Part shown: positions 1 through 64,000 of the stretch, piece after piece
Layout of the letters: each line of letters starts with the position of its first letter
Position numbering within the stretch: position 1 is the stretch's first letter
Origin: Nitrospira sp.
Lineage (GTDB): Bacteria; Nitrospirota; Nitrospiria; Nitrospirales; Nitrospiraceae
Direction: 5' to 3'
DNA length: 64,000 bases
Assembly: GCA_029194675.1 (NCBI GenBank)
Contig: JARFXP010000001.1
Span: 186,001 to 250,000, forward strand
Made by a program: the position numbers and the translations under genes
The notes under the pieces: model-generated
What the model saw: only the letters and a program-made list of their open reading frames with translations
Databases searched by the model: none
Told to the model about the DNA's origin: nothing

Positions 1-2
1 CC

Positions 3-356
3 ATCGCCGCTTGGTGGGAAGTCTATGGCTGGAAGGACCGCATCAGGCAGGCGAAAGGTCGGGCTCGGCTATGTGGGACTTGGCAGTGGACCATTCACAA
101 TCACCAGCACCACGAAGAGCAGAAACACTCGATGGTCTTTCCTCCTGACGGACAGGTGCCGGGCACTATTCCCGCACTGTCGGAAATGATCATTCTCGGC
201 GACGGCATTTACCTGCGATGGGAGCAGAACGGGCAGATACAAGAAGACAGTTTACTGTTCATCAAGGACAATACGAAGATCGAAGGGTCATTTGTGAACA
301 ACATGGGAGGATGGGGAGCAATCAGCGGCAAGCGTACAGCCCCCTGTCAGCGGTAG
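3..356 (+). CDS. Partial hypothetical protein (5' end outside window)
   Basis: An open frame runs from the window edge to a TAG stop at 354-356 with no internal stop, so the gene starts upstream. The visible 117 residues include a Trp-rich beginning (AAWWEVYGW), then GTWQWTIHNHQHH and a beta-rich stretch ending in GGWGAISGKR. The pattern of short beta strands resembles a small lipocalin-like or exported barrel domain, but I do not recognise the family. The stop abuts the stop of the DUF423 gene on the other strand, so the two genes are convergent with no spacer, which supports both being real. Confidence 0.55.
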   Translation: MAAWWEVYGWKDRIRQAKGRARLCGTWQWTIHNHQHHEEQKHSMVFPPDGQVPGTIPALSEMIILGDGIYLRWEQNGQIQEDSLLFIKDNTKIEGSFVNNMGGWGAISGKRTAPCQR

Positions 357-749
357 TCAGCTTGCTGCCCCACGCCACGCGCGCCAAGCCAACCAGCCCC
401 AGCCGACAATGAATAACGCGCCTCCAACCGGAGTCACCGCACCAAGCCAGCGCACTCCCAACAACGACACTCCATAGAGACTCCCGGAGAACAAGAGCGT
501 CCCGGCCAGAAACATCCACCCGGCTTTGACTGCTCCGGCATCGCGCCCGATGCGAGCAGCAAAGCCGCTCAGGACCATGCCGAAGGCGTGATACATCTGG
601 TAACGAGTAGCCGTCTCGTAGACGGCCAGCATCGACTGATCCAACAAGTCTTTCAGCATATGAGCCCCGAAGGCCCCGGCTGCCACTCCAAATCCGGCGC
701 TGATACAGCCGATACCGACTAACCACCGAGATGATGCATCGCCATCCAT
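357..749 (-). CDS. DUF423 family inner-membrane protein
   Basis: A 130-residue protein with four hydrophobic segments and the family signature GAFGAHML near residue 27, followed by YQMYHAF and a C-terminal PVGGALFIVGW segment. Length and motif order match DUF423 (YgdD-type) small membrane proteins, whose biochemical role is not established. The start at 749 (MDGDASS) is preferred over an upstream in-frame ATG at 794, because family members begin only about 10-20 residues before the first membrane segment. It converges directly on the partial gene at 3-356. Confidence 0.8.
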   Translation of the reverse strand: MDGDASSRWLVGIGCISAGFGVAAGAFGAHMLKDLLDQSMLAVYETATRYQMYHAFGMVLSGFAARIGRDAGAVKAGWMFLAGTLLFSGSLYGVSLLGVRWLGAVTPVGGALFIVGWGWLAWRAWRGAAS

Positions 750-986
750 CCTGTCTGACTCCCTGCCCCACCGGTTGCGGACCGGTTGGATCATACGCGA
801 TCCTCACCGAATACTCCATCGCAGGACTTCGTTCGGACAGCACAGGAACTCAGGATCCATTCTCTACCAGGAAAATCTTTCCGCTCTCCCTATGCCGCAT
901 TCCAAAAATCTGCCTTTGATTCTTGCTTCTGACTCCTGTATGGTGGGCCTCTATTTTTCTTGAAACCACTCCGAAAGAGGATCATC

Positions 987-1445
987 ATGTGGGACAAAAA
1001 GCGAGGGGAGATGGAATCGGATAACGGAAACTTTACTGTTTTAGGGAAGGACGTCACATTTAAAGGCATCGTCCACTTTCACAGTACCGTTCAACTCGAT
1101 AGTGCCATCGAAGGAGAAATCCACGCCAAAGGAATGCTGGTCATCGGCGAAAATGCGGTCATCCGAGGTTCGATTATCGCCGAGACCATTGTGAGCAGAG
1201 GAAAGATTCATGGCAACGTGAGTGCCACCAGCAAGATTCAGCTGCTCAAGCCGGCGGTCCTGCTCGGCGATATTTCTTCCCCTTCGTTTTCGATGGAAGA
1301 AGGTGCGTTCTTCAAGGGTTCGATCGACATGGGTTCTCATCCGGTGGTCGATGAACTGCAACAATCGACCATGGTCCTCCCCGATTTTTCACACCGCCTC
1401 AGTTCATCGCGGCCTGTGCTGATTGAAAGTGAACGAGGGAGCTGA
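987..1445 (+). CDS. Bactofilin (polymer-forming cytoskeletal protein)
   Basis: The central part (about residues 15-110) is the bactofilin/DUF583 right-handed beta-helix. It shows regular short hydrophobic strands separated by Gly, such as FKGIVHF, LDSAIEGEIHAKGMLVIGENAVIRGSI and GKIHGNV. Bactofilins polymerise without nucleotide and scaffold envelope or cell-shape functions. The ATG at 987 has AAAGAGG six bases upstream and is preferred over the in-frame TTG at 960. The Ser-rich C-terminus is disordered, as in relatives. The stop codon lies in the loop of a terminator hairpin, so the gene is probably monocistronic. Confidence 0.88.
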   Translation: MWDKKRGEMESDNGNFTVLGKDVTFKGIVHFHSTVQLDSAIEGEIHAKGMLVIGENAVIRGSIIAETIVSRGKIHGNVSATSKIQLLKPAVLLGDISSPSFSMEEGAFFKGSIDMGSHPVVDELQQSTMVLPDFSHRLSSSRPVLIESERGS

Positions 1446-1470
1446 CGCTCCCTCGTTGCCGAGCTTTTTC
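1432..1470 (+). terminator. Rho-independent terminator overlapping the bactofilin stop
   Basis: An 11-bp perfect inverted repeat (AACGAGGGAGC / GCTCCCTCGTT) has a TGAC loop that holds the stop codon. A run of five T follows at 1466-1470. The T run lies nine bases after the stem, so efficiency may be moderate. Confidence 0.7.
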
Positions 1471-1603
1471 GCGCCGGTCCCCGCTCTGGTTGCCATTTAT
1501 CCTTCCACAATAGCTTTAACCCGATTGGCTTGTCTCATAAGACATCCGGATTCATTTTGTCCTCGTATATCAGGTCATGAGCCTTCATCACATAAGGGAG
1601 GTC

Positions 1604-2359
1604 ATGATTTCATCCCGGGTAGAAGCGCTGTTCCGGCGACCGTTCAACCTTTCATCAAAAACCTGCTTCGTTCATGAGACTCAAGGCTCACTTGCGCGGA
1701 GACGTTTGCTCATTGTTATTTTCACAATTGCCCTCAATATTATCGCTGTATGGTTGCTGACGTTCGCACCCTGGTCGAATTGGAAGACCGGAGTCGCACT
1801 GAATCTCATCGATAATGCCATCTTGCTCCGGTTCATTGCCAAACATCGCGACCTCTTCCTTGCGCGACTCATGGTCTTTGGGCTGGCCGTGGGCTTCACG
1901 GAGCTGGCTGCAGATGCCTGGCTGGTCGATTACACCAAGACCTTGGACTATTCCATCGGCGGCGGCCCGATGCTCTGGCGCTCGCCCATCTGGATGCCGT
2001 TTGCTTGGGAAATCGTGGCGGTGCAATTCGGATATGTCGGACTATGGCTCTGGAATCGATTCGGCGGTTGGGGATTGCTGGGCATCGGCCTTCTGGGCGC
2101 GATCAACATCCCGTACTACGAAGAAATGGCCCGGTACATCAACTGGTGGCAGTACAGCAATTGCCGGATGCTCTCCTACACCCCCTACTACATCATCCTA
2201 GGCGAGTTCGGTATCGCCATCCTCCTGACCATCTTGGCTCAGCGAGTCTCACAAGATACCTGGACAGCCACTCTCATAGCGGGCACGGCCGGTGGTTCCG
2301 GAATCTTCATCTGTTACGCTCTCGCCTACGGCGTCACAGATGGGATCATTTTTCCTTGA
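1604..2359 (+). CDS. Conserved multipass membrane protein
   Basis: About 250 residues with seven or eight hydrophobic segments: LLIVIFTIALNIIAVWLL, LMVFGLAVGFTELAAD, WEIVAVQFGYVGLWLW, GLLGIGLLGAINI, YIILGEFGIAILLTIL and SGIFICYALAYGV. Conserved-looking polar features inside the membrane region (ELAADAW, INIPYYEEMARYINWW) suggest an enzyme or carrier rather than a simple anchor. I do not recognise a characterised family. The ATG at 1604 is preferred because AAGGGAGG lies just before it (short spacing); an in-frame ATG at 1577 has no such site. It stands alone on its strand, with about 200 bp to the next gene. Confidence 0.7.
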   Translation: MISSRVEALFRRPFNLSSKTCFVHETQGSLARRRLLIVIFTIALNIIAVWLLTFAPWSNWKTGVALNLIDNAILLRFIAKHRDLFLARLMVFGLAVGFTELAADAWLVDYTKTLDYSIGGGPMLWRSPIWMPFAWEIVAVQFGYVGLWLWNRFGGWGLLGIGLLGAINIPYYEEMARYINWWQYSNCRMLSYTPYYIILGEFGIAILLTILAQRVSQDTWTATLIAGTAGGSGIFICYALAYGVTDGIIFP

Positions 2360-2561
2360 ATCGAATTGCGTTTCCGGATTATGTCGATGCGTTGGAAAGG
2401 GTCTGATGGAAGCTTCTGATTAGGCGATCGATCAATGGCTTCGCGACGGTAGCCCAGCGGCAGCCATCGGTAACGGCCACCTCCATCTCTCCTCTTTTCA
2501 CCTCCCCCGCCCTTCTGTAAGATACCCACCCTCGATTGGCCACCAACCGGGAGATGGTTCG

Positions 2562-4205
2562 ATGGCTCGAAGCGCTGCATTCCGTTCATTCGCACAATTG
2601 ATGACGGCCGCCTTGCTGGCCGACAAGCGAGGGTGTTCGGACGTCGATGCCGTCGGAACGCTCCAAGCATCCCCTCAGGCCAAGGCTTCTCCCACGATTT
2701 CCCGCCGCCAGTTTCTGCTCGGCGCGGGGGCGACCGGCGCAACATTCGCTCTCGGGACGATCACGGGTTTTCCGCTCCGCATCGCCGATGCCAAGCCACT
2801 CCCTTCCTCCCTCTCCATCGGTATCGTCGGTGCAGGGCTCGCCGGATTGGCTTGTGCCGATACACTCAAGACCCGCGGCATCCAGACTTCCATCTATGAC
2901 GCAGCCACTCGTACCGGCGGCCGCTGTTGGTCGTTACGAGGCTTCTTCCCCGGTCAGGTGGCGGAACGCGGAGGCGAGCTGATCGACAACTTGCACAAGA
3001 CTATGCTGGGCTACGCCAAACGATTCGGTCTAGCCCTGGAGGATGTCAATAAACAGCCGGGCGAGAGCTTCTATCATTTCTTCGGACAACGGTATTCAGA
3101 AGCCGCGATTGTGGCGGAATTTCGTGACTTCGTGTCGGTGATGCGGAGGGACCTCAATCGCCTCTCCCGAGAAGTCACGGCCCGTTCACACACACCCGAT
3201 GATGTGGCGCTGGACCGTACGGATCTGCTGGCCTATCTGGAAGGGCGGAACGGAGCCGGCGTCCCAGCTGGACCCGTGGCCAAGGCCGCCATTGTGGCGG
3301 CCTATGAGGCGGAATATGGACTTGCCGCCACAGAACAGAGCTGTCTAAATTTTCTCTTATTCATTCACGCCGACAGCCGTTCCACGTTCACCCCGTTCGG
3401 TGCCAGCGACGAACGATACCATCTGGTGGACGGTAACGACCGCATCGTCGAAGGATTGACGCAGCACCTCGCCGGACAGCTCACTCATGACAGCCGGCTT
3501 GTACGAGTCCGCCGCCTGAGCGACGGGCGAATCGAACTAACGTTCCAGATGGGCAGCCGCACCGTTGCCAAAACACACGATGTCGCCGTGTTGGCCATCC
3601 CCTTTACTCTGCTGCGTGAAGTGGAGCTCGATCCCAGCCTCGCGATCCCTCCAAATCAGCTGACGACCATTCAAGGACTCGGCTACGGCACCAATGCCAA
3701 GCTGATGATCGGCTTCTCCAGCCGACCCTGGCGCGTGTTGGGATCGAACGGAACCGTCTATGCAGATCTCGCGAATGTACAGACGACATGGGAAACCAAT
3801 CCCTCACGGGGCACAGAGACCAGAGGCGTACTGACTGACTATTCCGGCGGTGCGCGAGGTGCAGGTTTGAACCCGCATATGGTCCAGACAGAAGCGCAAC
3901 GGTTTTTGACCGGTTTGAATATCGTATACCCAAACACACTCGGCGCTGCCACACTCATGCAGGGACAGTATCTTGCGCACCTCGAACATTGGCCTTCGAA
4001 TCCGCTGATGAGAGGCAGCTATACCTGCTACAAACCGGGACAGTTCACGACCATGGCAGGATTGGAGGGACTGGCGGTCGGCAATCTCCTCTTCGCCGGT
4101 GAACACACGAACTCGTTTTATGAATGGCAGGGGTTCATGGAAGGCGCGGCTCTTTCCGGTATTGCCGCCGCCCAATCCATCCTAGCCACAACCAAAACTC
4201 GTTGA
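2562..4205 (+). CDS. Tat-exported flavin-containing amine oxidase
   Basis: A FAD-dependent amine oxidase of the monoamine/L-amino-acid oxidase superfamily that would oxidise a primary amine or amino acid to the imine with H2O2 release. A twin-arginine signal (SRRQFLLGAGA, residues 47-57) precedes the dinucleotide-binding GIVGAGLAGLACAD (about 87-100) and the GGRCWS motif. The C-terminus holds the FAD-closing motif NLLFAGEHTNSFYEWQGFMEG. The length of 547 fits the family. The n-region before the twin arginines is unusually long (47 residues), so translation may start further in, although no better in-frame start was seen. The predicted location is the periplasm. The substrate cannot be read from sequence. 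Confidence 0.85.
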   Translation: MARSAAFRSFAQLMTAALLADKRGCSDVDAVGTLQASPQAKASPTISRRQFLLGAGATGATFALGTITGFPLRIADAKPLPSSLSIGIVGAGLAGLACADTLKTRGIQTSIYDAATRTGGRCWSLRGFFPGQVAERGGELIDNLHKTMLGYAKRFGLALEDVNKQPGESFYHFFGQRYSEAAIVAEFRDFVSVMRRDLNRLSREVTARSHTPDDVALDRTDLLAYLEGRNGAGVPAGPVAKAAIVAAYEAEYGLAATEQSCLNFLLFIHADSRSTFTPFGASDERYHLVDGNDRIVEGLTQHLAGQLTHDSRLVRVRRLSDGRIELTFQMGSRTVAKTHDVAVLAIPFTLLREVELDPSLAIPPNQLTTIQGLGYGTNAKLMIGFSSRPWRVLGSNGTVYADLANVQTTWETNPSRGTETRGVLTDYSGGARGAGLNPHMVQTEAQRFLTGLNIVYPNTLGAATLMQGQYLAHLEHWPSNPLMRGSYTCYKPGQFTTMAGLEGLAVGNLLFAGEHTNSFYEWQGFMEGAALSGIAAAQSILATTKTR

Positions 4206-4243
4206 TGCCGGTTCCGTGATTCCGTGGGTTGGTGTCCTAACTC

Positions 4244-4987
4244 ATGCCTCCATCCAATCAGGCAAAAGGTCGAAGTCGAACCTCCAAAGGGATGTTCCGC
4301 ATCTTGCCGCTTGGCGATTCAGCGATCACGATCGAGTTCGGCGACAAGATCGATCCGCTGATCAATGCACGGACCATCGCATTTGCGAAGATAGTCGGCG
4401 ATCAAGGGTGGGGTGGCATCCTGGATATTGTACCCACGTACCGATCAGTCACCGTTTTTTTCGACCCGCTTCAGTGGAGTTTTCCTATACTGATCAAGAA
4501 CCTACGCAGGCTGCCTCGACCCAGTCCAAACGAAACGAGATCGAATGGCACCATCCATGAGATTCCCGTTTTGTATGGCGGCGAATGGGGACCTGACTTG
4601 GAGGAGGTCGCAGCATTCGCCGGCCTGACACCAGCTCAAGCCATCGAATTACACGCATCGATTCGCTACCGAATCTATATGCTCGGGTTCAGCCCAGGAT
4701 TTCCCTATCTGGGCCTGGTCCCTAAACAATTGACGATGCCTCGCCGTTCGACCCCACGGACGAAAGTCCCAGCCGGATCCGTCGGCATCGCTGATCGTCA
4801 GACCGGGATTTATCCCATCACCACGCCTGGCGGATGGCAGCTGATCGGCCGAACACCCATGCCCATATATTGCAAGACCAACCCAATCCCCTTTCTGCTG
4901 AAGCCAGGCGACCTGGTCCAATTCAGACCCATCGACCGGAACGAGTTCGATCGCCTGAGCCGCGAGGCACAGCATGACGGCTATTGA
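4244..4987 (+). CDS. pxpB: 5-oxoprolinase subunit PxpB
   Basis: PxpB (formerly KipI) is one subunit of the ATP-dependent prokaryotic 5-oxoprolinase that opens pyroglutamate to glutamate. The N-terminal domain starts with MFRILPLGDSAITIEFG, and the C-terminal cyclophilin-like domain carries GFSPGFPYLGL, VPAGSVGIADRQTGIYP and PGGWQLIGRTP. A second possible start at 4292 (MFRILPL) would match the family's usual N-terminus better, but neither start has a clear ribosome-binding site. It overlaps pxpA by 14 bases, implying translational coupling. The PxpC subunit that normally accompanies these two is not encoded in the window. Confidence 0.9.
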   Translation: MPPSNQAKGRSRTSKGMFRILPLGDSAITIEFGDKIDPLINARTIAFAKIVGDQGWGGILDIVPTYRSVTVFFDPLQWSFPILIKNLRRLPRPSPNETRSNGTIHEIPVLYGGEWGPDLEEVAAFAGLTPAQAIELHASIRYRIYMLGFSPGFPYLGLVPKQLTMPRRSTPRTKVPAGSVGIADRQTGIYPITTPGGWQLIGRTPMPIYCKTNPIPFLLKPGDLVQFRPIDRNEFDRLSREAQHDGY

Positions 4988-5738
4988 TTTGAACAGCGAC
5001 ATGGGTGAGTACGAGAGCGAAGAGTTCCTGGCACTCGAGGCCAAACTTACGCCGCTGATCACCTCGGTGAATATCGCTTGTGGCATACATGCCGGCAATC
5101 CCACGCTCATGCGCCGGACCGCCCGGTTAGCCGCACAACACAGAACTGCAATCGGGGCACATCCCGGTTTTCCTGACGCCGAAGGTTTCGGGCGACATGA
5201 CCGTCAGGCCTCTCCGCTGGAAGTCGAGTCACTGGTGACGACACAACTGACGGCTCTTGCCGAGGTGCTGGCATTGGATCATCTGACACTCACCCACGTG
5301 AAACTTCATGGCGCGCTCTATAACTTGGCGGCTAGAGATCGGACAGTGGCGGATGCCGTCGCCCGAACCGTCGCATCGTTCAACCGACACCTGCTCCTCT
5401 TCGCCCTTGCTGGATCAGTCTTGGTTGAGAGCGGAAAGAACGCCGGTCTGACCATGGTTCAGGAAGCCTTTGCCGATCGAGCATACCGGTCGGACGGTTC
5501 ATTAGTACCGCGCTCTCAACCAGGCGCTCTCCTGAAGACCGAACAGCAAGTTCGTCGGCAACTTTGTGAGATACTAAGTGGCTACGTCACAAGCATCGAT
5601 GGGCGGCGCGTCGCCCTGCATGCCGATAGTCTGTGCATTCACGCCGACACACCGCAGGCAGTCGAATTCGTTCGGCTCGTCCGAAACGAGATTGAATCAG
5701 CAGGCATAGGCATCGCCCGGGCATACATCGCGAGATGA
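4974..5738 (+). CDS. pxpA: 5-oxoprolinase subunit PxpA (LamB/YcsF family)
   Basis: Recognised from the N-terminal MTAIDLNSDMGE, SVNIACGIHAGNPTLM, IGAHPGFPDAEGFGR, LTHVKLHGALYN and QEAFADRAYRSDGSLVPRSQPGALL, in the order found in PxpA/YcsF. The length of 254 is typical. PxpA binds 5-oxoproline and works with PxpBC in ATP-dependent ring opening, recycling pyroglutamate formed from glutamine. The start lies inside the end of pxpB. No pxpC follows; the next 400 bp carry no recognisable gene before an insertion sequence, so an IS-linked loss of downstream sequence is possible but unproven. Confidence 0.93.
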   Translation: MTAIDLNSDMGEYESEEFLALEAKLTPLITSVNIACGIHAGNPTLMRRTARLAAQHRTAIGAHPGFPDAEGFGRHDRQASPLEVESLVTTQLTALAEVLALDHLTLTHVKLHGALYNLAARDRTVADAVARTVASFNRHLLLFALAGSVLVESGKNAGLTMVQEAFADRAYRSDGSLVPRSQPGALLKTEQQVRRQLCEILSGYVTSIDGRRVALHADSLCIHADTPQAVEFVRLVRNEIESAGIGIARAYIAR

Positions 5739-6142
5739 ATCTGCAACCAACCCACATCATCGTGGTCGAAGGCAGGTAGCTCACCACAATTGCAGCAGAA
5801 GTGCTCAGGCATAATGTGGGCTAGCTGAGCAGGAGCGGATTGTTCGTCAAAAAAGGCCCTACTCTCGCTGGCTGGAATCAGAGCCAGCGGCCGAGTGCGC
5901 CAGCTCCGGTCAGCCCTTCTCACAGAATCCGCCGACATCGCTTCTCGGCAGCTTCCTTTCGCGCAACACCAATGCCGATCCGGGCTTGCAGTGCTGCACT
6001 TGGAGTTAGAACTCAAGGTTTTCATCAATGTGCTCCCAAGTACGGTGTAGGAAAATGGTGGTTCGGTCGGCCGGTCGTTCAGAATGAATCCTTTCAGATA
6101 CTCCCTGAATCGAAAGAGATTCACTTCGTGTAGCTCTTCTTT
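5739..6142. other. Intergenic stretch without a recognisable gene
   Basis: Between pxpA and the insertion sequence. A minus-strand frame covers part of it, but its codon pattern is poor and its protein matches no family I know. It may be decayed sequence. Confidence 0.4.
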
Positions 6143-6146
6143 CTAG

Positions 6147-6959
6147 GGCCTGTTAACACAAACGCAAGCCTTCGACGATCAATGCAAAATTGATGAACGC
6201 GATGAACATGACATCGAGTTTTTCAAACCGCGAGAAGATGCGCCGAAATCCCTTAAGCCGGCGGAACAGCCGTTCGATCTCATTGCGTCGCTTATATCGG
6301 ACTCGATCGTATTCCCAGGGGGCGCGTCGATTGTGCTTGGGCGGCACCACAGGAACATATCCTAAATCCAAGGCGCCTTGCCGCGTCTCATTGCCTTCAT
6401 ACGCTCGATCCATCACCAGGTGGATCGGACGCGGCATTCTCCCCAAGCGTTGCAGCAACTTTCGTCCCTCGGGCGCATCGTGGGCTTGCCCCGGGAACAG
6501 ACCAAACGCTATGGCCGTTCAAGCATCCGCGGCAACCAGATGAATCTTGGTCGTCCATCCGCCGCGGGACTGACCAATGGCTTGCGGGCCGTTTTTTTTA
6601 ACGCCCCCGTGCCATCCGGATGGACCTTCACGATGGGACTGTCCAAGGCGACGGCTTCGATTTTCACGCGGATGATCTGTGCATGCTGTAACTGTGCAAA
6701 GACGCGATCCAGCACCCCGCTCTTCGACCAACGATTCATGCGAGTATAGATGGTGTGCCAGTTGCCGAACCGCTTGGGCAGACCGCGCCATTTGCACCCT
6801 TGCTCGGCGACGTACAAGATGGCGTTCAGGACGTGCAGATTGTCGAGCGTCACATTGCCGCGTTGTGTCGGCAAACATCGCTCGATTTGACGCTACTGGG
6901 TGTCGGTGATTTCCATGGACGCAGTATCTCATAACAACGACTGATAGTGTTAACACGCC
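6147..6959 (-). mobile_element. IS5-family insertion sequence (813 bp), decayed
   Basis: The ends are near-perfect 13-bp inverted repeats: GGCCTGTTAACAC at 6147 and the complement of GTGTTAACACGCC ending at 6959, with one mismatch. They are flanked by a direct CTAG (6143-6146 and 6960-6963), consistent with the YTAR or TA-type target duplication of IS5 subgroups. The transposase reads on the minus strand and stops inside the left repeat. The clear duplication indicates a fairly recent insertion, but the transposase frame is broken. Confidence 0.88.
6153..6874 (-). pseudogene. IS5-family transposase, two frames plus an internal stop
   Basis: The N-terminal half (MPTQRGNVTLDN..., 6874 to about 6595) carries the DUF4096-like IS5 start CKWRGLPKRFGNWHTIY and the first DDE segment ALDSPIVKVH. 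A run of eight A on the coding strand (6592-6599 as T on the plus strand) separates it from the next frame, which continues KKNGPQAIGQSRGGWTTKIHLV. This arrangement fits IS427-type elements that shift frame on an A run. Further on, an in-frame TGA (about 6519) interrupts the expected sequence after DA. The C-terminal part resumes with MDRAYEG and NEIERLFRRLKGFRRIFSRFEK. The element is therefore probably inactive on its own. Confidence 0.85.
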
Positions 6960-6963
6960 CTAG

Positions 6964-7713
6964 TCTAAGGTTAGTTGCGTCAGGGGCACATTCTGCTTCA
7001 CAGATGAACTACTTGTTCCCCTTCCTGTCCGCTGTATCCAGCGCCAATCAAGCCTTTACAGTACCTTAGGTATTGCTTCTATCCTTCCTAAGCCCGGGTG
7101 CGGCCATCCGTGAGACGTAACACGTACTACGTATTGCGCACCGTGGTTTTCGTGCCTCGGACTGGGTGGTCGGTGTCGCGTGGATCGTATTTGGGCCACT
7201 CCGGTTTTCTTTCTGCTGTATATGTCAGGCGGTGAGTGCAAATTCGGGGGACCCCCTCTGAAATTTTCCAACCCCCACCGGGGGGAGTTTCTTCAGTTAT
7301 GATCACCTTTGAGACTTCCGAAGGAGAGCGACAACCGTTCCGTCATAATCGTGATTGAAGCCTCGGGACGGCATCAATAGCTACGGCATCGAATACACGT
7401 TTTTCACCGACAACGGCCACTGAACCTAATTGGATTCAGTATCGAAATAGATTCACCTCAGGTTTGTCGACGGGAACAGCCGGTCCATTCCTCAAAATAC
7501 AAGCTATTCCTGCACGGTTCATTGCGGCCCCCTACTTGCATATTAGATTCCTATACGTAAAGACTTGCATTAATGGCAATACGAGCCGGGAGGGATGAGC
7601 GAATTCTAGGCATTGATAGGGAGAACCATATCTGAATCAGTCGTGCCATATGGGAGTTATTTCACTACAAGAGCTAGGTCCTGCGTACCGAGTAACCACC
7701 AGGAGGGAAACTC
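6964..7713. other. 750-bp gap with only decayed sequence
   Basis: There is no convincing gene. A short frame near 7390-7425 reads YGIEYTFFTDNGH before a stop, which faintly resembles the DDE core of a retroviral-type transposase; this is too short to assign. The 7230-7290 segment (CAAATTCGGGGG, CTGAAATTTTCC) may be an old insertion-sequence end. The start of the SBBP gene has AGGAGGG at 7701-7707. Confidence 0.4.
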
Positions 7714-10700
7714 ATGATGTTATGCAGTAGAATCATGGCTGTTTTATTGTGCACCGTCTTCATGACCGCCACGTCGGGGTTTGCAGCGGCGTCTGTGTCG
7801 CCTCCGACTACCCCAACATCCGAATATCTCCCAAGCGTATCTCAGATGCTGGGCATACCGCTCCAGTTTGAGGCTAATCAGAGCCAGCTCAATGACCAGG
7901 TCAAGTTCCTTGCACGAGGAAAGGGCTATACCCTGTTCTTGACGCCCACTGAATCAGTCATGGTGCTCCTGCAGCGGAATACAACGGCGCGGGGGCCTGA
8001 TCAACAGGGACGCGATCCGCTGGCTATGGCCAAGCCCACTCCAATCCACCAGGCCGTGGTCCGGATGAAGCTCGAAGGAGCCAACCCCTCGCCGACCATT
8101 GATGGAATGGATCAACTCCCAGGGATCGTGAACTACTTCATCGGCAACGATCCGGCCAAATGGCGGACTAACATCCCGACCTACGCAAAGGTCCACTACA
8201 AAGACGCCTATCCGGGAATCGATCTGGCCTACTATGGCAACCAGGGCAAGTTGGAATATGACTTTATCGTCTCACCAGGGGCAGATCCAAACCAGATCAA
8301 GCTGGCCTTCGAGGGCGCGTCAGACATCACGGTGGCTGAAAGCGGCGACTTGTTGCTGGCAACCGCCCTCGGTGACGTATGTGTCCAGAAGCCGATCGTG
8401 TATCAACTTGACAAGGATGGGCACAAGACTCTGGTGGCGGGGGACTATGTACCCTCTTCAGGGAATCTGTCTCATGTGCAGATTCAGCTTGCCGCATATG
8501 ACCGTGAGAAACCGCTGGTGATCGATCCGGTGGTCATCTACAGCACTTACCTGGGTGGCAGCAGTTCCGACATTGGACGTGGCATCGCGGTGGACGGCGT
8601 CGGGGCGACCTACGTCACGGGGGACACAATCTCTCCGAATTTTCCCCTGCTGTCGTCCAGCCAAGGAGCATTTGCTGGAATTGTTGATGCTTTTGTCACT
8701 AAGCTCGATGCCACGGGGACTCGGATCTACAGCACCTACCTGGGTGGCAGCGGTTCCGACATTGGACATGGTATCGCGGTGGATGGCGCCGGAACGGCCT
8801 ACGTCACGGGGCAGACAGCTTCCTCGAATTTTCCCCTGCTGTCCGCGAGCCAAGGGGTATTCGCAGGAGGTTTTGATGCCTTTGTCACCAAGCTCGATGC
8901 CACGGGAGCGCGGGTCTACAGCACCTATTTGGGTGGCAGCGATATCGATGAGGGATATGGCATTGCGGTGGATGGCACCGGGGCAGCCTACGTCACGGGG
9001 CGGACATCGTCCTTGAACTTTCCCGTGCTGTCTGCGAGCCAAGGCGTATTCGCAGGATTGTCTGACGCCTTCGTCACCAAGTTCAATGCCGCAGGAGCGC
9101 GAGTCTACAGCACCTTCCTGGGTGGCAGCAGTTCCGACTTTGGACGTGGCATTGCGGTGGACGGCGCAGGATCGGCCTATGTCACGGGGTGGACATCCTC
9201 CACGAATTTTCCCGTGCTGTCGGCGAGCCAAGGGGTGGTCGGAGGAATTGAAGATGCCTTTGTCACCAAGCTCGATGTTACGGGGGCTCGGGTCTACAGC
9301 ACCTACTTAGGGGGGAGCAATAATGATGAAGGCCGTGGCATCGCGGTGGATGGCGCCGGGGCGGCCTACGTCACGGGGCGGACATCGTCCTTGAACTTTC
9401 CCGTGCTGTCTGCGAGTCAAGGAGTATACGCAGGAAATATTGATGCCTTTGTCACCAAGCTCGATGCCACGGGGGCTCGCGTTTACAACACCTATCTGGG
9501 TGGCAGCAATACCGAGGAGGGACGTGGCATCGCGGTGAACGGCGCAGGATCGGCCTATGTCACGGGGTGGACATCCTCCACGAATTTTCCCGTGCTGTCG
9601 GCGAGCCAAGGGCTGTTCGGAGGATTTGAAGATGTTTTTGTGACGAAGCTCGATACCATGGGGGCTCGGGTCTACAGCACCTACTTGGGTGGCAGCCAAA
9701 TGGATGAGGGATATGGCATCGCGGTGGACGGCGCCGGAGGGGCCTACGTCACAGGGCAGACAGCTTCCCCGAATTTTCCCGTGCTGTCCGCGAGCCAAGG
9801 GGGACACGCAGGACTTGGTGATGCCTTTATCACCAAGCTCGTGGACAAGCCCATCGCCGACGCCGGACCAGATCAACCGGTGGTGACCGTCCCGCCGACG
9901 CCACCTGCACCGCCAGTGCTGATGGGTACACTGGTGACATTGGATGGGAGCGCTTCTACCGGTAGCTCACTGACCTACAGCTGGACCCAGGTTCCTGGAG
10001 GACCGACCGTGGCACTCACTGGGCCCACCACAGCCCATCCGACATTCACGGCACCGAACGTGCCCGTTGCCGGAGCGACCGTCACCTTTCAGCTGATCGT
10101 GTGCGAAGGGACCACCAGCAATTGCAGTGATCCCGATACGGTCAATGTCCATATCATGAACGTCAATCGTCCCCCAGTGGCTGAGGCGGGGCTGGACCAA
10201 ACGGTGCAAGAAGGCAGTCCGGTCTTGCTCAATGGAAGTGCCAGTTACGATCCGGATGTCGAATCCATCACCTATACCTGGCTCCAGATCTTTGGGCCTA
10301 CGGTGACGGTGGCCTATCCGAATAGCGCCACCCCGAGTTTCACGGCACCGCCGGTCGGGGCCAGTGGGGGGCAGGTGGACTTCGAACTCATTGTCACCGA
10401 TGCGCGGGGCTCGAATCATGCCGATTACGTCTCCGTCTTCATTTCGAACGTGAATCAGCCGCCGGTCAGTAACGCCGGACTGGATCAAGCCCGAAATGAG
10501 AATACGCTCGTGACGTTGGATGGGAGCAACAGCACCGACCCTGATCTGGATACCCTCCACTTCAGTTGGAGCCAGACCGGTGGGCCAAGCGTGGTACTCA
10601 CGGGAGCGAACACTCCGAATCCGACCTTCACTGCACCGAATGTCGGTCCTGGTGGCGGGCTGTTGACCTTCCAACTCGTGGTCAACGATGGGCAGGCGAG

Positions 10701-11127
10701 CGGCGGTGCCGACACCGTGCAGGTCGCGGTTCAAGATGTCAACGATCCACCCGTCTGTACTTTGGCACAGCCCAGTGTTGCAGTGCTCTGGCCGCCGAAC
10801 CACACGATGGCAGAAGTAAGCATCCTGGGCATCACTGATCCGAGCAACAGCACCGTCACCATCTCCTATCTCCGGGTGACCCAGGATGAGCCGATCAACG
10901 GTTTGGGCGATGGGGACACGGGTCCGGACGCCTTCGAGTCAGGAAACAATATCCTGCTGCGTGCCGAGCGGGCGGGCTCTGGGAACGGGCGTGTCTATAC
11001 GGTGCAATTTAGGGCGACGGATCCTGATGGGGACAGCTGTACCGGCACGGTCAAGGTCTCCGTCCCCAAGAGCATCAAAGACACCGCCGTGGACAGTGGC
11101 CAAAATTACAATTCCTTTGGCCCCTAG
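7714..11127 (+). CDS. Large exported SBBP-repeat / PKD-domain protein
   Basis: 1137 residues with a signal peptide (residues 1-27, cleavage near GFAAA). The N-terminal domain (about 40-270; LQFEANQSQLNDQVKFLARGKGY, NYFIGNDPAKWRTNIPTYAKV, YPGIDLAYYGNQGKLEYDF) is the one usually found in front of SBBP repeats. Seven 63-residue SBBP repeats follow (about 275-715), each with YSTYLGGS, GIAVDGAGxAYVTG and NFPVLSASQG, consistent with a seven-bladed propeller. Three PKD/Ig-like domains (AGPDQ or AGLDQ starts) and a C-terminal beta domain with CTLAQPSVAVLWPPNHTM complete it. The likely role is cell-surface adhesion or binding. AGGAGGG precedes the ATG. Monocistronic, followed by a long palindrome. Confidence 0.85.
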   Translation: MMLCSRIMAVLLCTVFMTATSGFAAASVSPPTTPTSEYLPSVSQMLGIPLQFEANQSQLNDQVKFLARGKGYTLFLTPTESVMVLLQRNTTARGPDQQGRDPLAMAKPTPIHQAVVRMKLEGANPSPTIDGMDQLPGIVNYFIGNDPAKWRTNIPTYAKVHYKDAYPGIDLAYYGNQGKLEYDFIVSPGADPNQIKLAFEGASDITVAESGDLLLATALGDVCVQKPIVYQLDKDGHKTLVAGDYVPSSGNLSHVQIQLAAYDREKPLVIDPVVIYSTYLGGSSSDIGRGIAVDGVGATYVTGDTISPNFPLLSSSQGAFAGIVDAFVTKLDATGTRIYSTYLGGSGSDIGHGIAVDGAGTAYVTGQTASSNFPLLSASQGVFAGGFDAFVTKLDATGARVYSTYLGGSDIDEGYGIAVDGTGAAYVTGRTSSLNFPVLSASQGVFAGLSDAFVTKFNAAGARVYSTFLGGSSSDFGRGIAVDGAGSAYVTGWTSSTNFPVLSASQGVVGGIEDAFVTKLDVTGARVYSTYLGGSNNDEGRGIAVDGAGAAYVTGRTSSLNFPVLSASQGVYAGNIDAFVTKLDATGARVYNTYLGGSNTEEGRGIAVNGAGSAYVTGWTSSTNFPVLSASQGLFGGFEDVFVTKLDTMGARVYSTYLGGSQMDEGYGIAVDGAGGAYVTGQTASPNFPVLSASQGGHAGLGDAFITKLVDKPIADAGPDQPVVTVPPTPPAPPVLMGTLVTLDGSASTGSSLTYSWTQVPGGPTVALTGPTTAHPTFTAPNVPVAGATVTFQLIVCEGTTSNCSDPDTVNVHIMNVNRPPVAEAGLDQTVQEGSPVLLNGSASYDPDVESITYTWLQIFGPTVTVAYPNSATPSFTAPPVGASGGQVDFELIVTDARGSNHADYVSVFISNVNQPPVSNAGLDQARNENTLVTLDGSNSTDPDLDTLHFSWSQTGGPSVVLTGANTPNPTFTAPNVGPGGGLLTFQLVVNDGQASGGADTVQVAVQDVNDPPVCTLAQPSVAVLWPPNHTMAEVSILGITDPSNSTVTISYLRVTQDEPINGLGDGDTGPDAFESGNNILLRAERAGSGNGRVYTVQFRATDPDGDSCTGTVKVSVPKSIKDTAVDSGQNYNSFGP
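8536..9850 (+). repeat. Seven tandem 189-bp repeats inside the SBBP gene
   Basis: The codons for YSTYLGGS recur at about 8536, 8725, 8914, 9103, 9292, 9481 and 9670, a constant 189-bp period. Units 3 and 5 (TSSLNFP) and units 4 and 6 (WTSSTNFP) match each other better than their neighbours, which points to duplication of a 378-bp pair. Confidence 0.92.
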
Positions 11128-11143
11128 TACTCTCAGCATCAGC

Positions 11144-11169
11144 CGGACCGGCTCCCGGGAGCCGGTCCG
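11144..11169. terminator. 26-bp perfect palindrome after the SBBP gene
   Basis: A fully self-complementary GC-rich 26-mer centred on CCCGGG, 17 bases past the stop. It could act as a strong hairpin terminator, but no T run follows, so a role as a protein site or 3' stabiliser is also possible. Confidence 0.45.
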
Positions 11170-11170
11170 A

Positions 11171-11892
11171 ACACCTTGCCTTACCCCTATAGACATCTAG
11201 ACATCGGGGAACCCGGGTACGTTCTCGTTAGATTTTGCCAGTATCAGAGCTTGCACGAGGGTGCCAGTCTTGGTTGGTCGACCCCGACCTTATCGTTTAT
11301 CCGGTCGTCCTCCGTCCAATCACGTTTGTAAGTGTTCTCCCGCACGGCACACCTCTGGCGTCATACGCATATCTGACGGTATGAAGCGTGGAGAGGCGCC
11401 AGAGCCAGGCACCAGACTGGTCTCTGAGCGGTCGGGAGAAGATCGGTGCAACGAACGGCTCCTTCTGCTGGTATTCTCCAAGGTCGGCGCGTTGATGTTA
11501 CCGCAGCGAGGCGTTACAATGTGGATGGGGTCAGATCTTGGACCGTGCATCACCCAGAACTCTGAGCACCTGAAATGAGGGTCAGGACTTGTTTGGCCCC
11601 TCACAACATTATGAAACCGCGGGTATTCGAAGCAAATGACAAGGTGTGACCCTATTGCGCGTTTGGGCGCTGTGCAGAAGGAGCGGGCCGCTCATATCAC
11701 CGAAACTTAGCGGGATTGAGTAAAACTCTACGGTGACGGGTAGACGAGCGGATTGCCGATTTTTCCCCTTGTTCCTGACAGTCTTATTCATCGCTTTCCA
11801 TCCGGACTCGCGCGGCTCCCGTTGAAGCAAAGACGAAAGAGTACGGCTGCTGTTGATCTCGTGGACTCGTCTCGTTACGATGACCACCTTCC
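11171..11892. other. Intergenic stretch, nothing recognised
   Basis: About 720 bp with only short overlapping frames on both strands and no family resemblance, tRNA or repeat match seen. Confidence 0.4.
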
Positions 11893-12279
11893 ATGTGGCC
11901 CAAGATTTGGAAGACAGGAGTCACGGTGGTGATGCTGGCCGCGTCTCTTGCCGGTTGTGCGACCGGACGCTATACGTCGCTGGGTGAGGCGGAACAGACA
12001 GAGATTGAGCAGCTCCAAGAGAACGTCTACCGAGTGGAATATCGCGTGAGCGCCTTCACCTCGCAGGAACAGCTGGACCGCTATCTGCGTCGACGCTGTG
12101 CTGAGCTGACCCTCCGCGAGGGGTATGACTTTTTTCACCTGGCTCAGCGCGCCGACGTGCTTGGCTTCTCGCGTCGGACGGCCATGACGGTGACGCTGTA
12201 CAAAGGCCACAAACCTGTCGGGGCGGCAGACCTGTACCATGCCCAGGAGGTGTTAGCCGAGGCCGCGACTGCCCCGTAG
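11893..12279 (+). CDS. Small lipoprotein (CC0125/CC1285-like)
   Basis: 128 residues with a lipoprotein signal ending in the lipobox SLAGC (Cys22), so it should be anchored in the membrane. The mature part contains YRVEYRVSAFTSQEQLDRYLRRRCAELTLREGYDFFHL. That layout resembles small envelope lipoproteins of the CC0125/CC1285 type, where a short beta strand precedes an AELTL-x-G-YDYF helix. Function is unknown. The following hydrolase gene begins 83 bp downstream and is also a predicted lipoprotein. Confidence 0.7.
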   Translation: MWPKIWKTGVTVVMLAASLAGCATGRYTSLGEAEQTEIEQLQENVYRVEYRVSAFTSQEQLDRYLRRRCAELTLREGYDFFHLAQRADVLGFSRRTAMTVTLYKGHKPVGAADLYHAQEVLAEAATAP

Positions 12280-12362
12280 CCCTACCAATGTGCGTAAGGA
12301 CATACGAGGGTCTTGCGCCGGTCCTCGGACGCCGGCAATCTTCCGCTGATTTGCTTCACGGT

Positions 12363-13658
12363 ATGCACGTCAGGAGCTGCAACACATTGCGTCGGAAATG
12401 CGAGACCGGCAAACCACGCCTCTCTCTCGTACAAGCCCTCCTCACCGTGCTACTTATATTTCAGGCAGGTTGTGGAGCCGCGCAGCTCGGGATGTGCGCG
12501 CCGCATACGAAAGAAGAAGGTACGCCTACTCGGAATTGGGTCGAGTGTTTCGGCCAACCCTTTTCAGGCGGGGGAATGACCCATTCGGTGCTCTGCCTGC
12601 ACGACGGCACCGACAAGCCTCCGGTGCTGTTGCTCCATGAGTTGACTGGCCTGTCTCCGGGGACACTTGCCTATGCCGAGGAGCTCTCGAAGGACTTCAC
12701 CGTGTATGTGCCGCTGCTATTCGGCGAGAAAGGCAAGTTTTCACTTACGAAGGGATTGTGGGCCTATTGGTTCCGGGGATCAATGGAGTTTTTCCCCGGC
12801 GGTGAATGGGGCGTCCCGTCTCAAGGAAGCGCTCCTATTGTGAACTGGCTGCGAGGCGTAGTGCAGAAGGTCGGAGAGCGGCACCGTCAACAGTCCATCG
12901 GCATCATCGGCAACTGCATGACCGGTTCGATCCCTGTTGCGCTGCTTGATCACCCACAGGTCGCTGCGGTGGTGGTGGCGCAGCCTGCCTTGCCCCTCCG
13001 TTTCTTCTGGTGGTACACGGATGCCGACCACAAGTCTCTAGGCATTTCCTCAGAAGATATCGTTCACGCCGAACGCAGCACGGCCAAGATTTTCGGATTG
13101 AGGTTCCAAACTGACTGCATCTCGCATCCAGATAAAATGAACACGTTGCGGGAGCGTTTTCCTGACCGTTTTCAATTCGATGGAGAAATCGAGTACCGGA
13201 TGAAAGGAAAGCCAGCCAAGGCTCACAGCACATTGATCGGTTCGTGGAGCGAGCATGGCGAGGCGGGACGGCCATCGCGAGACGCGCGCGAAAAGGTTCG
13301 AGCTTTTCTCCTCAAAGGACTCAGTGAGGTTCGTCCGGCCGGAAAAGAAATACTGCCTCCCTTCACTTTGAGAAAAGACCCTCCTCTCGTTGAGATCAAG
13401 CATCCGCGCTCACCGAGAAGAACCTACGGTCCATTCTTGACTTTCCCTGTCGAAGCAGCTAAGCACATCACGCCCGGCGCTGCCCGAGAGCGGCGGTCGC
13501 ACCTCACCTTGTCAGGAAAGGAGCCCTCCCGATGGCCGAGCTACGACTCTTTTACGCAACCAACCGCAACTACCTCGGTGACGATCGCTGGCGCCCCAAG
13601 GGCTACGGCAAGAAATTCAGTGATGACGGGATCGAGAATCTCCGCTTCGGTCGTGTGA
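12363..13658 (+). CDS. Dienelactone-hydrolase-family lipoprotein
   Basis: An alpha/beta hydrolase of the dienelactone hydrolase type. Strand VLLLHELTGLSPG contributes the oxyanion region, and IGIIGNCMTGSIPVALL holds a nucleophile elbow with Cys (G-N-C-M-T-G) instead of Ser, as in dienelactone hydrolase. A late His lies in KAHSTLIG. The signal segment LVQALLTVLLIFQAGC ends in a lipobox Cys. The start at 12363 (MHVRSC) is preferred to 12288. About 100 C-terminal residues after the catalytic domain are low-complexity, and the last 127 bases overlap the next gene in another frame, so the original stop may have been lost. The substrate is unknown. Confidence 0.65.
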   Translation: MHVRSCNTLRRKCETGKPRLSLVQALLTVLLIFQAGCGAAQLGMCAPHTKEEGTPTRNWVECFGQPFSGGGMTHSVLCLHDGTDKPPVLLLHELTGLSPGTLAYAEELSKDFTVYVPLLFGEKGKFSLTKGLWAYWFRGSMEFFPGGEWGVPSQGSAPIVNWLRGVVQKVGERHRQQSIGIIGNCMTGSIPVALLDHPQVAAVVVAQPALPLRFFWWYTDADHKSLGISSEDIVHAERSTAKIFGLRFQTDCISHPDKMNTLRERFPDRFQFDGEIEYRMKGKPAKAHSTLIGSWSEHGEAGRPSRDAREKVRAFLLKGLSEVRPAGKEILPPFTLRKDPPLVEIKHPRSPRRTYGPFLTFPVEAAKHITPGAARERRSHLTLSGKEPSRWPSYDSFTQPTATTSVTIAGAPRATARNSVMTGSRISASVV

Positions 13659-14665
13659 TCGTCAAGGTCGATGAAGCCAAACTCACCAAGTATCTTGAGA
13701 CGGACTGCGAACCCATGGGACGGGGGGACGGCGAGGGGCTGATCACATACCTCTCCAAGTGCGCCGAGTCCGCCGACATCGTCGCCTATCGGGAAAAGAT
13801 CAATCGGTCGGTCGCCGAACAACAACAGGACAACATCAAGCTCGGCTCCCAAGCAGCCTTTTCAGATTTGCAAACGATCATGCGCAAAAACACGGATGTC
13901 GTGATTTTTATCCATGGCTTCAATGTCTCCTGGACCGACGCCGTCGGCACGGCCCTGTCGCTCCAGGAAATGCTGAACCACAGTCCCGAAAGGGATGCCG
14001 AACAGCACGTGCAAGTGGTGCTCTTCACGTGGCCGTCGGACGGAATGGCGTTGCCCTTCACCTCCTACAAATCGGATCGCTCGGAAGCGGCCGGATCCGG
14101 CAACGCTGTCGGCCGCGGCATTCTCAAGGTACGAGATTTTCTCGCAAGCCTGCGCCGCTCGGATGAACAGCTCTGCGAACAGGACCTTCACCTACTGTGT
14201 CATTCCATGGGCAACTATTTGTTGCAGAACGCCCTTGAGCGGTGCGACGCCTTCACCCCGGGGAACGCCTTACCCAGACTGTTCGAGCATATATTTCTGT
14301 GCGCGCCCGACGTGGACGACACGGCATTGGAAGAGGGCCAACCCTTGTGGCGAGCGCATGAATTGGCCAGAAGTGTCAGCGTCTACCATAATCGTGGCGA
14401 TGTCGCCTTGGTCGTGTCGGATTACACCAAAGGCAATCCCGATCGTCTGGGCTCCAACGGGCCGGCGCGACCGACTCATATCCATAACAAGGTCCATCAG
14501 ATCGATTGCACACCGATCGTCAAAGGTCTCGTGGAACACAGTTATTATCTGGTGGGAAACATCAATGCCGATATCCGCATGAGCATTGATGGCAAACCAC
14601 ACGACGATCCCACCCGACGTCGCGTTCGCGTGGGCTTGATGGGCAATCAGTGGGAAATGCGATAG
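13532..14665 (+). CDS. Alpha/beta hydrolase, DUF900 family
   Basis: 377 residues. The start MAELRLFYATNRNYLGDDRW is typical of the DUF900 family, which recognises the FYATNR motif. The core has VVIFIHGFNVSWTDAV (oxyanion loop), the nucleophile elbow LLCHSMGNYLLQ (catalytic Ser), an acidic strand HIFLCAPDVDDTAL, and a C-terminal His in VEHSYYL. A putative esterase or lipase without a known substrate; no signal peptide, so probably cytoplasmic. AAGGAG lies ten bases before the ATG. It overlaps the end of the preceding hydrolase frame by 127 bases. Confidence 0.85.
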   Translation: MAELRLFYATNRNYLGDDRWRPKGYGKKFSDDGIENLRFGRVIVKVDEAKLTKYLETDCEPMGRGDGEGLITYLSKCAESADIVAYREKINRSVAEQQQDNIKLGSQAAFSDLQTIMRKNTDVVIFIHGFNVSWTDAVGTALSLQEMLNHSPERDAEQHVQVVLFTWPSDGMALPFTSYKSDRSEAAGSGNAVGRGILKVRDFLASLRRSDEQLCEQDLHLLCHSMGNYLLQNALERCDAFTPGNALPRLFEHIFLCAPDVDDTALEEGQPLWRAHELARSVSVYHNRGDVALVVSDYTKGNPDRLGSNGPARPTHIHNKVHQIDCTPIVKGLVEHSYYLVGNINADIRMSIDGKPHDDPTRRRVRVGLMGNQWEMR

Positions 14666-14887
14666 ACGCAAGGAACGAGAGAACATGGATGGCTTTGCTT
14701 GACTCGTCTGAGTACGAGGGTGCCGGCTCTTGTGATCCACCATTAGTAGATCCAATCATCCGAAGGATCACGCGAACGGATCGAGATGCTTCGTCCACGT
14801 CCGGCTGCCTCGAGTTGTCACCGGTCGTTTCATTGACTCTCCTCGACCCAGGTGCTAAATTCCAACCGCCTTCGTGAAGTGTGACCC

Positions 14888-16174
14888 TTGTACGATCTGA
14901 AATATCTCCGCGAACACCTCGACCATATCCGCACCTCTCTCGGACGACGCGGGAACGACGTCTCGTGGGCTGATATCCAGAAATTGAGCGAAGAACGACG
15001 AGCCATTACGACGCAGGTCGAGCAGTTCAGGCACGCACTCAATAAGGGCTCGGAAGAGGTTGCTCGGCTGCGTCGAGCCAAAGAACCGGCTGAAGAAGCC
15101 ATGGCGGCGATGAAGCAGTTGGGGGATCGCATTAAGGACGCCGAGGGAACACTCCGAAAGGTCGAGGAGGCGCTCACTGACCTTGCGCTTCGCATCCCCA
15201 ATCTCCCCCATGCCTTGGTTCCGGTAGGGGCTGATGCATCAGAAAACGTCGAGGTCCGTCGATGGGGCACCCTCCCGTCTTTTTCGACCCCCCCCAAACC
15301 TCATTGGGAAGTCGGCGAGAACCTCGGGATCTTGGATTTCGATCGAGCCGCGAAGATTGCAGGGGCCAGGTTTTCCGTCATGACCGGGGCAGGTGCCAGG
15401 CTGGAACGAGCGCTGATCAACTACATGCTTGATCTGCACACAACCCAACATGGATATCGAGAGGTGATTCCTCCTTTCATGGTCAACCGTTCATCGATGA
15501 CCGGAACCGGTCAGCTTCCCAAGTTCGAGGAGGATCTTTTTCGCCTGCGAGATGAAGAGTACTTCTTGATTCCGACCGCCGAAGTGCCGGTGACGAACCT
15601 GCATCGTGAGGAGATCCTAGGAGTAGACTGCTTGCCGCTCCGCTATACGGCCTACACTCCTTGCTTCAGACGAGAGGCAGGGTCCTATGGAAAAGACACG
15701 AGAGGCCTGATTCGGCTCCACCAATTCAACAAGGTGGAGCTGGTGGCGTTTACGACACCGGATCGTTCATACGAAGAGCTTGAGCAGCTGACGGGTCATG
15801 CCGAGTCGATCTTGCAGGGTTTGAATCTTCCCTATCGCGTCATCACCCTTTGTACAGGTGATATGGGATTTTCTGCAGCGAAGACCTATGACATTGAAGT
15901 ATGGCTGCCTTCTCAGCAACAATACCGAGAGATTTCGTCCTGCAGCAATTTTGAATCTTTTCAAGCCAGACGAGCGAACATCAAGTATCGGCCAACCGGG
16001 GCAAAGAAAGAGGTGAAGGCCGACTTTGTCCATACGCTCAATGGTTCCGGACTGGCCGTCGGGCGAACCTTGGTGGCCATCTTGGAAAATTTCCAGCAGC
16101 CTGACGGCTCGGTTGAAATACCTCCTGTGCTGCGACCATATATGGGAGGAATGGATAGCATTAAACGAGAGTAA
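14888..16174 (+). CDS. serS: Seryl-tRNA synthetase
   Basis: Class II synthetase that charges tRNA-Ser (and tRNA-Sec where present). The N-terminal coiled-coil arm spans about residues 1-105. Motif 2 reads [22 protein letters not shown] and motif 3 [19 protein letters not shown] with [24 protein letters not shown] and [11 protein letters not shown] are diagnostic for SerRS. The length of 428 is usual. The start is a TTG at 14888 (MYDLKYLRE), which matches the family's first residues; no ATG fits. A tRNA-Ser(TGA) gene lies 5 kb downstream. Confidence 0.97.
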
Positions 16175-16254
16175 GTTTACCCCGTCGTGCTCCACTAAAG
16201 AACGTTCCAGGTCCAGCACGTTTGGTTTAAAAAGTATCCGACCCCTTAACTTTG

Positions 16255-16380
16255 ATGTTGTTTTTGCCACCCTATTCGCCCGACCTGAACCCCGTCGAGC
16301 ACGACTTCGCCGCGCTCAAGAAACACCGGGAATATCAGGAAACCGCTTCCATCGACCAGATTGTGAAGGCCTATCAATGA
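16255..16380 (+). pseudogene. C-terminal fragment of an IS630-family transposase
   Basis: A 41-residue frame reads MLFLPPYSPDLNPVEHDFAA and then LKKHREY, ending TASIDQIVKAYQ before TGA. LPPYSPDLNPVE is the hallmark C-terminal DDE segment of IS630/Tc1-like transposases with the final catalytic Glu. The rest of the element is missing. It marks the left edge of the AT-richer island that follows. Confidence 0.85.
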
Positions 16381-16487
16381 TTATCGGCTTGGCCATAACA
16401 CCTTGAATTGGGAATCTAACTCGTGTACAAACCCGCCTCCGTTAAGAGGCCCTCGCAGAAAGAGCAAACTACAACAAAGGAGTCGAG

Positions 16488-16679
16488 ATGGGAGCACAGT
16501 GGTCCCTGAGTCAAGAAGAAGAAGACCTGCATCGGCAGCTGCTGTTTCGAAAGGCAAGAAAGGGCGACGAGAAAGCCACGTTGGAATTACAAGAAGTCTA
16601 TGGCGTCAGACTGTGGTCCGAGCAGGAACGGGCCGCGTTGGTCTATGACACGCCCAAACGCGGGAAACGGAAGGGGTGA
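16488..16679 (+). CDS. Small basic/acidic hypothetical protein
   Basis: 63 residues starting MGAQWSLSQEEEDLHRQLL and ending in the basic tail TPKRGKRKG. A strong AAAGGAG lies eight bases before the ATG, which is the main support for expression. The sequence is largely helical with charged residues and carries no motif I recognise. It stands between the IS630 fragment and the unknown minus-strand gene. Confidence 0.5.
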   Translation: MGAQWSLSQEEEDLHRQLLFRKARKGDEKATLELQEVYGVRLWSEQERAALVYDTPKRGKRKG

Positions 16680-16747
16680 ATCAGGCGAGTGGCGGTAACG
16701 GCTTACCCAAAACAGGTATTCCTGTTAGCCCTGGTGGTCGCAGACCA

Positions 16748-17506
16748 TTATTTTTTGTAAGCGTTTCGAACAGCTTCGTCTACAAGATTACCAAGTGGTA
16801 CCAGACAAACTTTAATCTCGCCGTATTCATCCTCCTTGGGAAAGATTCCGTCATCACAACGAATTTTCCAAAGAATTGTGTGATTAGCCGGATCACCCTG
16901 AAGAATCAATTCCCCTATGCGGATCTGCTCGTTTCCATAGATTGGAGATTGGGTCAAGTTCTCATAGATTACGTATTGCGTATCATTGATTGTCGATTCG
17001 CCCTTCTTGCTCAAATTCCTTAATGGCATTGACGGAAATCTGAAAGCTTGTGGAATGTAGAGTGTACTGCGGAAATCTCTGACTGTTTGTTGGCCTTTGT
17101 TTTTTACACAGAATCTGAAAGCTTCAAAAGATGGGCATGTGAATGTTGGTAAGGAGTTTCCTTCAAAACCTTCTAAAAACATCGTTAGAATTGTCGGCAG
17201 CGTATTGGACGACGGTTTTTGATGGAATGGTTCGTAACTGACTGCGTCGCCTTTCAATATGACCTGACCTCTCAAGATAAGGACGTCTGGCACGTCAAAC
17301 TTTCGAATCTGATTCTCGTCGAGGACAAAAGGAGTGTGATCCCGAATAACGTTAAGGAACTCAAAAGCCTTCTTGTCAGGTGTCTCGCCACGGAGAAGCC
17401 ACTGGTTCATATCGGATTCCCAGGAGCCAGTTGAAGAATCTCGTCGTGGATACGGCATAAACTGAAAGGTCCATCCAATGCATTTCTTGAGTTCTTGTCG
17501 GTTCAT
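16748..17506 (-). CDS. Unknown protein, probable partner of the TIR-TPR gene
   Basis: 252 residues, MNRQELKKCIGWTFQF to VDEAVRNAYKK. No signal peptide, membrane segment or recognisable catalytic motif; alternating hydrophobic stretches (DVLILRGQVILKG, YVIYENL, IRIGELILQG, HTILWKIRCDDG) suggest mostly beta structure, perhaps Ig-like. The composition is AT-richer than the surrounding core genes. It starts 60 bases after the TIR-TPR stop on the same strand, so the two are likely cotranscribed, and its job may be tied to that protein. No function is claimed. Confidence 0.65.
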   Translation of the reverse strand: MNRQELKKCIGWTFQFMPYPRRDSSTGSWESDMNQWLLRGETPDKKAFEFLNVIRDHTPFVLDENQIRKFDVPDVLILRGQVILKGDAVSYEPFHQKPSSNTLPTILTMFLEGFEGNSLPTFTCPSFEAFRFCVKNKGQQTVRDFRSTLYIPQAFRFPSMPLRNLSKKGESTINDTQYVIYENLTQSPIYGNEQIRIGELILQGDPANHTILWKIRCDDGIFPKEDEYGEIKVCLVPLGNLVDEAVRNAYKK

Positions 17507-17566
17507 CTGCCGTTAATTGAAATATGGCTAAACCCTGAAGCTTGAAAGAAAACAGCCAAATCAAAC

Positions 17567-19525
17567 TCAGCTCAGACGTGTAAATTTGTAGAACTTGTTC
17601 TCTTTCTCGGATTTTTCGTATATCTGAATCTCTGTAAGTGAATCAGACAATATCATTAACACGGACTTGCCCAGATCCATTCCTCCTCCCAGAATAGTTG
17701 GACGACTTGATGGTTCATCATCGCTGGTCTCTTTATAGGTGGCTCTTACTGCCTTGCCTCGTATTGTTCCCTCATACCTTACAGTATAGGTTGTCTTCTT
17801 ATTGGGACTTGCAGGTTGACCTATTAATAGCCCTGCCAGACTGTTATACGATATGCGTTCATAGCTTCCCTCTGCTTTGAAGGAATCCCCTTTTATTGTA
17901 ATGCTTAATTCGCATGCATTCCCCTGCCATCTGCCCTGATGGTCTCCTACCGTCTCTTTCGCAAGTGCATAGCCATAGTTTTTGAAAAATTCGCTGAGCG
18001 GGATTGCTTTGTTTTGTAACTCCTTTAATTCTTTTCCTTCTTCCTCAGGCAGCTCTCTAATTCTGCCAATCGCAGAAACAACATTCTTGTGATAATCCTT
18101 TATTTTTATAGCCCGATTGCAAATTTCCTCTGCTTCCGTCAGGAAGCCAGCCTTTATGAATTTGTATGCCAGATTACTCATTGCTAGTGTCTCTTCATGT
18201 TTCTCGGACTCCCGATAGGCCTCCACTGATTTACTAGCCAGCTTAAAATGATCGAACTGTACGCCAAGGTTATTCCACGTGATAGGAGTACGTTCTCGAT
18301 ATGGAATCTTCAGATAATGATATAAGGAAAGTTCCTCAGCTCCCTTGTCAGAGTACTTGTAAGCCAATTCAAATCGAAGGTCGATGTCGTCGGGGCGAAG
18401 ATCAAGCAGTTTCTCCGTCAAGCTACAAAATTCATCATCGGACTTCTCAATTTTGGTGATTTCCTTCAGCGTGTAAAGAATCGTCAATTCACCATTTTCT
18501 TGTGGTGGTGTCATTGATTTCATTTTCTCAACAATACGTTGCGCTTGATCTCGTCGTGTCGCGGCCGCAAACGCAATTGCAGAGTCACCATACCTTCCCA
18601 ATTTCTCCAATTCGTTTTCAGTCTTTTGAGCGGCTACTTCGAAATATTGAGCTGCCTTTTCCTGCTCCCCGTACCGCTGATAACCTTGTGCTCTATACAT
18701 CACAACGTCGGCATTATCTGGATGGTCTATAGCGAATTGATCCAACGTGGTGAGGCGACCACCTTTACCCGTTCTCAGAAGAGCAAGCTCATGATAGGCC
18801 TCCCAACTAGCGCGCTTTTTCGAATCTTTTGCTTCCTCCGTCGCCAAATACGCTTGATCAATTGCTTGTTCACTATCTTTGTCTCCGATAAAGATTGTCT
18901 GCATCAAGGCGAGTTCGAATCTATCTCTGTCCCAGAGTGGATCAGGTTGAAGCCAATCCTTTTCCTGGCTGGGCTTCACATCTTTTTCTTCCGGTGCTGT
19001 TCGTACTTCTCCTTCTACTCTCGTAACTGTTATAGCTTTTGGGTTTAGCGAATTAATCATTTCCATTAGTTTTACAAATGATCTTTCGGGAGATGCACGG
19101 TCGAAAAGGATGTATTCCTTGTCGCCCTGCAAACCTCCTGGCAGTCGCAGGCCCTTCTCGATTAATAAAATTAGCTCCATGCCTTTCCCAATTGCTAAGC
19201 CTATTTCTTGAATGATCCAATCCGATGTTTTTGGCTTGAAGGACTCCTCTCTCGCCATAAGATCTTTCCCGAATAACGTTGGCTTCAGTTCCTCGGGAAG
19301 AATTGCCGCTTCTTTTTTTGTACAAATACCAATAAATAGGTTTTTGTCTTGCATCAATGCTAATACCTTATCGGCAAGTTCTTTTGGCTGTGCTGCTTCA
19401 GCAGAGACCCACGAGAAATCGGGATTTGTTGCCTTGAGCTCGTTAAAGAATTTTTGAAAGACGCGAACTACATCTTCGTCATCGGGAGTGAAACTGTGGC
19501 CGATAAATGCTTTAAGAGCTACCAT
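17567..19525 (-). CDS. TIR-like domain protein with TPR region and C-terminal beta domain
   Basis: 652 residues. The N-terminus (about 1-150) has a TIR/STIR-like fold: LKAFIGHSFTPDDEDVVRVF, then a strand KNLFIGICTK, then SDWIIQEIGLAIGKG followed by ELILLIEKGL. Glu107 in WIIQE sits where NADase TIR proteins carry the catalytic Glu. Residues about 190-480 form helical TPR-like repeats (YHELALLRTGKG, YRAQGYQRYGEQEKAAQYFEVA, NNLGVQFDHFKLASKSVEAYRESE, NLAYKFIKAGFLTEAEEICNRAI). The last about 120 residues are beta-rich (GRWQGNACELSITIKGDSFKAEGSYERI). TIR plus TPR is common in bacterial anti-phage sensors, where TIR depletes NAD or makes a signal; that role here is inference. It heads a two-gene unit with the unknown protein downstream. 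Confidence 0.75.
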   Translation of the reverse strand: MVALKAFIGHSFTPDDEDVVRVFQKFFNELKATNPDFSWVSAEAAQPKELADKVLALMQDKNLFIGICTKKEAAILPEELKPTLFGKDLMAREESFKPKTSDWIIQEIGLAIGKGMELILLIEKGLRLPGGLQGDKEYILFDRASPERSFVKLMEMINSLNPKAITVTRVEGEVRTAPEEKDVKPSQEKDWLQPDPLWDRDRFELALMQTIFIGDKDSEQAIDQAYLATEEAKDSKKRASWEAYHELALLRTGKGGRLTTLDQFAIDHPDNADVVMYRAQGYQRYGEQEKAAQYFEVAAQKTENELEKLGRYGDSAIAFAAATRRDQAQRIVEKMKSMTPPQENGELTILYTLKEITKIEKSDDEFCSLTEKLLDLRPDDIDLRFELAYKYSDKGAEELSLYHYLKIPYRERTPITWNNLGVQFDHFKLASKSVEAYRESEKHEETLAMSNLAYKFIKAGFLTEAEEICNRAIKIKDYHKNVVSAIGRIRELPEEEGKELKELQNKAIPLSEFFKNYGYALAKETVGDHQGRWQGNACELSITIKGDSFKAEGSYERISYNSLAGLLIGQPASPNKKTTYTVRYEGTIRGKAVRATYKETSDDEPSSRPTILGGGMDLGKSVLMILSDSLTEIQIYEKSEKENKFYKFTRLS

Positions 19526-19817
19526 CTTTCCTTTCCCTCAGGCTTCTAAAATTGTTGCGGTATATCGCTTTTTAAGTAAGCACTTTCATTCATAAAGACT
19601 GATTCGCGAGTTGCTGTAGGTATGGAGTTGTGTTGCCAATGCGGCATGAGGCTACCGCACTTCGGGTAGAATTCCAAGTAGGCGTCGCCAAATACACGTT
19701 TTCTGTACTTGCTCTCCTCCACTGTAAAAGGCAAGAATATCACCGCCTGGTGGTCGCACCGCTCAGCCATAGCATTTGATATGGCTCGGCTCAACTCTGT
19801 ATTAGAAAGCTAAGCAG
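19526..19817. promoter_or_regulatory. Divergent intergenic region between TIR-TPR and HNH genes
   Basis: 292 bp from which the TIR-TPR unit and the HNH-type gene are transcribed in opposite directions, so promoters for both should lie here. I see no clear palindromic operator. Confidence 0.35.
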
Positions 19818-20459
19818 ATGCAACCTCCTAAGAGCGAGACATGCGTCCTTTGCGGCATGATGCCTGCGGAAACCGTAGATCACGTTCCACCTAAAGGTTT
19901 TTTCAAGGGTGTCGTGAACGCGCAACTTCGAACGGTCCCCGCTTGTCGGACTTGCAATAACGGCGCATCGTCAGACGACGAGGATCTACGCTTTTATATA
20001 AGTGCCCAGATCGGAAAGGAGAATTCAGCTTCGAAGAAACTCTGGGAAGATGGCGCACACAAAACAATTTTGCGAAAAACCAAGCTCCGCAAGGCGTTTC
20101 TTTCAACCGTAAAAGAGATGGCTGTCGTGAGTGAGGATGGTTCCTCTACTACAAGAATTGCATTTACTCTTCCCGCTGAACCCTACAAGCGTGTCTTTGA
20201 ACGTACAACACGCGGTCTGTACTTTTATCACACGGGCCGTATCCTTCCTGCCAGGGTACCTGTATCAGTCAATATGCTGACTGGAACTCCGGATATGGAT
20301 ACAGAGGAAACTCGATTACTTAATATGCACACCATTGGAGATGGCGCATTCGTATATCGCTATGGAGTGGCGCCTGAAGATCTCGACAGTAGTAGCTGGA
20401 TCTATGAATTTCATCACGCGCATTGGGCCCTAGTTACGACAGGGGCTGTCGCAGAGTGA
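19818..20459 (+). CDS. HNH-endonuclease-like protein
   Basis: 213 residues. The N-terminus carries a zinc-binding HNH layout: CVLCGMMPAETVDHVPPKGFF, then about 20 residues on, VPACRTCNNGASSDDE. CxxC, Asp-His, and CxxC-Asn are in the right order for HNH nucleases. The remaining 150 residues are unassigned, with a hydrophobic mid-part (RGLYFYHTGRILPARVPVSVNML) and an acidic, aromatic C-terminus. Such HNH proteins occur in defence islands, but this one could also be a non-nucleolytic zinc protein. It is divergent from the TIR-TPR gene and shares its AT-richer composition. Confidence 0.7.
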   Translation: MQPPKSETCVLCGMMPAETVDHVPPKGFFKGVVNAQLRTVPACRTCNNGASSDDEDLRFYISAQIGKENSASKKLWEDGAHKTILRKTKLRKAFLSTVKEMAVVSEDGSSTTRIAFTLPAEPYKRVFERTTRGLYFYHTGRILPARVPVSVNMLTGTPDMDTEETRLLNMHTIGDGAFVYRYGVAPEDLDSSSWIYEFHHAHWALVTTGAVAE

Positions 20460-20811
20460 GAGTTGTTTCTGACAGCTTTTACATTTTCGGCGCTCTCCGT
20501 ACTGCCATAGACATATTCTCACCACCTAGGTGTCTCCACTATTAGCTTTCGTCCATCGACCATAGTAAGGTTCCGTTCGAGTCGAGACGTGGGAGTACAG
20601 CGTCTCGATAGGTGGGATTGACGGAATTGTTTGGCCTCGGCCTTGATGCCGAGTGGGTGAGAACAAAACCGGAGAGCGAATTGCCTGCCCACCTTCCTTC
20701 GTACGGATCAAGCTGAGCCTTGCACCGGCAGACGCTTTGATTCGGGGAGTTGTCGGCCATATAGGCCGTCCCCAGTCGCGTAAGACTACAACACTAAATT
20801 GTTAGATCCGT
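20460..20811. other. Intergenic stretch, nothing recognised
   Basis: 350 bp between the HNH gene and the integrase remnant region. A minus-strand translation reads NSVNPTYR, reminiscent of non-coding repetitive sequence often seen around mobile DNA; no gene is supported. Confidence 0.3.
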
Positions 20812-21141
20812 TTGGATTTAATTTTTCGTGTTGGAGTCTGTCTGCCCAAGCGTCCTGCTCCCGTTCCTCGTCATACTTCGATCCATCACCAGTCGATTCG
20901 CCCCTCGACGCGCTTTAAGCGCCTTCCGGTGTGGGTCAGCAGGGCCGACATCGTCGCCTACCTTAAGCTCAGTCCGACCGATGCCCAGGCCCTCTTCGAT
21001 AGCGCCGATCGTCGGTGCGTTATCGATGGCGTCGAAAAAATCAGCAAGTACCAACTCCAAACGCCACCCTACCCTGACCTCATCCGGGTGATGCAGCGCC
21101 ATCCGTCGCGTCCGTCGGTTCAGCCGATTTCGATGAACTAG
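20812..21141 (+). CDS. Possible helix-turn-helix protein or its remnant
   Basis: A TTG-initiated frame of 109 residues. The middle part VWVSRADIVAYLKLSPTDAQALFD looks like an excisionase or MerR-type helix-turn-helix, and the flanks look degenerate. It lies directly before an integrase fragment, so it may be the decayed excisionase of the same element. No ribosome-binding site supports the start, and the call is weak. Confidence 0.3.
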   Translation: MDLIFRVGVCLPKRPAPVPRHTSIHHQSIRPSTRFKRLPVWVSRADIVAYLKLSPTDAQALFDSADRRCVIDGVEKISKYQLQTPPYPDLIRVMQRHPSRPSVQPISMN

Positions 21142-21284
21142 CTGATCCGTCCTTTGTAAAACAACACCCGAAGAAATGCGAATGGGTGTTTACCAAGCCC
21201 AACGGAACCCCGTATACTGCCGTCCGAGGATTTCGTGAAGCATGTCAGAAGGCCGGCTTCATCGAAAAGCTTGTAATTGTCTGA
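21135..21284 (+). pseudogene. Fragment of a tyrosine recombinase (integrase)
   Basis: The open frame reads KKCEWVFTKPNGTPYTAVRG and then FREACQKAGF, ending at TGA 21282-21284. F-TKPNGTPY-x-x-V-x-x-F-x-x-A-x-x-x-AG is the stretch that precedes the HxLR motif in phage integrases. The catalytic HxLRH, GH and Tyr are missing. It lies 122 bp before tRNA-Ser, the usual neighbourhood of integrated elements, and marks the right edge of the 16.2-21.4 kb island. Confidence 0.75.
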
Positions 21285-21292
21285 AAGAACAG

Positions 21293-21408
21293 TAGGCTCC
21301 GGGTCGAGCGAGCTTGGTTAATTATAAGAACACTAAAATGGTTTTATCCGGCGACTCTATTACGAAAAATCGATGAATAGTCGCCGGGTCAACCGAAGGT
21401 TGGTTTGG
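21293..21408 (+). repeat. Structured tRNA-abutting element, copy A
   Basis: It begins with TAGGCTCCGGGTCGAGC and ends with GGTTTGG, whose last two bases are the first two of tRNA-Ser. Inside are a 9-bp stem (CCGGCGACT / AGTCGCCGG) with a conserved loop (ACGA-n-AAA-n-C-n-ATGAATA) and a second hairpin CAACC-GAA-GGTTG. A second copy of nearly the same length lies at 38128-38245, with different but self-complementary stems. Confidence 0.75.
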
Positions 21409-21496
21409 AGGGGTGACGGAGCGGCCGAACGTGCCGGTCTTGAAAACCGGAGATGGGGTAACTCATCCGCGAGTTCAAATCTCGCCCCCTCCGCCA
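21407..21496 (+). tRNA. tRNA-Ser (anticodon TGA)
   Basis: The 7-bp acceptor GGAGGGG pairs with CCCCTCC, and CCA is encoded at the end. The anticodon stem is CCGGT/ACCGG with loop CTTGAAA, giving anticodon TGA. The long variable arm (GATGGGGTAACTCATC) and the T arm GAGTTCAAATCTC are class II features typical of tRNA-Ser. Confidence 0.97.
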
Positions 21497-21537
21497 TATT
21501 TTCCCGCGTAATTTGCGTATTTTCATCCTGAACAACC

Positions 21538-22353
21538 ATGCGCATGAAATGGACGAGTACGATTCGATGCCTTCTGGCCATCTGCTGTATGAGTGGGCTC
21601 GTTGCCTGTGGTAGTCTGGCAAGCTGCTTTAATAGTGGGTTCGTTGCCGTTGCCTGTGGCGGCGGGTATGGCGAGAGCAACGTTTCTTCTATGCCGCAGC
21701 CCACGGCAACATCGGCTGAAGGTCTCTGGACGGGCGCGACTCCCACACGTCGCACAGTCGGTGGACTTGTCCTCGATGACGGCTCGTATTGGGTTTTCTA
21801 TACAGCAAGAGGCAAGCCCAACGTCCTGGCTGGACTGGTTCAGGGGACTGGCACTTCGCACTCCGGCTCCTTCGGTTCCTCTAACACCAGGGATTTCAGT
21901 TTGGAAGGCGCTGGAATTCATGCGGCCACGATGAGTGGCACCTATGTGCAGAAAAAGAGCTTTCACGGGACGATCGCTTACTTCAACGGTGACACAGGGA
22001 GCTTTACGAGTACGTACGATGCTGACTATGAGTCGGCCCCGACCATGAATCTTCTGGCCGGGAACTATTCTGGGCTCCGTGCCGACAATCAAACGGTCAC
22101 TGTTACAGTGGATTCAGCCGGTACTCTTTCAGGTCATTCAACAGATGGATGCACCTTTGCTGGTACATTTTCTCCTCGTGCAAAGGGAAATGTGTTTAAT
22201 AACTCTGTGACATTCGGCGGTGGCGCCTGTCGCCATGGAACCGAGACGGTCAATGGGGTTGCCTTTTATGATGCCGCGACAAACCGGCTGTACAGTGCGG
22301 CCCTCAACAGTGCCAGGACCAACAGCTATATATTTATCGGCACGAAGCTCTAA
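21538..22353 (+). CDS. Exported lipoprotein of unknown function
   Basis: 271 residues. The signal segment TIRCLLAICCMSGLVACG ends in a lipobox (VAC, Cys24). After a low-complexity linker with several Cys, the mature part starts AEGLWTGATPTRRTVGGLVLDDGSYWVFY and continues as a beta-rich Gly/Ser/Thr protein (SGTYVQKKSFHGTIAYFNGD, TVTVDSAGTLSGHSTDGCTFAGTFSP). The regular short strands suggest a small barrel or a repeat of two lipocalin-like halves. Only hypothetical relatives come to mind. The start is 42 bp after tRNA-Ser. Confidence 0.7.
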   Translation: MRMKWTSTIRCLLAICCMSGLVACGSLASCFNSGFVAVACGGGYGESNVSSMPQPTATSAEGLWTGATPTRRTVGGLVLDDGSYWVFYTARGKPNVLAGLVQGTGTSHSGSFGSSNTRDFSLEGAGIHAATMSGTYVQKKSFHGTIAYFNGDTGSFTSTYDADYESAPTMNLLAGNYSGLRADNQTVTVTVDSAGTLSGHSTDGCTFAGTFSPRAKGNVFNNSVTFGGGACRHGTETVNGVAFYDAATNRLYSAALNSARTNSYIFIGTKL

Positions 22354-22562
22354 GCATCACTGGTTCAATTGTCTGTCAGGCTTTCCTTTTTCGATGGGTC
22401 CCGGGTGAGGCGCATTTCTTTTGGAAGCCCCAGGGGGGGCTCCTCTGGCGGCCAGTGCGGGATGAATCGGTAGGCTTTGGGGTTCCAAAACCCTCTGGTG
22501 CACCGCTTGAAAAGAAGGGCCAGCTGCCGAAGGGGAAGTTGTTAGATAAGGTCTAACAGCAA

Positions 22563-22799
22563 ATGACCCAGGCCGTGACTTATAAGGGGTTCACCATTCA
22601 ACCTGCGCCCCGGCAGCTCGTGGATACCGGCCAATGGGAATTGAATGTCTTCATTTCATGGGCTGTTGACGACGACGAGGACAGTCGTCACTTCGTGAAG
22701 ACTGGTCGGTATGCGACTGAGGATGAAGCCACGGCCCAGTGCCTTGTCTATGGTCAACAGATCGTGGATGGCCAGGTTCCTGGCTCCTCGGTCGGATAA
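22563..22799 (+). CDS. Small conserved protein, single domain
   Basis: 78 residues, MTQAVTYKGFTIQPAPRQLVDTGQWELNVFISW to VDGQVPGSSVG. The YKGFTIxPxPxxL-xx-G-x-W-x-x-x-V-x-I start followed by a helical YATEDEATAQCLVYGQQIVDG half matches small uncharacterised proteins common in Proteobacteria and Nitrospirota. Cytoplasmic, no cofactor motif. Confidence 0.6.
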   Translation: MTQAVTYKGFTIQPAPRQLVDTGQWELNVFISWAVDDDEDSRHFVKTGRYATEDEATAQCLVYGQQIVDGQVPGSSVG

Positions 22800-23081
22800 C
22801 GCACATGGGCGCGCCGCCTCGCGCTACCGAAAGCACGTGAACACCGCTACCCGTCGGGATAGCCAGCACCACCCTCACGCACGTAGGCGACGGGCTTAAA
22901 CATAGAGGCCCACGTTGTTGGCGCATTCGATGCGAGCCATCACCATCAATGTCCTCTCTCATGAAGCAGACATCGCCGGGGGCCACAAGAGTGGCTTGGA
23001 CACTTAAACTTGTCCACCAGGATGGGGCAACGATTGGCGAAAGGAACGATGCGCTAAGTATGATGAGGCACGAATGGACTG

Positions 23082-23534
23082 ATGATAGAAAAGAACTCAC
23101 GAGAGTTGTTGCTATTCCTTTCCGGTTCTACGATCTTCAGCTATACTTCTTCTGTGAATTCATTTCAAAGTGACAACGACAAGCCTTCCTCTCTCGAAAC
23201 CGTGCTCCGTCTTCAGGGCCTTTTCCGTCATCGCTTGCACCCGCTTAGCGTCTCTCCTCTCCAGGCAAGTATGTTGCTCTATCTTGACCGGCATCCTCAG
23301 TGCGAGGTAATGGAGATCGCTTCGGCACTCTGTCTTCAGAACCTCTCAGCGGTCAAGACCGTCCAGCTTATTCAGCGACAGGGGTGGATACGCAAGCCAC
23401 AGGTCAACTCGAATAGGAAGATCGTCAAGCTCCAACTTACTGCAAAAGGCACGGCCCTCGCTCAGAAGATCAAAGAGAATATCGCGGTAACCGATAAACT
23501 TTTCGCTCTGGCCGACAGCCGCAAGGCCGCTTAA
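23082..23534 (+). CDS. MarR-family winged-helix regulator
   Basis: The core (about residues 35-145) has a winged-helix pattern: LSVSPLQASMLLYLDRHPQCEVMEIASALCLQNLSAVKTVQLIQRQGWIRKPQVNSNRKIVKLQLTAKG. Helix-helix recognition followed by a wing with conserved R-K and LTxKG is typical of MarR regulators. The start is uncertain: ATG 23082 adds a hydrophobic tail, while GTG 23154 (VNSFQSDND) would give a cleaner protein. The target is unknown; it may regulate itself or the neighbouring membrane protein. Confidence 0.7.
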   Translation: MIEKNSRELLLFLSGSTIFSYTSSVNSFQSDNDKPSSLETVLRLQGLFRHRLHPLSVSPLQASMLLYLDRHPQCEVMEIASALCLQNLSAVKTVQLIQRQGWIRKPQVNSNRKIVKLQLTAKGTALAQKIKENIAVTDKLFALADSRKAA

Positions 23535-23632
23535 GCATTTCTGGATGTTGCCATCACCCAAGCCTATCTTCTTATAACGCTGTTCGTTATAGTGCCCCGC
23601 CTAGGTTAAAGCGTGATAGACAGAAGGAATAG

Positions 23633-24316
23633 ATGTACCGGCAGAGGCCGGTCAGTGACGGCTTTACATCCGCAGACTGTTGGTTGACACTCGCCGCTCC
23701 TCCACGTAGGGTTTCTCCGTCTCCGATCGAAAGGCACAGGCTTCCTGAGGACGACTTCGCCGTGGACTGGGTCTTGCTCATCGCCTTGCTCGTTGTACTC
23801 GTCATCGGTGGCGCGGGTGCTTTTGTGTTGTATAGATTCGTCGGGAAGACCAAGCACGAATTTCAACATCACCAACCGGCTCTTCGCATCACCAACATGT
23901 CCGCGATGAACGCAGGAGAAGTGATCACGCTGACGCCGGAGGTGGAAAACGTGGGCTATGGAGTGGCCCATGATTGCATCGTCCAATTGGCAGGATGGGA
24001 GGGACGTTTTGAGGTCCAACGCATTCATCCCAACGGCCCTCGATATCACCGCCACTCAGTTCCTATCGTCCTGGGCCAAGATGCACCGATCCGCATGAAA
24101 GTATTGAGCCGATGCTATTTGCGGCTAGCATATCGCGACTGCTGGGAACAACGGTATGAATGTTGGTACCCCGTCGCCCAAATCAAGAACGTGAACTCAT
24201 CTCTCTATGACATTCAGGTCGACCTTGCTCACCCGGAACTGACAGAGCCCCATCCCTCATTCAGAGAAATGCGGAAGCTACTTCGCAGAACCCCCATGAA
24301 TGAGACCTTACCCTGA
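23633..24316 (+). CDS. Hypothetical protein with one transmembrane segment
   Basis: 227 residues with one strong membrane helix (VDWVLLIALLVVLVIGGAGAFVLYRF, residues 44-69). A beta-rich soluble domain follows (GEVITLTPEVENVGYGVAHDCIVQLAGWEG), resembling the CARDB-type domains used for protein binding; that assignment is tentative. It has three Cys in the C-terminal part (RCYLRLAYRDCWEQRYECWYP). The N-terminal 40 residues look non-native, so the true start may be further in. Confidence 0.5.
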   Translation: MYRQRPVSDGFTSADCWLTLAAPPRRVSPSPIERHRLPEDDFAVDWVLLIALLVVLVIGGAGAFVLYRFVGKTKHEFQHHQPALRITNMSAMNAGEVITLTPEVENVGYGVAHDCIVQLAGWEGRFEVQRIHPNGPRYHRHSVPIVLGQDAPIRMKVLSRCYLRLAYRDCWEQRYECWYPVAQIKNVNSSLYDIQVDLAHPELTEPHPSFREMRKLLRRTPMNETLP

Positions 24317-24457
24317 GCCCTTGCATTCTCGGTTTCTGAACCGTACCATTTTATTGTCCCCTCACGGAGGGTGGCCGGACCGCTTTAGGAGCCCTGTAAG
24401 ATTTCGGTACACTGTCCGACTGAGAAGCCATCACACTACCGATGAAGGAGAAATCCA

Positions 24458-24877
24458 ATGCCGCCTACTATTCAGATCGATTCCATCGTTAAGGTCACGA
24501 AGACCGATGAAGAATGGAAAAAACAGCTGCCGACTGCCGCCTATCGTGTCTTGCGGCACGAAGATACGGAGAGAGCGTTTGTCAACCCACTGCATGAGAA
24601 TCATCAATCAGGGGTCTATTATTGCGCCGGCTGTGACCTTCCGCTCTTTTCATCTGAGCACAAGTTCGACAGCCGTACCGGTTGGCCCAGCTTCTGGCAG
24701 CCGATTGATCCGCGCGTGATCGAAACCCGAACCGATTTCAAACTCTTCATGCCCCGAACGGAAGTCCATTGTGCGCGATGTGAGGGACACCAGGGCCACG
24801 TGTTTAAGGATGGGCCGAGGCCCACCGGTCTCCGGTACTGCATCAACGGCGTGGCCTTGAGATTCGTGGCCGGCTGA
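24458..24877 (+). CDS. msrB: Peptide methionine-R-sulfoxide reductase MsrB
   Basis: Reduces the R epimer of methionine sulfoxide in damaged proteins. Zinc ligands are at Cys56/Cys59 (CAGC) and Cys105/Cys108 (CARC). The substrate motif GWPSFW is at 75-80, and the catalytic Cys128 is in GLRYCINGVAL. The length of 139 is typical of stand-alone MsrB. AAGGAG lies eight bases before the ATG. No fused or adjacent MsrA is seen. Confidence 0.95.
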   Translation: MPPTIQIDSIVKVTKTDEEWKKQLPTAAYRVLRHEDTERAFVNPLHENHQSGVYYCAGCDLPLFSSEHKFDSRTGWPSFWQPIDPRVIETRTDFKLFMPRTEVHCARCEGHQGHVFKDGPRPTGLRYCINGVALRFVAG

Positions 24878-24952
24878 TCGTTGTGTGCCGCCACCCTCCC
24901 CTCGCGACCAAAGGACTCCTGCGTACCAGCACACGCATAGTGTAGCGGGTGG

Positions 24953-25098
24953 CAGGATGTTCAAAAAGGCCGCAGCGAGCGAAGAGGCGAAGCGTACCTT
25001 GGACCGTACGTTGAGCCCGCTAAGCGATGCGACCTGCCTGCGCGAAGCCGCTCCGGCGAAGGCAGGGAACGCCGATGGCGGACTTTTTCAACATCCTG
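24953..25098. repeat. Imperfect palindromic intergenic repeat, copy 1
   Basis: The ends CAGGATGTTCAAAAAG and CTTTTTCAACATCCTG are inverted with one mismatch. The interior shares GGCCGCAGCGAGCGAAGAGG with the copy at 27500-27621. It is folded into the upstream reading frame of the next gene but is clearly a non-coding repeat. Confidence 0.85.
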
Positions 25099-25172
25099 AT
25101 CGAGCACCGCTGGCACTCATCAACTTGTTCACGGTACAATCCGCAACCATTGACCATCGGAGCAACGTTGCG

Positions 25173-26471
25173 ATGTTCTCACGAGTACTACCCTACACAT
25201 TTCTCGGACTGGCTCCCTTGCTGCTTTCGTGCAGTGATTCATTCAGCCTGTTCGGGTCAAAGTCATCCCCTTGTTCCTTAGTGACCGTTGCAGACGCAGA
25301 AGGGGCGCTTGGGGAACCGGTTCAGGATGGGGCGCTGACCGATTCGACAACCTGTATCTTCAAAGCCCAGCGCAATGAGGGAAATGCCGTCACGGTCCAA
25401 CTTGATAAATCACCTGGGAAGGAACGGCGGACATGGTTCAATAAGGAGCGCCTGCGCCGTGACAGCCATCTCATTCCCGGGCTGGGCGATGGGGCGGTAA
25501 GAATTGACTCCTCCCCGACTTTGTCCAGACTGACCTTCATGCACAAAGACGCGTTCGTGACCGTGATCGTTGCTTCGACCCGACAGAAACAGCTCGGTGA
25601 GTCAGTCACTCAATTGGGAAGGACCGCTGCAGCCCGGTACGGAGCGTCCTCAACCGCGCCTCTCCCTCCATCAGCCACAACCGCAGCCTCAGCCTCCACC
25701 TCAACCCACATACCCAGCCGCGGAGCCCGCGCTGAGACCGTCGCTTCGTCGGCTCCGATGACGCACATGCTCTCCACCCCTTCTGACATCCAGGCCGGAC
25801 CAAAGAAAGCGACGTCGTTCGACCCGACAAGCCTGGTAGGCACCTGGCACGCGCATGTCACACGGGGTACGACGCAGCACGACATGCTCCTCGTCATTCA
25901 GCCTAATCTGAAGTGGTCGCTCTCATCGATGATGCAGTTTGATGGTATCTTGAACGCTGAAGCAGGTCTGTGGTCACTCGAGCGAGCGAACACGTTCAAG
26001 GGCCTCGGATGGAAAGGCACATACCGCAAGACGACACCGGATTCGTTCACCAGCACCGGCAGTGTTCAGGCGATCTGGAAGAGACTCTCGATCGATCAAA
26101 ACCCAACGCGCATTCCAGCCGAACTATGGAAACTCAGACGCGAAGCCACCAGCGTACCGGTTTTCCAAATCAAGACGGTCGATCCTGACTTAGTCGGCCA
26201 ATGGGAGGGGTCCGGTACCTATGCCGGAGGTTCCGCCGCCTTCGTGTGGGCCATCAAACCCTCCGCCGCAACCGACTTGCTGATTGTCGATACACTTCGT
26301 GGGACCGTGCAAACCAAAGAGGGCATTCCCCAACTCCGACCTATTCAAAAGCAGCAACAACGCGTCAGCATCATCGCCTTTCATGACCATGGATTTACCA
26401 CGAGCGATGGGAAGGCCAACCTTCGATGGACCGAAGTTCGTTCTGAACCGACAGAGGACCATCAGCTCTAG
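25173..26471 (+). CDS. Lipoprotein with disordered linker and beta-rich C-terminus
   Basis: 432 residues from the ATG at 25173. The signal segment MFSRVLPYTFLGLAPLLLSC has a lipobox Cys at 20. An N-terminal domain with two Cys (SPCSLVTVADAEGALGEPV, TTCIFKAQ) is followed by a Pro/Ser/Thr-rich linker (about 155-205). Two similar C-terminal domains then start LVGTWHAHVTRGT and LVGQWEGSGTYAGG, each typical of small calycin-like exported domains. The frame stays open further upstream only because it runs through an intergenic repeat, so earlier starts are rejected. Function is unknown. Confidence 0.7.
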   Translation: MFSRVLPYTFLGLAPLLLSCSDSFSLFGSKSSPCSLVTVADAEGALGEPVQDGALTDSTTCIFKAQRNEGNAVTVQLDKSPGKERRTWFNKERLRRDSHLIPGLGDGAVRIDSSPTLSRLTFMHKDAFVTVIVASTRQKQLGESVTQLGRTAAARYGASSTAPLPPSATTAASASTSTHIPSRGARAETVASSAPMTHMLSTPSDIQAGPKKATSFDPTSLVGTWHAHVTRGTTQHDMLLVIQPNLKWSLSSMMQFDGILNAEAGLWSLERANTFKGLGWKGTYRKTTPDSFTSTGSVQAIWKRLSIDQNPTRIPAELWKLRREATSVPVFQIKTVDPDLVGQWEGSGTYAGGSAAFVWAIKPSAATDLLIVDTLRGTVQTKEGIPQLRPIQKQQQRVSIIAFHDHGFTTSDGKANLRWTEVRSEPTEDHQL

Positions 26472-26512
26472 CCCCATCGTTGGTCGCATGGATCCGGAAA
26501 GGATGCTCTCTC

Positions 26513-27424
26513 ATGGCAGACACCCAAGCTCGCATCGGCTTCATCGGAGTAGGTCGAATGGGCGCCAATATGGCCCGACGATTGAAACAAGGGGGATACC
26601 GCATCGCGGCGGTTCAGGACCGCCATACCGACGCATCGGAATCCCTGTCACAGGAACTTGGCTCGGAGGCGGCCAGATCACCGGCGCGTGTTGCTGAGAT
26701 ATCGGATATCGTCATCACCGTCGTATCGGATGACGCTGCGATGCGGGAGATTTACGCGGAACAGGACCCGACCGGGCTGATGGTTCACGCCAAAGATCGG
26801 CTGTTCCTCAACTGTGCGACTCTCACACCGGCGCTCCATATCGACATCGAACAGGCGGTTGAAGGGCGTGGTGGCGCGGCCCTTGAAGCGTGCATGGCGA
26901 GCAGCATAACCCAAGCGCGCGAGGGTACCCTGTATCTGATGTGCGGAGGCAAGCTGGACGTGTTCAATCGGGCTCTCCCCCTGCTGGAGACCCTCGGCAC
27001 GACGGTCCGATATATCGGCCCAGCCGGAGAAGCGGCAAAGGTCAAAGCGCTCGTCAACATGGTGATGAACAGCAATACCGCTGCGTTGGCCGAAGGGTTA
27101 GGACTGGGGGCGGCGCTGGGAATCGATCTGACTCTTCTGCGTGAGGTATTCAGCCAGACTGGAGCGGCTTCGAGAGTATTGGAAACCGACGGAGAAGATA
27201 TGCAGCTACGTACCCACGACTGTTACTTTTCGGCAGCCCACGCCGCCAAAGATTCGGCCATCGCGTTGGACCTGGCCAAACGGGTCGGCCTCTCCCTACC
27301 ACTCGCGCAGGCGACGTTGAGCCAATACCGACGACTCATTGAAATGGGTAAAGGTGACCTGGATAAATCCGCGGTTGCCGAATTGACGTTCCCGAACAGA
27401 ACTAGCTCTCCGCTCCTAGCATAA
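26513..27424 (+). CDS. 3-hydroxyisobutyrate dehydrogenase-type NAD(P) oxidoreductase
   Basis: Beta-hydroxyacid dehydrogenase family. The Rossmann motif RIGFIGVGRMGANMARRLKQ opens the protein. The conserved substrate segment appears in a variant form (ALEACMASSITQAREGTLYLMCGG), and the catalytic Lys lies in GEAAKVKALVNMVMNSN. The C-terminal helical domain carries CYFSAAHAAKDSAIALDLAKRVGLSLPL. About 303 residues is usual for the family. AAAGGA precedes the ATG at 26513. The substrate could be tartronate semialdehyde, hydroxyisobutyrate or succinic semialdehyde; sequence alone does not decide. Confidence 0.85.
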   Translation: MADTQARIGFIGVGRMGANMARRLKQGGYRIAAVQDRHTDASESLSQELGSEAARSPARVAEISDIVITVVSDDAAMREIYAEQDPTGLMVHAKDRLFLNCATLTPALHIDIEQAVEGRGGAALEACMASSITQAREGTLYLMCGGKLDVFNRALPLLETLGTTVRYIGPAGEAAKVKALVNMVMNSNTAALAEGLGLGAALGIDLTLLREVFSQTGAASRVLETDGEDMQLRTHDCYFSAAHAAKDSAIALDLAKRVGLSLPLAQATLSQYRRLIEMGKGDLDKSAVAELTFPNRTSSPLLA

Positions 27425-27499
27425 CAGGCTGCGGAAAGCTCGGTTGATGCCAAAACAAATGACGGAAGTTTCCGTTCAACGCTAAAACCAGAATAACGT

Positions 27500-27621
27500 C
27501 AGGATGCTCAAAAAGGCCGTCCAGCAAGGCCGCAGCGAGCGAAGAGGCGAGGCGTACGCTTCGGTACGTTGAGCCTCTGAGCGAGGCGAGAACGCCGCTG
27601 GAGGACTTTTTCAGCATCCTG
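27500..27621. repeat. Imperfect palindromic intergenic repeat, copy 2
   Basis: Ends CAGGATGCTCAAAAAGG and CTTTTTCAGCATCCTG are inverted. The internal GTACGCTTCGGTAC is a further small hairpin. It lies between two convergent genes, so it may also stop transcription from both sides. Confidence 0.85.
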
Positions 27622-27630
27622 GTAAATCGG

Positions 27631-28203
27631 TTACGTGAAGAACTGTCGTACCTGCTCCTCGGATACACAACCGACGAGCAGATCGCCGTCGGGAGACACG
27701 AGGAGGGGAACTCCATTTTGACCCGTCGCATGCCAAGCCGTTTCCCATTTCTGTGCGATGATTTGATTCTGCCCATCAATGTCTTCGGCGAAATCCTCTC
27801 CCGCCAACTGCTTCAAAATCAACGGATCAGAAATGTCTCGACTGTCGCACCAGAAAGCACGGTAGGTGTGCTGAACAAAGTCCATCCCCTTCCGTAAATC
27901 CTCTCGTAGGAGTGCAACCGCCTGTTCGATCGCCGGCAGAGTATTCGGTTTCCCAGGCGGCAACGCGATCGGCAACCTCGGTGCCAGCCGCTGCACCATC
28001 GCGACTTCGTGCCGCAATTCGGTCCCCAACGAGCCGCTCCACGGCTTCATGGGACGAGGCAACTGCGGCGCATGCTGTACTCCGCGCCACTCACACCGGT
28101 CGATCAAATTCAACTCGTGCAGTCGTTCGTGCAGCGCGTAACAAAAAGGACAGTTGAAGTCGCCATAGAGAAGAAATCGATCAGACGCGGAACTGGTATT
28201 CAT
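27631..28203 (-). CDS. DsbA-family thioredoxin-fold oxidoreductase
   Basis: 190 residues with a CPFC active site (Cys18, Cys21) in FLLYGDFNCPFCYALHERL. A helical insert domain follows, then cis-Pro NGVPLLVSPDG and VGCVSEEQVRQFF. This matches the DsbA/FrnE/HCCA-isomerase superfamily. No signal peptide, so it probably acts in the cytoplasm, as FrnE-type proteins do. The start at 28203 (MNTSSASD) is preferred to 28239. Partner and substrate are unknown. Confidence 0.85.
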   Translation of the reverse strand: MNTSSASDRFLLYGDFNCPFCYALHERLHELNLIDRCEWRGVQHAPQLPRPMKPWSGSLGTELRHEVAMVQRLAPRLPIALPPGKPNTLPAIEQAVALLREDLRKGMDFVQHTYRAFWCDSRDISDPLILKQLAGEDFAEDIDGQNQIIAQKWETAWHATGQNGVPLLVSPDGDLLVGCVSEEQVRQFFT

Positions 28204-28278
28204 GCGCCTACTGTACCGAACTAGATCGGCAGAGTCCACCGATATCGGACGGGAGAGGTATTGTTGTGCTCTCTGAAA

Positions 28279-30213
28279 TCAAAAATCGGCGTGCCGTAAC
28301 AACTCTTGGAGATTGGCGCGGAGCGCCGACAACGTCAACGGCTTGGTCACAACTTTATCCATCCCGGCCTGGCGACACTTCCGGGCATCTTCGTCGGATG
28401 CATGACCGGTGAGGGCCATGATCGGCAGATGGTTCAGCGTCCCTTCCTCGCGACGACGAACTTCCCTGGTGGCTTCATAGCCATCCATCTCGGGCATCTC
28501 ACAATCCATCAACACGACGTCATACGCCGTTCGAGTGATGGCATCCACGGCTTCGCAGCCTGTACGAGCCACTTCGACCTGACAGCCAAGCTTTTGCAAA
28601 AACTTACAGGCGACAACCTGATTGATTTCATTATCATCCGCGACCAGGACGCGCAGTCCCCTCACCTGTTCTCCTGCGCCACGTTGATCCGTGCTCAGCG
28701 AAGATGCCGTGGAGTCTCGATGAATGGCCGGAAGGAGGTTGGTAGTATAGACAAACGTGCTGCCATGACCGACCCGGCTGTTGACAGTGATGGTCCCTCC
28801 CATTAACTCAACGAGTTGGCGACAGATCATGAGACCAAGGCCTGTTCCCCCGAATCGTCTCGCGGTCGATGGATCAGCTTGGGCATATGCCTTAAACAGC
28901 TGGCCTTGTTGCTCCGGGGTTAGCCCAATGCCCGTATCCTGCACGCTCCAATGCAGAACCACTGTCTCCAAGTTATCCGCCGGTTCCGGCCTCAGCGAGA
29001 CGGCAATCCTGACCCCTCCATGTTTCGTGAACTTGATCGCATTCCCGACGAGATTATAGAGAATCTGTCTCAACCTGATCGGATCGCCTCGAAACTCATC
29101 CGGGACATCGGAATCGATCTTCACCGAAATAGTGAGACTCTTTTGGGCGGCCAACCCCTCCACCAACGTCGTGACGTCTCGGATCAGTGCGCGCAGATTG
29201 ACATCGGCCACTTCCAGAGTCATCTTGCCGGCTTCGATCTTTGAAAAATCGAGAATGTCGCTCACCAGCGTCAACAACGCCTCTGCCGAGCGATGCATCG
29301 TCTCGATCAGCTCACGCTGCTGACCTGTTAACGATGTGTCCTTGAGAAGCTGCGTGCATCCCAGCACTCCGTTCATGGGGGTTCGAAGCTCATGGCTCAT
29401 CGTGGCGAGAAAGATTCCCTTCGCCCGCGCAGACTCTTCAGCGGCTTCCTTCGCACGGCGCAAGGCCACATCCGATGTGATATCGAGGCCATACGCGCGG
29501 ACCAGTTCCACCTCTCTCAGGGGAAAAAGCGACCAGGCCAGTACTCGATCGGCCACGACATGTTCGACCCGCAACAGCGTGGAATTGGTCACGAGGCACT
29601 CATGTAGCATCACCGATAGATTATCTGGGAACATCACCTCAATCCCGGCATCGAGCAGTCCGCATTGCCCCATCAAATTCAGCATGCCGGTGTTGGCGTA
29701 GAGCATGGCACCCGTCGCGTCAAACTCCACGATAGGATTCGGCGCATCTTCGGCCAGCCGGGCAGCGCGCTGGACATCCCGTTGAATCTCCATGGTATCG
29801 GTCACATCACGTACCACGACCATAGCACCGACCGGTACTCCATGTTGGGTTCTCGGCCAGAACGAGAGTGATACTTCGAATTGAGTTCCATCCTCTCGAT
29901 TCCAAATGTGGGAAGGAATCACGACAGGCTCGCCGGTGTTCATGAGCCGAGTGAAGGGACACTGGGCCACATCACTCTTGCCTGTCGTGAGGCACGTAAA
30001 AAGGCCGTGAAACCCCTGTCCGATGACATCACGTGTTCTGCCGACAAGTTGTTGGGCTACGAGATTGAGAAATAGGATGTGACCTTGTTGGTCCGTAATA
30101 AAGATCGCTTCGGTCGAAGTCTCGAGAATGAGGGAGATATCCTCTCGGGTCGGCAGCCAAGCCAGCGCACCATGGGAAGGATGCTCGGGAATGGGTGCGG
30201 CAGGAACCGTCAT
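28279..30213 (-). CDS. Hybrid sensor histidine kinase (PAS-PAS-HisKA-HATPase-REC)
   Basis: 644 residues, no membrane segment, so a cytoplasmic sensor. PAS1 (about 24-140) includes STEAIFITDQQGHILFLN and HIWNREDGTQFEVSLSFWP. PAS2 (about 152-250) starts AEDAPNPIVEFDATGAMLYAN. The phosphoacceptor His274 is in FLATMSHELRTPMNG. The ATP-binding N box NLVGNAIKF is at 388, and G boxes DTGIG and GGTGLGL follow. The C-terminal receiver has acceptor Asp570 in VLMDCEMPEMDGYEA and VTKPL. No cognate response regulator is adjacent. PAS1 holds Cys residues (LFTCLTTGKSDVAQCPF) that could respond to redox or a metal; that is inference. Confidence 0.93.
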   Translation of the reverse strand: MTVPAAPIPEHPSHGALAWLPTREDISLILETSTEAIFITDQQGHILFLNLVAQQLVGRTRDVIGQGFHGLFTCLTTGKSDVAQCPFTRLMNTGEPVVIPSHIWNREDGTQFEVSLSFWPRTQHGVPVGAMVVVRDVTDTMEIQRDVQRAARLAEDAPNPIVEFDATGAMLYANTGMLNLMGQCGLLDAGIEVMFPDNLSVMLHECLVTNSTLLRVEHVVADRVLAWSLFPLREVELVRAYGLDITSDVALRRAKEAAEESARAKGIFLATMSHELRTPMNGVLGCTQLLKDTSLTGQQRELIETMHRSAEALLTLVSDILDFSKIEAGKMTLEVADVNLRALIRDVTTLVEGLAAQKSLTISVKIDSDVPDEFRGDPIRLRQILYNLVGNAIKFTKHGGVRIAVSLRPEPADNLETVVLHWSVQDTGIGLTPEQQGQLFKAYAQADPSTARRFGGTGLGLMICRQLVELMGGTITVNSRVGHGSTFVYTTNLLPAIHRDSTASSLSTDQRGAGEQVRGLRVLVADDNEINQVVACKFLQKLGCQVEVARTGCEAVDAITRTAYDVVLMDCEMPEMDGYEATREVRRREEGTLNHLPIMALTGHASDEDARKCRQAGMDKVVTKPLTLSALRANLQELLRHADF

Positions 30214-30494
30214 CCGTTGACCTGCATCACTGTTGCCTCATAGCCACAAAGCACTCCGTCTATCAGCCATACCTTATCGGCACCTACGTGTATCTTCTAA
30301 ATTGAGAACTTTGAACAAGTCATGCTGCAAAGGACCCAAGGTCGTACGCCAATCACGGTTTATTCCGACTGCACCGTATATGCTCGATTCTACCGGTTCG
30401 TGGCGGTCGTCCGCAGTTACCGTAGATGGGTCTCTCCTACACTTGGCCTAAATCACATGCTCAAGTCTAAGATCAAACCGCCGATACAGTTTTC

Positions 30495-30592
30495 GACAGG
30501 GCGAAAAAGGCAAACCACCCGAGAGGGTGGGACGCAAAGCCGAGGGACCTTAACAGGGACGGAACATGTTCCAGGGTCAGCCTAGCTGCCAC
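30495..30592 (+). promoter_or_regulatory. Cyclic di-GMP-I (GEMM-I) riboswitch
   Basis: The conserved core is present: GGCAAACC, a CACCC-GAGA-GGGTG stem, GGGACGCAAAGCC, then GGGACC-TTAAC and a second domain ending AGGGTCAGCC-TAGCTGCC. AAACC, the GNRA-type loop and GACGCAAAGCC match the Vc2-type c-di-GMP aptamer. It ends about 85 bases before the ATG of the flagellar rod-like gene on the same strand, so it should tie that gene's expression to c-di-GMP. Confidence 0.92.
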
Positions 30593-30677
30593 ACGATCGA
30601 TGATCTGACCAGTCACGCTCTCCTATTCCCCCGGCGCCTTCCTCTGGATCTCAGTCTCAATTAAATGGAGGTGCCGC

Positions 30678-31031
30678 ATGATTTCCGCCATTCATACAGC
30701 ACTCTCAGGTCTGACTGCCTTCAGCAAACAGATCGAGGTCGTGGCGCACAATGTCGCCAATGTCAACACCGACGGGTTCAAGAAATCGAGAACCGAGTTC
30801 GTCGAAATCCCGAGCGGTGGGGTCCTCCCTGTTGTTGAGAAAGACGACTCATCCGGTCCAAGCGTGCTTCGCGACACAGGTGGCAATCAAACCATAGTCG
30901 AGCTCTCGAATGTGGATCTGGGTGAAGAAGTGGTGCAGCAGATCGTGGCTCAACACAGCTTTCAAGCGAATCTCCAGACCTTGCGAACGGCAGATGCGTT
31001 GCTCGGTAGTATTCTTGACATAAAGAAATAG
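30678..31031 (+). CDS. Flagellar basal-body rod family protein
   Basis: 117 residues with the rod-protein N-terminus MISAIHTALSGLTAFSKQIEVVAHNVANVNTDGFKKSR (motif ANVNTDGFK) and the C-terminal rod domain NVDLGEEVVQQIVAQHSFQANLQTLRTADALLGSIL. Both ends form the helical coil of FlgB/C/F/G-type axial proteins; here they are joined by only about 35 residues. It is shorter than FlgC and lacks the central domains of FlgG. There is no other flagellar gene in the window. AAATGGAGG lies nine bases before the ATG, and a c-di-GMP riboswitch leads the transcript. Confidence 0.88.
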   Translation: MISAIHTALSGLTAFSKQIEVVAHNVANVNTDGFKKSRTEFVEIPSGGVLPVVEKDDSSGPSVLRDTGGNQTIVELSNVDLGEEVVQQIVAQHSFQANLQTLRTADALLGSILDIKK

Positions 31032-31080
31032 CTGCCCCCATTTGTCAAACGTCAAGTGGCATCCCGGACCCTTCACCTTT

Positions 31081-31219
31081 CTAGCAGGCTGCGGAAAAAC
31101 CCTCCGTTCATCCTTCGAGAGCCTCAGGACGAACGGAGCGGTCATTTGAATGTACTGAGGTTTTCCGTTCGTGCTGAGCTTGTCGAAGCACACATATCGA
31201 GTTTTCCCCAACCTGCTAG
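31081..31219. repeat. Intergenic palindromic repeat with CTAGCAGG/CCTGCTAG ends
   Basis: The termini CTAGCAGG and CCTGCTAG are inverted. The inside holds CTCAGGACGAACGG and CCGTTCGTGCTGAGCTTG, the two arms of a hairpin family found in intergenic regions of many bacteria. A partial relative (CAGGCTGCGGAAAG) lies at 27425-27438. Confidence 0.8.
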
Positions 31220-31258
31220 ACGTAGCTTTCCCGCCGATCCGTATGCTATGTCGAGGCC

Positions 31259-33433
31259 ATGGTTTATCCTCGTGTCTTGTTGGTAATTCCTCCCTTGACT
31301 CAACTGAACACTCCCTACCCATCCACCGCCTATTTGACCGGGTTTCTGCAGTCCCGTGGAATCGAGGCGGAGCAAGCCGACTTGGGCATCGAGATGGTGC
31401 TGCGCCTATTCAGCCCAGAGGGGCTACGGAAAGTCTTCCGACAACTTCACGGCCGGGAGGACTCACTCCCCAAGGAAGCCGTCGCCATGATGAGGGATGA
31501 ACAGACCTACGTGGAAATGATCGGACCGGTCGTCGCCTTCTTGCAGGGCAAAACGCCCGACAACGCCGTTCGCTTGATTCAACCCGGGCTGTTGCCCCAG
31601 GGCCCGCGATTCCGAGGTCGTCGGAAATTCTCGCGCTCTGTATCAGTGACTGATAGGGCCAAACAATGGGCGACCTTCTTCCTCGAAGATCTCGCCGATT
31701 TGGTGCAAGCCACCATCACACCGCACTTTGCCTTGAGCCGGTATGCAGAGCATATCGGGCGCAGTGCCTCATCGTTTGATCAAATCGCCACCGCCTTGGC
31801 TGAGCCACCGAGTCTGACTGATGAATGGCTCCTGGAGGCATTCTGGGAACACGTCAACCGCGTCAACCCGTTGCTGGTCGGTCTCTCCATACCGTTTCCA
31901 GGTAATCTCTATGGGACGTTCCTCATTGCAAAGATGCTCAAGCAGCACCGCCCTGACCTGCCTGTGGCGATCGGCGGCGGCTATGTGAACACGGAATTGC
32001 GCCGGGTTACCGACCCTCGTGTGTTCGATTATGTCGACTTTATGACGTTCGACAATGGCGAACGGCCGCTCCTTTCCTTAATCGAACATATTTCCGGCCT
32101 GCGTCCCCGTCGATCGCTGTGCCGCACAATGTATCGCCAGAACGATCGCGTGGTCTATGCCGATGATCCCTTGTCACGTGACGTCACGATGAACGACATC
32201 GATTGTCCAACCTATCGAGGCCTGGCACTGGATCGCTACCTGACCATTCTCGACAGTACCAATCCGATGCATCGCCTCTGGTCGGAAGGCCATTGGAACA
32301 AACTCACCGTGGCCCACGGCTGCTATTGGAAACAATGTACGTTCTGCGATATAGGGCTCACCTACATTAGTCGGTACGAGATGACACCGACCGAGCGGCT
32401 CATCCAGCAAATCGAACAACTCGTCGCCGAGACGGGCCGCAGAGGGTTTCACTTCGTTGATGAGGCCGCACCACCATCAGCATTGAAGTCACTGGCCCTT
32501 GCCCTCTTGGAGCGACGGATCGGTATCACCTGGTGGGGGAATATCCGCTTCGAGACTGCTTTTTCGTCGGACCTTTGCCGCCTTCTCTCCGCCTCCGGTT
32601 GTATCGCCGTGACAGCGGGGCTTGAGGCGGCCTCAGACCGGCTGCTGAGCAACATGAAGAAGGGCATCACCGTCGATCAGACCGCGCTGGTCGCCGCCGG
32701 GTTCAAAAAGGCCGGCATCCTGATCCACGCCTATCTCATGTATGGTTGTCCATCGGAGACGATTCAGGAAACCATCGATTCACTTGAGCGAGTCCGCCAG
32801 CTTGTCGCGGCAGATCTCCTTCAATCGGCCTTTTGGCATCGTTTCACAGTCACCGCTCACAGCCCGGTGGGGCTGGATCCCACGGCCCATGGCTTGCGCA
32901 TTCTCGGGCCTGAATTTCGAGGCTTCGCAGAAAATGACCTTTTGCATCACGATGATAGAGGGGAAGCACCGAGCTGGCTCGGTGAGGGGCTGCGACGATC
33001 GCTCCTGAATTACCTTGAACGACGGGGACTCGATCTCGATGTTCGGCAGTGGTTCGACGGCGAGGTTCCACACCCTCATGTAGCTCCCACATGGCTGAGA
33101 CGAGTGCTCAACAAGCGGCCGATCGATGATCATTCAGACTTAGAACGGCGTGTGGTCTGGGTGGGTGGACCGGTAGCTTGTGAGTCGGTTGGAAAGAAAG
33201 CAACCCTCACTATCACCGGTTCCAGGCAGGATCACATCATCTCTCTGCGGGAACCGGAGGCCCGGTGGTTGGAGCAATTGATTAGAGACGCCATCCCGCG
33301 ACAGGCATTTCAGACCTATCCACATATGCGGGAGGCCGGTAACTCATTTCCCGGGATGCTGTCGGACTTCAACATCTTTCTGCGCACCCCTTCGTGGAAA
33401 AAGATCCGCGACGCGGGCCTCGTGCTCGTATGA
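31259..33433 (+). CDS. B12-binding-domain radical SAM protein
   Basis: 724 residues. The N-terminus (MVYPRVLLVIPPLTQLNTPYPSTAYLTGFLQSRG) is a cobalamin-binding-like Rossmann domain without the usual DxHxxG. The radical SAM cluster is at Cys355, Cys360, Cys363 (CYWKQCTFCD), giving CX4CX2C rather than the usual CX3CX2C. GFHFVDEAAPPSAL and TAGLEAASDRLL are radical SAM strands, and LMYGCPSET is the late strand motif. The C-terminal about 200 residues are unassigned. The reaction is unknown; such enzymes methylate or rearrange unactivated carbons. The ATG lies 40 bases after an intergenic repeat and no partner gene is adjacent. Confidence 0.85.
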   Translation: MVYPRVLLVIPPLTQLNTPYPSTAYLTGFLQSRGIEAEQADLGIEMVLRLFSPEGLRKVFRQLHGREDSLPKEAVAMMRDEQTYVEMIGPVVAFLQGKTPDNAVRLIQPGLLPQGPRFRGRRKFSRSVSVTDRAKQWATFFLEDLADLVQATITPHFALSRYAEHIGRSASSFDQIATALAEPPSLTDEWLLEAFWEHVNRVNPLLVGLSIPFPGNLYGTFLIAKMLKQHRPDLPVAIGGGYVNTELRRVTDPRVFDYVDFMTFDNGERPLLSLIEHISGLRPRRSLCRTMYRQNDRVVYADDPLSRDVTMNDIDCPTYRGLALDRYLTILDSTNPMHRLWSEGHWNKLTVAHGCYWKQCTFCDIGLTYISRYEMTPTERLIQQIEQLVAETGRRGFHFVDEAAPPSALKSLALALLERRIGITWWGNIRFETAFSSDLCRLLSASGCIAVTAGLEAASDRLLSNMKKGITVDQTALVAAGFKKAGILIHAYLMYGCPSETIQETIDSLERVRQLVAADLLQSAFWHRFTVTAHSPVGLDPTAHGLRILGPEFRGFAENDLLHHDDRGEAPSWLGEGLRRSLLNYLERRGLDLDVRQWFDGEVPHPHVAPTWLRRVLNKRPIDDHSDLERRVVWVGGPVACESVGKKATLTITGSRQDHIISLREPEARWLEQLIRDAIPRQAFQTYPHMREAGNSFPGMLSDFNIFLRTPSWKKIRDAGLVLV

Positions 33434-33603
33434 CTCTCTAATCCTTTTCATCGCTTGGTGACAGCCAAACACAGACTCCAGTGTATCCGCATGACGAGGA
33501 TGCCTAGGTCATCGAAAGACGTCAAGAATCTTTTCCAGCCCGGTGCGTTTGAACCAGCAATACCGGCAGAGGTATGTTCCAGAGGAATTGTTAGGTGAAC
33601 GGC

Positions 33604-33632
33604 GCAGAAGGCGCGTCAGCACCTTCTGCCGG
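33604..33632 (-). terminator. Hairpin downstream of the peroxiredoxin gene
   Basis: An 8-bp stem GCAGAAGG / CCTTCTGC with a 10-base loop, about 25 bases past the peroxiredoxin stop. No T run, so a weak call. Confidence 0.35.
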
Positions 33633-33655
33633 TTCAGCTGGAAACAATTCGATGT

Positions 33656-34291
33656 TTACCGATTCGGCTGCGGGGTATAGCGCAAATAGGGCTTCACGGT
33701 CTTGAATCCCTTGGGGAAGAGATCCTTCGCTTCGGCATCACTCACCGCCGGAGTGATGATGCAATCTTCGCCGTCCTTCCAATTCACCGGGGTAGCGACC
33801 TTGTACTTCGATGTCAGTTGGAGTGAATCGATCACCCTCACCAGCTCATCGAAGTTCCGGCCGCAGGAGGCGGGATACGTCAAGGTGAGCTTGACCTTCT
33901 TGTCAGGACCGATAATAAAGACCGAGCGCACCGTCATATTGTCGATGGCGTTGGGATGGATCATATCGTACAGCGTGGCGACCTTCTTGTCCGGATCGGC
34001 GATGATGGGATAATTCACCGTCGTTCTTTGAGTTTCGTTGATGTCGTTGATCCAACCCTTGTGCGAATCCATGGGATCAACGCTGACCGCCATGACCTTC
34101 ACCCCCCGCTTCTTGAACTCGGGCGAAATCTTAGCCATCGTCCCCAGCTCAGTCGTACAAACCGGGGTATAGTCCTTGGGATGTGAAAAGAGAACGCCCC
34201 AACTATTACCCAGCCACTCGTGAAAATTGATCGTGCCTTCGGTCGTTTCTGCCGTAAAGTTCGGGGCATCGTCGCCCAATCGTATAGCCAT
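33656..34291 (-). CDS. 1-Cys peroxiredoxin (Prx6 type)
   Basis: Reduces H2O2 and organic peroxides. The peroxidatic Cys45 is in SHPKDYTPVCTTELG, with the Prx6-type C-terminal domain (VATPVNWKDGEDCIITPAVSDAEAKDLFPKGFKTVKPYLRYT). 211 residues is the family length. The PxxxTxxC catalytic signature is intact, and no resolving Cys is at the 2-Cys position. AGGAGG lies seven bases before the start. It stands alone, so its reductant is not indicated by context. Confidence 0.95.
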   Translation of the reverse strand: MAIRLGDDAPNFTAETTEGTINFHEWLGNSWGVLFSHPKDYTPVCTTELGTMAKISPEFKKRGVKVMAVSVDPMDSHKGWINDINETQRTTVNYPIIADPDKKVATLYDMIHPNAIDNMTVRSVFIIGPDKKVKLTLTYPASCGRNFDELVRVIDSLQLTSKYKVATPVNWKDGEDCIITPAVSDAEAKDLFPKGFKTVKPYLRYTPQPNR

Positions 34292-34539
34292 GGGATACCT
34301 CCTTGTATCGCGATCGCCTATAACAAGATTCTACTGCAACCGGTACAATACTGTGCCTCAACGGGTGAGTTCAAGGGGGCACCCGCGAGGTTACGGCTGA
34401 GGCCAAGGTCGAGATGAAGCCATTGATTCCTTCCTTAACTTTGATCTCCACCTCAGGGCGACTTTGGTTCACCTTAGCTCAAGCTTCTCGCCTCTCCAGC
34501 CGATAGGGGGTTCAGAAACTCCTATCAACGGAGCCGAAC

Positions 34540-34905
34540 ATGGCCGGCGCAGACACATCGCATACAAAACTCCATATCTCAAAGAACCCGATGTACCTCA
34601 TGCTGCGCGAAGGCTGCGTCAAGGAGTTCAACGCCAAGAAAGCTTCCGGAGAACAATGCGATCTTCGGGGGTGCGATCTGCGCGGTCTTGACCTTCGCGG
34701 CTTGGATGCCGACGGGCTGGATTTCAGCGACTGCTATTTTCGGCAGTCCGATCTCCGAGGCATCGACTTGAGCAAGGCCAACTTGGATGGGGCCAGTATC
34801 AATGCGTGCAAAATTTCAGGCGCTCTCTTCCCAAAGGAACTGAGCGCCTCTGAGATTGAACTGTCTCTTCTCCACGGGACGCGGATGCGGTACAGCGCGA
34901 AGTAA
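34540..34905 (+). CDS. Pentapeptide-repeat protein
   Basis: 121 residues. From about residue 38 the sequence follows A(D/N)LxG-type pentapeptides: CDLRG, CDLRG, LDLRG, LDADG, LDFSD, CYFRQ, SDLRG, IDLSK, ANLDG, ASINA, CKISG, ALF. About 12 repeats make a short right-handed quadrilateral beta-helix. The N-terminal 37 residues (NPMYLMLREGCVKEFNAKKAS) are helical. Function is not predictable; some pentapeptide proteins mimic DNA, but this one is short. Confidence 0.82.
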   Translation: MAGADTSHTKLHISKNPMYLMLREGCVKEFNAKKASGEQCDLRGCDLRGLDLRGLDADGLDFSDCYFRQSDLRGIDLSKANLDGASINACKISGALFPKELSASEIELSLLHGTRMRYSAK

Positions 34906-34930
34906 CCGGGTTTGGAACCACGATAGAACT

Positions 34931-37900
34931 TCAAGGCATCTCAGGGATTGACGCGGGCCGATCATGCGATCCGGCAGATAGTGACAACTGAGTCCGCACC
35001 TTCTCATGACCGGACTCAGCAACGCCCGGATCGAGAAGAGCGACTCGCTCCTCTGTGAGTTTTCCACCATCCAGGAGATGATGGCGGATCGCCTCGGCGC
35101 GCTGGTGGGCAAGCGCCTCTAAGTCGCTTGGGGAAACGTGGATGGCCGCCGCAAGTTTTCTCTTCATTTCTTCCACCGTCAGCTGCGTGAATTCGGCCTG
35201 TGTCGCTGATGGATCAAGTGTGGGGAGTTTTGCATAAAGTTTTTCCACCACCTGTTGCTCCTCGTTCGGCGACAGCTCTCTCGGGTCGGGTTTTACACGG
35301 CTGCTCATCACAAAAAGCTGATCTTGAAGTTTCCTCCTTTGCAGCACCGCCACATCACGCGTCGAATCGCTCGTCCCCTTGATATCGAGCCGGAGTCCCG
35401 GCCGCTCATCCAACGCTTTCTCCAGTGCATCGAGCTTTGTCAGCTCACTGTCAGCCAGCGAGGCGCTTCCGGGGTGGAATTCGATAAATTGAAGATCTTC
35501 CTCGCCACCACCGGGCACAAGCTTGCCGATTAACGCGAGCGGCGAAGCGACGACCTTGCCAAGGAGATTGAGCAACGTCGAAATGACCGCTTTCCCATAC
35601 TTGAAATCCGGATCGTTAAGATCGCCGCGAATCGGCATATCGATTTCGATGAGGCCCTTCCGATCTTTGAGGAGCGCCACAATCAACGGAACGGGTAGCG
35701 ACGTGGCGTCCGTACTATTCGTCGTCTGACCGAACGTCAGCTGATCGACATGGACAAGATTTTCCGCTTCCAATACTTTTTGCGACACCTTGTATTTCAA
35801 ATCGAGCGACAGTTTCCCCCTCGACAATCCATAGCCCACATATTTACTGATGTACGGTCCGGCCTGCGTTAAATCCATCCCATCAAGGGACACTATCAGA
35901 TCGGTGAAGGCATCTTCGCTCAGGGGGTTGATCTTTCCGACTATTTTTAGGGGAGCCGCTCTTCCAACTTTGCCTCTCAGGTTGACGTCGGCTTTCTGCA
36001 GTTGCTTCGACGACAGTCCTTTGATGGTCCCGCCGAACTCCGTGAGGCTGGTTCTCACGTGTGGTTCAATAGACACATCCTGAAACGTTGCGGCCAATTT
36101 GCCTATCTTGACCTGGTCGATGGTGACCGGCACAGGATCCCCTTTCTTAGCTTGCGTGTTCTCCCCTTCAGATTCTCTTGGACCCGCCGTCTGATCGCCA
36201 GGCGGAGGTGTGACGACGAGACGCGAGAGATTAAGTCGGCCTTCGGAGTCCACCACCATGTGGACGGAAGGCTCTTGCCAGATAATTTCTCCGATCTTCA
36301 CCGCCGTCGGCTCCACATCCAGCGCGATGCGGCTCACATTCAACGCTTTCCACGTGAGAACATTGTCGAGGTCCATGCGGTCCGCGACCGCCAGTTGATT
36401 CACCGCCAGATTTCCTTGAAATCGCATCAACGGTTCGTTCGCATGTTCCTTGGAGAAATGCATCGATCCAGCGAGATCGATCGCCCCCTTCGGCACATCG
36501 GCATTCAGAAACCGATCCAGATAGGGTTGGAAGGGACGGATTTCGACATGTTTCAGATTCAGCTCCGTATCGGCAGCCGGAGGTGCAAGTCCGACCTTCC
36601 CCTTCAAATTGATGGATCCGGTCTCATTCAGCTTCAACGACAGGTCGATGGGAAACGATTTTTTGAATGGGATCTGAATGTCCTTTACGGTGACATTCAT
36701 CGCATCCACAGCCACATGTCCAGGACGTTCAAGGGTTCGGTCTTCAAAGGCGGCTCCGTAGTTTCGCAGCGCAACTTCCTCCACCGTGATCGACCAGGGC
36801 TTGGCAGGCTTGGCTCGCTCGCTCTTCGCAGGTGTGGGCTTTTCCATGATGTCATCTTCTCCACCGACAGGGGTGAACAGAGGTTGGAAATTGATGACCC
36901 CACCTGGATCCATCCAGGCCTCGAACCGGGCATCAGCCGAATATACCTTGGCGACATCGATCGTCTGCTTTTGCAGATCCAGCTGAATCTCCTCCACATT
37001 AAACGTCGGCACAGTCACAACTGGATCAATCCCACCCCGTTCCACGATAGCGAGATCCTGAATGGACACCTTGCCGTTCTTGACCGTTGCCTGAGGAGCC
37101 TGACCGCGAAGATCAAAGTGATACGAGGCGGATAGGCCGAGGGTGCCCGTCGAGACATCGAACTGAAACTGGTCCTGCACGGCTTGATACAGCGTCTTGA
37201 GCCTGATTCCAGATACATTCAGCCGGCCGTCGGATTCCACCGGCTCCAGAAACATCCTCCCCTCCCAAGAAATCTTTCCACTCTTTCCGATCTCCGCCTT
37301 GAAGGCATCGGCATTCTCGCTTCCCTCGACTTGAACCGTGCTGAAGTTTCGTACCACGATCCCAAACGGCACGACATCGATCAAGACTGGTCTTGGTTTG
37401 GAGTCATCGCGGTACTCCAGGATGCCTTGACTGACCTCCAGCAGCTCGATCTCCACCGGCATCATCTTTTTGGGTTCCGCCGATGGAGGGGTCGGTTGTT
37501 GCACAGTTTCATCCGGCGGTGGAACCAACGACATCAGATTCATCTTCCCCTCAGAGCTCACCCTGGCCGCCACGAACGGCATGATGAGACGGATTTCGTC
37601 GAACGCTACTTTTTGAAAGAACAGCGTGGTCGCGCGCATGTTCACGAACAGCTCCTCAAAACCCAGCATCGCCGTTTGGTTCTGCTCCCGCACTTCCAGA
37701 CCGGTGAGACGAAGTGAGAGCGTAAAGGGATTGAAGGCGGCCTCACGAAGAACGATGGGATGTTTGATCTGTTCCGAGGCCTTGGGGATGACATACGACT
37801 TAATCAGATAGGGAAGCAGAACAAACCCGACAAGCGAGTACAGAGCAATCAGTCCCACCAACGTCCCTACCAGGACTTGGGGTCGGAGGATTCGGCGCAT
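34931..37900 (-). CDS. AsmA-like DUF748 envelope protein
   Basis: 989 residues. One N-terminal membrane anchor (VLVGTLVGLIALYSLVGFVLLPYLI) is followed by a long beta-rich body of DUF748/AsmA type: PFTLSLRLTGLEV, SSEGKMNLMSLVPP, GRLNVSGIRLKTLYQ, DSEGRLNLSRLVV, GKVGLAPPAADTELNLKHVEIRPFQPYL. The C-terminal OmpA-like part has IEFHPGSASLADSELTKLDALEKALDERPGLRLDIKG. Relatives form periplasm-spanning bridges that move phospholipids between membranes, or support envelope integrity; that role is known for AsmA-type proteins and inferred here. Monocistronic, with 26 bp between its stop and the pentapeptide gene's stop. Confidence 0.88.
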   Translation of the reverse strand: MRRILRPQVLVGTLVGLIALYSLVGFVLLPYLIKSYVIPKASEQIKHPIVLREAAFNPFTLSLRLTGLEVREQNQTAMLGFEELFVNMRATTLFFQKVAFDEIRLIMPFVAARVSSEGKMNLMSLVPPPDETVQQPTPPSAEPKKMMPVEIELLEVSQGILEYRDDSKPRPVLIDVVPFGIVVRNFSTVQVEGSENADAFKAEIGKSGKISWEGRMFLEPVESDGRLNVSGIRLKTLYQAVQDQFQFDVSTGTLGLSASYHFDLRGQAPQATVKNGKVSIQDLAIVERGGIDPVVTVPTFNVEEIQLDLQKQTIDVAKVYSADARFEAWMDPGGVINFQPLFTPVGGEDDIMEKPTPAKSERAKPAKPWSITVEEVALRNYGAAFEDRTLERPGHVAVDAMNVTVKDIQIPFKKSFPIDLSLKLNETGSINLKGKVGLAPPAADTELNLKHVEIRPFQPYLDRFLNADVPKGAIDLAGSMHFSKEHANEPLMRFQGNLAVNQLAVADRMDLDNVLTWKALNVSRIALDVEPTAVKIGEIIWQEPSVHMVVDSEGRLNLSRLVVTPPPGDQTAGPRESEGENTQAKKGDPVPVTIDQVKIGKLAATFQDVSIEPHVRTSLTEFGGTIKGLSSKQLQKADVNLRGKVGRAAPLKIVGKINPLSEDAFTDLIVSLDGMDLTQAGPYISKYVGYGLSRGKLSLDLKYKVSQKVLEAENLVHVDQLTFGQTTNSTDATSLPVPLIVALLKDRKGLIEIDMPIRGDLNDPDFKYGKAVISTLLNLLGKVVASPLALIGKLVPGGGEEDLQFIEFHPGSASLADSELTKLDALEKALDERPGLRLDIKGTSDSTRDVAVLQRRKLQDQLFVMSSRVKPDPRELSPNEEQQVVEKLYAKLPTLDPSATQAEFTQLTVEEMKRKLAAAIHVSPSDLEALAHQRAEAIRHHLLDGGKLTEERVALLDPGVAESGHEKVRTQLSLSAGSHDRPASIPEMP

Positions 37901-38127
37901 GAAATATCAGCCTCTTCAAAGACAAAAAGAAGATCACATCATGTTCAAACTATAGGGGACGCGAGCGCAGAATGTCTACTGGGAGATCCCGGCCAGGCCA
38001 TGCAATTTACTAAGGATTATGACCTCCTGATAGAAACAGCCGGGTCGTTGCTAGGGAACAGGATTCGGCTCGATCAAGCATAGAATCAAGCGCTGGAGGG
38101 GTTTATCCCGTCGCCATAATAGAAGAA

Positions 38128-38242
38128 TAGGCTCCGGGTCGAGCAAGCAGAATTAGAACCCTCTCGTCACTGGAGGTGTTTATCCGCGTGCAATAATCAC
38201 GATAAAACCATGAATAGCACGCGGTACGCACGAAGTGCGGTT

Positions 38243-38245
<3 letters not shown>
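38128..38245 (+). repeat. Structured tRNA-abutting element, copy B
   Basis: It starts TAGGCTCCGGGTCGAGC and ends GGTTTGG, where the final TGG is the complement of the tRNA-Arg 3' CCA. Stem 1 is CCGCGTGC / GCACGCGG around a loop sharing ACGA-n-AAA-n-C-n-ATGAATA with copy A. Stem 2 is CGCAC-GAA-GTGCG. Upstream, at 38092-38127, part of the same motif (CTGGAGGGGTTTATCC) is repeated once more. Confidence 0.75.
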
Positions 38246-38319
<74 letters not shown>

Positions 38320-38334
38320 ACTCAAATATTTCAA

Positions 38335-39456
38335 CTACTTGGAGGAATGACCCTCAACGGCCATGTCGCTTGGTGTTATTAGGGTGTTAACGTCAAGGTA
38401 CTTTTGCACCTTCACAGCAGCATCCGTCAAGTCTTTCTCTTCGATTGAGTTGTATCGCTTCCACATCTTCTCAGACTTGTGCCCCACGATCTTCATCGCG
38501 GTTGCTGTATCAACACCGGCGCGTCGTAGGTTTGTCGATGCACAATGACGGAGATCATGGAATCTAAAGTCAGTTATTCCGGCATCTCTCAACGCGGTCC
38601 TGAAGGATCGGCTGATACGTTGAAGCGGTCGGCCCTTGTAGGTGAACACGTGGTTGTTGGTCAGACGGCGAATTTTGGCCAAGCGTTGGAGAGTTGATCG
38701 AACGTCTGCGGTCATGGGAATACGCCTCCCGGTTTTGGTCTTCGTGTCTTGACTTCGAAGGGTGATGAATCCCCGACGGAGATCAACACGGTCCCACGTC
38801 AGAGACACAATCTCCCCGAACCGTTGGCCGAGTTGATAGGCGGTCAACAGCACCGGGCGGAGGTGTGGCTTTGCAGAGTGATGTAACCGGCTCCATTCGT
38901 CCTCGGTCAAAACTCGGTCCCGCTCGTTCTGTGGGTTGGGTATGGTTACCCGTGAAGCAGGGTTAGCCTGGAGTAGTCCTCGCTTGATGGCCACATTCAA
39001 GCAATGCTTCAGGGCGATGTGATCATGGTTGATGGTCTGAGTGCTGGCCCTTTTGCCGTTTGGCTTTTTTCTTTGGCTGCGGAAGGCTTCTATGTCTTCC
39101 GGTCTGATCTCAGAGAGGATCCGATGACCGAAGAAGGGTATGAGATGGGTGTTGATGCTATGGGATCGGCCCACGAAGGAACGAAGTCCTCGAACGGTTT
39201 CCAGCTCCAGGTAAGCCTTCGCCCATTCTCTGAAGAGGATCGGTTTGGCTTGTTCGGTCTTCTCGTGGCCGAGGAGGAGTCGTGTCCTGATGGTGGCTTC
39301 CATCTCCTTGGCAACAGTCTTATTGAGACACCCCACCTTCCAGCGTTTCCAACGGGCACCAGGCACACCACTCGCGAGGACCAACGATTTTCCGTCCGCA
39401 CTTTCGATCACTGGAAATTCCACATAGTAACTATCGCGCCGCTTAGTGAGTCCCAT
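38335..39456 (-). CDS. Tyrosine recombinase (phage-type integrase)
   Basis: 373 residues with the core-binding domain (ILFREWAKAYLELETVRGLRS, about 70-165) and the catalytic domain. Catalytic residues are Arg in LGQRFGEIVSLTWDRVD, Lys in RSQDTKTKTGRRIPM, His-x-x-Arg-His in FRFHDLRHCAS, the later His in MKIVGHKSEKM, and Tyr in WKRYNS. All are present, so it may be active. It overlaps the excisionase by 14 bases. It sits on the 5' side of tRNA-Arg, next to a LexA-like/ImuB/DnaE2 operon that may be its cargo. Confidence 0.93.
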   Translation of the reverse strand: MGLTKRRDSYYVEFPVIESADGKSLVLASGVPGARWKRWKVGCLNKTVAKEMEATIRTRLLLGHEKTEQAKPILFREWAKAYLELETVRGLRSFVGRSHSINTHLIPFFGHRILSEIRPEDIEAFRSQRKKPNGKRASTQTINHDHIALKHCLNVAIKRGLLQANPASRVTIPNPQNERDRVLTEDEWSRLHHSAKPHLRPVLLTAYQLGQRFGEIVSLTWDRVDLRRGFITLRSQDTKTKTGRRIPMTADVRSTLQRLAKIRRLTNNHVFTYKGRPLQRISRSFRTALRDAGITDFRFHDLRHCASTNLRRAGVDTATAMKIVGHKSEKMWKRYNSIEEKDLTDAAVKVQKYLDVNTLITPSDMAVEGHSSK

Positions 39457-39640
39457 GGCTGTCTCTCCGTGGTGTGATCGTGTGCTGATCGATCCAGGCG
39501 TCCAGCTGAGCTTGCTTGAACTTCACCAGCCGTCCGATTTTGACGTACCCCAGTTTCCTCGCAGAGACCCATCCGTACAGGGTCAATTTGGATATGCCTA
39601 AATACTTCGCGGCCTCATCCATTGTCAAAAGGTTATTCAT
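39443..39640 (-). CDS. Excisionase-type helix-turn-helix protein
   Basis: 65 residues: LLTMDEAAKYLGISKLTLYGWVSARKLGYVKIGRLVKFKQAQLDAWID. This is the MerR/AlpA-like winged-helix 17 fold used by excisionases, with the wing GRLVKF. It overlaps the integrase start, an arrangement typical of xis-int pairs. Confidence 0.88.
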   Translation of the reverse strand: MNNLLTMDEAAKYLGISKLTLYGWVSARKLGYVKIGRLVKFKQAQLDAWIDQHTITPRRDSHGTH

Positions 39641-39780
39641 GGCGCTTCAACAGCCCTCTTCCTCATGCACGACACATTTGGTCGATCGAACTGATCGACG
39701 TACCTACACAACTCTCCGGAGTGGCACTTATGAGAGGGTTCAGAATTTATGACCATACCGAAAAGGTAGGGGGAAGACAG

Positions 39781-39817
39781 TTGACAGCGCTTCATAAGCC
39801 ATGTAACATTTTGTTAC
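39781..39817 (+). promoter_or_regulatory. Consensus promoter giving a leaderless lexA-like mRNA
   Basis: A -35 box TTGACA at 39781-39786 and a -10 box TAACAT at 39804-39809 are separated by exactly 17 bp. Transcription would start around 39816-39818, at the ATG itself. No ribosome-binding site precedes the start codon. Confidence 0.7.
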
Positions 39818-39820
39818 ATG
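39800..39820. promoter_or_regulatory. Palindromic operator over the -10 box and start codon
   Basis: Perfect 9-bp arms CATGTAACA and TGTTACATG are separated by TTT. The last three bases are the ATG of the LexA-like gene. Its position over the -10 and transcription start is ideal for autorepression by the LexA-like protein. Confidence 0.75.
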
Positions 39821-40360
39821 CAGCCTCATGAACTCAAACAGGTGCGGACCGTTCTCGGGTTGACTCAAGACACCCTTGCGCAGACCCTCAATGTGACGCG
39901 GCAGACTATCAATCGGTACGAGCAGAAGATCGTGCCGATCCCCACCACCGTCGAACTGGCCCTGATGCAACTCAGCTCCTCCCAGATTCAGCTGGCCGGT
40001 GTTGTCGCGGCAGGGGCGCCTATCGAACCGATTCCTCAGATGGAACGAGTCGAGGTACCGAAAAGCATGGTCGGGCGTGGCGAGACCTTCGCCCTTCGGG
40101 TCAAAGGCACATCCATGCAGAATGAAGGCATCTTCTCGGGTGACATTGTCGTGGTCCAGAAGCAAGCCACGGCCCGCAATGGGCAGACCGTCATTGCCCT
40201 GGTGAATGGCGAGGCGACAATCAAGACGTATTACCGTAAGGCGGGCACGGTGGAACTCCATCCGGCCAATGACGCCATGCAGCCCATCATCATTAAGCCG
40301 TCGGACAGCTTCCAAATCGAAGGCATCGTCGTCGGCGTCATCCGCCATCTCCGAAAGTGA
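39818..40360 (+). CDS. LexA-like self-cleaving repressor (XRE-type HTH + S24)
   Basis: 180 residues. The N-terminal helix-turn-helix (LGLTQDTLAQTLNVTRQTINRYEQ, residues 13-36) is of the Cro/XRE type, not the canonical LexA winged helix. The C-terminal S24 domain has an Ala65-Gly66 cleavage site (VVAAG), catalytic Ser99 in GTSMQNEGIFSGD and Lys136 in NGEATIKTYYR. RecA-stimulated self-cleavage would lift repression after DNA damage; that mechanism is known for the family and inferred here. It heads an operon with imuB-like, dnaE2 and DUF72 genes, and its own operator overlaps its start codon. Confidence 0.9.
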   Translation: MQPHELKQVRTVLGLTQDTLAQTLNVTRQTINRYEQKIVPIPTTVELALMQLSSSQIQLAGVVAAGAPIEPIPQMERVEVPKSMVGRGETFALRVKGTSMQNEGIFSGDIVVVQKQATARNGQTVIALVNGEATIKTYYRKAGTVELHPANDAMQPIIIKPSDSFQIEGIVVGVIRHLRK

Positions 40361-40379
40361 GGCCTCGGCTGTTGGCACT

Positions 40380-41564
40380 ATGGATCGCCAGATTGTCTGC
40401 TTCGGAATTCCTGCCTTTGAAATCGCCGTCGCGCGGCTGCATGATCCCAGCTTCTCAACTCAACCACTGGCCATCGCTCCGTTAAATACGTCCCGTGCCA
40501 TCCTGTGTGAAATCTCATCCGAAGCCGAAGGTGCTGGCCTTGGGATAGGCATGTCCGTCGAGCAAGCGCGACGGGTCTGTCCATCCCTGCACGTCCTCTC
40601 GCCAAACCCTGCTCGCGTCCGCACGGCGGAGGAATCGCTGCTTCAGGTCGTGAGACGCTATGCTCCGGTCTGGGAACCGGTTCAGCCCGGTTCCTTCGTG
40701 ATGGATCTGACTGGGACTGGACGACTCTTCGGACCAGCATATGATGTGGCAGCGAAGGTCCAGCACGAAATTCTCGCTCAGTATCGGCTGGACGGGGTCG
40801 CCGGCGTGGGCAGCAACAAGCTCGTGGCACAGACCGCGGCGATGCTGATTCAACCCTCTGAACTATACGATGTTCGGCCTGGGTCTGAGCCGGTCTTCAT
40901 GGCCCCGCTCTCGGTACGTACCCTCCCAGACTTGCAGCGACCCTGCATGCGGCAGGTGTTGACCAGGCTGGATGACCTGAACCTCGACACACTTGGCGAC
41001 GTGGCGGAGAATCCTCTTGATGCCCTAGAGGTCGCGTTAGGGGATTATGCGAGCCAGCTCTCTCGCTGGGCACAAGGGATCGATTCATTGCCGGTGTCGC
41101 CGCCGGCGAGTCAGCCTCATCTCGAAGAGACGGTCCTCCTCGATCCAGATGAAATCGATGATCCCGTGCTGACCGGTCAATTGCTCAATGCGCTGCAACG
41201 GCTCTGCCGGACGCTGCGGAGTCAGCGTCGTGTCTGTGGCCGTCTGTCCCTCACGATCCGGTACAGCGATCACCTCGAAGTCACGAAACACGAGCGTGTC
41301 ACTCCCGAGACCTGCTGGGAATGTGACCTGTCACAGGTGGTGCTCTCACTCTTTCAGAAATGCATGCGTCGGCGGATTCGCTTGCGAGCCATGATCCTGA
41401 GCATGGCGGGTCTCACCGGCTATGCCGAGCAAGGCGTGCTGTTCGATGCTCGACCACTTGATGAGCAGCGCAAACAGGACCGAGCGAAGAAACTGTCTGT
41501 CGCCCTGGACACCCTGCATGCCCGGTTTGGTGAGCAGGTCATTCGGTATGGCAGGAGTAGCTGA
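40380..41564 (+). CDS. imuB: ImuB-like inactive Y-family polymerase
   Basis: 394 residues with a Y-family polymerase layout, but the metal-binding residues are missing. Where polymerases have DxDxFFAxVE, this protein has FGIPAFEIAV, and where they have SIDExxLDLTG it has QPGSFVMDLTGTG. The fingers/thumb part (LGIGMSVEQARRVCPSL, GVAGVGSNKLVAQTAA, LDDLNLDTLGDVAENPLDALEVALGDYASQLSRWAQGID) remains. ImuB acts as a beta-clamp-binding adaptor for DnaE2 in translesion synthesis, and loss of catalysis is typical. Met at 40380 is chosen because an upstream extension overlaps the repressor gene. It abuts dnaE2 with no gap. Confidence 0.85.
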   Translation: MDRQIVCFGIPAFEIAVARLHDPSFSTQPLAIAPLNTSRAILCEISSEAEGAGLGIGMSVEQARRVCPSLHVLSPNPARVRTAEESLLQVVRRYAPVWEPVQPGSFVMDLTGTGRLFGPAYDVAAKVQHEILAQYRLDGVAGVGSNKLVAQTAAMLIQPSELYDVRPGSEPVFMAPLSVRTLPDLQRPCMRQVLTRLDDLNLDTLGDVAENPLDALEVALGDYASQLSRWAQGIDSLPVSPPASQPHLEETVLLDPDEIDDPVLTGQLLNALQRLCRTLRSQRRVCGRLSLTIRYSDHLEVTKHERVTPETCWECDLSQVVLSLFQKCMRRRIRLRAMILSMAGLTGYAEQGVLFDARPLDEQRKQDRAKKLSVALDTLHARFGEQVIRYGRSS

Positions 41565-44500
41565 GTGGCCTTCGTCCAGCTTCACACACATTCATCTTAT
41601 TCTCTGATGTGGGGCGTCCCGACAGTGGAGGCCCTCTGTCAGACAGTCAAACAGCAAGGACAGGACTTTCTCGCCCTTACGGATACAAACGGGCTCTACG
41701 GCGCGATCCGCTTTCTCGATGTCGCGCGCGAGCATGGACTCAAGCCGATCTTGGGCGCGGAGCTCGTCTCCGGTCAGCACCGGGCCGTGCTCCTCGCAAA
41801 GACCGTTACAGGGTACGGCAATCTTTGTCGGATTCTGTCGGCTCGTCACTGTGATGCGTCCTTTGATGTCATCAAGACCGTTGCGCAACATCGAAGCGGA
41901 CTGGTGATGTTGTCCGATGATCCTATTGCGTTGGCCGCTTGGCAGGCGGAGTCAGCAGACGATCTCTACGTCGAGCTCACGCCAGGGCCAGCTCTCCAAG
42001 ATGCGGTCGCGTTGAGCCGCCGACTCAGACTGCCGCCAGTGGCCACCACTCGCGCGGCGTTCATCCAGCCGGCAGACTATCAGGCCCATCGGCTGCTACG
42101 CGCTATTGCGGAGAACACGACGCTCTCACGTCTCAAGGCCGATCATTGTGCCCTCCCCTCTCAGTGGCTCATGCCTGAATCGGTGCTTGCGCGACATCTA
42201 CCACATGTTCCGGAAGCTATCACCAACACGCGACAGATTGCCCAACAGTGCCACACCGACTGGGACTTCAAACAGACCATCTTTCCCTCCTTCCGTCAGC
42301 TGTCCTCGGATACCGCCTTTGAGACGCTGCACCGCAAGACCTACGAAGGCGCCATCTGGCGCTATGGGACTTTGTCTCCGACAATCCGACAGCGGGTCGA
42401 AAAGGAACTCACGGTGATCCGTGACAAGGGCTACGCCGACTACTTTCTCGTGGTGGATGAAATTGTCCGCCAAGCGCCGAGAACGTGTGGCCGTGGCTCG
42501 GCTGCGGCCTCGATCGTGTCCTATTGTCTGGGCATCACGCATGTGGATCCCATTCGACATAACCTCTTGTTCGAACGGTTTCTCAATCCTGGCCGTCACG
42601 ATCCACCTGACATCGACGTGGACTTCCCTTGGGACGAACGGCCGGCCATTCTGGAATGGGTATTCAAGCAGTATGGACATCAGCATGCCGCGATGGTGGC
42701 GAATCAGAACACGCTAGCTACCCGTGCCGCCTTACGCGAGATTGCAAAGGTCTATGGCCTGCCAGCCGCTGAGATCGGCAAGGCGTTGAACTTTCTCCAG
42801 CGTCGAGCCGACTTCGTCGAGGTGCAACCAGGCAAGACCGTGCAAGACTGGGCGCGGGATGTCTGCAGGGCGTTGAACTTGAGAAATCCCTGGCCGGAGA
42901 TCCTCTACTGGTCGACACAGTTGGACGGGCACTTCCGAAATCTGGGACTCCACCCCGGTGGCGTCGTGTTGGTTCCGGATGAAATCCGGCGCTATGTCCC
43001 GGTGGAGATCTCCGCCTCCAACTTGCCGGTGATTCAATGGGAGAAGGACCAGGCAGAAGAGGCTGGATTGGTCAAGATCGACCTCCTCGGCAATCGCTCG
43101 CTCGCCGTCATCCGTGACGCCATCGCAGCCGTCGCCCGGAATACGGGACATGTGATCGACTATGCGACCTGGGATCCGATCACTGATCCGGCCAGCAATG
43201 ATCTAATTCGGCGCGGTGAGACGATGGGCTGCTTTTATGTGGAGTCTCCCGCGACCAGGCTGTTACTCAAGAAGCTCTGGGGAGGGATGCCTCCAGAGCG
43301 ACGAGCCGTTGCGGATGTCTTTGAATATCTTGTTGTCGTGTCCTCCCTGATTCGTCCGGCGGCGAATACGTTCACCGAAGACTTCATTCGACGCGCTCAC
43401 GGCGAGCACTACACCTCTCCACATCCCATCCTTGATGAGATTCTCTCTGAAACACACGGCATCATGGTCTACCAAGAAGATGTCATGAAGGTCGCGGTGG
43501 CTCTGGGTGGATTCTCGGTGGAAGACGGCGATCAGCTTCGGAAGGTGTTGAGCAAGAAGCACAAGGAACGGCAACTGCGAGACTATCAATGCCAGTTCTA
43601 TCAGGGAGCCATGGCACGTGGTGTGGAACGTCGCGTGATCGATGCCATCTGGACCATGATCATGAGCTTTGCCGGCTATAGCTTCTGTAAGCCGCACAGT
43701 GCGAGCTATGCGCAAGTGAGTTTCAAATCGGCCTACCTGCGAGCCCACTACCCTGCCGAATTCGTTGCCGCCGTCGTGAGCAATCAAGGCGGGTACTATT
43801 CGGCCTTCGCCTATCTGTCTGAAGGGAGACGCATGGGACTGACCATCCTTCCGCCTGACATCAATGCCAGTACCTGGGCCTACACTGGATCAGGCAAGGC
43901 GGTTCGGGTCGGGTTCATGCAGATCAAAGGCCTGCAAGAAGACCTCGCCAAGCGGATCATTGCGGAGCGAGATCAGCATGGTTCATATTGCTCGTTATCA
44001 GATTTCCTCTGTCGGATAAAGCCTGATTACAGCCAAGCAAAGTTGCTCATCAAGGCTGGGTGTTTCGATTCGATCGCCGGTGAGCTCACGAGACCGGCTC
44101 TTCTTTGGCGTGTCTTTGCCGCACAGGCGACCAAGCCACCGAGCTTCATTCCGATCCCTAGCGAGTATTCGGCCCCGAAAAAGCTGCATCATGAACTTAC
44201 CCTCTTCGGCTTTCCACTCCACTGTCATCCGCTGGACCTTTTCCATGAAGTCAACACCTCCATCCCGCACATTCTCGCCAAAGACCTTGCGTTCCATGTC
44301 GGCGAGGTGGTAACCCTCATCGGTTGGCTCATCACGGAAAAGATTGTGTCGACGAAGAAGGGTGACCCGATGGAGTTCATGACTCTGGAGGATCAGACCG
44401 GGATGTATGACGCCACTGTGTTTCCCACCACTTACCGGCAATACTGTCATTTGCTCGCAACAAACCAAGCCTATGTGGTAATGGGCTTGGTCGAAGAGCA

Positions 44501-44597
44501 TTTTTCGACCTTCACGGTTAGCGTGAAAACACTACAACTCCTGACCACCGGTGGAATCCCTACACCGAGTGAGCCTCTTGAGGAGCTAAGCGTGTAG
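41565..44597 (+). CDS. dnaE2: Error-prone DNA polymerase III alpha DnaE2 (ImuC)
   Basis: 1010 residues, shorter than the replicative DnaE and typical of DnaE2. PHP domain (FVQLHTHSSYSLMWG, FLALTDTNGLYG) at the N-terminus. Polymerase motifs are CGRGSAAASIVSYCLGIT and HDPPDIDVDFPWDER with the two Asp near residues 349 and 351, and a third Asp in LVKIDLLG near 506. A helix-hairpin region (SLSDFLCRIKPDYSQAKLLIKAGCFD) and an OB fold (EVVTLIGWLITEKIVSTKKGDPMEFMTLEDQTG) follow. The GTG start comes directly after the imuB stop, so translation is coupled. It performs mutagenic lesion bypass with ImuB; imuA is absent here. Confidence 0.95.
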   Translation: MAFVQLHTHSSYSLMWGVPTVEALCQTVKQQGQDFLALTDTNGLYGAIRFLDVAREHGLKPILGAELVSGQHRAVLLAKTVTGYGNLCRILSARHCDASFDVIKTVAQHRSGLVMLSDDPIALAAWQAESADDLYVELTPGPALQDAVALSRRLRLPPVATTRAAFIQPADYQAHRLLRAIAENTTLSRLKADHCALPSQWLMPESVLARHLPHVPEAITNTRQIAQQCHTDWDFKQTIFPSFRQLSSDTAFETLHRKTYEGAIWRYGTLSPTIRQRVEKELTVIRDKGYADYFLVVDEIVRQAPRTCGRGSAAASIVSYCLGITHVDPIRHNLLFERFLNPGRHDPPDIDVDFPWDERPAILEWVFKQYGHQHAAMVANQNTLATRAALREIAKVYGLPAAEIGKALNFLQRRADFVEVQPGKTVQDWARDVCRALNLRNPWPEILYWSTQLDGHFRNLGLHPGGVVLVPDEIRRYVPVEISASNLPVIQWEKDQAEEAGLVKIDLLGNRSLAVIRDAIAAVARNTGHVIDYATWDPITDPASNDLIRRGETMGCFYVESPATRLLLKKLWGGMPPERRAVADVFEYLVVVSSLIRPAANTFTEDFIRRAHGEHYTSPHPILDEILSETHGIMVYQEDVMKVAVALGGFSVEDGDQLRKVLSKKHKERQLRDYQCQFYQGAMARGVERRVIDAIWTMIMSFAGYSFCKPHSASYAQVSFKSAYLRAHYPAEFVAAVVSNQGGYYSAFAYLSEGRRMGLTILPPDINASTWAYTGSGKAVRVGFMQIKGLQEDLAKRIIAERDQHGSYCSLSDFLCRIKPDYSQAKLLIKAGCFDSIAGELTRPALLWRVFAAQATKPPSFIPIPSEYSAPKKLHHELTLFGFPLHCHPLDLFHEVNTSIPHILAKDLAFHVGEVVTLIGWLITEKIVSTKKGDPMEFMTLEDQTGMYDATVFPTTYRQYCHLLATNQAYVVMGLVEEHFSTFTVSVKTLQLLTTGGIPTPSEPLEELSV

Positions 44598-44615
44598 ACA
44601 GTACACTTCCGCTCC

Positions 44616-45515
44616 ATGCCCCTCTCACCCCTGATTCGGTTCGGAACCTCCACCTGGGCATACGAAGGTTGGCAGAGTCAGGTCTACCTCAAGAAGTACG
44701 CCAAGACGACGTTCGCACGGGAATGCCTCGGTGAGTATTGCCAGTATCTCTATAATGGTGAACCTTGCTTTCGCACGGTTGGCAATGATTCCACGTTCTA
44801 CCGTCCACCGACAGCCAACCAACTGCGACACTATCTCAATCAGATACCCGAAGACTTTGAGATGTGTTTCAAAGTCTGGGAAGAGATCACGGTTCCCATG
44901 TGGGCCAAGCAACCACGCTATGGCGTGAAGGCCGGACAACCGAATCCACGGTTTCTCGATGCGAAGCTGTTTAATGATTTGGTATTGACACCGTATCGCG
45001 AAGCGAGGTTTGAGCCGCATACCGGCCCCTTTGTGTTTGAATTCCAGCGGCATGGCATGTCTACCGATGAGTTCTGTACCCGACTAGACCACTTTTTTGC
45101 TCAACTCCCGAAAGAGTTCAAGTACGCCGTCGAGATCCGTAACGCAGGATTACTCGGTCCTGAGTATCGAGACACCTTAGCCCGTCATGGCGTGGCCCAT
45201 GTCTACAATCATTGGTCCTATATGCCCTCGTTGGCAGAGCAACACAAACGGATGGAACGCTATACTGCACCATTTTCCATGCTGCGCTTATTGACTCCCT
45301 TGAAGATGACGTATGAGGCGGCGAAGAAACGAGCCGAGCCGTACACGAGGATAGTGGAAGAGCTTCCAGAGATGCGGCGAGACACCGTGGAGCTGCTGAA
45401 GAATGCAGTGGGAGATAAGCGACAGGCGTATGTCTTGGTCAACAACCGCAGCGAGGGGAATGCGCCGCTAACGATTCAAGCCCTATGGAGTGCGCTGCAG
45501 GACGCGCCGCTGTGA
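44616..45515 (+). CDS. DUF72 (YecE-like) protein
   Basis: 299 residues of the DUF72 TIM-barrel-like family: IRFGTSTWAYEGWQSQVY, VGNDSTFYRPPTANQLRHY, FKVWEEIT, PFVFEFQRHGMSTDEF, YAVEIRNAGLLGPEY and YVLVNNRSEGNAPLTIQAL. The biochemical function of the family is not settled. It starts 18 bases after dnaE2, so it is probably the last gene of the damage-inducible operon. A short decayed piece of a related gene lies at about 45818-45870. Confidence 0.9.
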   Translation: MPLSPLIRFGTSTWAYEGWQSQVYLKKYAKTTFARECLGEYCQYLYNGEPCFRTVGNDSTFYRPPTANQLRHYLNQIPEDFEMCFKVWEEITVPMWAKQPRYGVKAGQPNPRFLDAKLFNDLVLTPYREARFEPHTGPFVFEFQRHGMSTDEFCTRLDHFFAQLPKEFKYAVEIRNAGLLGPEYRDTLARHGVAHVYNHWSYMPSLAEQHKRMERYTAPFSMLRLLTPLKMTYEAAKKRAEPYTRIVEELPEMRRDTVELLKNAVGDKRQAYVLVNNRSEGNAPLTIQALWSALQDAPL

Positions 45516-45936
45516 GGGTTTGCAATCCTCTCCGAGACCTTCACTTAAACCCTTTCCAGAACAGCAAAACACCTCTCAGCAGCAAAGTTTCGCTGTTTTA
45601 CGGGTTCAGCTTAGTTCATTCCACTTGAGGGGAATTAGGGCCAATTCTGCTCTCAAGAGCACACGCATGGAACACGTAGGGTTAGTATCTAGATGCGTCG
45701 GATTCTCGTGAAGCAAACTGACCAGTCGTAGGATAGGCTCGGCTTGCCCTTCCTTGTCGTCGTTGCTCTTTCGCCTGTCTGGTAGGCTCGTGTGACCAGT
45801 GAATGGTCACTCACCGCCCCCTCTCTATTCGAGTTTCAACGGCACGGGATGTCCCCACCTTCTAATCTAAGCAGCTATTTCTGCCTTGTCATCCAGCTTA
45901 CAGATTCCATTAACCTGACAGGCCTATGCTGCCCTC
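45516..45936. other. Intergenic stretch with gene remnant and palindrome
   Basis: It contains a short DUF72-like remnant (about 45818-45870) and a palindrome (GTGACCA-GTGAA-TGGTCAC, 45792-45810); otherwise nothing is recognised. Confidence 0.5.
45818..45870 (+). pseudogene. Decayed DUF72 fragment
   Basis: It reads LFEFQRHGMSP, matching PFVFEFQRHGMST of the intact DUF72 gene 800 bp upstream, with different codons. A remnant of a diverged paralogue rather than a recent copy. Confidence 0.55.
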
Positions 45937-46191
45937 ATGCGGCAAGTCGACTTCTACTTCCATAACAGTTGCCTGTCACGGCAATCGATACGGTTACTCG
46001 CGAAGGACGTTGAGGCAGTGTATCCAAGCTGGACCGTGACAGTTCATCCGCTCACAGACCAAGATATTGAAAGACTGGGCTTTTCAGTTTTGCCAGTTGT
46101 GCTCATCAATGGCCAGACCGTGGCGACAGGTATGCCGAGCAAAGAGTGGTTGCTCCGAAAGGTAACCGAGTCGAACCAGCGAGACCAGTGA
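45937..46191 (+). CDS. Thioredoxin-fold protein with a single-Cys motif
   Basis: 84 residues: VDFYFHNSCLSRQSIRLLAKDVEAVYPSWTVTVHPLTDQDIERLGFSVLPVVLINGQTVATGMPS. The strand-Cys-helix start and the cis-Pro strand (VLPVVLINGQ) give a thioredoxin/glutaredoxin fold, but the active site is CLSR, with one Cys. It is followed after 10 bases by an AhpD-like gene. The role may be as a redox or metal-binding partner; unknown. Confidence 0.65.
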   Translation: MRQVDFYFHNSCLSRQSIRLLAKDVEAVYPSWTVTVHPLTDQDIERLGFSVLPVVLINGQTVATGMPSKEWLLRKVTESNQRDQ

Positions 46192-46201
46192 AGGGTCAAC
46201 C

Positions 46202-46705
46202 ATGATCGATGTACCTCTTCATGTGACGCAGACTACGGTACAGGACAGAACGACCGAACACGCTGAGCGCGCCCAATACAATGCTGAACGCTCGCGCTAC
46301 CTGACCGCACAGACGGTCTTGAGAGAGATTACCGAGACATTGGGAACTACGTTCGTGCCCAACTTGTTTGCCGGGCTGGAGAGAAAGCCAGCCTGTCTCG
46401 AGGCGACTTGGGAACTCTTCAGGGACGAGGTCGGTCTTGAAGCCCTTGACGCTCAAACCAGGCAAATCGTGGCGTTGGCCATCACCACGAACGAGAGTGG
46501 CACGTACCAGATTGCCGCATTCCCGCATGCCTTCCGGCTGAGTCCTGTGGGCCCAAGACGATGCGAGATCATTGAATCGATCATTCGAATGATTCACGCT
46601 TTCGAGTGCTATCTGTCCGACGTTGCGCCGGTCGTCACCCCGTCAATATCAACATCCGGAATGACTGTTGTGCCCACTCTTCATACGCCGAGACGACCGA
46701 AATGA
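46202..46705 (+). CDS. AhpD-like (carboxymuconolactone decarboxylase fold) protein lacking CxxC
   Basis: 167 residues. Helices with ITETLGTTFVPNLFAGLERKPACLEATWELFRDEVGLEALDAQTRQIVALAITTNESGTYQIAAFPHAF match the AhpD/CMD fold. At the usual CxxC position the sequence is SGTY, and no proximal Cys pair remains, so peroxide-linked disulfide chemistry is unlikely. GAAGGG lies six bases before the ATG. Likely cotranscribed with the small thioredoxin-fold gene. Confidence 0.6.
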   Translation: MIDVPLHVTQTTVQDRTTEHAERAQYNAERSRYLTAQTVLREITETLGTTFVPNLFAGLERKPACLEATWELFRDEVGLEALDAQTRQIVALAITTNESGTYQIAAFPHAFRLSPVGPRRCEIIESIIRMIHAFECYLSDVAPVVTPSISTSGMTVVPTLHTPRRPK

Positions 46706-46739
46706 GTCATGTGTTTGAGTGATAGATAGTGGGGCACTG

Positions 46740-47732
46740 ATGAGAGAAACTTCGTCCCTAACGAATACTTGGTGGCTGCGCCTCACCTCTCCACAGTGGC
46801 GCTGGGTCTTGCTTCTCACCGGGGGCGCCGTACTGATTCTCGCCGCCTGGCTTGGATTCAGAAAGATCCCGACCACCTCCTTCGATCTGACACGCCACAG
46901 CGTTCCACTGGATCAGCTCGTTGACGGAGGACCAGGGAAGGACGGGATACCGGCCATCCTAAGGCCACACTTCGTCTCGGCTCAAGAGGCAACGTTTCTC
47001 CGCGATGAGAATCGAGTTCTGGGACTCCAAGCCGGCACAGAAGCCAAGGCCTACCCGATCAAGATTCTCAATTGGCATGAAATCGTCAACGACACGATCG
47101 ACGGGAAGGCCGTCGTCGTCACGTATTGCCCACTCTGCGGTACCGGCATGGCCTTCGAGGCTGAGGCACAGGGGCGGCAACATACCTTCGGTGTCTCCGG
47201 CCTGCTCTACCAGAGCGATCTGCTCATGTACGACCATCAGACGGAGAGCCTCTGGTCACAAGTCGGCATGCACGCGGTTGCAGGCCCGCTGACTGGAAAG
47301 AAGCTCTCGCCGATTGTCCTGGAACATACGACGTGGGGGGAATGGCGCACCACCCATCCTTCGACAGTCGTCCTCTCGACCCGAACCGGCTCGGTCCGAG
47401 ACTACGATCGCGATCCGTACGCAGGATATGGCGAAAACTCCGAGCTATTTTTCGACACCACCCATGTCGATTCACGCTACCACCCCAAGGAATGGGTGTT
47501 GGGAATCGAGATCGACGGTGCGGCCAAAGCGTATCCGTTTGTTGAGCTAAGGAAAATGCCGTCACCCGTGGCCGACCAGGTGAACGGGCGGCGGATAACC
47601 GTGCGCTTCAACGCACAGTCCCGCAGTGCTTCGGTGATTGACGAACAGGGGAAGCCGATCCCCACCGTGATGGCCTTCTGGTTCGCATGGTACGCGTTTC
47701 ACCCGGACACACAGGTGTTTACTCCTCCTTGA
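46740..47732 (+). CDS. DUF3179 membrane-anchored protein
   Basis: 330 residues. One N-terminal membrane segment (WVLLLTGGAVLILAAWLGF) is followed by the DUF3179 domain with IPAILRPHFVSAQEATFL, AYPIKILNWHEIVNDTIDG, VVVTYCPLCGTGMAFE, LLYQSDLLMYDHQTESLWSQ and VLGIEIDGAAKAYPF. The CPLCGTG motif is the family signature. The function is not established. The ATG at 46740 is preferred to an upstream GTG at 46719. Confidence 0.85.
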   Translation: MRETSSLTNTWWLRLTSPQWRWVLLLTGGAVLILAAWLGFRKIPTTSFDLTRHSVPLDQLVDGGPGKDGIPAILRPHFVSAQEATFLRDENRVLGLQAGTEAKAYPIKILNWHEIVNDTIDGKAVVVTYCPLCGTGMAFEAEAQGRQHTFGVSGLLYQSDLLMYDHQTESLWSQVGMHAVAGPLTGKKLSPIVLEHTTWGEWRTTHPSTVVLSTRTGSVRDYDRDPYAGYGENSELFFDTTHVDSRYHPKEWVLGIEIDGAAKAYPFVELRKMPSPVADQVNGRRITVRFNAQSRSASVIDEQGKPIPTVMAFWFAWYAFHPDTQVFTPP

Positions 47733-47985
47733 GGAGTGAAGCTCTGCCGAAACGACATCCAAGGCAGACACCAGGCATCACCCCGTTGAGAAATCAGACG
47801 ATCAGCCATATGTCCTTTGTCATTTCGAACGGAGTGAGAAATTTGGAAACGGGAGTGCAGAACTGATTTTTCCGTTGGTCGAAATGACACAGAACGAGAG
47901 CCATTGTGTCCACTGCAGAATCCGCGATTATTGAGCAACTCGAACAAACCTGGCCTCTTCAGGCCGTAACCGATAGGAGTTCGAT

Positions 47986-48666
47986 ATGCTGAACCTTCAC
48001 GTTGTCGCGTCAGCGCTCGCGGGGCTGTCTCTCATCAGAGTCGGATGCGCGACCAGTTCGGACGTATCAAGCACCGACCAACTCGTGATTCAGCGTGGAG
48101 AGACAAACATCACCTACGGCATATACGAAGTAGCCAACTTGCATAACAAACTGGGGGCGCTGCTGTTCTTGATGGGAGATCTCACGCGAGCCGCCGAGGA
48201 GCTTCGCACGGCGATTCGACTCGATCCAGAAATCCCCGCCCCACATAATAATTTGGGGATGGTCCTGCAGGCCCAAGGGAATTCCGTTGGTGCCATCGGA
48301 GAGTTCTCCAACGCCATCCGGTTGAATCCCAATAATGTCGTAGCCAAGAGCAATCTCGGCTTTGCCTTGTTCGAGCGCGGGGAATTGGAGTCTGCCATCG
48401 AGCAATGGCAGACCGCCGTGAGCCAGGATGCTTCCATCGCCAGTGCCTGGGCCGGCCTGGGGCTTGGATGCTTCTCCTCTGGCTCCGTCGACAAGGGGCT
48501 CCAAAAATACCGCCAGGCGATTCGCTTGGATTCCAGCTATGGGGACGTGAATTATCTTCGGCTCGTTCGCCGTTGGAACGCAGCGTCATTGAGGGGTGCT
48601 GCTGCAATTTTGCATCTCCTGGAGACGCGACAGACGATCTCTGCCGAAACGGCGGTATATGAATGA
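47986..48666 (+). CDS. TPR-repeat lipoprotein
   Basis: 226 residues. The signal segment LNLHVVASALAGLSLIRVGC has a weak lipobox (VGC). At least four TPR units follow: NKLGALLFLMGDLTRAAEELRTAIRLDPE, NNLGMVLQAQGNSVGAIGEFSNAIRLNPN, SNLGFALFERGELESAIEQWQTAVSQDAS and AGLGLGCFSSGSVDKGLQKYRQAIRLDSS. A periplasmic or outer-membrane scaffold; partner unknown. AGGAG lies nine bases before the ATG. Confidence 0.85.
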   Translation: MLNLHVVASALAGLSLIRVGCATSSDVSSTDQLVIQRGETNITYGIYEVANLHNKLGALLFLMGDLTRAAEELRTAIRLDPEIPAPHNNLGMVLQAQGNSVGAIGEFSNAIRLNPNNVVAKSNLGFALFERGELESAIEQWQTAVSQDASIASAWAGLGLGCFSSGSVDKGLQKYRQAIRLDSSYGDVNYLRLVRRWNAASLRGAAAILHLLETRQTISAETAVYE

Positions 48667-48779
48667 TACGAGCCTGGGGAATTCTTATTCTGATCATGGG
48701 TGCGCGGTCGCAGGTATAGCGAATGTCGTTTCAACGAACAGCCTACGATTTTTCAGCGGCACATCTTCCGGTCCACACA

Positions 48780-49165
48780 TGGCAAAGAAGTCGATACAGC
48801 GCTCCTTGAGCGCGGAACCGGTCGATCTGATCCTCAACGGCCTGATCGGGTACGGATTCCGTTCCGCCACCAAGAGTCCGGTCGCTGAATTGATTCAGTG
48901 GGCGAATGGCACAGAAGCGCCGATTCTGGCACTCGATGTTCCGTCGGGATTGGACTCCACAACCGGTCACAGGCCCGGAGACTCCACCCAGCCTCGTTGG
49001 ACCATGACGCTGGCGCCCTCCAAGACCGGACTGCTGCCCGAACACACCGGACAGCTTTTCCTGGCTGACATCGGCATTCCCCTGCAGACCTATCGCCGTC
49101 TGAGCTTGTCCTATGTCAATCCGTTCGCAAAGGGTTTCTGGGTTTCGTTGATCTGCCGGTCGTAA
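48780..49165 (+). pseudogene. Truncated NAD(P)HX epimerase (YjeF N-domain)
   Basis: The readable part VDLILNGLIGYGFRSATKSPVAELIQWAN, APILALDVPSGLDSTTGH and TMTLAPSKTGLLPEHTGQLFLADIGIP is the second half of the YjeF N-terminal domain, which epimerises damaged NAD(P)H hydrate. The first half, with the substrate-binding and GxGNNGGDG-type parts, is missing, and the upstream frame is unrelated and overlaps the TPR gene. Most likely a remnant; a short independent protein is less likely. Confidence 0.65.
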
Positions 49166-49208
49166 CTCGCCCCCGCTGGAAGCGGCTCAATCCTGGCTAC
49201 ACCTGTTC

Positions 49209-49224
49209 TGTAAGGCACGTCACA
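49209..49224. promoter_or_regulatory. Putative Crp/Fnr-family site
   Basis: TGTAAGGCACGTCACA, one base off the TGTGA-N6-TCACA consensus, 131 bp before the PagL-like gene. Confidence 0.5.
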
Positions 49225-49354
49225 GACCTCGGCATGAATGCGCTGTAACATGCCATCCTCCAATGAGGGGTCAAAAGTAGGTGAGAATAGTCATGCGAAG
49301 AAAGGCAGCGTTGAATGACGCGAGCCACCATGTGGCTGTACAAGGAGCTTCGAA

Positions 49355-50005
49355 ATGCTGAAAAATGAGCGGCCACAAATCGGCATCTTTTTATCACTAT
49401 CGACACTCGCGATCGTAGTACTCTGGATCGAAAGCAGTGGGGCCGTAGCTCAATCCTCCTTCGAAGCGCGCAATGTGATGACCAAAGGCACGGTCGAACT
49501 CAGTGGGGCGCTGGGCTACGCACAGGGCACGACGGTGGTTGGGAACGGCCCTTCCGCGAACCGGAGCGCTGTCTTTGTGATACCGCGTCTCGGGATGGTC
49601 CTGACTGATCCCCTGGGAACCGGCTGGTGGCAGGGCAATGTCGAATTCTTGGTTCAACCGGTGTTCGCCAGATTTACCCAACCGTTTGCGGCGGAAGCGG
49701 CAGGAGGGTCGTTCCTCCTGAAATACAATTTTCTCTCGTTCGGGCGATGGGTGCCGTTTTGGGATGTCGGCGCAGGCATGATCTGGACCAATCTGGCGCC
49801 GCGGATTCCGGAACAGAGCACGCAGTTTGAATTTGTCTTAGAGACCGGCCCGGGGGTGCATTATTTTGTGACGGACCGGATCACCTGGACCATGGGCGTG
49901 CGATTGCATCATATCTCCAATTCGAATCTCGGCGACCGAAATACCGGGATCAATGGGGTACTGCCCTATATTGGGCTTTCCTTCTTCACACCTGGATTCT
50001 TTTGA
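49355..50005 (+). CDS. Lipid A 3-O-deacylase-like outer-membrane protein (PagL family)
   Basis: 216 residues with an N-terminal signal (LSLSTLAIVVLWIESSGAVAQ). A barrel follows: GTVELSGALGYAQG, VIPRLGMVLTDPLG, NVEFLVQPVFARF, LLKYNFLSFGRWVPFWDVGAGMIW, FVLETGPGVHYFV, WTMGVRLHHISNSNLGDRNTGIN. The RLHHISN motif contains the His-x-Ser dyad of PagL, which removes the 3-position acyl chain of lipid A and remodels the outer membrane. It is followed at 16 bases by a TVP38 gene, so the two are probably cotranscribed. Confidence 0.78.
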   Translation: MLKNERPQIGIFLSLSTLAIVVLWIESSGAVAQSSFEARNVMTKGTVELSGALGYAQGTTVVGNGPSANRSAVFVIPRLGMVLTDPLGTGWWQGNVEFLVQPVFARFTQPFAAEAAGGSFLLKYNFLSFGRWVPFWDVGAGMIWTNLAPRIPEQSTQFEFVLETGPGVHYFVTDRITWTMGVRLHHISNSNLGDRNTGINGVLPYIGLSFFTPGFF

Positions 50006-50021
50006 GGATACGGGAGACTGC

Positions 50022-50777
50022 ATGGCAGCTACACGGACCGGTTGGCTGAAATTGGGAGCACTTCTCGTCGTCCTTGGCGGCGCCTACACGATGGCATCCT
50101 GGCTTGACCTCGGAGAACTGCTGAAGCCTGAAGGAATAACCGATCAACTCCGCGCAGCCGGTCCTTTCGGGCCGTTCGTGTTCATGCTGTTAATGGCCAC
50201 GGCGGTGGTAATCAGTCCGATTCCCAGTTTACCTCTGGACCTCGCCGCAGGAGCAACCTACGGGGTAACCCTGGGAACGATGTATGCGGTCATTGGAGCG
50301 GAGATTGGGGCCATTCTTAGTTTTCTCATCGGTCGGTTTCTGGGACGAGAGGCATTGACCAGACTCCTTCGAATCGACATCATGTTTTGCGAACGTTGCT
50401 CGGACCGCCACCTGGCCCTGGTTGTTTTTCTATCCCGATTACTTCCGATATTTTCGTTCGACCTTGTCAGTTATGGCGCAGGACTGACGAACATGTCCCT
50501 GCGAGCGTTCGCGGTGGCGACGTTGTTGGGAATGACTGGTCCAACGTTTCTGCTGACCTATGCGGGTGAGCAAGTGGTCTCGGGAGAATGGGTGCTGATC
50601 GTCTTCGGCCTCGCCATGGTCGCCCTGTTGCTGTTCATCCCGAAATTAATGGTCCGATATCGGACCACGCGCTGGGTAGAATTCATACGAGGCGGAACTC
50701 CGGTCGCCGCCCCGGAGAGCGCTGTCGAGACGACTCTAGCTGGCCCCTGCTCCTCGTGCGGGGGACCATTGAGCTGA
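50022..50777 (+). CDS. TVP38/TMEM64 family membrane protein with C-terminal Cys motif
   Basis: About 251 residues with six hydrophobic segments. The SNARE-associated/VTT core has PFVFMLLMATAVVISPIPSLPLDLAAGATYGVTLGTMYAVIGAEIGAILSFLIGRFLGRE and RLLPIFSFDLVSYGAGLTNMSLRAF. The C-terminal tail ends CSSCGG, a possible metal or redox site not found in the second TVP38 protein at 54136. Family members are DedA-like lipid or solute carriers. The start at 50022 is set by GGGAG upstream. Confidence 0.85.
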   Translation: MAATRTGWLKLGALLVVLGGAYTMASWLDLGELLKPEGITDQLRAAGPFGPFVFMLLMATAVVISPIPSLPLDLAAGATYGVTLGTMYAVIGAEIGAILSFLIGRFLGREALTRLLRIDIMFCERCSDRHLALVVFLSRLLPIFSFDLVSYGAGLTNMSLRAFAVATLLGMTGPTFLLTYAGEQVVSGEWVLIVFGLAMVALLLFIPKLMVRYRTTRWVEFIRGGTPVAAPESAVETTLAGPCSSCGGPLS

Positions 50778-50940
50778 AGCTTTCGCGCCTCGCGGCTCCT
50801 GCTTCAAGCGACAGACCGACTGTGCTCGCCTCAGTCGCCATCGCCGGCACCTCTTACCGCTGTCGGCCTTCCCTAACCGCTTACTACCATTGATTCGTCT
50901 CAGACATGAGACCATACCCTTGGTGAAATCTCTTGGTGGT

Positions 50941-50956
50941 TGTGAGGCAGCTTACA
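50941..50956. promoter_or_regulatory. Putative Crp/Fnr-family site
   Basis: TGTGAGGCAGCTTACA, matching TGTGA-N6-TYACA, 79 bp before the DUF2934 gene's start. Confidence 0.55.
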
Positions 50957-51034
50957 GCCGGCAGACGGAGAAGTCAGATATAAAGGCACGTAATAAGGAA
51001 TGTCCTGGCCATTTCACACAAAGGGGGAGGGGTT

Positions 51035-51220
51035 ATGACCAAAGAGAAAAACAACACCAAGAGAGGAAACTCATCCACGACAGACCGTGAGAATGCGCAA
51101 GAAGACATCCGCGCTCTCGCCTACCAGCTCTTTTGTGAGCACGGGTGTGAACATGGGCATGATGTGGAGCATTGGCTGGAAGCAGAACGGCGGGTTCTAT
51201 CAGGGCATCAGGACAATTGA
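51035..51220 (+). CDS. DUF2934 small protein
   Basis: 61 residues: a charged N-terminus followed by IRALAYQLFCEHGCEHGHDVEHWLEAERRVL. IRxxAYxLxxxxGxxxGxDxxHWxxAE is the DUF2934 signature, here enriched in His and Cys (CEHGCEHGH), which could bind metal. GGGGGAGGGG lies just before the ATG. Function unknown. Confidence 0.85.
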   Translation: MTKEKNNTKRGNSSTTDRENAQEDIRALAYQLFCEHGCEHGHDVEHWLEAERRVLSGHQDN

Positions 51221-51318
51221 GGAAAAATCTCGCAGAGCATCGCGCATTACATAATATTCGCACCACTTCTTAGCTGCTCATAGACGGGTGTGTGAACAGG
51301 TTGGGGCCGGTCCCAAAC

Positions 51319-51334
51319 TGTAATCCACCTCACA
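51319..51334. promoter_or_regulatory. Putative Crp/Fnr-family site
   Basis: TGTAATCCACCTCACA, one base off TGTGA-N6-TCACA, about 100 bp before the His-rich exported protein gene. Confidence 0.5.
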
Positions 51335-51436
51335 GTTCTTTTCCTGTATCTCTCGTAGAACAGGGACGGAACAATAAGAAGCTGATGATGCATTATCGTG
51401 GATACGGTTCTGTTGACTGAAAAAACCTCTCCATCT

Positions 51437-51739
51437 ATGCGCGCTCCATTTCGATTGCCTCTCATGATCCTGTTGGCAGGGGTGCTGCTCGCCTGGACTG
51501 TTTTGGCCAGTCCTCACCTAATTGAGCACGAGTTCGAGCACGGGAACCATCACTCGAATAGTCATTCGAGTCCACTTTGTACCTGGTTCTGTGCAGCCGG
51601 TCAGACCATAGACTCTGCGCTCCACCTCACCGACGCCCAGTCTGCAGGTACAGAAGCTCTCGACTCCTTGCATGCGTCCACTACCCGGAATGTCCCGCCA
51701 TCTCACCCGTTCACCCGAGGGCCGCCCTCCGAGGCCTGA
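51437..51739 (+). CDS. Small exported His-rich protein
   Basis: About 100 residues from the ATG at 51437 (an in-frame GTG at 51398 is possible). The signal segment FRLPLMILLAGVLLAWTVLASP precedes HLIEHEFEHGNHHSNSHSSPLCTWFCAAGQ. Seven His and two Cys in 27 residues suggest metal binding in the periplasm. The remainder is low-complexity. It lies before an outer-membrane barrel gene on the same strand. No family assigned. Confidence 0.55.
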   Translation: MRAPFRLPLMILLAGVLLAWTVLASPHLIEHEFEHGNHHSNSHSSPLCTWFCAAGQTIDSALHLTDAQSAGTEALDSLHASTTRNVPPSHPFTRGPPSEA

Positions 51740-51908
51740 TCGGTTTCAGCGACATCTCCTCATCAGCCCGATTGCGACCTCGCATAGAGTGGTCTCCGTG
51801 CCCTTGGCACGTCCACCCAGGAGGGTCGTGATGGGGCGTTCTCGTCATTTTCTCGGTGCGTCTTTGTGTTGACGGAAGACGTCAGCCGACTATCGAAGGA
51901 GCAGTACC

Positions 51909-53006
51909 ATGCGATTTGCCCGTCAGGTGTCATTTCTCTTCGTTCTGGCCCTCACTCCCCTGTTTTTGCCATCGGAGGCGCACGCGTCCTGTGGCGCCGT
52001 CAGCTGCTTCGTGGTCATCGGAGCCCAGCAGCAGATCCCGCAACAAGGCCTGCTGACGGTGAGTGGGATCTACAACTATACTCCGATGCGGCTGCTGAGC
52101 GGCGCCACGGGGATTATTCCGGCGGCGGATCAGGCTCGGCAACGGTTGATTCTAGATCATCACCAGGAAGTTCGAACCATCACACAGAGCTATACGCTCG
52201 ACTTCAACTATGGCGTCACGGATCGGTTTGCCCTTCAATTGACCGTGCCCTATCTCAAACGTAAGCATCTGCACATCGATGGGCTCGGTGAGTCTGCGAC
52301 CGAGGCCGGCGAGCCGGTCAACTTTTCGGATAATGGCTTCGGCGACGTACGCCTGACCGCCAAGTACAACGTGTTGCCGACTCTTCGCCACAATATCGTC
52401 CTGGGGTTCGGCCTTGAATTACCGACCGGGGATACCCAGGCACGGGATAGTTCCGGGCAGATCTTGGAATCCCCTGGGCAATTGGGGCGTGGCCAGGTTG
52501 GTCTCATCGGCTCAATTTACCAAACCTATGAGCTGATTCCCCATCGATTGAGCCAGTTTGCCTTCGCCAGCTATCGCCATACTTTCCGCAATCGGGACGG
52601 GTATCAATTTGGAGACGAATACCAATTCAACGCGGGAGTGAATCTGGTCACGACTCCCTGGCTTGTGCTGATCAATCAATTCAACTTTCGCTATCTCACG
52701 CAGGACAACGTCACGGCCAATCTAGAGCAATCGGCCGCGCCGTTTGCGGGAGAAGAACCGACGGTGATCGATCCTCGTATCCTCGATCGCCGAGTGCCGA
52801 ATACCGGATCCACCTACTTTGCCTATACGCCAGGATTTCAACTCGACGTCGGGCGACTCTTCACGTCTCAATATACAGAAGGGACGTCGATGTATGTTAT
52901 GGCCCAAATCCCCGTGGCGCGGGATGCCAACAACAACCTTGCGCAGGGAACCAGTTTTATCTTTGGTATCACCCGTTCGCTTCAACTTCTGAAACCTCGA
53001 TCCTAA
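51909..53006 (+). CDS. Outer-membrane beta-barrel protein
   Basis: 365 residues with a signal peptide (VSFLFVLALTPLFLPSEAHAS). Alternating amphipathic strands run throughout (YTLDFNYGVTDRFALQLTVPYLKRKH, GFGDVRLTAKYNVLPTLRHNIVLGFGLELPTGD, FQLDVGRLFTSQYTEGTSMYVMAQIPV), and a C-terminal strand ends GITRSLQLLKPRS. GFGDxxLxxKY and GLELPTG are seen in MetA-pathway-type and other transporter-annotated barrels. The mature N-terminus has a CGAVSCF Cys pair. The substrate is unknown; the His-rich neighbour hints at metals. AAGGAG precedes the ATG. Confidence 0.78.
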   Translation: MRFARQVSFLFVLALTPLFLPSEAHASCGAVSCFVVIGAQQQIPQQGLLTVSGIYNYTPMRLLSGATGIIPAADQARQRLILDHHQEVRTITQSYTLDFNYGVTDRFALQLTVPYLKRKHLHIDGLGESATEAGEPVNFSDNGFGDVRLTAKYNVLPTLRHNIVLGFGLELPTGDTQARDSSGQILESPGQLGRGQVGLIGSIYQTYELIPHRLSQFAFASYRHTFRNRDGYQFGDEYQFNAGVNLVTTPWLVLINQFNFRYLTQDNVTANLEQSAAPFAGEEPTVIDPRILDRRVPNTGSTYFAYTPGFQLDVGRLFTSQYTEGTSMYVMAQIPVARDANNNLAQGTSFIFGITRSLQLLKPRS

Positions 53007-53028
53007 TCGTGGGCGACGGGCCTACATC

Positions 53029-53071
53029 CTTGCAGGTGATGGGAACGGACGATGTTCCCATCACCTGCAAG
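53029..53071. terminator. Bidirectional terminator hairpin
   Basis: A perfect 18-bp inverted repeat (arm CTTGCAGGTGATGGGAAC) with a 7-base loop sits between the convergent barrel and Crp/Fnr genes. T runs are lacking, but the stem is very stable. Confidence 0.75.
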
Positions 53072-53103
53072 AAGCCGACTGATTGAAGGGCCGAAGACAA
53101 GAA

Positions 53104-53805
53104 TCAGAACGCGAGGCGAGAAAGTGCGTCAGGTTTCAGAAGGGTGATCGTTCGCCCATCCATATGGATGAGCCCTTGGTCCCGAAACTGCCCCATAATG
53201 GTGCTCACGGTTTCGCGGCTGCAGCCGATCAGATTCGCCATTTCTTGATGAGTCAACTTGGCCCTCAGACGAATCCCCTGCTTGTCCACGACGCCATCAG
53301 TCTTCCCGACCTCACGAAGGAGGTGCGCTAAGCGGGCCGGCACATCGCGAAAGACGAGATCCTCGACGCGGCTCTGGATTTTCCTGAGCCGCAGGCCGAT
53401 GAGCTTGGTGAGTTTTACCGTCACATTCGGATGCATCGCTAAGTACTGGTCGAAGTCTTTGCGCGGGATCACGCAGATGAGTGTGTCATCGAGCGCTTCC
53501 GCTGAGGTCGAGCGGGGAGCATCTTCCAAGACCTCCAGCTCACCGAAGACTTCGCCTGGCTCGAGAATCTCAAAGGTGACTTCTTTCCCGCTGGGGGCGG
53601 TATTGGCAATTTTGACTCGCCCTTTTTTCAGCAAATACACACTGCTACTCGGATCACCGGGAAGATAGAGCGGCTGTCGCTTCTTGACTTCCTCCATACG
53701 GGTAATCTTCTCCATCTCCTGCATATCGGACGAAGAAATACCGTCGAACAAGCGAATGTGCTTCAGGTACCACAGCTTATTCGAGGATGAGGAAGCCTGT
53801 TCCAT
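53104..53805 (-). CDS. Crp/Fnr-family transcription regulator
   Basis: 233 residues: a cyclic-nucleotide-binding-type sensor domain (about 15-130: IRLFDGISSSDMQEM, LYLPGDPSSSVYLLKKGRVKIANTAPSGKEVTFEILEPGEVFGELEVLED) and a C-terminal winged helix. There is no N-terminal Cys cluster, so it is not an FeS FNR. The recognition helix LTHQEMANLIGCSRETVSTIMGQFRDQGLI closely resembles that of E. coli CRP (SRETV), predicting TGTGA-N6-TCACA targets. The sensor domain has APRSTSAEAL in place of the canonical R-S/T-A cAMP contact, so the ligand may differ. Confidence 0.93.
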   Translation of the reverse strand: MEQASSSSNKLWYLKHIRLFDGISSSDMQEMEKITRMEEVKKRQPLYLPGDPSSSVYLLKKGRVKIANTAPSGKEVTFEILEPGEVFGELEVLEDAPRSTSAEALDDTLICVIPRKDFDQYLAMHPNVTVKLTKLIGLRLRKIQSRVEDLVFRDVPARLAHLLREVGKTDGVVDKQGIRLRAKLTHQEMANLIGCSRETVSTIMGQFRDQGLIHMDGRTITLLKPDALSRLAF

Positions 53806-54135
53806 GCGACTACTCCCAGTTCAGAACGACAGTCTAATGATTTATCCCCCATGAGGCAATACGTCGTTTCCGATGCCAAATTCCCTCAGTCGCGTTGCCT
53901 TTTTGAGACGAGACAGTAAACCAACCTACACCTGGATTGAATAAGGCTTGAATCGAGCATGTTATGGGCCTTTTTCCTGGCTGTCTTCTATCTACACACT
54001 GTGAACTGGCTCACAGAATCTCATCGCCACGTGAGGTATCGTGGAAGCATGTTGAGAGGAGATGCCTCCAGAAAACCTGAACTGAAGCAGCACCTCTATC
54101 TGGTTCCACGCACCCACACGAAGGGAGTTCAGTCC
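53806..54135. other. Intergenic region upstream of Crp/Fnr and TVP38 genes
   Basis: 330 bp between divergent genes, holding one strong TGTGA-N6-TCACA site at 54000-54015. A long upstream in-frame extension of the TVP38 gene crosses it but is not believed, since it lacks a ribosome-binding site. Confidence 0.5.
54000..54015. promoter_or_regulatory. Putative Crp/Fnr-family site (perfect consensus)
   Basis: TGTGAACTGGCTCACA is an exact TGTGA-N6-TCACA, 121 bp before the TVP38 start and 195 bp from the start of the divergent Crp/Fnr gene. Confidence 0.7.
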
Positions 54136-54924
54136 ATGGAAACGCAGTGCGCAGACGGACATCAGGATGCCACGACCCATCCGATTTCTCCTTTGCATCA
54201 GGGCACGTTACCCGTTACGTCTACTAAGGCACATCCCTCGGGCAAGGTGATCATCGCTCTCATAATCGGACTGGCCATCGGGGCGTTCTTCTATTTCGAT
54301 CTTGGCCGGTTCTTGTCCTTGGACGCTCTGAAAGACAATCGGGACGATCTGCTGGCATTTTCGGACGCGAATTATGTCGCAGCGGTCGGCATCTTCATTG
54401 TCGCCTATGCGATCGTTACGGGCTTGTCGTTGCCGGGTGCGGTCATTCTCACGCTCGCCGGCGGGTTCGTCTTCGGTGCCGTCCTTGGAACGGTATTCGT
54501 GAATTTCGGGGCAACGACCGGAGCCACCTTGGCGTTTCTCACCGCGCGGTATCTGTTACGGGACACCGTGGAGCAAAAGTTCGGACAATCGCTGAGACCG
54601 TTCCAAGAAGGCTTCGCCAAGAATGCCTTCAGCTACCTGCTGACCCTGCGACTGATTCCCCTCTTTCCGTTCTTTGTGGTCAATTTGGTATCAGGCCTGA
54701 CCCGCGTGAACGCGGGAACGTACATCGGAGCCACCGCGCTCGGCATTATTCCTGGTTCGTTCGTCTATGCCTATGCAGGACACCAACTGGGGACCATGAA
54801 CTCACTGAAGGAAATCGCATCGCCGAATGTGATCGGAGCCTTTGTGCTCTTGGGGCTACTTGCCCTCGTACCGGTCGTCTATAAACGATTTGCGGCCAAC
54901 AAACCAGCGGCAGAAAATACATAG
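54136..54924 (+). CDS. TVP38/TMEM64 family membrane protein
   Basis: 262 residues from the ATG at 54136, which has AAGGGAG nine bases upstream. Hydrophobic segments include VIIALIIGLAIGAFFYFDL, VGIFIVAYAIVTGLSLPGAVILTLAGGFVFGAVLGTVFVNFGATTGATLAFLTARYLLRD and LIPLFPFFVVNLVSGLTRVNAGTYIGATALGIIPGSFVYAYAGHQLG. It has the VTT-domain motif FPFFVVNLVSG. In many bacteria such genes sit beside a mercuric-reductase-like flavoprotein, as here. A DedA/VTT-type transporter or scramblase role is inferred. Confidence 0.9.
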   Translation: METQCADGHQDATTHPISPLHQGTLPVTSTKAHPSGKVIIALIIGLAIGAFFYFDLGRFLSLDALKDNRDDLLAFSDANYVAAVGIFIVAYAIVTGLSLPGAVILTLAGGFVFGAVLGTVFVNFGATTGATLAFLTARYLLRDTVEQKFGQSLRPFQEGFAKNAFSYLLTLRLIPLFPFFVVNLVSGLTRVNAGTYIGATALGIIPGSFVYAYAGHQLGTMNSLKEIASPNVIGAFVLLGLLALVPVVYKRFAANKPAAENT

Positions 54925-54966
54925 GTCATCGATCAACCCATAACTCATAACGAATGGTGCGACGCT

Positions 54967-56550
54967 ATGATGAAGCCTCTTCCAGGAACCGTTGCCATGA
55001 GTGAGCACGAGCAATCGTTGGTGCTTCCGAGCGATGAATACAATCGGCAACTCGTCGCCAATGTGCATCCTCCCGATTGGGTCAACCCTGAGCCGACCGG
55101 TCGCTACAACATCGTGGTCATCGGCGCCGGCACGGCGGGACTGATTACGGCGGTCGTTGCCGCAAGTCTCGGAGCCAAAGTCGCGCTGATCGAAAAACAT
55201 CTGATGGGTGGGGACTGCCTGAATGTCGGTTGCGTACCGTCCAAAGGCATGATCCGAGCGGCCAGGGCCTGGGCCGATCTCCGGCGTGCCAAAGAGTTTG
55301 GCCTCGATATTCCTGCCGGCGTGACGTACGACTTCGGAGCCGTGATGGCGCGCATGAGAAAATTGCGCGCGCAGATCAGTCACAACGATTCAGCTCATCG
55401 ATATGCCAAACTGGGCGTGGACATCTACATCGGCAGCGGGCGTTTTCCTGGTCCCGAGACCATCCAGGTAGAAGGACCGGCAGGCAATCGTGTGTTGACT
55501 TTTGTGAAGGCCGCCGTCTGCACCGGCGCACGAGCGGCAGTACCGACCACACCGGGCCTACAGGAAGTCGGATACCTGACCAACGAAACTGTCTTTTCAT
55601 TGACCGAACTGCCCCAGCGCCTCGCGGTGATCGGGGCAGGCCCGATCGGCTGCGAGCTGGCCCAGTCGTTTGCCCGTTTCGGAAGCCAGGTCTACTTGGT
55701 CGAAGCGGCACATGGCATCATGCCGAACGAGGATCGCGATGCGGCGGACACTGTCGAGCAACAGATGGTTCGGGATGGCGTGAAGCTGCTGTGCTGCGGC
55801 AAACAGTTACAAGTCGGGAAGACCGAAAACGGCAAGCGACTGACCGTCGGATCGCATGGCCAACAGTATGATGTGACCGTCGACGAAATTCTGGTCGGAG
55901 TCGGACGAGCACCGAACGTGGAGGGGATCGGGTTGGAGGCAGCGGGAGTGGATTATGACAAGAACGGGATCAAAGTGAATGACCGGTTGCAGACGACGAA
56001 TCCGAAGATCTTCGCAGCAGGCGACATTTGTTCACGCTACAAATTTACCCATGCCGCTGATGCCATGGCGCAAATCGTCATCCAAAATGCGCTGTTTCCG
56101 CATCCCTTCGGCCTTGGCTCTGCCAGCGTGGAATCGCTGATCATGCCCTGGTGCACCTTCACTGAACCGGAGATTGCCCATGTCGGGATGTACGAAAAAG
56201 AGGCACAAGAAAAAGGCCTCGAAGTTGAAACGTACACCTATAAGCTCGATGAAGTTGACCGGGCGATCTTGGACGGAGAAGACGAAGGGTTTGCGAGGGT
56301 TCACATCGAAAAAGGCACGGATAAGATCCTGGGCGTGACGATCGTGGCCGCGCATGCGGGTGACATGATCAGCGAATTTTCCGTCGCCATGAAAGCGGGA
56401 GCCGGAGCCAAGACGATCGCGGCAACCATCCATCCCTATCCCACGCAAGCTGAAGTGAACAAGAAGGTAGTGAACCTCTGGCGCAAGGCGCATTTCACAC
56501 AACGAACCAAGAATCTGTTGATCAAACTGTTTGCCTGGATGCGCCGATAG
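54967..56550 (+). CDS. Mercuric-reductase-like pyridine nucleotide-disulfide oxidoreductase
   Basis: 527 residues. FAD motif NIVVIGAGTAGLITAVVAASLG, redox pair Cys84/Cys89 in GGDCLNVGCVPSK, NAD motif LAVIGAGPIGCELAQSFARFG, second FAD motif TTNPKIFAAGDIC, and dimer interface HPYPTQAEVNKKV with a catalytic His. It lacks the C-terminal vicinal Cys pair of MerA, so mercury reduction is unlikely. Relatives are fused to or beside TVP38 domains. It starts 42 bases after the TVP38 gene in the same operon. The electron acceptor is unknown. Confidence 0.9.
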   Translation: MMKPLPGTVAMSEHEQSLVLPSDEYNRQLVANVHPPDWVNPEPTGRYNIVVIGAGTAGLITAVVAASLGAKVALIEKHLMGGDCLNVGCVPSKGMIRAARAWADLRRAKEFGLDIPAGVTYDFGAVMARMRKLRAQISHNDSAHRYAKLGVDIYIGSGRFPGPETIQVEGPAGNRVLTFVKAAVCTGARAAVPTTPGLQEVGYLTNETVFSLTELPQRLAVIGAGPIGCELAQSFARFGSQVYLVEAAHGIMPNEDRDAADTVEQQMVRDGVKLLCCGKQLQVGKTENGKRLTVGSHGQQYDVTVDEILVGVGRAPNVEGIGLEAAGVDYDKNGIKVNDRLQTTNPKIFAAGDICSRYKFTHAADAMAQIVIQNALFPHPFGLGSASVESLIMPWCTFTEPEIAHVGMYEKEAQEKGLEVETYTYKLDEVDRAILDGEDEGFARVHIEKGTDKILGVTIVAAHAGDMISEFSVAMKAGAGAKTIAATIHPYPTQAEVNKKVVNLWRKAHFTQRTKNLLIKLFAWMRR

Positions 56551-56560
56551 AGGAGACATC

Positions 56561-57373
56561 ATGAACAACGATGTTTCACGTCTTCACCTGAAAAGGATTG
56601 AGCCCATGGCACTGTCTCTTTCTTCCGTGCTTGTCGGTTTGGCGTCGTGCCTGTTGGCCGGAATCATCCTCGCTGCTCCAAACCGGCTGCAAGCCGGGTC
56701 CCCTGCCACCATCGAAGTCGGTGCCTTTTCGACCGCCGCGCCGGGTGGACCCTGGCCGGATGGCTGGAAACCACTCACGTTTCCTAAAATTGCCCAACAC
56801 ACGACGTACAGTCTGGTACGAGACGGTGATCGCATCGCCGTCAAGGCCGCCAGTCAGGCCTCCTCGTCGGGGTACACGAAAGAACTTCTGATCGATCCCA
56901 AGGAGTATCCCATCATCCAATGGCAGTGGAAAGTGTCGAATATTTTGAAAGCCGGCAATGTGGCCAAGAAAGAGGGCGATGATTATCCGGCCCGTATCTA
57001 TGTCACCTTTCAATACGACAGTGCGAAAGTGAGTCTCTTCGGCAAGGCGAAGTACGAGGCCGCCAAGCTGATCTATGGGCAGTACCCGCCGCTCGGCGCC
57101 CTCAATTATATTTGGGAGAGCCGGGCGGCTGTAGGAACGGCGGTACCCAACCCTTACACCGAACAGGTGCACATGGTTGTGGTGGAAAGCGGGCCGACCA
57201 AGCTCAACACCTGGATGACTGAAGAGCGGAACGTCTATGAAGACTACAAGCGCGCGTTCGGAGAGGAGCCCCCAATGATTTCCGGGATTGCCATTATGAC
57301 GGATACCGACAACACCGGCGAATCGGCGGAAGCCTACTACGGGGATATTGTCTTCAGGAAGAAACCGCAGTGA
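56561..57373 (+). CDS. DUF3047 exported protein
   Basis: 270 residues with a signal or anchor segment (LSLSSVLVGLASCLLAGIILAAPNRLQA). The DUF3047 domain has WKPLTFPKIAQHTTYSLVRDGDRIAVKAASQASSSGYTKE, YPIIQWQWKVSNILKAGNVAKKEGDDYPARIYVTF and ISGIAIMTDTDNTGESAEAYYGDIVF. It is probably a beta-sandwich, periplasmic, with unknown ligand. GAGGAG lies six bases before the ATG at 56561. It is the third gene of the TVP38-flavoprotein operon, ten bases after the flavoprotein stop. Confidence 0.85.
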   Translation: MNNDVSRLHLKRIEPMALSLSSVLVGLASCLLAGIILAAPNRLQAGSPATIEVGAFSTAAPGGPWPDGWKPLTFPKIAQHTTYSLVRDGDRIAVKAASQASSSGYTKELLIDPKEYPIIQWQWKVSNILKAGNVAKKEGDDYPARIYVTFQYDSAKVSLFGKAKYEAAKLIYGQYPPLGALNYIWESRAAVGTAVPNPYTEQVHMVVVESGPTKLNTWMTEERNVYEDYKRAFGEEPPMISGIAIMTDTDNTGESAEAYYGDIVFRKKPQ

Positions 57374-57406
57374 TTGGAAGCAAAGCCGACATGCGCGACT
57401 CACCCA

Positions 57407-57961
57407 TCAGTGACCCGGCACATCCGGTCTTGGATCTGACACAAACCCACCACGATTGGGCATCGTAACGGCTGGAAGCGTCCGGGCGTCAATCACCGCA
57501 TCCTTCGGAATGATGCCGTTTTGATGCAGCAGCCACGTGACGAGGGCATACACTTCATCCGACGTGAGTGACTGCGGCGCAGTGAACGGCATGGCACGGA
57601 AGATGTAATCATACAACGTGGTGGCATAGGGCCAATAGCTGCCGATAGTCTTGATCGGTTGCGCTGTGGTCAGCGAACCTTGGCCTCCGATCAGCCGATC
57701 TTTCGGCCCTTCGATGCCCGTTGGTCCATGGCAGGCTGCACATTTGTTCTCATAGATGATCGCCCCCTGTTGGACGGTGCCTCGACCGGGCGGCAAACCT
57801 ATGCCGGTCGGATTCACATCGATATCCCATGCCTTGATGGCTGCCTCGCCAGCCGGCAGTCCCAATCCATAGCGGGATTCCTCTGCCACGGAGATACTGG
57901 GAGAAACCAGGAGCAGGCCCAGCACCAGAATAATCGACATTGCGCGACTAGACCGACACAT
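57407..57961 (-). CDS. SoxD/SorB-like class I cytochrome c
   Basis: 184 residues with a signal peptide (SIILVLGLLLVSPSISVAEE). The heme-binding site is CAACH (Cys74, Cys77, His78), and the axial Met is probably in FRAMPFTAPQSLTSDEVYALVTWLLHQNGII. The layout is typical of the cytochrome subunit of sulfite or sulfane dehydrogenases. It overlaps the molybdopterin gene by 14 bases, and would accept electrons from it in the periplasm. Confidence 0.9.
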   Translation of the reverse strand: MCRSSRAMSIILVLGLLLVSPSISVAEESRYGLGLPAGEAAIKAWDIDVNPTGIGLPPGRGTVQQGAIIYENKCAACHGPTGIEGPKDRLIGGQGSLTTAQPIKTIGSYWPYATTLYDYIFRAMPFTAPQSLTSDEVYALVTWLLHQNGIIPKDAVIDARTLPAVTMPNRGGFVSDPRPDVPGH

Positions 57962-59210
57962 TGGTCACATTCCCTTGTTGATCAATCTTCCAGCTGTGAA
58001 TCGCGTTGTAATGGTAGAACGAGTTGGTTCCTCTGCTTGCCACGAGTGCCGTTCGGGTCGGCTGGACGTAGCCCGTCTCATCGGTGCAGCGGCTTTGGAT
58101 GATCGTCTCGTCTCCGTTCCAACGCCATCCGAACCGAAATCGCGTGTGGCACCGTGGAAGCACCGGTGCTTGTAGCTGCGTAGGATGCCAGGTCCGCCCT
58201 CCGTCCGCGCTCACATCCACTGCTCTTACGGACCCTAGACCGCTCCAGGCCAGCCCTCGAATCTCGACGAAGCCCGGCTCGATCCTCTGGCCACCTGACG
58301 GGCTTGTGATCACTGATTTGGCTTCCATCACGAACGTAAACTGTCTGGACTTGCCGTCCGGCATGAGGTCGGTATAGCGACTGGTTTCCTCTCGTGTCAT
58401 GAAGGGCGCCGTGCCGAGCTTGAGCCGCCTAATCCATTTGATGCAGGTGTTGCCTTCCCAGCCGGGAATGACGAGACGAAGGGGGTAGCCCTGCTCCGGC
58501 CTGAGCGCCTCACCATTTTGCGCATAACAGAGCAGCGCGTCTTTCAACACCTCTGTCAACGGCAGGCTGCGTGTCATCGCTGCGGCATCGCTGCCTTCAG
58601 CCAGGACCCAGGATGCATCCGGTTTGACACCTGACTCTGCCAACACCGTCGCGAGCGGCACGCCGGTCCATTCGCTCGTGCTCATCAATCCGTGCGTGTC
58701 TTGCACCGTCTTACCGGACGGTCCTTTCCACTCGTGCCCCGAGTTCCCCGAGCATTCGATGAATAGCGTGCGCGTGACGGAGGGAAAGCGCACGAGATCA
58801 TTCATCGCAAATGTGAGTGGCCGGTCGACCAGTCCATGAATCATGAGTCGGTGGCGGTCTGGATTGATGGACGGCACCCCGTTATGATGGCGCTCGAAAT
58901 GCAGTGCGGACGGAGTGATGATACCGTGCAGGGATTGGTGGGGCGTCAGTGAATGGGTGGCCGTCGTGAGGCGCTGGACCGTCTCTCCCTCTGTGCGCAA
59001 CCCATAAGGACTAGGCCCGCGGCCCGGCACATGGGTAGGAGCGGGACTCGCTCCCTCTTCAGCCGGAAGCAATGCGGGGGTGATCAAACCGGCGGCAGTG
59101 ACTCCCACGAGAGATACGACCTCGGTAAGCCATGTTCGCCGATCAACCCGAGCTTCCTGCTCTGTACCCTCTTCTGAGGAGGCATGCATCTCTCCGTCGA
59201 ACGGATTCAT
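57948..59210 (-). CDS. SoxC-like sulfite-oxidase-family molybdoenzyme
   Basis: 420 residues. A twin-arginine-like N-terminus (VDRRTWLTEVVSLVGVTAAG) is followed by the molybdopterin domain: the Mo-ligand Cys153 lies in LFIECSGNSGHEW, and VPLATVLAESGV, PLRLVIPGWEGNTCIKWIRRLKLG are cofactor-binding stretches. The dimerisation domain (VEIRGLAWSGLGSVRAVDVSADGGRTW) ends the protein. SoxC/SorA relatives oxidise sulfane sulfur or sulfite in the periplasm with a cytochrome c partner, which is the next gene. There are no other sox genes in the window. It starts 86 bp after the DoxX gene of the bufferin operon. Confidence 0.9.
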   Translation of the reverse strand: MNPFDGEMHASSEEGTEQEARVDRRTWLTEVVSLVGVTAAGLITPALLPAEEGASPAPTHVPGRGPSPYGLRTEGETVQRLTTATHSLTPHQSLHGIITPSALHFERHHNGVPSINPDRHRLMIHGLVDRPLTFAMNDLVRFPSVTRTLFIECSGNSGHEWKGPSGKTVQDTHGLMSTSEWTGVPLATVLAESGVKPDASWVLAEGSDAAAMTRSLPLTEVLKDALLCYAQNGEALRPEQGYPLRLVIPGWEGNTCIKWIRRLKLGTAPFMTREETSRYTDLMPDGKSRQFTFVMEAKSVITSPSGGQRIEPGFVEIRGLAWSGLGSVRAVDVSADGGRTWHPTQLQAPVLPRCHTRFRFGWRWNGDETIIQSRCTDETGYVQPTRTALVASRGTNSFYHYNAIHSWKIDQQGNVTNVSV

Positions 59211-59296
59211 GTTCTTTCCGCCTCACGTTCATTTGCCGCGCCGAGTAGTATGACTGTCTCCGCTCTGCAGACACAAGAGATTCTCTGTCGCACCAC

Positions 59297-59818
59297 TTAC
59301 TGTGCATTCGTTGCCGCAACTGGTGCAAGGTGGTTGGACGTTTGTTTCTGTCGTACCACATATTGCACTAAGGCGTCGGCGGAGAGAAGCCCAGGACCGT
59401 GCAACACGAAATACAGGAACAAGACCCCCACATAGAACGTTTCTTGGAGCGCCGCTTCAGATACTTGCCCATACGAGATCGAGGCGACGATGTTGAGTCC
59501 GAACAGCGAGAGGGCCGCCCCCCGACCGGCCAGACCAATCGCCAGTAGGACCGAGCCGCCTAATTCGACGGCGGTTGTCACGTAGGCGGCCATCTCCGGC
59601 GGCAGCCATGGCACGTCGTAGACCATGGTAAAGAGCATCACCGTCGACATCCAACTGGAGAGCTTCACCATCCCGCCTGTCCAGAAGATATGCGCAAGGT
59701 ACAGACGCACCGACACGTCAAAGAGGGGTAACAAGGCCTCCAAGCCCCAGACGACTCGACCGTACGAGGCCACCACATGATCGAGGACTACTCTCGACCA
59801 TCCCTTCTTGCGCATCAT
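59297..59818 (-). CDS. DoxX-family membrane protein (bufferin operon)
   Basis: 173 residues with four membrane segments: LFDVSVRLYLAHIFWTGGMVKLSSW, MAAYVTTAVELGGSVLLAIGLAGRGAALSLFGLNIVASI and VLFLYFVLHGPGLLSADALV. ARxxLAxIFxxxGxxKL is the DoxX start. The ATG at 59818 overlaps the TGA of the DUF2063 gene (ATGA), so the frame's long upstream extension is rejected. DoxX proteins often accompany DUF692/DUF2063 genes, where they may pass electrons or act in thiol redox control. Confidence 0.87.
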   Translation of the reverse strand: MMRKKGWSRVVLDHVVASYGRVVWGLEALLPLFDVSVRLYLAHIFWTGGMVKLSSWMSTVMLFTMVYDVPWLPPEMAAYVTTAVELGGSVLLAIGLAGRGAALSLFGLNIVASISYGQVSEAALQETFYVGVLFLYFVLHGPGLLSADALVQYVVRQKQTSNHLAPVAATNAQ

Positions 59819-60588
59819 GACTGTACCTCGATTGAAAGTACCGAGCCTGTGGCGGCATTGGACAGCCCGATCAAAAATTGCGCAAGGTCGATTTCTGGTC
59901 TGAACTCTTTGGCCAGATACTCGACTTCCGCCACGGTTTTTCGATCGCGCACCGCCTGAAGCAGCCACCACTGTTTGGACGAGAGGCTCCTGACATGAAT
60001 CTTTCCACCGGCTCTCGTCACAAGGAGACCACCCTCCTCAGGAGACAGGCATACGTCGTCGATCTCCTTTCCACCAACTTCTGGTTGGAGCGCGTGCCAG
60101 ACTCGATGGACCGGCAGCGCGCATCGCAGCAGCCGCACGGCCGGATTCAGACGGAACGTCACAGAGAAAGGATCGACCGTAGCAAGGGTCTTCACCAACT
60201 CTTGAGAAGGAAGCGGGCTGTCGGCAGCTTGATGCAGTTCGTGGCAGACCCATTCTAATCGCGCCAGTTCGATAAGCAGACGAGGGCTTTCAAGTTGACG
60301 GAGGAAGAGCGGAAAGTGCTGCCCATACGCAAACAGATCGCCGCTCGTCGAGGGATACCGCTTCAGATACCCGCGTGCAAACACGCTGAAATAGCGCCCT
60401 CCGATCAATCGATGCAGGACCGGATAGGTGATCCTCAATGCCTGCACATAGTTGTGTCGAATCAATCGGCGATAGAGGGCCAGGCTTCGCCACGATGGTC
60501 CACCCTGCAGCGAGGTGACGGACGGCAGGCCTTTCCCTTCAACAATCGCAGAGGCGAACGCGCGTTGTAGCTCATGCAGGCGTGGCAT
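59815..60588 (-). CDS. bufC: DUF2063 MNIO partner (BufC/HvfC-like)
   Basis: 257 residues from the ATG at 60588, which overlaps the DUF692 gene's end by 17 bases. The N-terminal DUF2063 domain has LHELQRAFASAIVEG, LALYRRLIRHNYVQALRITYPVLHRLIGGRYFSVFARGYLKRYPSTSGDLFAYGQHFPLFL and LLIELARLEWVCHELHQAADS. It binds the precursor leader and presents it to the MNIO enzyme in characterised relatives. The C-terminal half is beta-rich (LLVTRAGGKIHVRSLSSKQWWLLQAV) and more variable. Confidence 0.88.
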   Translation of the reverse strand: MPRLHELQRAFASAIVEGKGLPSVTSLQGGPSWRSLALYRRLIRHNYVQALRITYPVLHRLIGGRYFSVFARGYLKRYPSTSGDLFAYGQHFPLFLRQLESPRLLIELARLEWVCHELHQAADSPLPSQELVKTLATVDPFSVTFRLNPAVRLLRCALPVHRVWHALQPEVGGKEIDDVCLSPEEGGLLVTRAGGKIHVRSLSSKQWWLLQAVRDRKTVAEVEYLAKEFRPEIDLAQFLIGLSNAATGSVLSIEVQS

Positions 60589-61417
60589 AACAGGCTCCGA
60601 GCATGGCATTGGCCTGTGAGGCTTGCTCCAGCAACACGGCCAGCGGCGGGAGGTTGGTATCCCATTCAATCAACGTTGGTCGTGGACCGAAGTGGTGAAG
60701 GGCCCACTCGTACAGACTCCAGACCTCCGGATACACCGCTTGCCCATGGGTATCGACCAGCCATCTTCCGACGTGATCGAAACCCGCCAGATGGATCTCT
60801 TGCACGGCACCGGGCGGAATGGCATCCATAAACTTTACTGGGTCCAGGTGGAAATTCACGGCATTGACATAGAGATTGTTGAGATCTAACAGTATCCCGC
60901 ACCCGGTTCGCCTCACGACTTCAGTCATGAACTCACCCTCCGGAATTGTCGAATCCCGCCAGGTCAGGTACCGAGTGACATTTTCGATGAGGATAGACCT
61001 CTGCAACTCTGTTTGAACTTCGTCGATCCTGGCGCAGACATGGTTCAAGCTTTCTTCTGTATACGGGAGCGGCAACAAATCGTTGAAGAAGCGACCATCG
61101 ACGGAACTCCACGACAGATGCTCCGACACGAAAGTCGGCTGGAATCGATCGAGCAGTGCCTTCAGTTTACGAAGATGGGTCGAGTCGATCGGATCCGTGG
61201 CACCCAACGAGAGCCCGACTCCGTGAAAGCTGAGCGGGTATTGGGATCTGACGCGCTCAAGGATGCGAAGCGGTGCGCCGCCTTCACCGAAGTAGTTCTC
61301 CGGATGGGCCTCCATCCATGCGACTGGAGGTGGCTCCTCCAGGATCTCTCGATAATGTTGTGATCGAAGCCCGATCCCGGCGTGCGCCGGGATCGGAGTG
61401 GCAACCAGTTGTGACAT
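60572..61417 (-). CDS. bufB: DUF692 multinuclear iron oxidase (MNIO, BufB-like)
   Basis: 281 residues, TIM-barrel iron enzyme. Expected metal-ligand stretches are present: HPENYFG, SFHGVGLSLGATDPID, SEHLSW, ILIENVTRYLTW, GILLDLNNLYVNAVN, EIHLAGFD, VDTHGQAV and LIEWDTNLP. In bufferin systems this enzyme converts precursor Cys residues to thiooxazole-type heterocycles that bind copper. The start at 61417 (MSQLVATPIP) follows the family; upstream codons in the frame overlap the precursor gene. It lies 11 bases after the precursor gene stop. Confidence 0.92.
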   Translation of the reverse strand: MSQLVATPIPAHAGIGLRSQHYREILEEPPPVAWMEAHPENYFGEGGAPLRILERVRSQYPLSFHGVGLSLGATDPIDSTHLRKLKALLDRFQPTFVSEHLSWSSVDGRFFNDLLPLPYTEESLNHVCARIDEVQTELQRSILIENVTRYLTWRDSTIPEGEFMTEVVRRTGCGILLDLNNLYVNAVNFHLDPVKFMDAIPPGAVQEIHLAGFDHVGRWLVDTHGQAVYPEVWSLYEWALHHFGPRPTLIEWDTNLPPLAVLLEQASQANAMLGACYATPA

Positions 61418-61428
61418 CGATGACCGTC

Positions 61429-61761
61429 CTACATCTTCTTCATTTCTTCTTTCATCTTGGCCATGTCTTCTTTCGTGATGGCGAGCACGGTGCCCTTCGC
61501 GACCTTGGCGCACAAACCTTTCGGCAGGAACACATACGAATCGGCCTCGTTGTCGGATTTCGCCATGCCCGCACAGGCATGGAGGCTGGTTCTAACGGCA
61601 CAGTCGTTCATGCCGGCCTTGGCGACCCCGCCGCAAGCTTCCCAACCAGACGGAAGTTGTGGGACCTTGGGCTCGGCGTTTGCCGCTTGAGTGCCGGCGA
61701 TGCTCAATGCAACCAACAATGCGGAATGGATCACGGCGGTTTTCTTCGTCTTCGCGTTCAT
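61429..61761 (-). CDS. bufA: Bufferin-type precursor (DUF2282, BufA1-like)
   Basis: 110 residues. The signal peptide ALLVALSIAGTQAANA is cleaved near residue 29. The mature part has four Cys (43, 54, 63, 84) in EACGGVAKAGMNDC, HACAGMAKSD and SYVFLPKGLC, the DUF2282 pattern. A charged Met/Lys-rich tail (KEDMAKMKEEMKKM) follows, longer than in many relatives and possibly metal-binding. It is the first gene of the operon. In characterised systems the modified peptide sequesters copper in the periplasm. Confidence 0.88.
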   Translation of the reverse strand: MNAKTKKTAVIHSALLVALSIAGTQAANAEPKVPQLPSGWEACGGVAKAGMNDCAVRTSLHACAGMAKSDNEADSYVFLPKGLCAKVAKGTVLAITKEDMAKMKEEMKKM

Positions 61762-62193
61762 GTAATTCTCCTGTTAAGAGTTGTTGAAACGGCGCTCTTG
61801 TTGACCTCGTGAACTAGCTCTTGTCCACCGTCTGTCACCACCTACTCAACGACTCCCCTCCTTTCTGCAATGCGAGAACGTCATATTCCCGACCGAGTGT
61901 GGCTTCAGAACACAGTGACACGCTCACATCCTACGGATCGAGCTAACATCCCGCTGTGAGGCGGCTTACAAATCCTGAAAAACTCGAGGAATATGGTCCA
62001 GACAGGACCTTGCGATGATCACACGCGGAAACGGCTCTCGTCGTGACACCGAACCGGTTCCATACACCACTGTCTCTTTCGATTCGGATTGTTCTGTCCG
62101 CCTGAATCCATTCAACATTTTGTGCCTCTGACTGTTTGAAACAGGAGTATGCTCGCCTGATGAACTGGATTTGGGCGAGAGGAGGCTAGGTCG
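61762..62193. other. Intergenic region upstream of the bufferin operon
   Basis: 430 bp between divergent genes. It holds a Crp/Fnr-type site at 61955-61970 and no recognisable gene. Promoters for bufA and for the fatty acid hydroxylase gene should lie here. Confidence 0.5.
61955..61970. promoter_or_regulatory. Putative Crp/Fnr-family site
   Basis: TGTGAGGCGGCTTACA, differing by one spacer base from the site at 50941. It is about 195 bp from the bufA start and 224 bp from the fatty acid hydroxylase start. Confidence 0.55.
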
Positions 62194-63012
62194 ATGGAAG
62201 CTGTAGATCTCATTCGGATTGGGTCGTACGTGTCTGTTCTCGGCGTGATGGCGACGTGGGAACTGTTGGCGCCACGGCGGAAGCTGACAGCCTCGAAGCT
62301 CTGTCGTTGGGGCGGCAATCTGACGATCGTAGTCTTGAACACAGTCATCGCCCGACTGCTGTTCATGGGCGGCGTCGTGGCAACGGCGGCGATGGCGCAG
62401 GACCATAGCTGGGGACTCTTGAACTGGGTCGAAGGACCCGTCTGGCTCGAACTCGCCCTGGCGATTGTCGCACTTGATTTCATCATCTATTGGCAACATC
62501 AAGTGTTCCATAACGTGCCGATCCTCTGGCGCTTCCATATGATGCATCACTCCGACCTGGACCTGGATGTGACCAGCGGGGTGCGTTTTCACCCGGTGGA
62601 GATCATCATCTCAACGGGAGTGAAGGCCCTGTCGGTCCTCGTGCTGGGGGTGGCTCCGCTGGCGATTGTAATCTTCGAGATCGTCTTGAACAGCACGGCC
62701 CTGTTCAACCACAGCAATGTTCGGATGCCTCTAGCCCTCGATCGGGTGCTCCGGTGGTTCATCGTCACGCCGGACATGCATCGGATTCACCATTCGACGG
62801 ATGTGCGAGAAACTAACAGCAACTATGGATTCAACGTGCCCTGGTGGGATCGCCTGTTCGGCACCTATTGCCCTCAACCGGCCTTGGGACAGACAGGCAT
62901 GAAGATCGGCTTGGAGCATCTCGGTCCACCGGTCTGCCTGAACCTCTTCATGATGCTCGGCTTCCCATTCGTGACGCAGTTGGGACGGTACGCAAGCCGT
63001 GCACAATCGTGA
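62194..63012 (+). CDS. Fatty acid hydroxylase / sterol desaturase family protein
   Basis: 272 residues, integral membrane di-iron enzyme. The histidine boxes are YWQHQVFH, FHMMHH, NHSN and MHRIHHS, in the HxxxH, HxxHH, HxN, HxxHH order of the family. Membrane segments include LTIVVLNTVIARLLFMGGVVATAAM and ALSVLVLGVAPLAIVIFEIVL. It would hydroxylate or desaturate a lipid; the substrate cannot be read. It is divergent from the bufferin operon. Confidence 0.9.
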   Translation: MEAVDLIRIGSYVSVLGVMATWELLAPRRKLTASKLCRWGGNLTIVVLNTVIARLLFMGGVVATAAMAQDHSWGLLNWVEGPVWLELALAIVALDFIIYWQHQVFHNVPILWRFHMMHHSDLDLDVTSGVRFHPVEIIISTGVKALSVLVLGVAPLAIVIFEIVLNSTALFNHSNVRMPLALDRVLRWFIVTPDMHRIHHSTDVRETNSNYGFNVPWWDRLFGTYCPQPALGQTGMKIGLEHLGPPVCLNLFMMLGFPFVTQLGRYASRAQS

Positions 63013-63097
63013 ATACTGTTCGAACCGACATCACAGTTTAAGGAACACTTGCAGTAAGTTATCCAGCTTGAAGTGGGTCCTTCTTTCCCGCAGCTGA

Positions 63098-63865
63098 TTA
63101 GTTGCGTCCCGCCATCACGCCTCCATCGACATCCCAAATAGCACCGGTTACCCAGGCAGCATCGTCGCTCAGTAAGAATTGGATGGCTCGCGCCACGTCG
63201 TCAGGCGTCCCAATCCGGCCAATTGGGTGAAAACCGTTGAAGGAGGCTAACGTCTTGTCAAGTTGACTGGGTTCGATGAAGGCCTGGTAAATCGGAGTCT
63301 TCACCACAGCCGGAGAGACTGCGTTGACGCGGATATTATGGTCAGCCAACTCCATCGCCATGTGTTGGGTGAGCGCATGCAGTCCTGCTTTCGCCATGGA
63401 ATAGGCAGAGGACGGCGTTGCCTTAATCGCTTGTCGCGCCCACATAGAGCCGATATGCACGATGGAGCCACCGCCGTTGGTGGCCATGTTCTTGGCGACG
63501 GCCTGCGAAATGAAGAAGAGGGCCCGATTCAGATTCAGATACCTGTCGTAGTTCTCGGGGGTGTGATCAAAAAACGGGGTGGGCTTGAAGTATCCCGCCG
63601 CATTCACCAAGTATTTGATATGGCGACTGTGGTGCTCGGCAAACGCAAGAATACGCTGGACATCATTCGGCGCGTACAAGTCGGCGGCAAATGCTTCGAC
63701 GGCTCCAAACGTTGACAGCTCGCGCAGTGCCCTCTCCAGTTTGTCTTGAGACTTGCCGACGATCGTGACCGGGATGTGACGTTCCAACAAGCGCTTTGCG
63801 GTGGCAAGACCGATTCCGCTGGATCCTCCCACGATGAGGGCGACGGGGTGATTCGACTGTTTCAT
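63098..63865 (-). CDS. Short-chain dehydrogenase/reductase (SDR)
   Basis: 255 residues. Cofactor motif [18 protein letters not shown] (GxxxGxG), the NAG variant LVNAAGYF, catalytic Ser in [10 protein letters not shown] and the Tyr-x-x-x-Lys pair in [11 protein letters not shown]-terminal [34 protein letters not shown] completes a classical SDR. VGKSQDK after the second strand suggests NADP(H), tentatively. Substrate unknown. AGGAGGTCATC-type spacing lies before the start at 63865. Confidence 0.93.
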
Positions 63866-64000
63866 TGATGACCTCCCATAAACAGGGCCTCAGTCAAGAG
63901 GCGACTCGATACCTTGATGAATGATGAACGATGGACCGCTACACCGCGTTGAGTACCGGGTCCTTATGCCTCTGCGCCTGTCCGTCATGGCAGGCACCGC

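Follow-up and report, generated by a model that had tools for sequence, protein, structure and literature searches.

A TIR-TPR-beta protein, most likely TIR defence cargo of type I restriction-modification operons, with a solo copy at the serS/tRNA-Ser hotspot of Nitrospira sp.

Genes of the locus and the serS/tRNA-Ser hotspot

We examined the 64-kb window (the whole stretch of DNA that was analysed, bases 186001-250000 of contig JARFXP010000001.1 from Nitrospira sp.) and identified a gene for a protein with a predicted N-terminal TIR-type domain, a TPR region and a C-terminal beta domain, here referred to as the TIR-TPR gene, together with a gene of no assigned function and a divergent gene whose product has an HNH layout (Table 1).

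Table 1. Features of the locus, in coordinates of the whole 64-kb window
Feature	Position	Strand	Remarks
Seryl-tRNA synthetase (serS)	14888-16174	+	Left border of the hotspot
IS630-type transposase, C-terminal relic	16252-16377	+	LPPYSPDLNPVEHDFAALKKHR; left part of the insertion; identified by eye from the translation
Short conserved hotspot ORF	16488-16676	+	62 aa; three congeners have it downstream of serS too
Gene for 252-aa protein	16748-17506	-	No assigned function; 60 bp downstream of the TIR-TPR gene, same strand
TIR-TPR-beta protein gene	17567-19525	-	652 aa; from the ORF list
Predicted domains of the TIR-TPR protein			TIR, residues 1-161; disordered linker, ~162-195; TPR, ~200-520; eight-stranded beta domain, ~529-650
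Codon of Glu107 of the TIR-TPR protein	near 19205-19207		
Putative open frame upstream of the TIR-TPR gene	19546-19794	-	82 codons
HNH-layout protein gene	19818-20459	+	213 aa; CVLC...DH...CRTCNN; strand opposite to the TIR-TPR gene
Tyrosine-integrase relic	21153-21281	+	WVFTKPNGTPYTAVRGFREACQKAGFI; identified by eye from the translation
tRNA-Ser(TGA)	21407-21496	+	Right border of the hotspot

The segment from 16.2 to 21.4 kb is an insertion in a serS/tRNA-Ser hotspot. Four relatives (L147-L150) have an empty hotspot, with tRNA-Ser(TGA) directly after serS at about 0.1-0.2 kb. Four congeners (L154, L155, L157 and L158) carry other cargo in the hotspot, and a piece of the tyrosine-integrase relic is also present in that of L155. 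Insertion at such a site explains the clustering of unrelated genes. The GC content across the three genes is 0.42-0.48 versus 0.53-0.60 outside. The positions of the three genes, the HNH layout of the divergent one, the low GC and the flanking IS630, integrase and tRNA-Ser features had all been given in the preliminary description, made from the sequence alone, and were confirmed here. A duplicated tRNA 3′ end was considered as an attachment site and rejected, as the 25-base piece occurs once in the window and no att pair is present. No relative was found of the 82-codon open frame, and its reading as an hsdS relic was also rejected.

A tblastn search of the 35 other TIR-TPR loci detected neither of the two neighbours, the 252-aa and the HNH gene. 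A single close relative of the 252-aa protein (61%) was found, in genome G153; no TIR-TPR gene lies near it, and that genome gave no match in the TIR-TPR search. Two distant partial matches are likewise without a TIR-TPR gene nearby. Relatives of the HNH protein were found in 11 other genomes (198 searched), with no TIR-TPR gene in the surroundings examined, and HNH/PtuB-like models match the protein only over residues ~3-54. The HNH-layout protein represents an independent, sparse family.

Fold and sequence class of the N-terminal domain

The AlphaFold2 model of the full 652-aa protein was built with 25 homologues and has a mean pLDDT of 83. It comprises a TIR-like alpha/beta domain (residues 1-160), helical repeats (200-520) and eight beta strands (529-650); the TIR domain modelled alone reached a pLDDT of 89. 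Foldseek placed the TIR domain of SfSTING first (E 1.7e-4), with the SARM1 TIR also among its top matches. The SfSTING TIR was also the best match in VIA-align (Z 14.7, 2.6 A over 124 residues), followed among TIRs by those of SPARTA (Z 12.9) and ThsB (6lhy, Z 12.2). Nucleotide N-glycosidases of the DNPH1/MilB type scored nearly as high as the TIRs (Z 12.4-13.6), and the fold alone therefore does not fix the substrate. Matches to nucleoside deoxyribosyltransferases were also seen in the viral library.

At the sequence level, the profile of the domain matched the CAP12/PCTIR TIRs of related genomes (hhalign E 1e-6, probability 91), pairing the motif IIQEIGLAIG with NVIHEIGxFQG of the latter. 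Seven residues, namely Gly9, Phe12, Thr100, Ser101, Trp103, Gln106 and Glu107, are invariant in the 25 homologues, the last five forming a TSxWxxQE motif. Pfam gave a sub-threshold CAP12-PCTIR_TIR lead over residues 6-134 (PF10137, 12.1 bits versus a gathering cut-off of 24.7), and Pfam and NCBIfam otherwise returned weak TPR matches. The TIR domain significantly matched none of the family models tried (Pfam, NCBIfam and PADLOC TIR). In PADLOC-DB, no TIR-effector model matched the window protein or four homologues; the window protein matched only STAND_TPR and a 2TM effector model, over its TPR part. DUF4062, the family of the Swarozyc TIR-like NADases, gave no Pfam match at E<=1, and searching PDB sequences with the TIR-domain profile gave no match.

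By model and profile comparison, residues 1-161 are a TIR-type domain. The structural search that the preliminary description had called for thus found the fold it had proposed, and its Glu107 lies at the expected catalytic place, invariant and within the motif aligned with the CAP12/PCTIR TIRs. The domain is probably an NADase, a chemistry that we infer from established knowledge of TIR enzymes.

The TPR region and the beta domain

A long TPR region and a separate C-terminal beta domain had also been described beforehand, and both appear in the AlphaFold2 model. Two loci (L069 and L070) carry the TPR-beta module behind a hydrophobic N-terminal segment in place of the TIR, a domain close to the beta domain stands alone in L018, and phrog_31809 matches residues 371-650 of the TIR-TPR protein. 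Taken together, these arrangements suggest that TPR-beta is a sensor module combined with more than one output. For the beta domain, the PDB profile search gave chance-level matches only (best TbpB, E 0.087), Pfam gave nothing of note, and searches with the full-length fold were dominated by TPR proteins. A lipocalin/avidin barrel, considered on account of a GxW start spotted by eye, found no support in these searches.

Distribution of the family

The TIR-TPR family is sparse. Besides the window copy, 3 full-length relatives were detected in 296 genomes of the window's phylum. In the class to which Nitrosomonas belongs, 274 genomes yielded one with a full-length match, plus 3 matches that were partial or differently built. 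A scan across 84,980 genomes, taken by species, returned 32 loci (L023 being a duplicate of L016), spread over Nitrospirota, Nitrospinota, Pseudomonadota, Bacteroidota, Planctomycetota, Omnitrophota and others, and one relative (L055) came from viral contigs. Adding the window copy and the three loci from its phylum to these species-genome and viral-contig loci gives the 36 considered here. No relative of the TIR-TPR or the 252-aa protein was found in the phage and plasmid collections. We found no description of the family in the open PMC literature, a scope outside which lies the list of genes embedded in defence operons by Payne et al. 2024.

Embedding in type I RM operons

In seven loci (L015, L016, L024, L025, L027, L030 and L032) the TIR-TPR gene lies directly after hsdS of a type I restriction-modification (RM) operon, and in L053 only a TIR remnant follows hsdS, with a Fic remnant behind it (8/36 loci in all). 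By the called starts, the gap between hsdS and the TIR-TPR gene is -4 to +41 bp, so that the genes often overlap or nearly abut; a nominal overlap of -56 in L025 arises because the start was called upstream. On contigs that extend far enough, hsdR is found before and hsdM after, giving the order hsdR-hsdS-TIR-TPR-hsdM, and Pfam confirmed HsdR (EcoEI_R_C, HSDR_N), HsdS (Methylase_S) and HsdM (N6_Mtase, HsdM_N). Two further loci, L026 and L041, look solo; in both, however, a 34-residue relic of the hsdS C-terminus ends some 50 bp upstream of the TIR-TPR gene, and L026 has in addition a Fic gene followed by an hsdM relic of 23 residues. Thus, 10 of the 36 loci are or were RM-linked. By a rough estimate, the probability of chance placement in this slot among about 3,500 genes is well under 1/100.

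Approximately 70% of the loci have no RM gene nearby; most loci outside the RM operons show no recurrent neighbour, and some sit amid housekeeping genes where no defence gene is evident. An RM link had been suspected for L052 and L050 because of gene overlap and was rejected, as they adjoin CoA-transferase and ABC1 kinase genes instead. A tblastn search for RM relics around the window copy (E up to 10) returned nothing beyond chance-level scraps; HsdR-type genes are present elsewhere in the same genome. Mapping the RM label on the TIR tree needs 6 changes, at least 4 of which are forced by supported branches, indicating that linkage to RM operons arose or was lost more than once.

The hsdS-hsdM slot as an exchange site

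Relatives of the HsdM of this RM family were detected in 36 of the 296 phylum genomes, and the region before hsdM was read in 20 of these 36. The slot was found to carry DarT, DarG, an Mrr-type nuclease, GmrSD_N with RelA_SpoT, AbiEii, Fic, OLD/AriA-like and HerA-like ATPases, TGT and DUF6880. HsdMs of congeners, although 93-97% identical to the L015 protein, are accompanied by other cargo, such as DarG in L120. Since the cargo is swapped while HsdM stays near-identical, the slot is an exchange site for defence genes, in agreement with the finding of DarTG2 and TgvAB inside type I RM operons (PMC12255303, PMC11411939). Such embedding is good evidence that the TIR-TPR protein has a defence role, but it also speaks against the protein being a dedicated partner of the RM enzyme. 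The identities of TIR and HsdR across six embedded loci are only weakly correlated (r 0.32), with 92 of 720 permutations as high. The defence role first proposed for the window locus is supported, by genomic context, through the recurrence of the family in a slot that also carries known defence genes.

Proposed function and alternatives

Most likely, the family is a so far unclassified TIR defence protein carried as RM-embedded cargo. The reading that we favour, and hold to be rather probable, is that of a self-contained, single-protein abortive-infection NADase that is exchangeable defence cargo, present here as a solo copy with no need of either neighbour. We infer the NADase chemistry, the infection trigger and the role against phage. 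The TPR-beta module would meet an infection cue or product and then release or assemble the TIR, which would cleave NAD+ with Glu107 as the catalytic glutamate, so that the cell would stop supporting phage growth. The TIR-TPR gene would act without the 252-aa or the HNH gene, and would move between genomes as cargo, often into the hsdS-hsdM gap; the window would hold a solo copy in a hotspot.

Perhaps, instead, the TIR-TPR protein guards the RM enzyme. Here it would monitor the type I RM complex, as PrrC does EcoprrI, and deplete NAD+ once the enzyme is disabled by an anti-restriction protein of the phage. Solo copies would play this part for an RM enzyme in trans, the role suggested for RloC orphans. 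The recurrent place right after hsdS, with genes often overlapping or abutting, speaks for this, as do an association that recurred or was lost repeatedly (at least 4 label changes on supported branches), the known RM guardians PrrC and PARIS (PMC12707154), the similar distribution of RloC (8/73 RM-linked, PMC2610378) and, for the window copy, the HsdR-type genes elsewhere in its genome. However, some 70% of the loci lack an RM gene nearby, the slot holds many unrelated defence genes that are swapped beside HsdMs still 94-97% identical, the divergences of TIR and HsdR do not significantly track each other, and 3 of the 12 genomes reached through the loci have no Methylase_S match. A guardian role is possible but weaker than exchangeable cargo and, although the main rival, we consider it unlikely. 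We give slightly less credence still to its more specific form, in which the protein would be an NAD+-depleting TIR counterpart of PrrC, with TPR-beta sensing HsdS/HsdM blocked by an anti-restriction protein and the orphans guarding in trans.

It is improbable, on the structural and profile comparisons, that the N-terminal domain is a DNPH1/MilB-type nucleotide N-glycosidase acting on, for example, modified phage nucleotides rather than NAD+. DNPH1, MilB and deoxyribosyltransferases do account for many of the best structural matches (Z 12-13.6), and the viral-library matches to nucleoside deoxyribosyltransferases fit as well, but both structure programs put a TIR first, the profile matches the CAP12/PCTIR TIRs (in a comparison made without deoxyribosyltransferase families), and the weak Pfam lead is also to CAP12-PCTIR_TIR.

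Least credible is the defence system of the preliminary description, made up of all three genes or of the TIR-TPR and 252-aa genes as a pair. The 60-bp spacing, common strand and common low GC of that pair speak for it. However, a lack of conserved co-occurrence of the neighbours had been named beforehand as refuting, and 0 of 35 other TIR-TPR loci carry either neighbour, so that the system is refuted as a conserved set. Both neighbours also occur elsewhere without a TIR-TPR gene (the 252-aa relative and the HNH relatives in 11 genomes), and the hotspot location accounts for the clustering.

Comparison with known systems and significance

Profile comparison places the TIR-TPR domain in the same class as the CAP12/Pycsar-type TIR effectors (PF10137), including the bacterial STING TIR, which is also the closest solved fold; the conserved Glu in an ...EIG motif is common to both. 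The CAP12/Pycsar-type effectors, however, sense cyclic nucleotides via STING or other receptor domains and have an adjacent cyclase, whereas the TIR-TPR family has the TPR and beta domains and no recurrent cyclase. The TIR fold is likewise common to ThsB of Thoeris (Z 12.2 to 6lhy), but ThsB makes a signal for ThsA, and no ThsA recurs with the TIR-TPR family. By description rather than homology, it can be likened to SpbK, a single-protein TIR NADase of abortive infection (PMC12847820), from which it differs in its sensor, TPR-beta.

As to the embedding, PrrC/RloC is also an effector encoded within a type I RM operon, and RloC, as the TIR-TPR gene, is partly linked and partly orphan (PMC2610378); PrrC/RloC is an ABC-ATPase anticodon nuclease, while the TIR-TPR protein has a TIR domain, for which RM inhibition would be a putative trigger. 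DarTG2 and TgvAB resemble it as independent defence genes inside a type I RM operon, with different effectors (PMC12255303, PMC11411939); in E. coli, the place of DarTG2 is between hsdS and hsdR, unlike the hsdS-hsdM slot described here.

Should the guardian role hold, NAD+ depletion would join the few known ways of sensing anti-restriction. For a TIR-TPR-beta family that none of the Pfam, NCBIfam or PADLOC TIR models tried matches, the recurrent embedding between hsdS and hsdM provides a strong genomic handle. The slot, in one type I RM family, is a site at which defence genes are rapidly exchanged, and can thus be mined for new systems.

Genomic settings of the TIR-TPR gene

In this genus, the intergenic region between serS and tRNA-Ser(TGA), where the TIR-TPR gene lies in the window, is an insertion hotspot whose cargo differs from genome to genome (the window and congener loci L154, L155, L157 and L158). 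In L154 and L155, the match to tRNA-Ser covers only the initial portion of its sequence, and the gene looks as though it were interrupted. Upstream of the window serS, two alpha/beta-hydrolase-like genes were detected (a DLH-like lead and a DUF900 match).

In an EcoEI-type type I RM family of the window's phylum (Nitrospirota loci L120-L139), defence and toxin genes, several cargo genes being without annotation, are swapped rapidly in the hsdS-hsdM gap, before hsdM, while HsdM stays nearly constant. At several loci a Fic-family gene lies downstream of TIR-TPR or adjoins its lone C-terminal domain, and the same RM slot also carries such a gene without TIR-TPR. Other adjoining genes were identified at single loci, one of them on a viral contig (L055).

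In the proteins of two further loci, L069 and L070, an N-terminal hydrophobic segment, probably a membrane segment, takes the place of TIR and is followed by the same TPR-beta module; these proteins are possibly sister effectors.

Features by locus
Feature	Locus	Coordinates	Strand
Insertion hotspot	window	16174-21407	
Two alpha/beta-hydrolase-like genes	window	12288-14665	
Fic-family gene, all settings	L016, L017, L024, L026, L018, L126, L132, L134-L136		
8xMP membrane protein gene, 2 bp downstream of TIR-TPR	L055	11959-12501	+
CAP12-PCTIR TIR gene, just upstream of broken TIR-TPR	L049	1539-2336	+
GmrSD-type restriction gene, directly upstream of TIR-TPR	L048	8062-9888	+
TPR-beta protein, hydrophobic N-terminus	L069	7053-8687	-
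TPR-beta protein, hydrophobic N-terminus	L070	7049-8722	+
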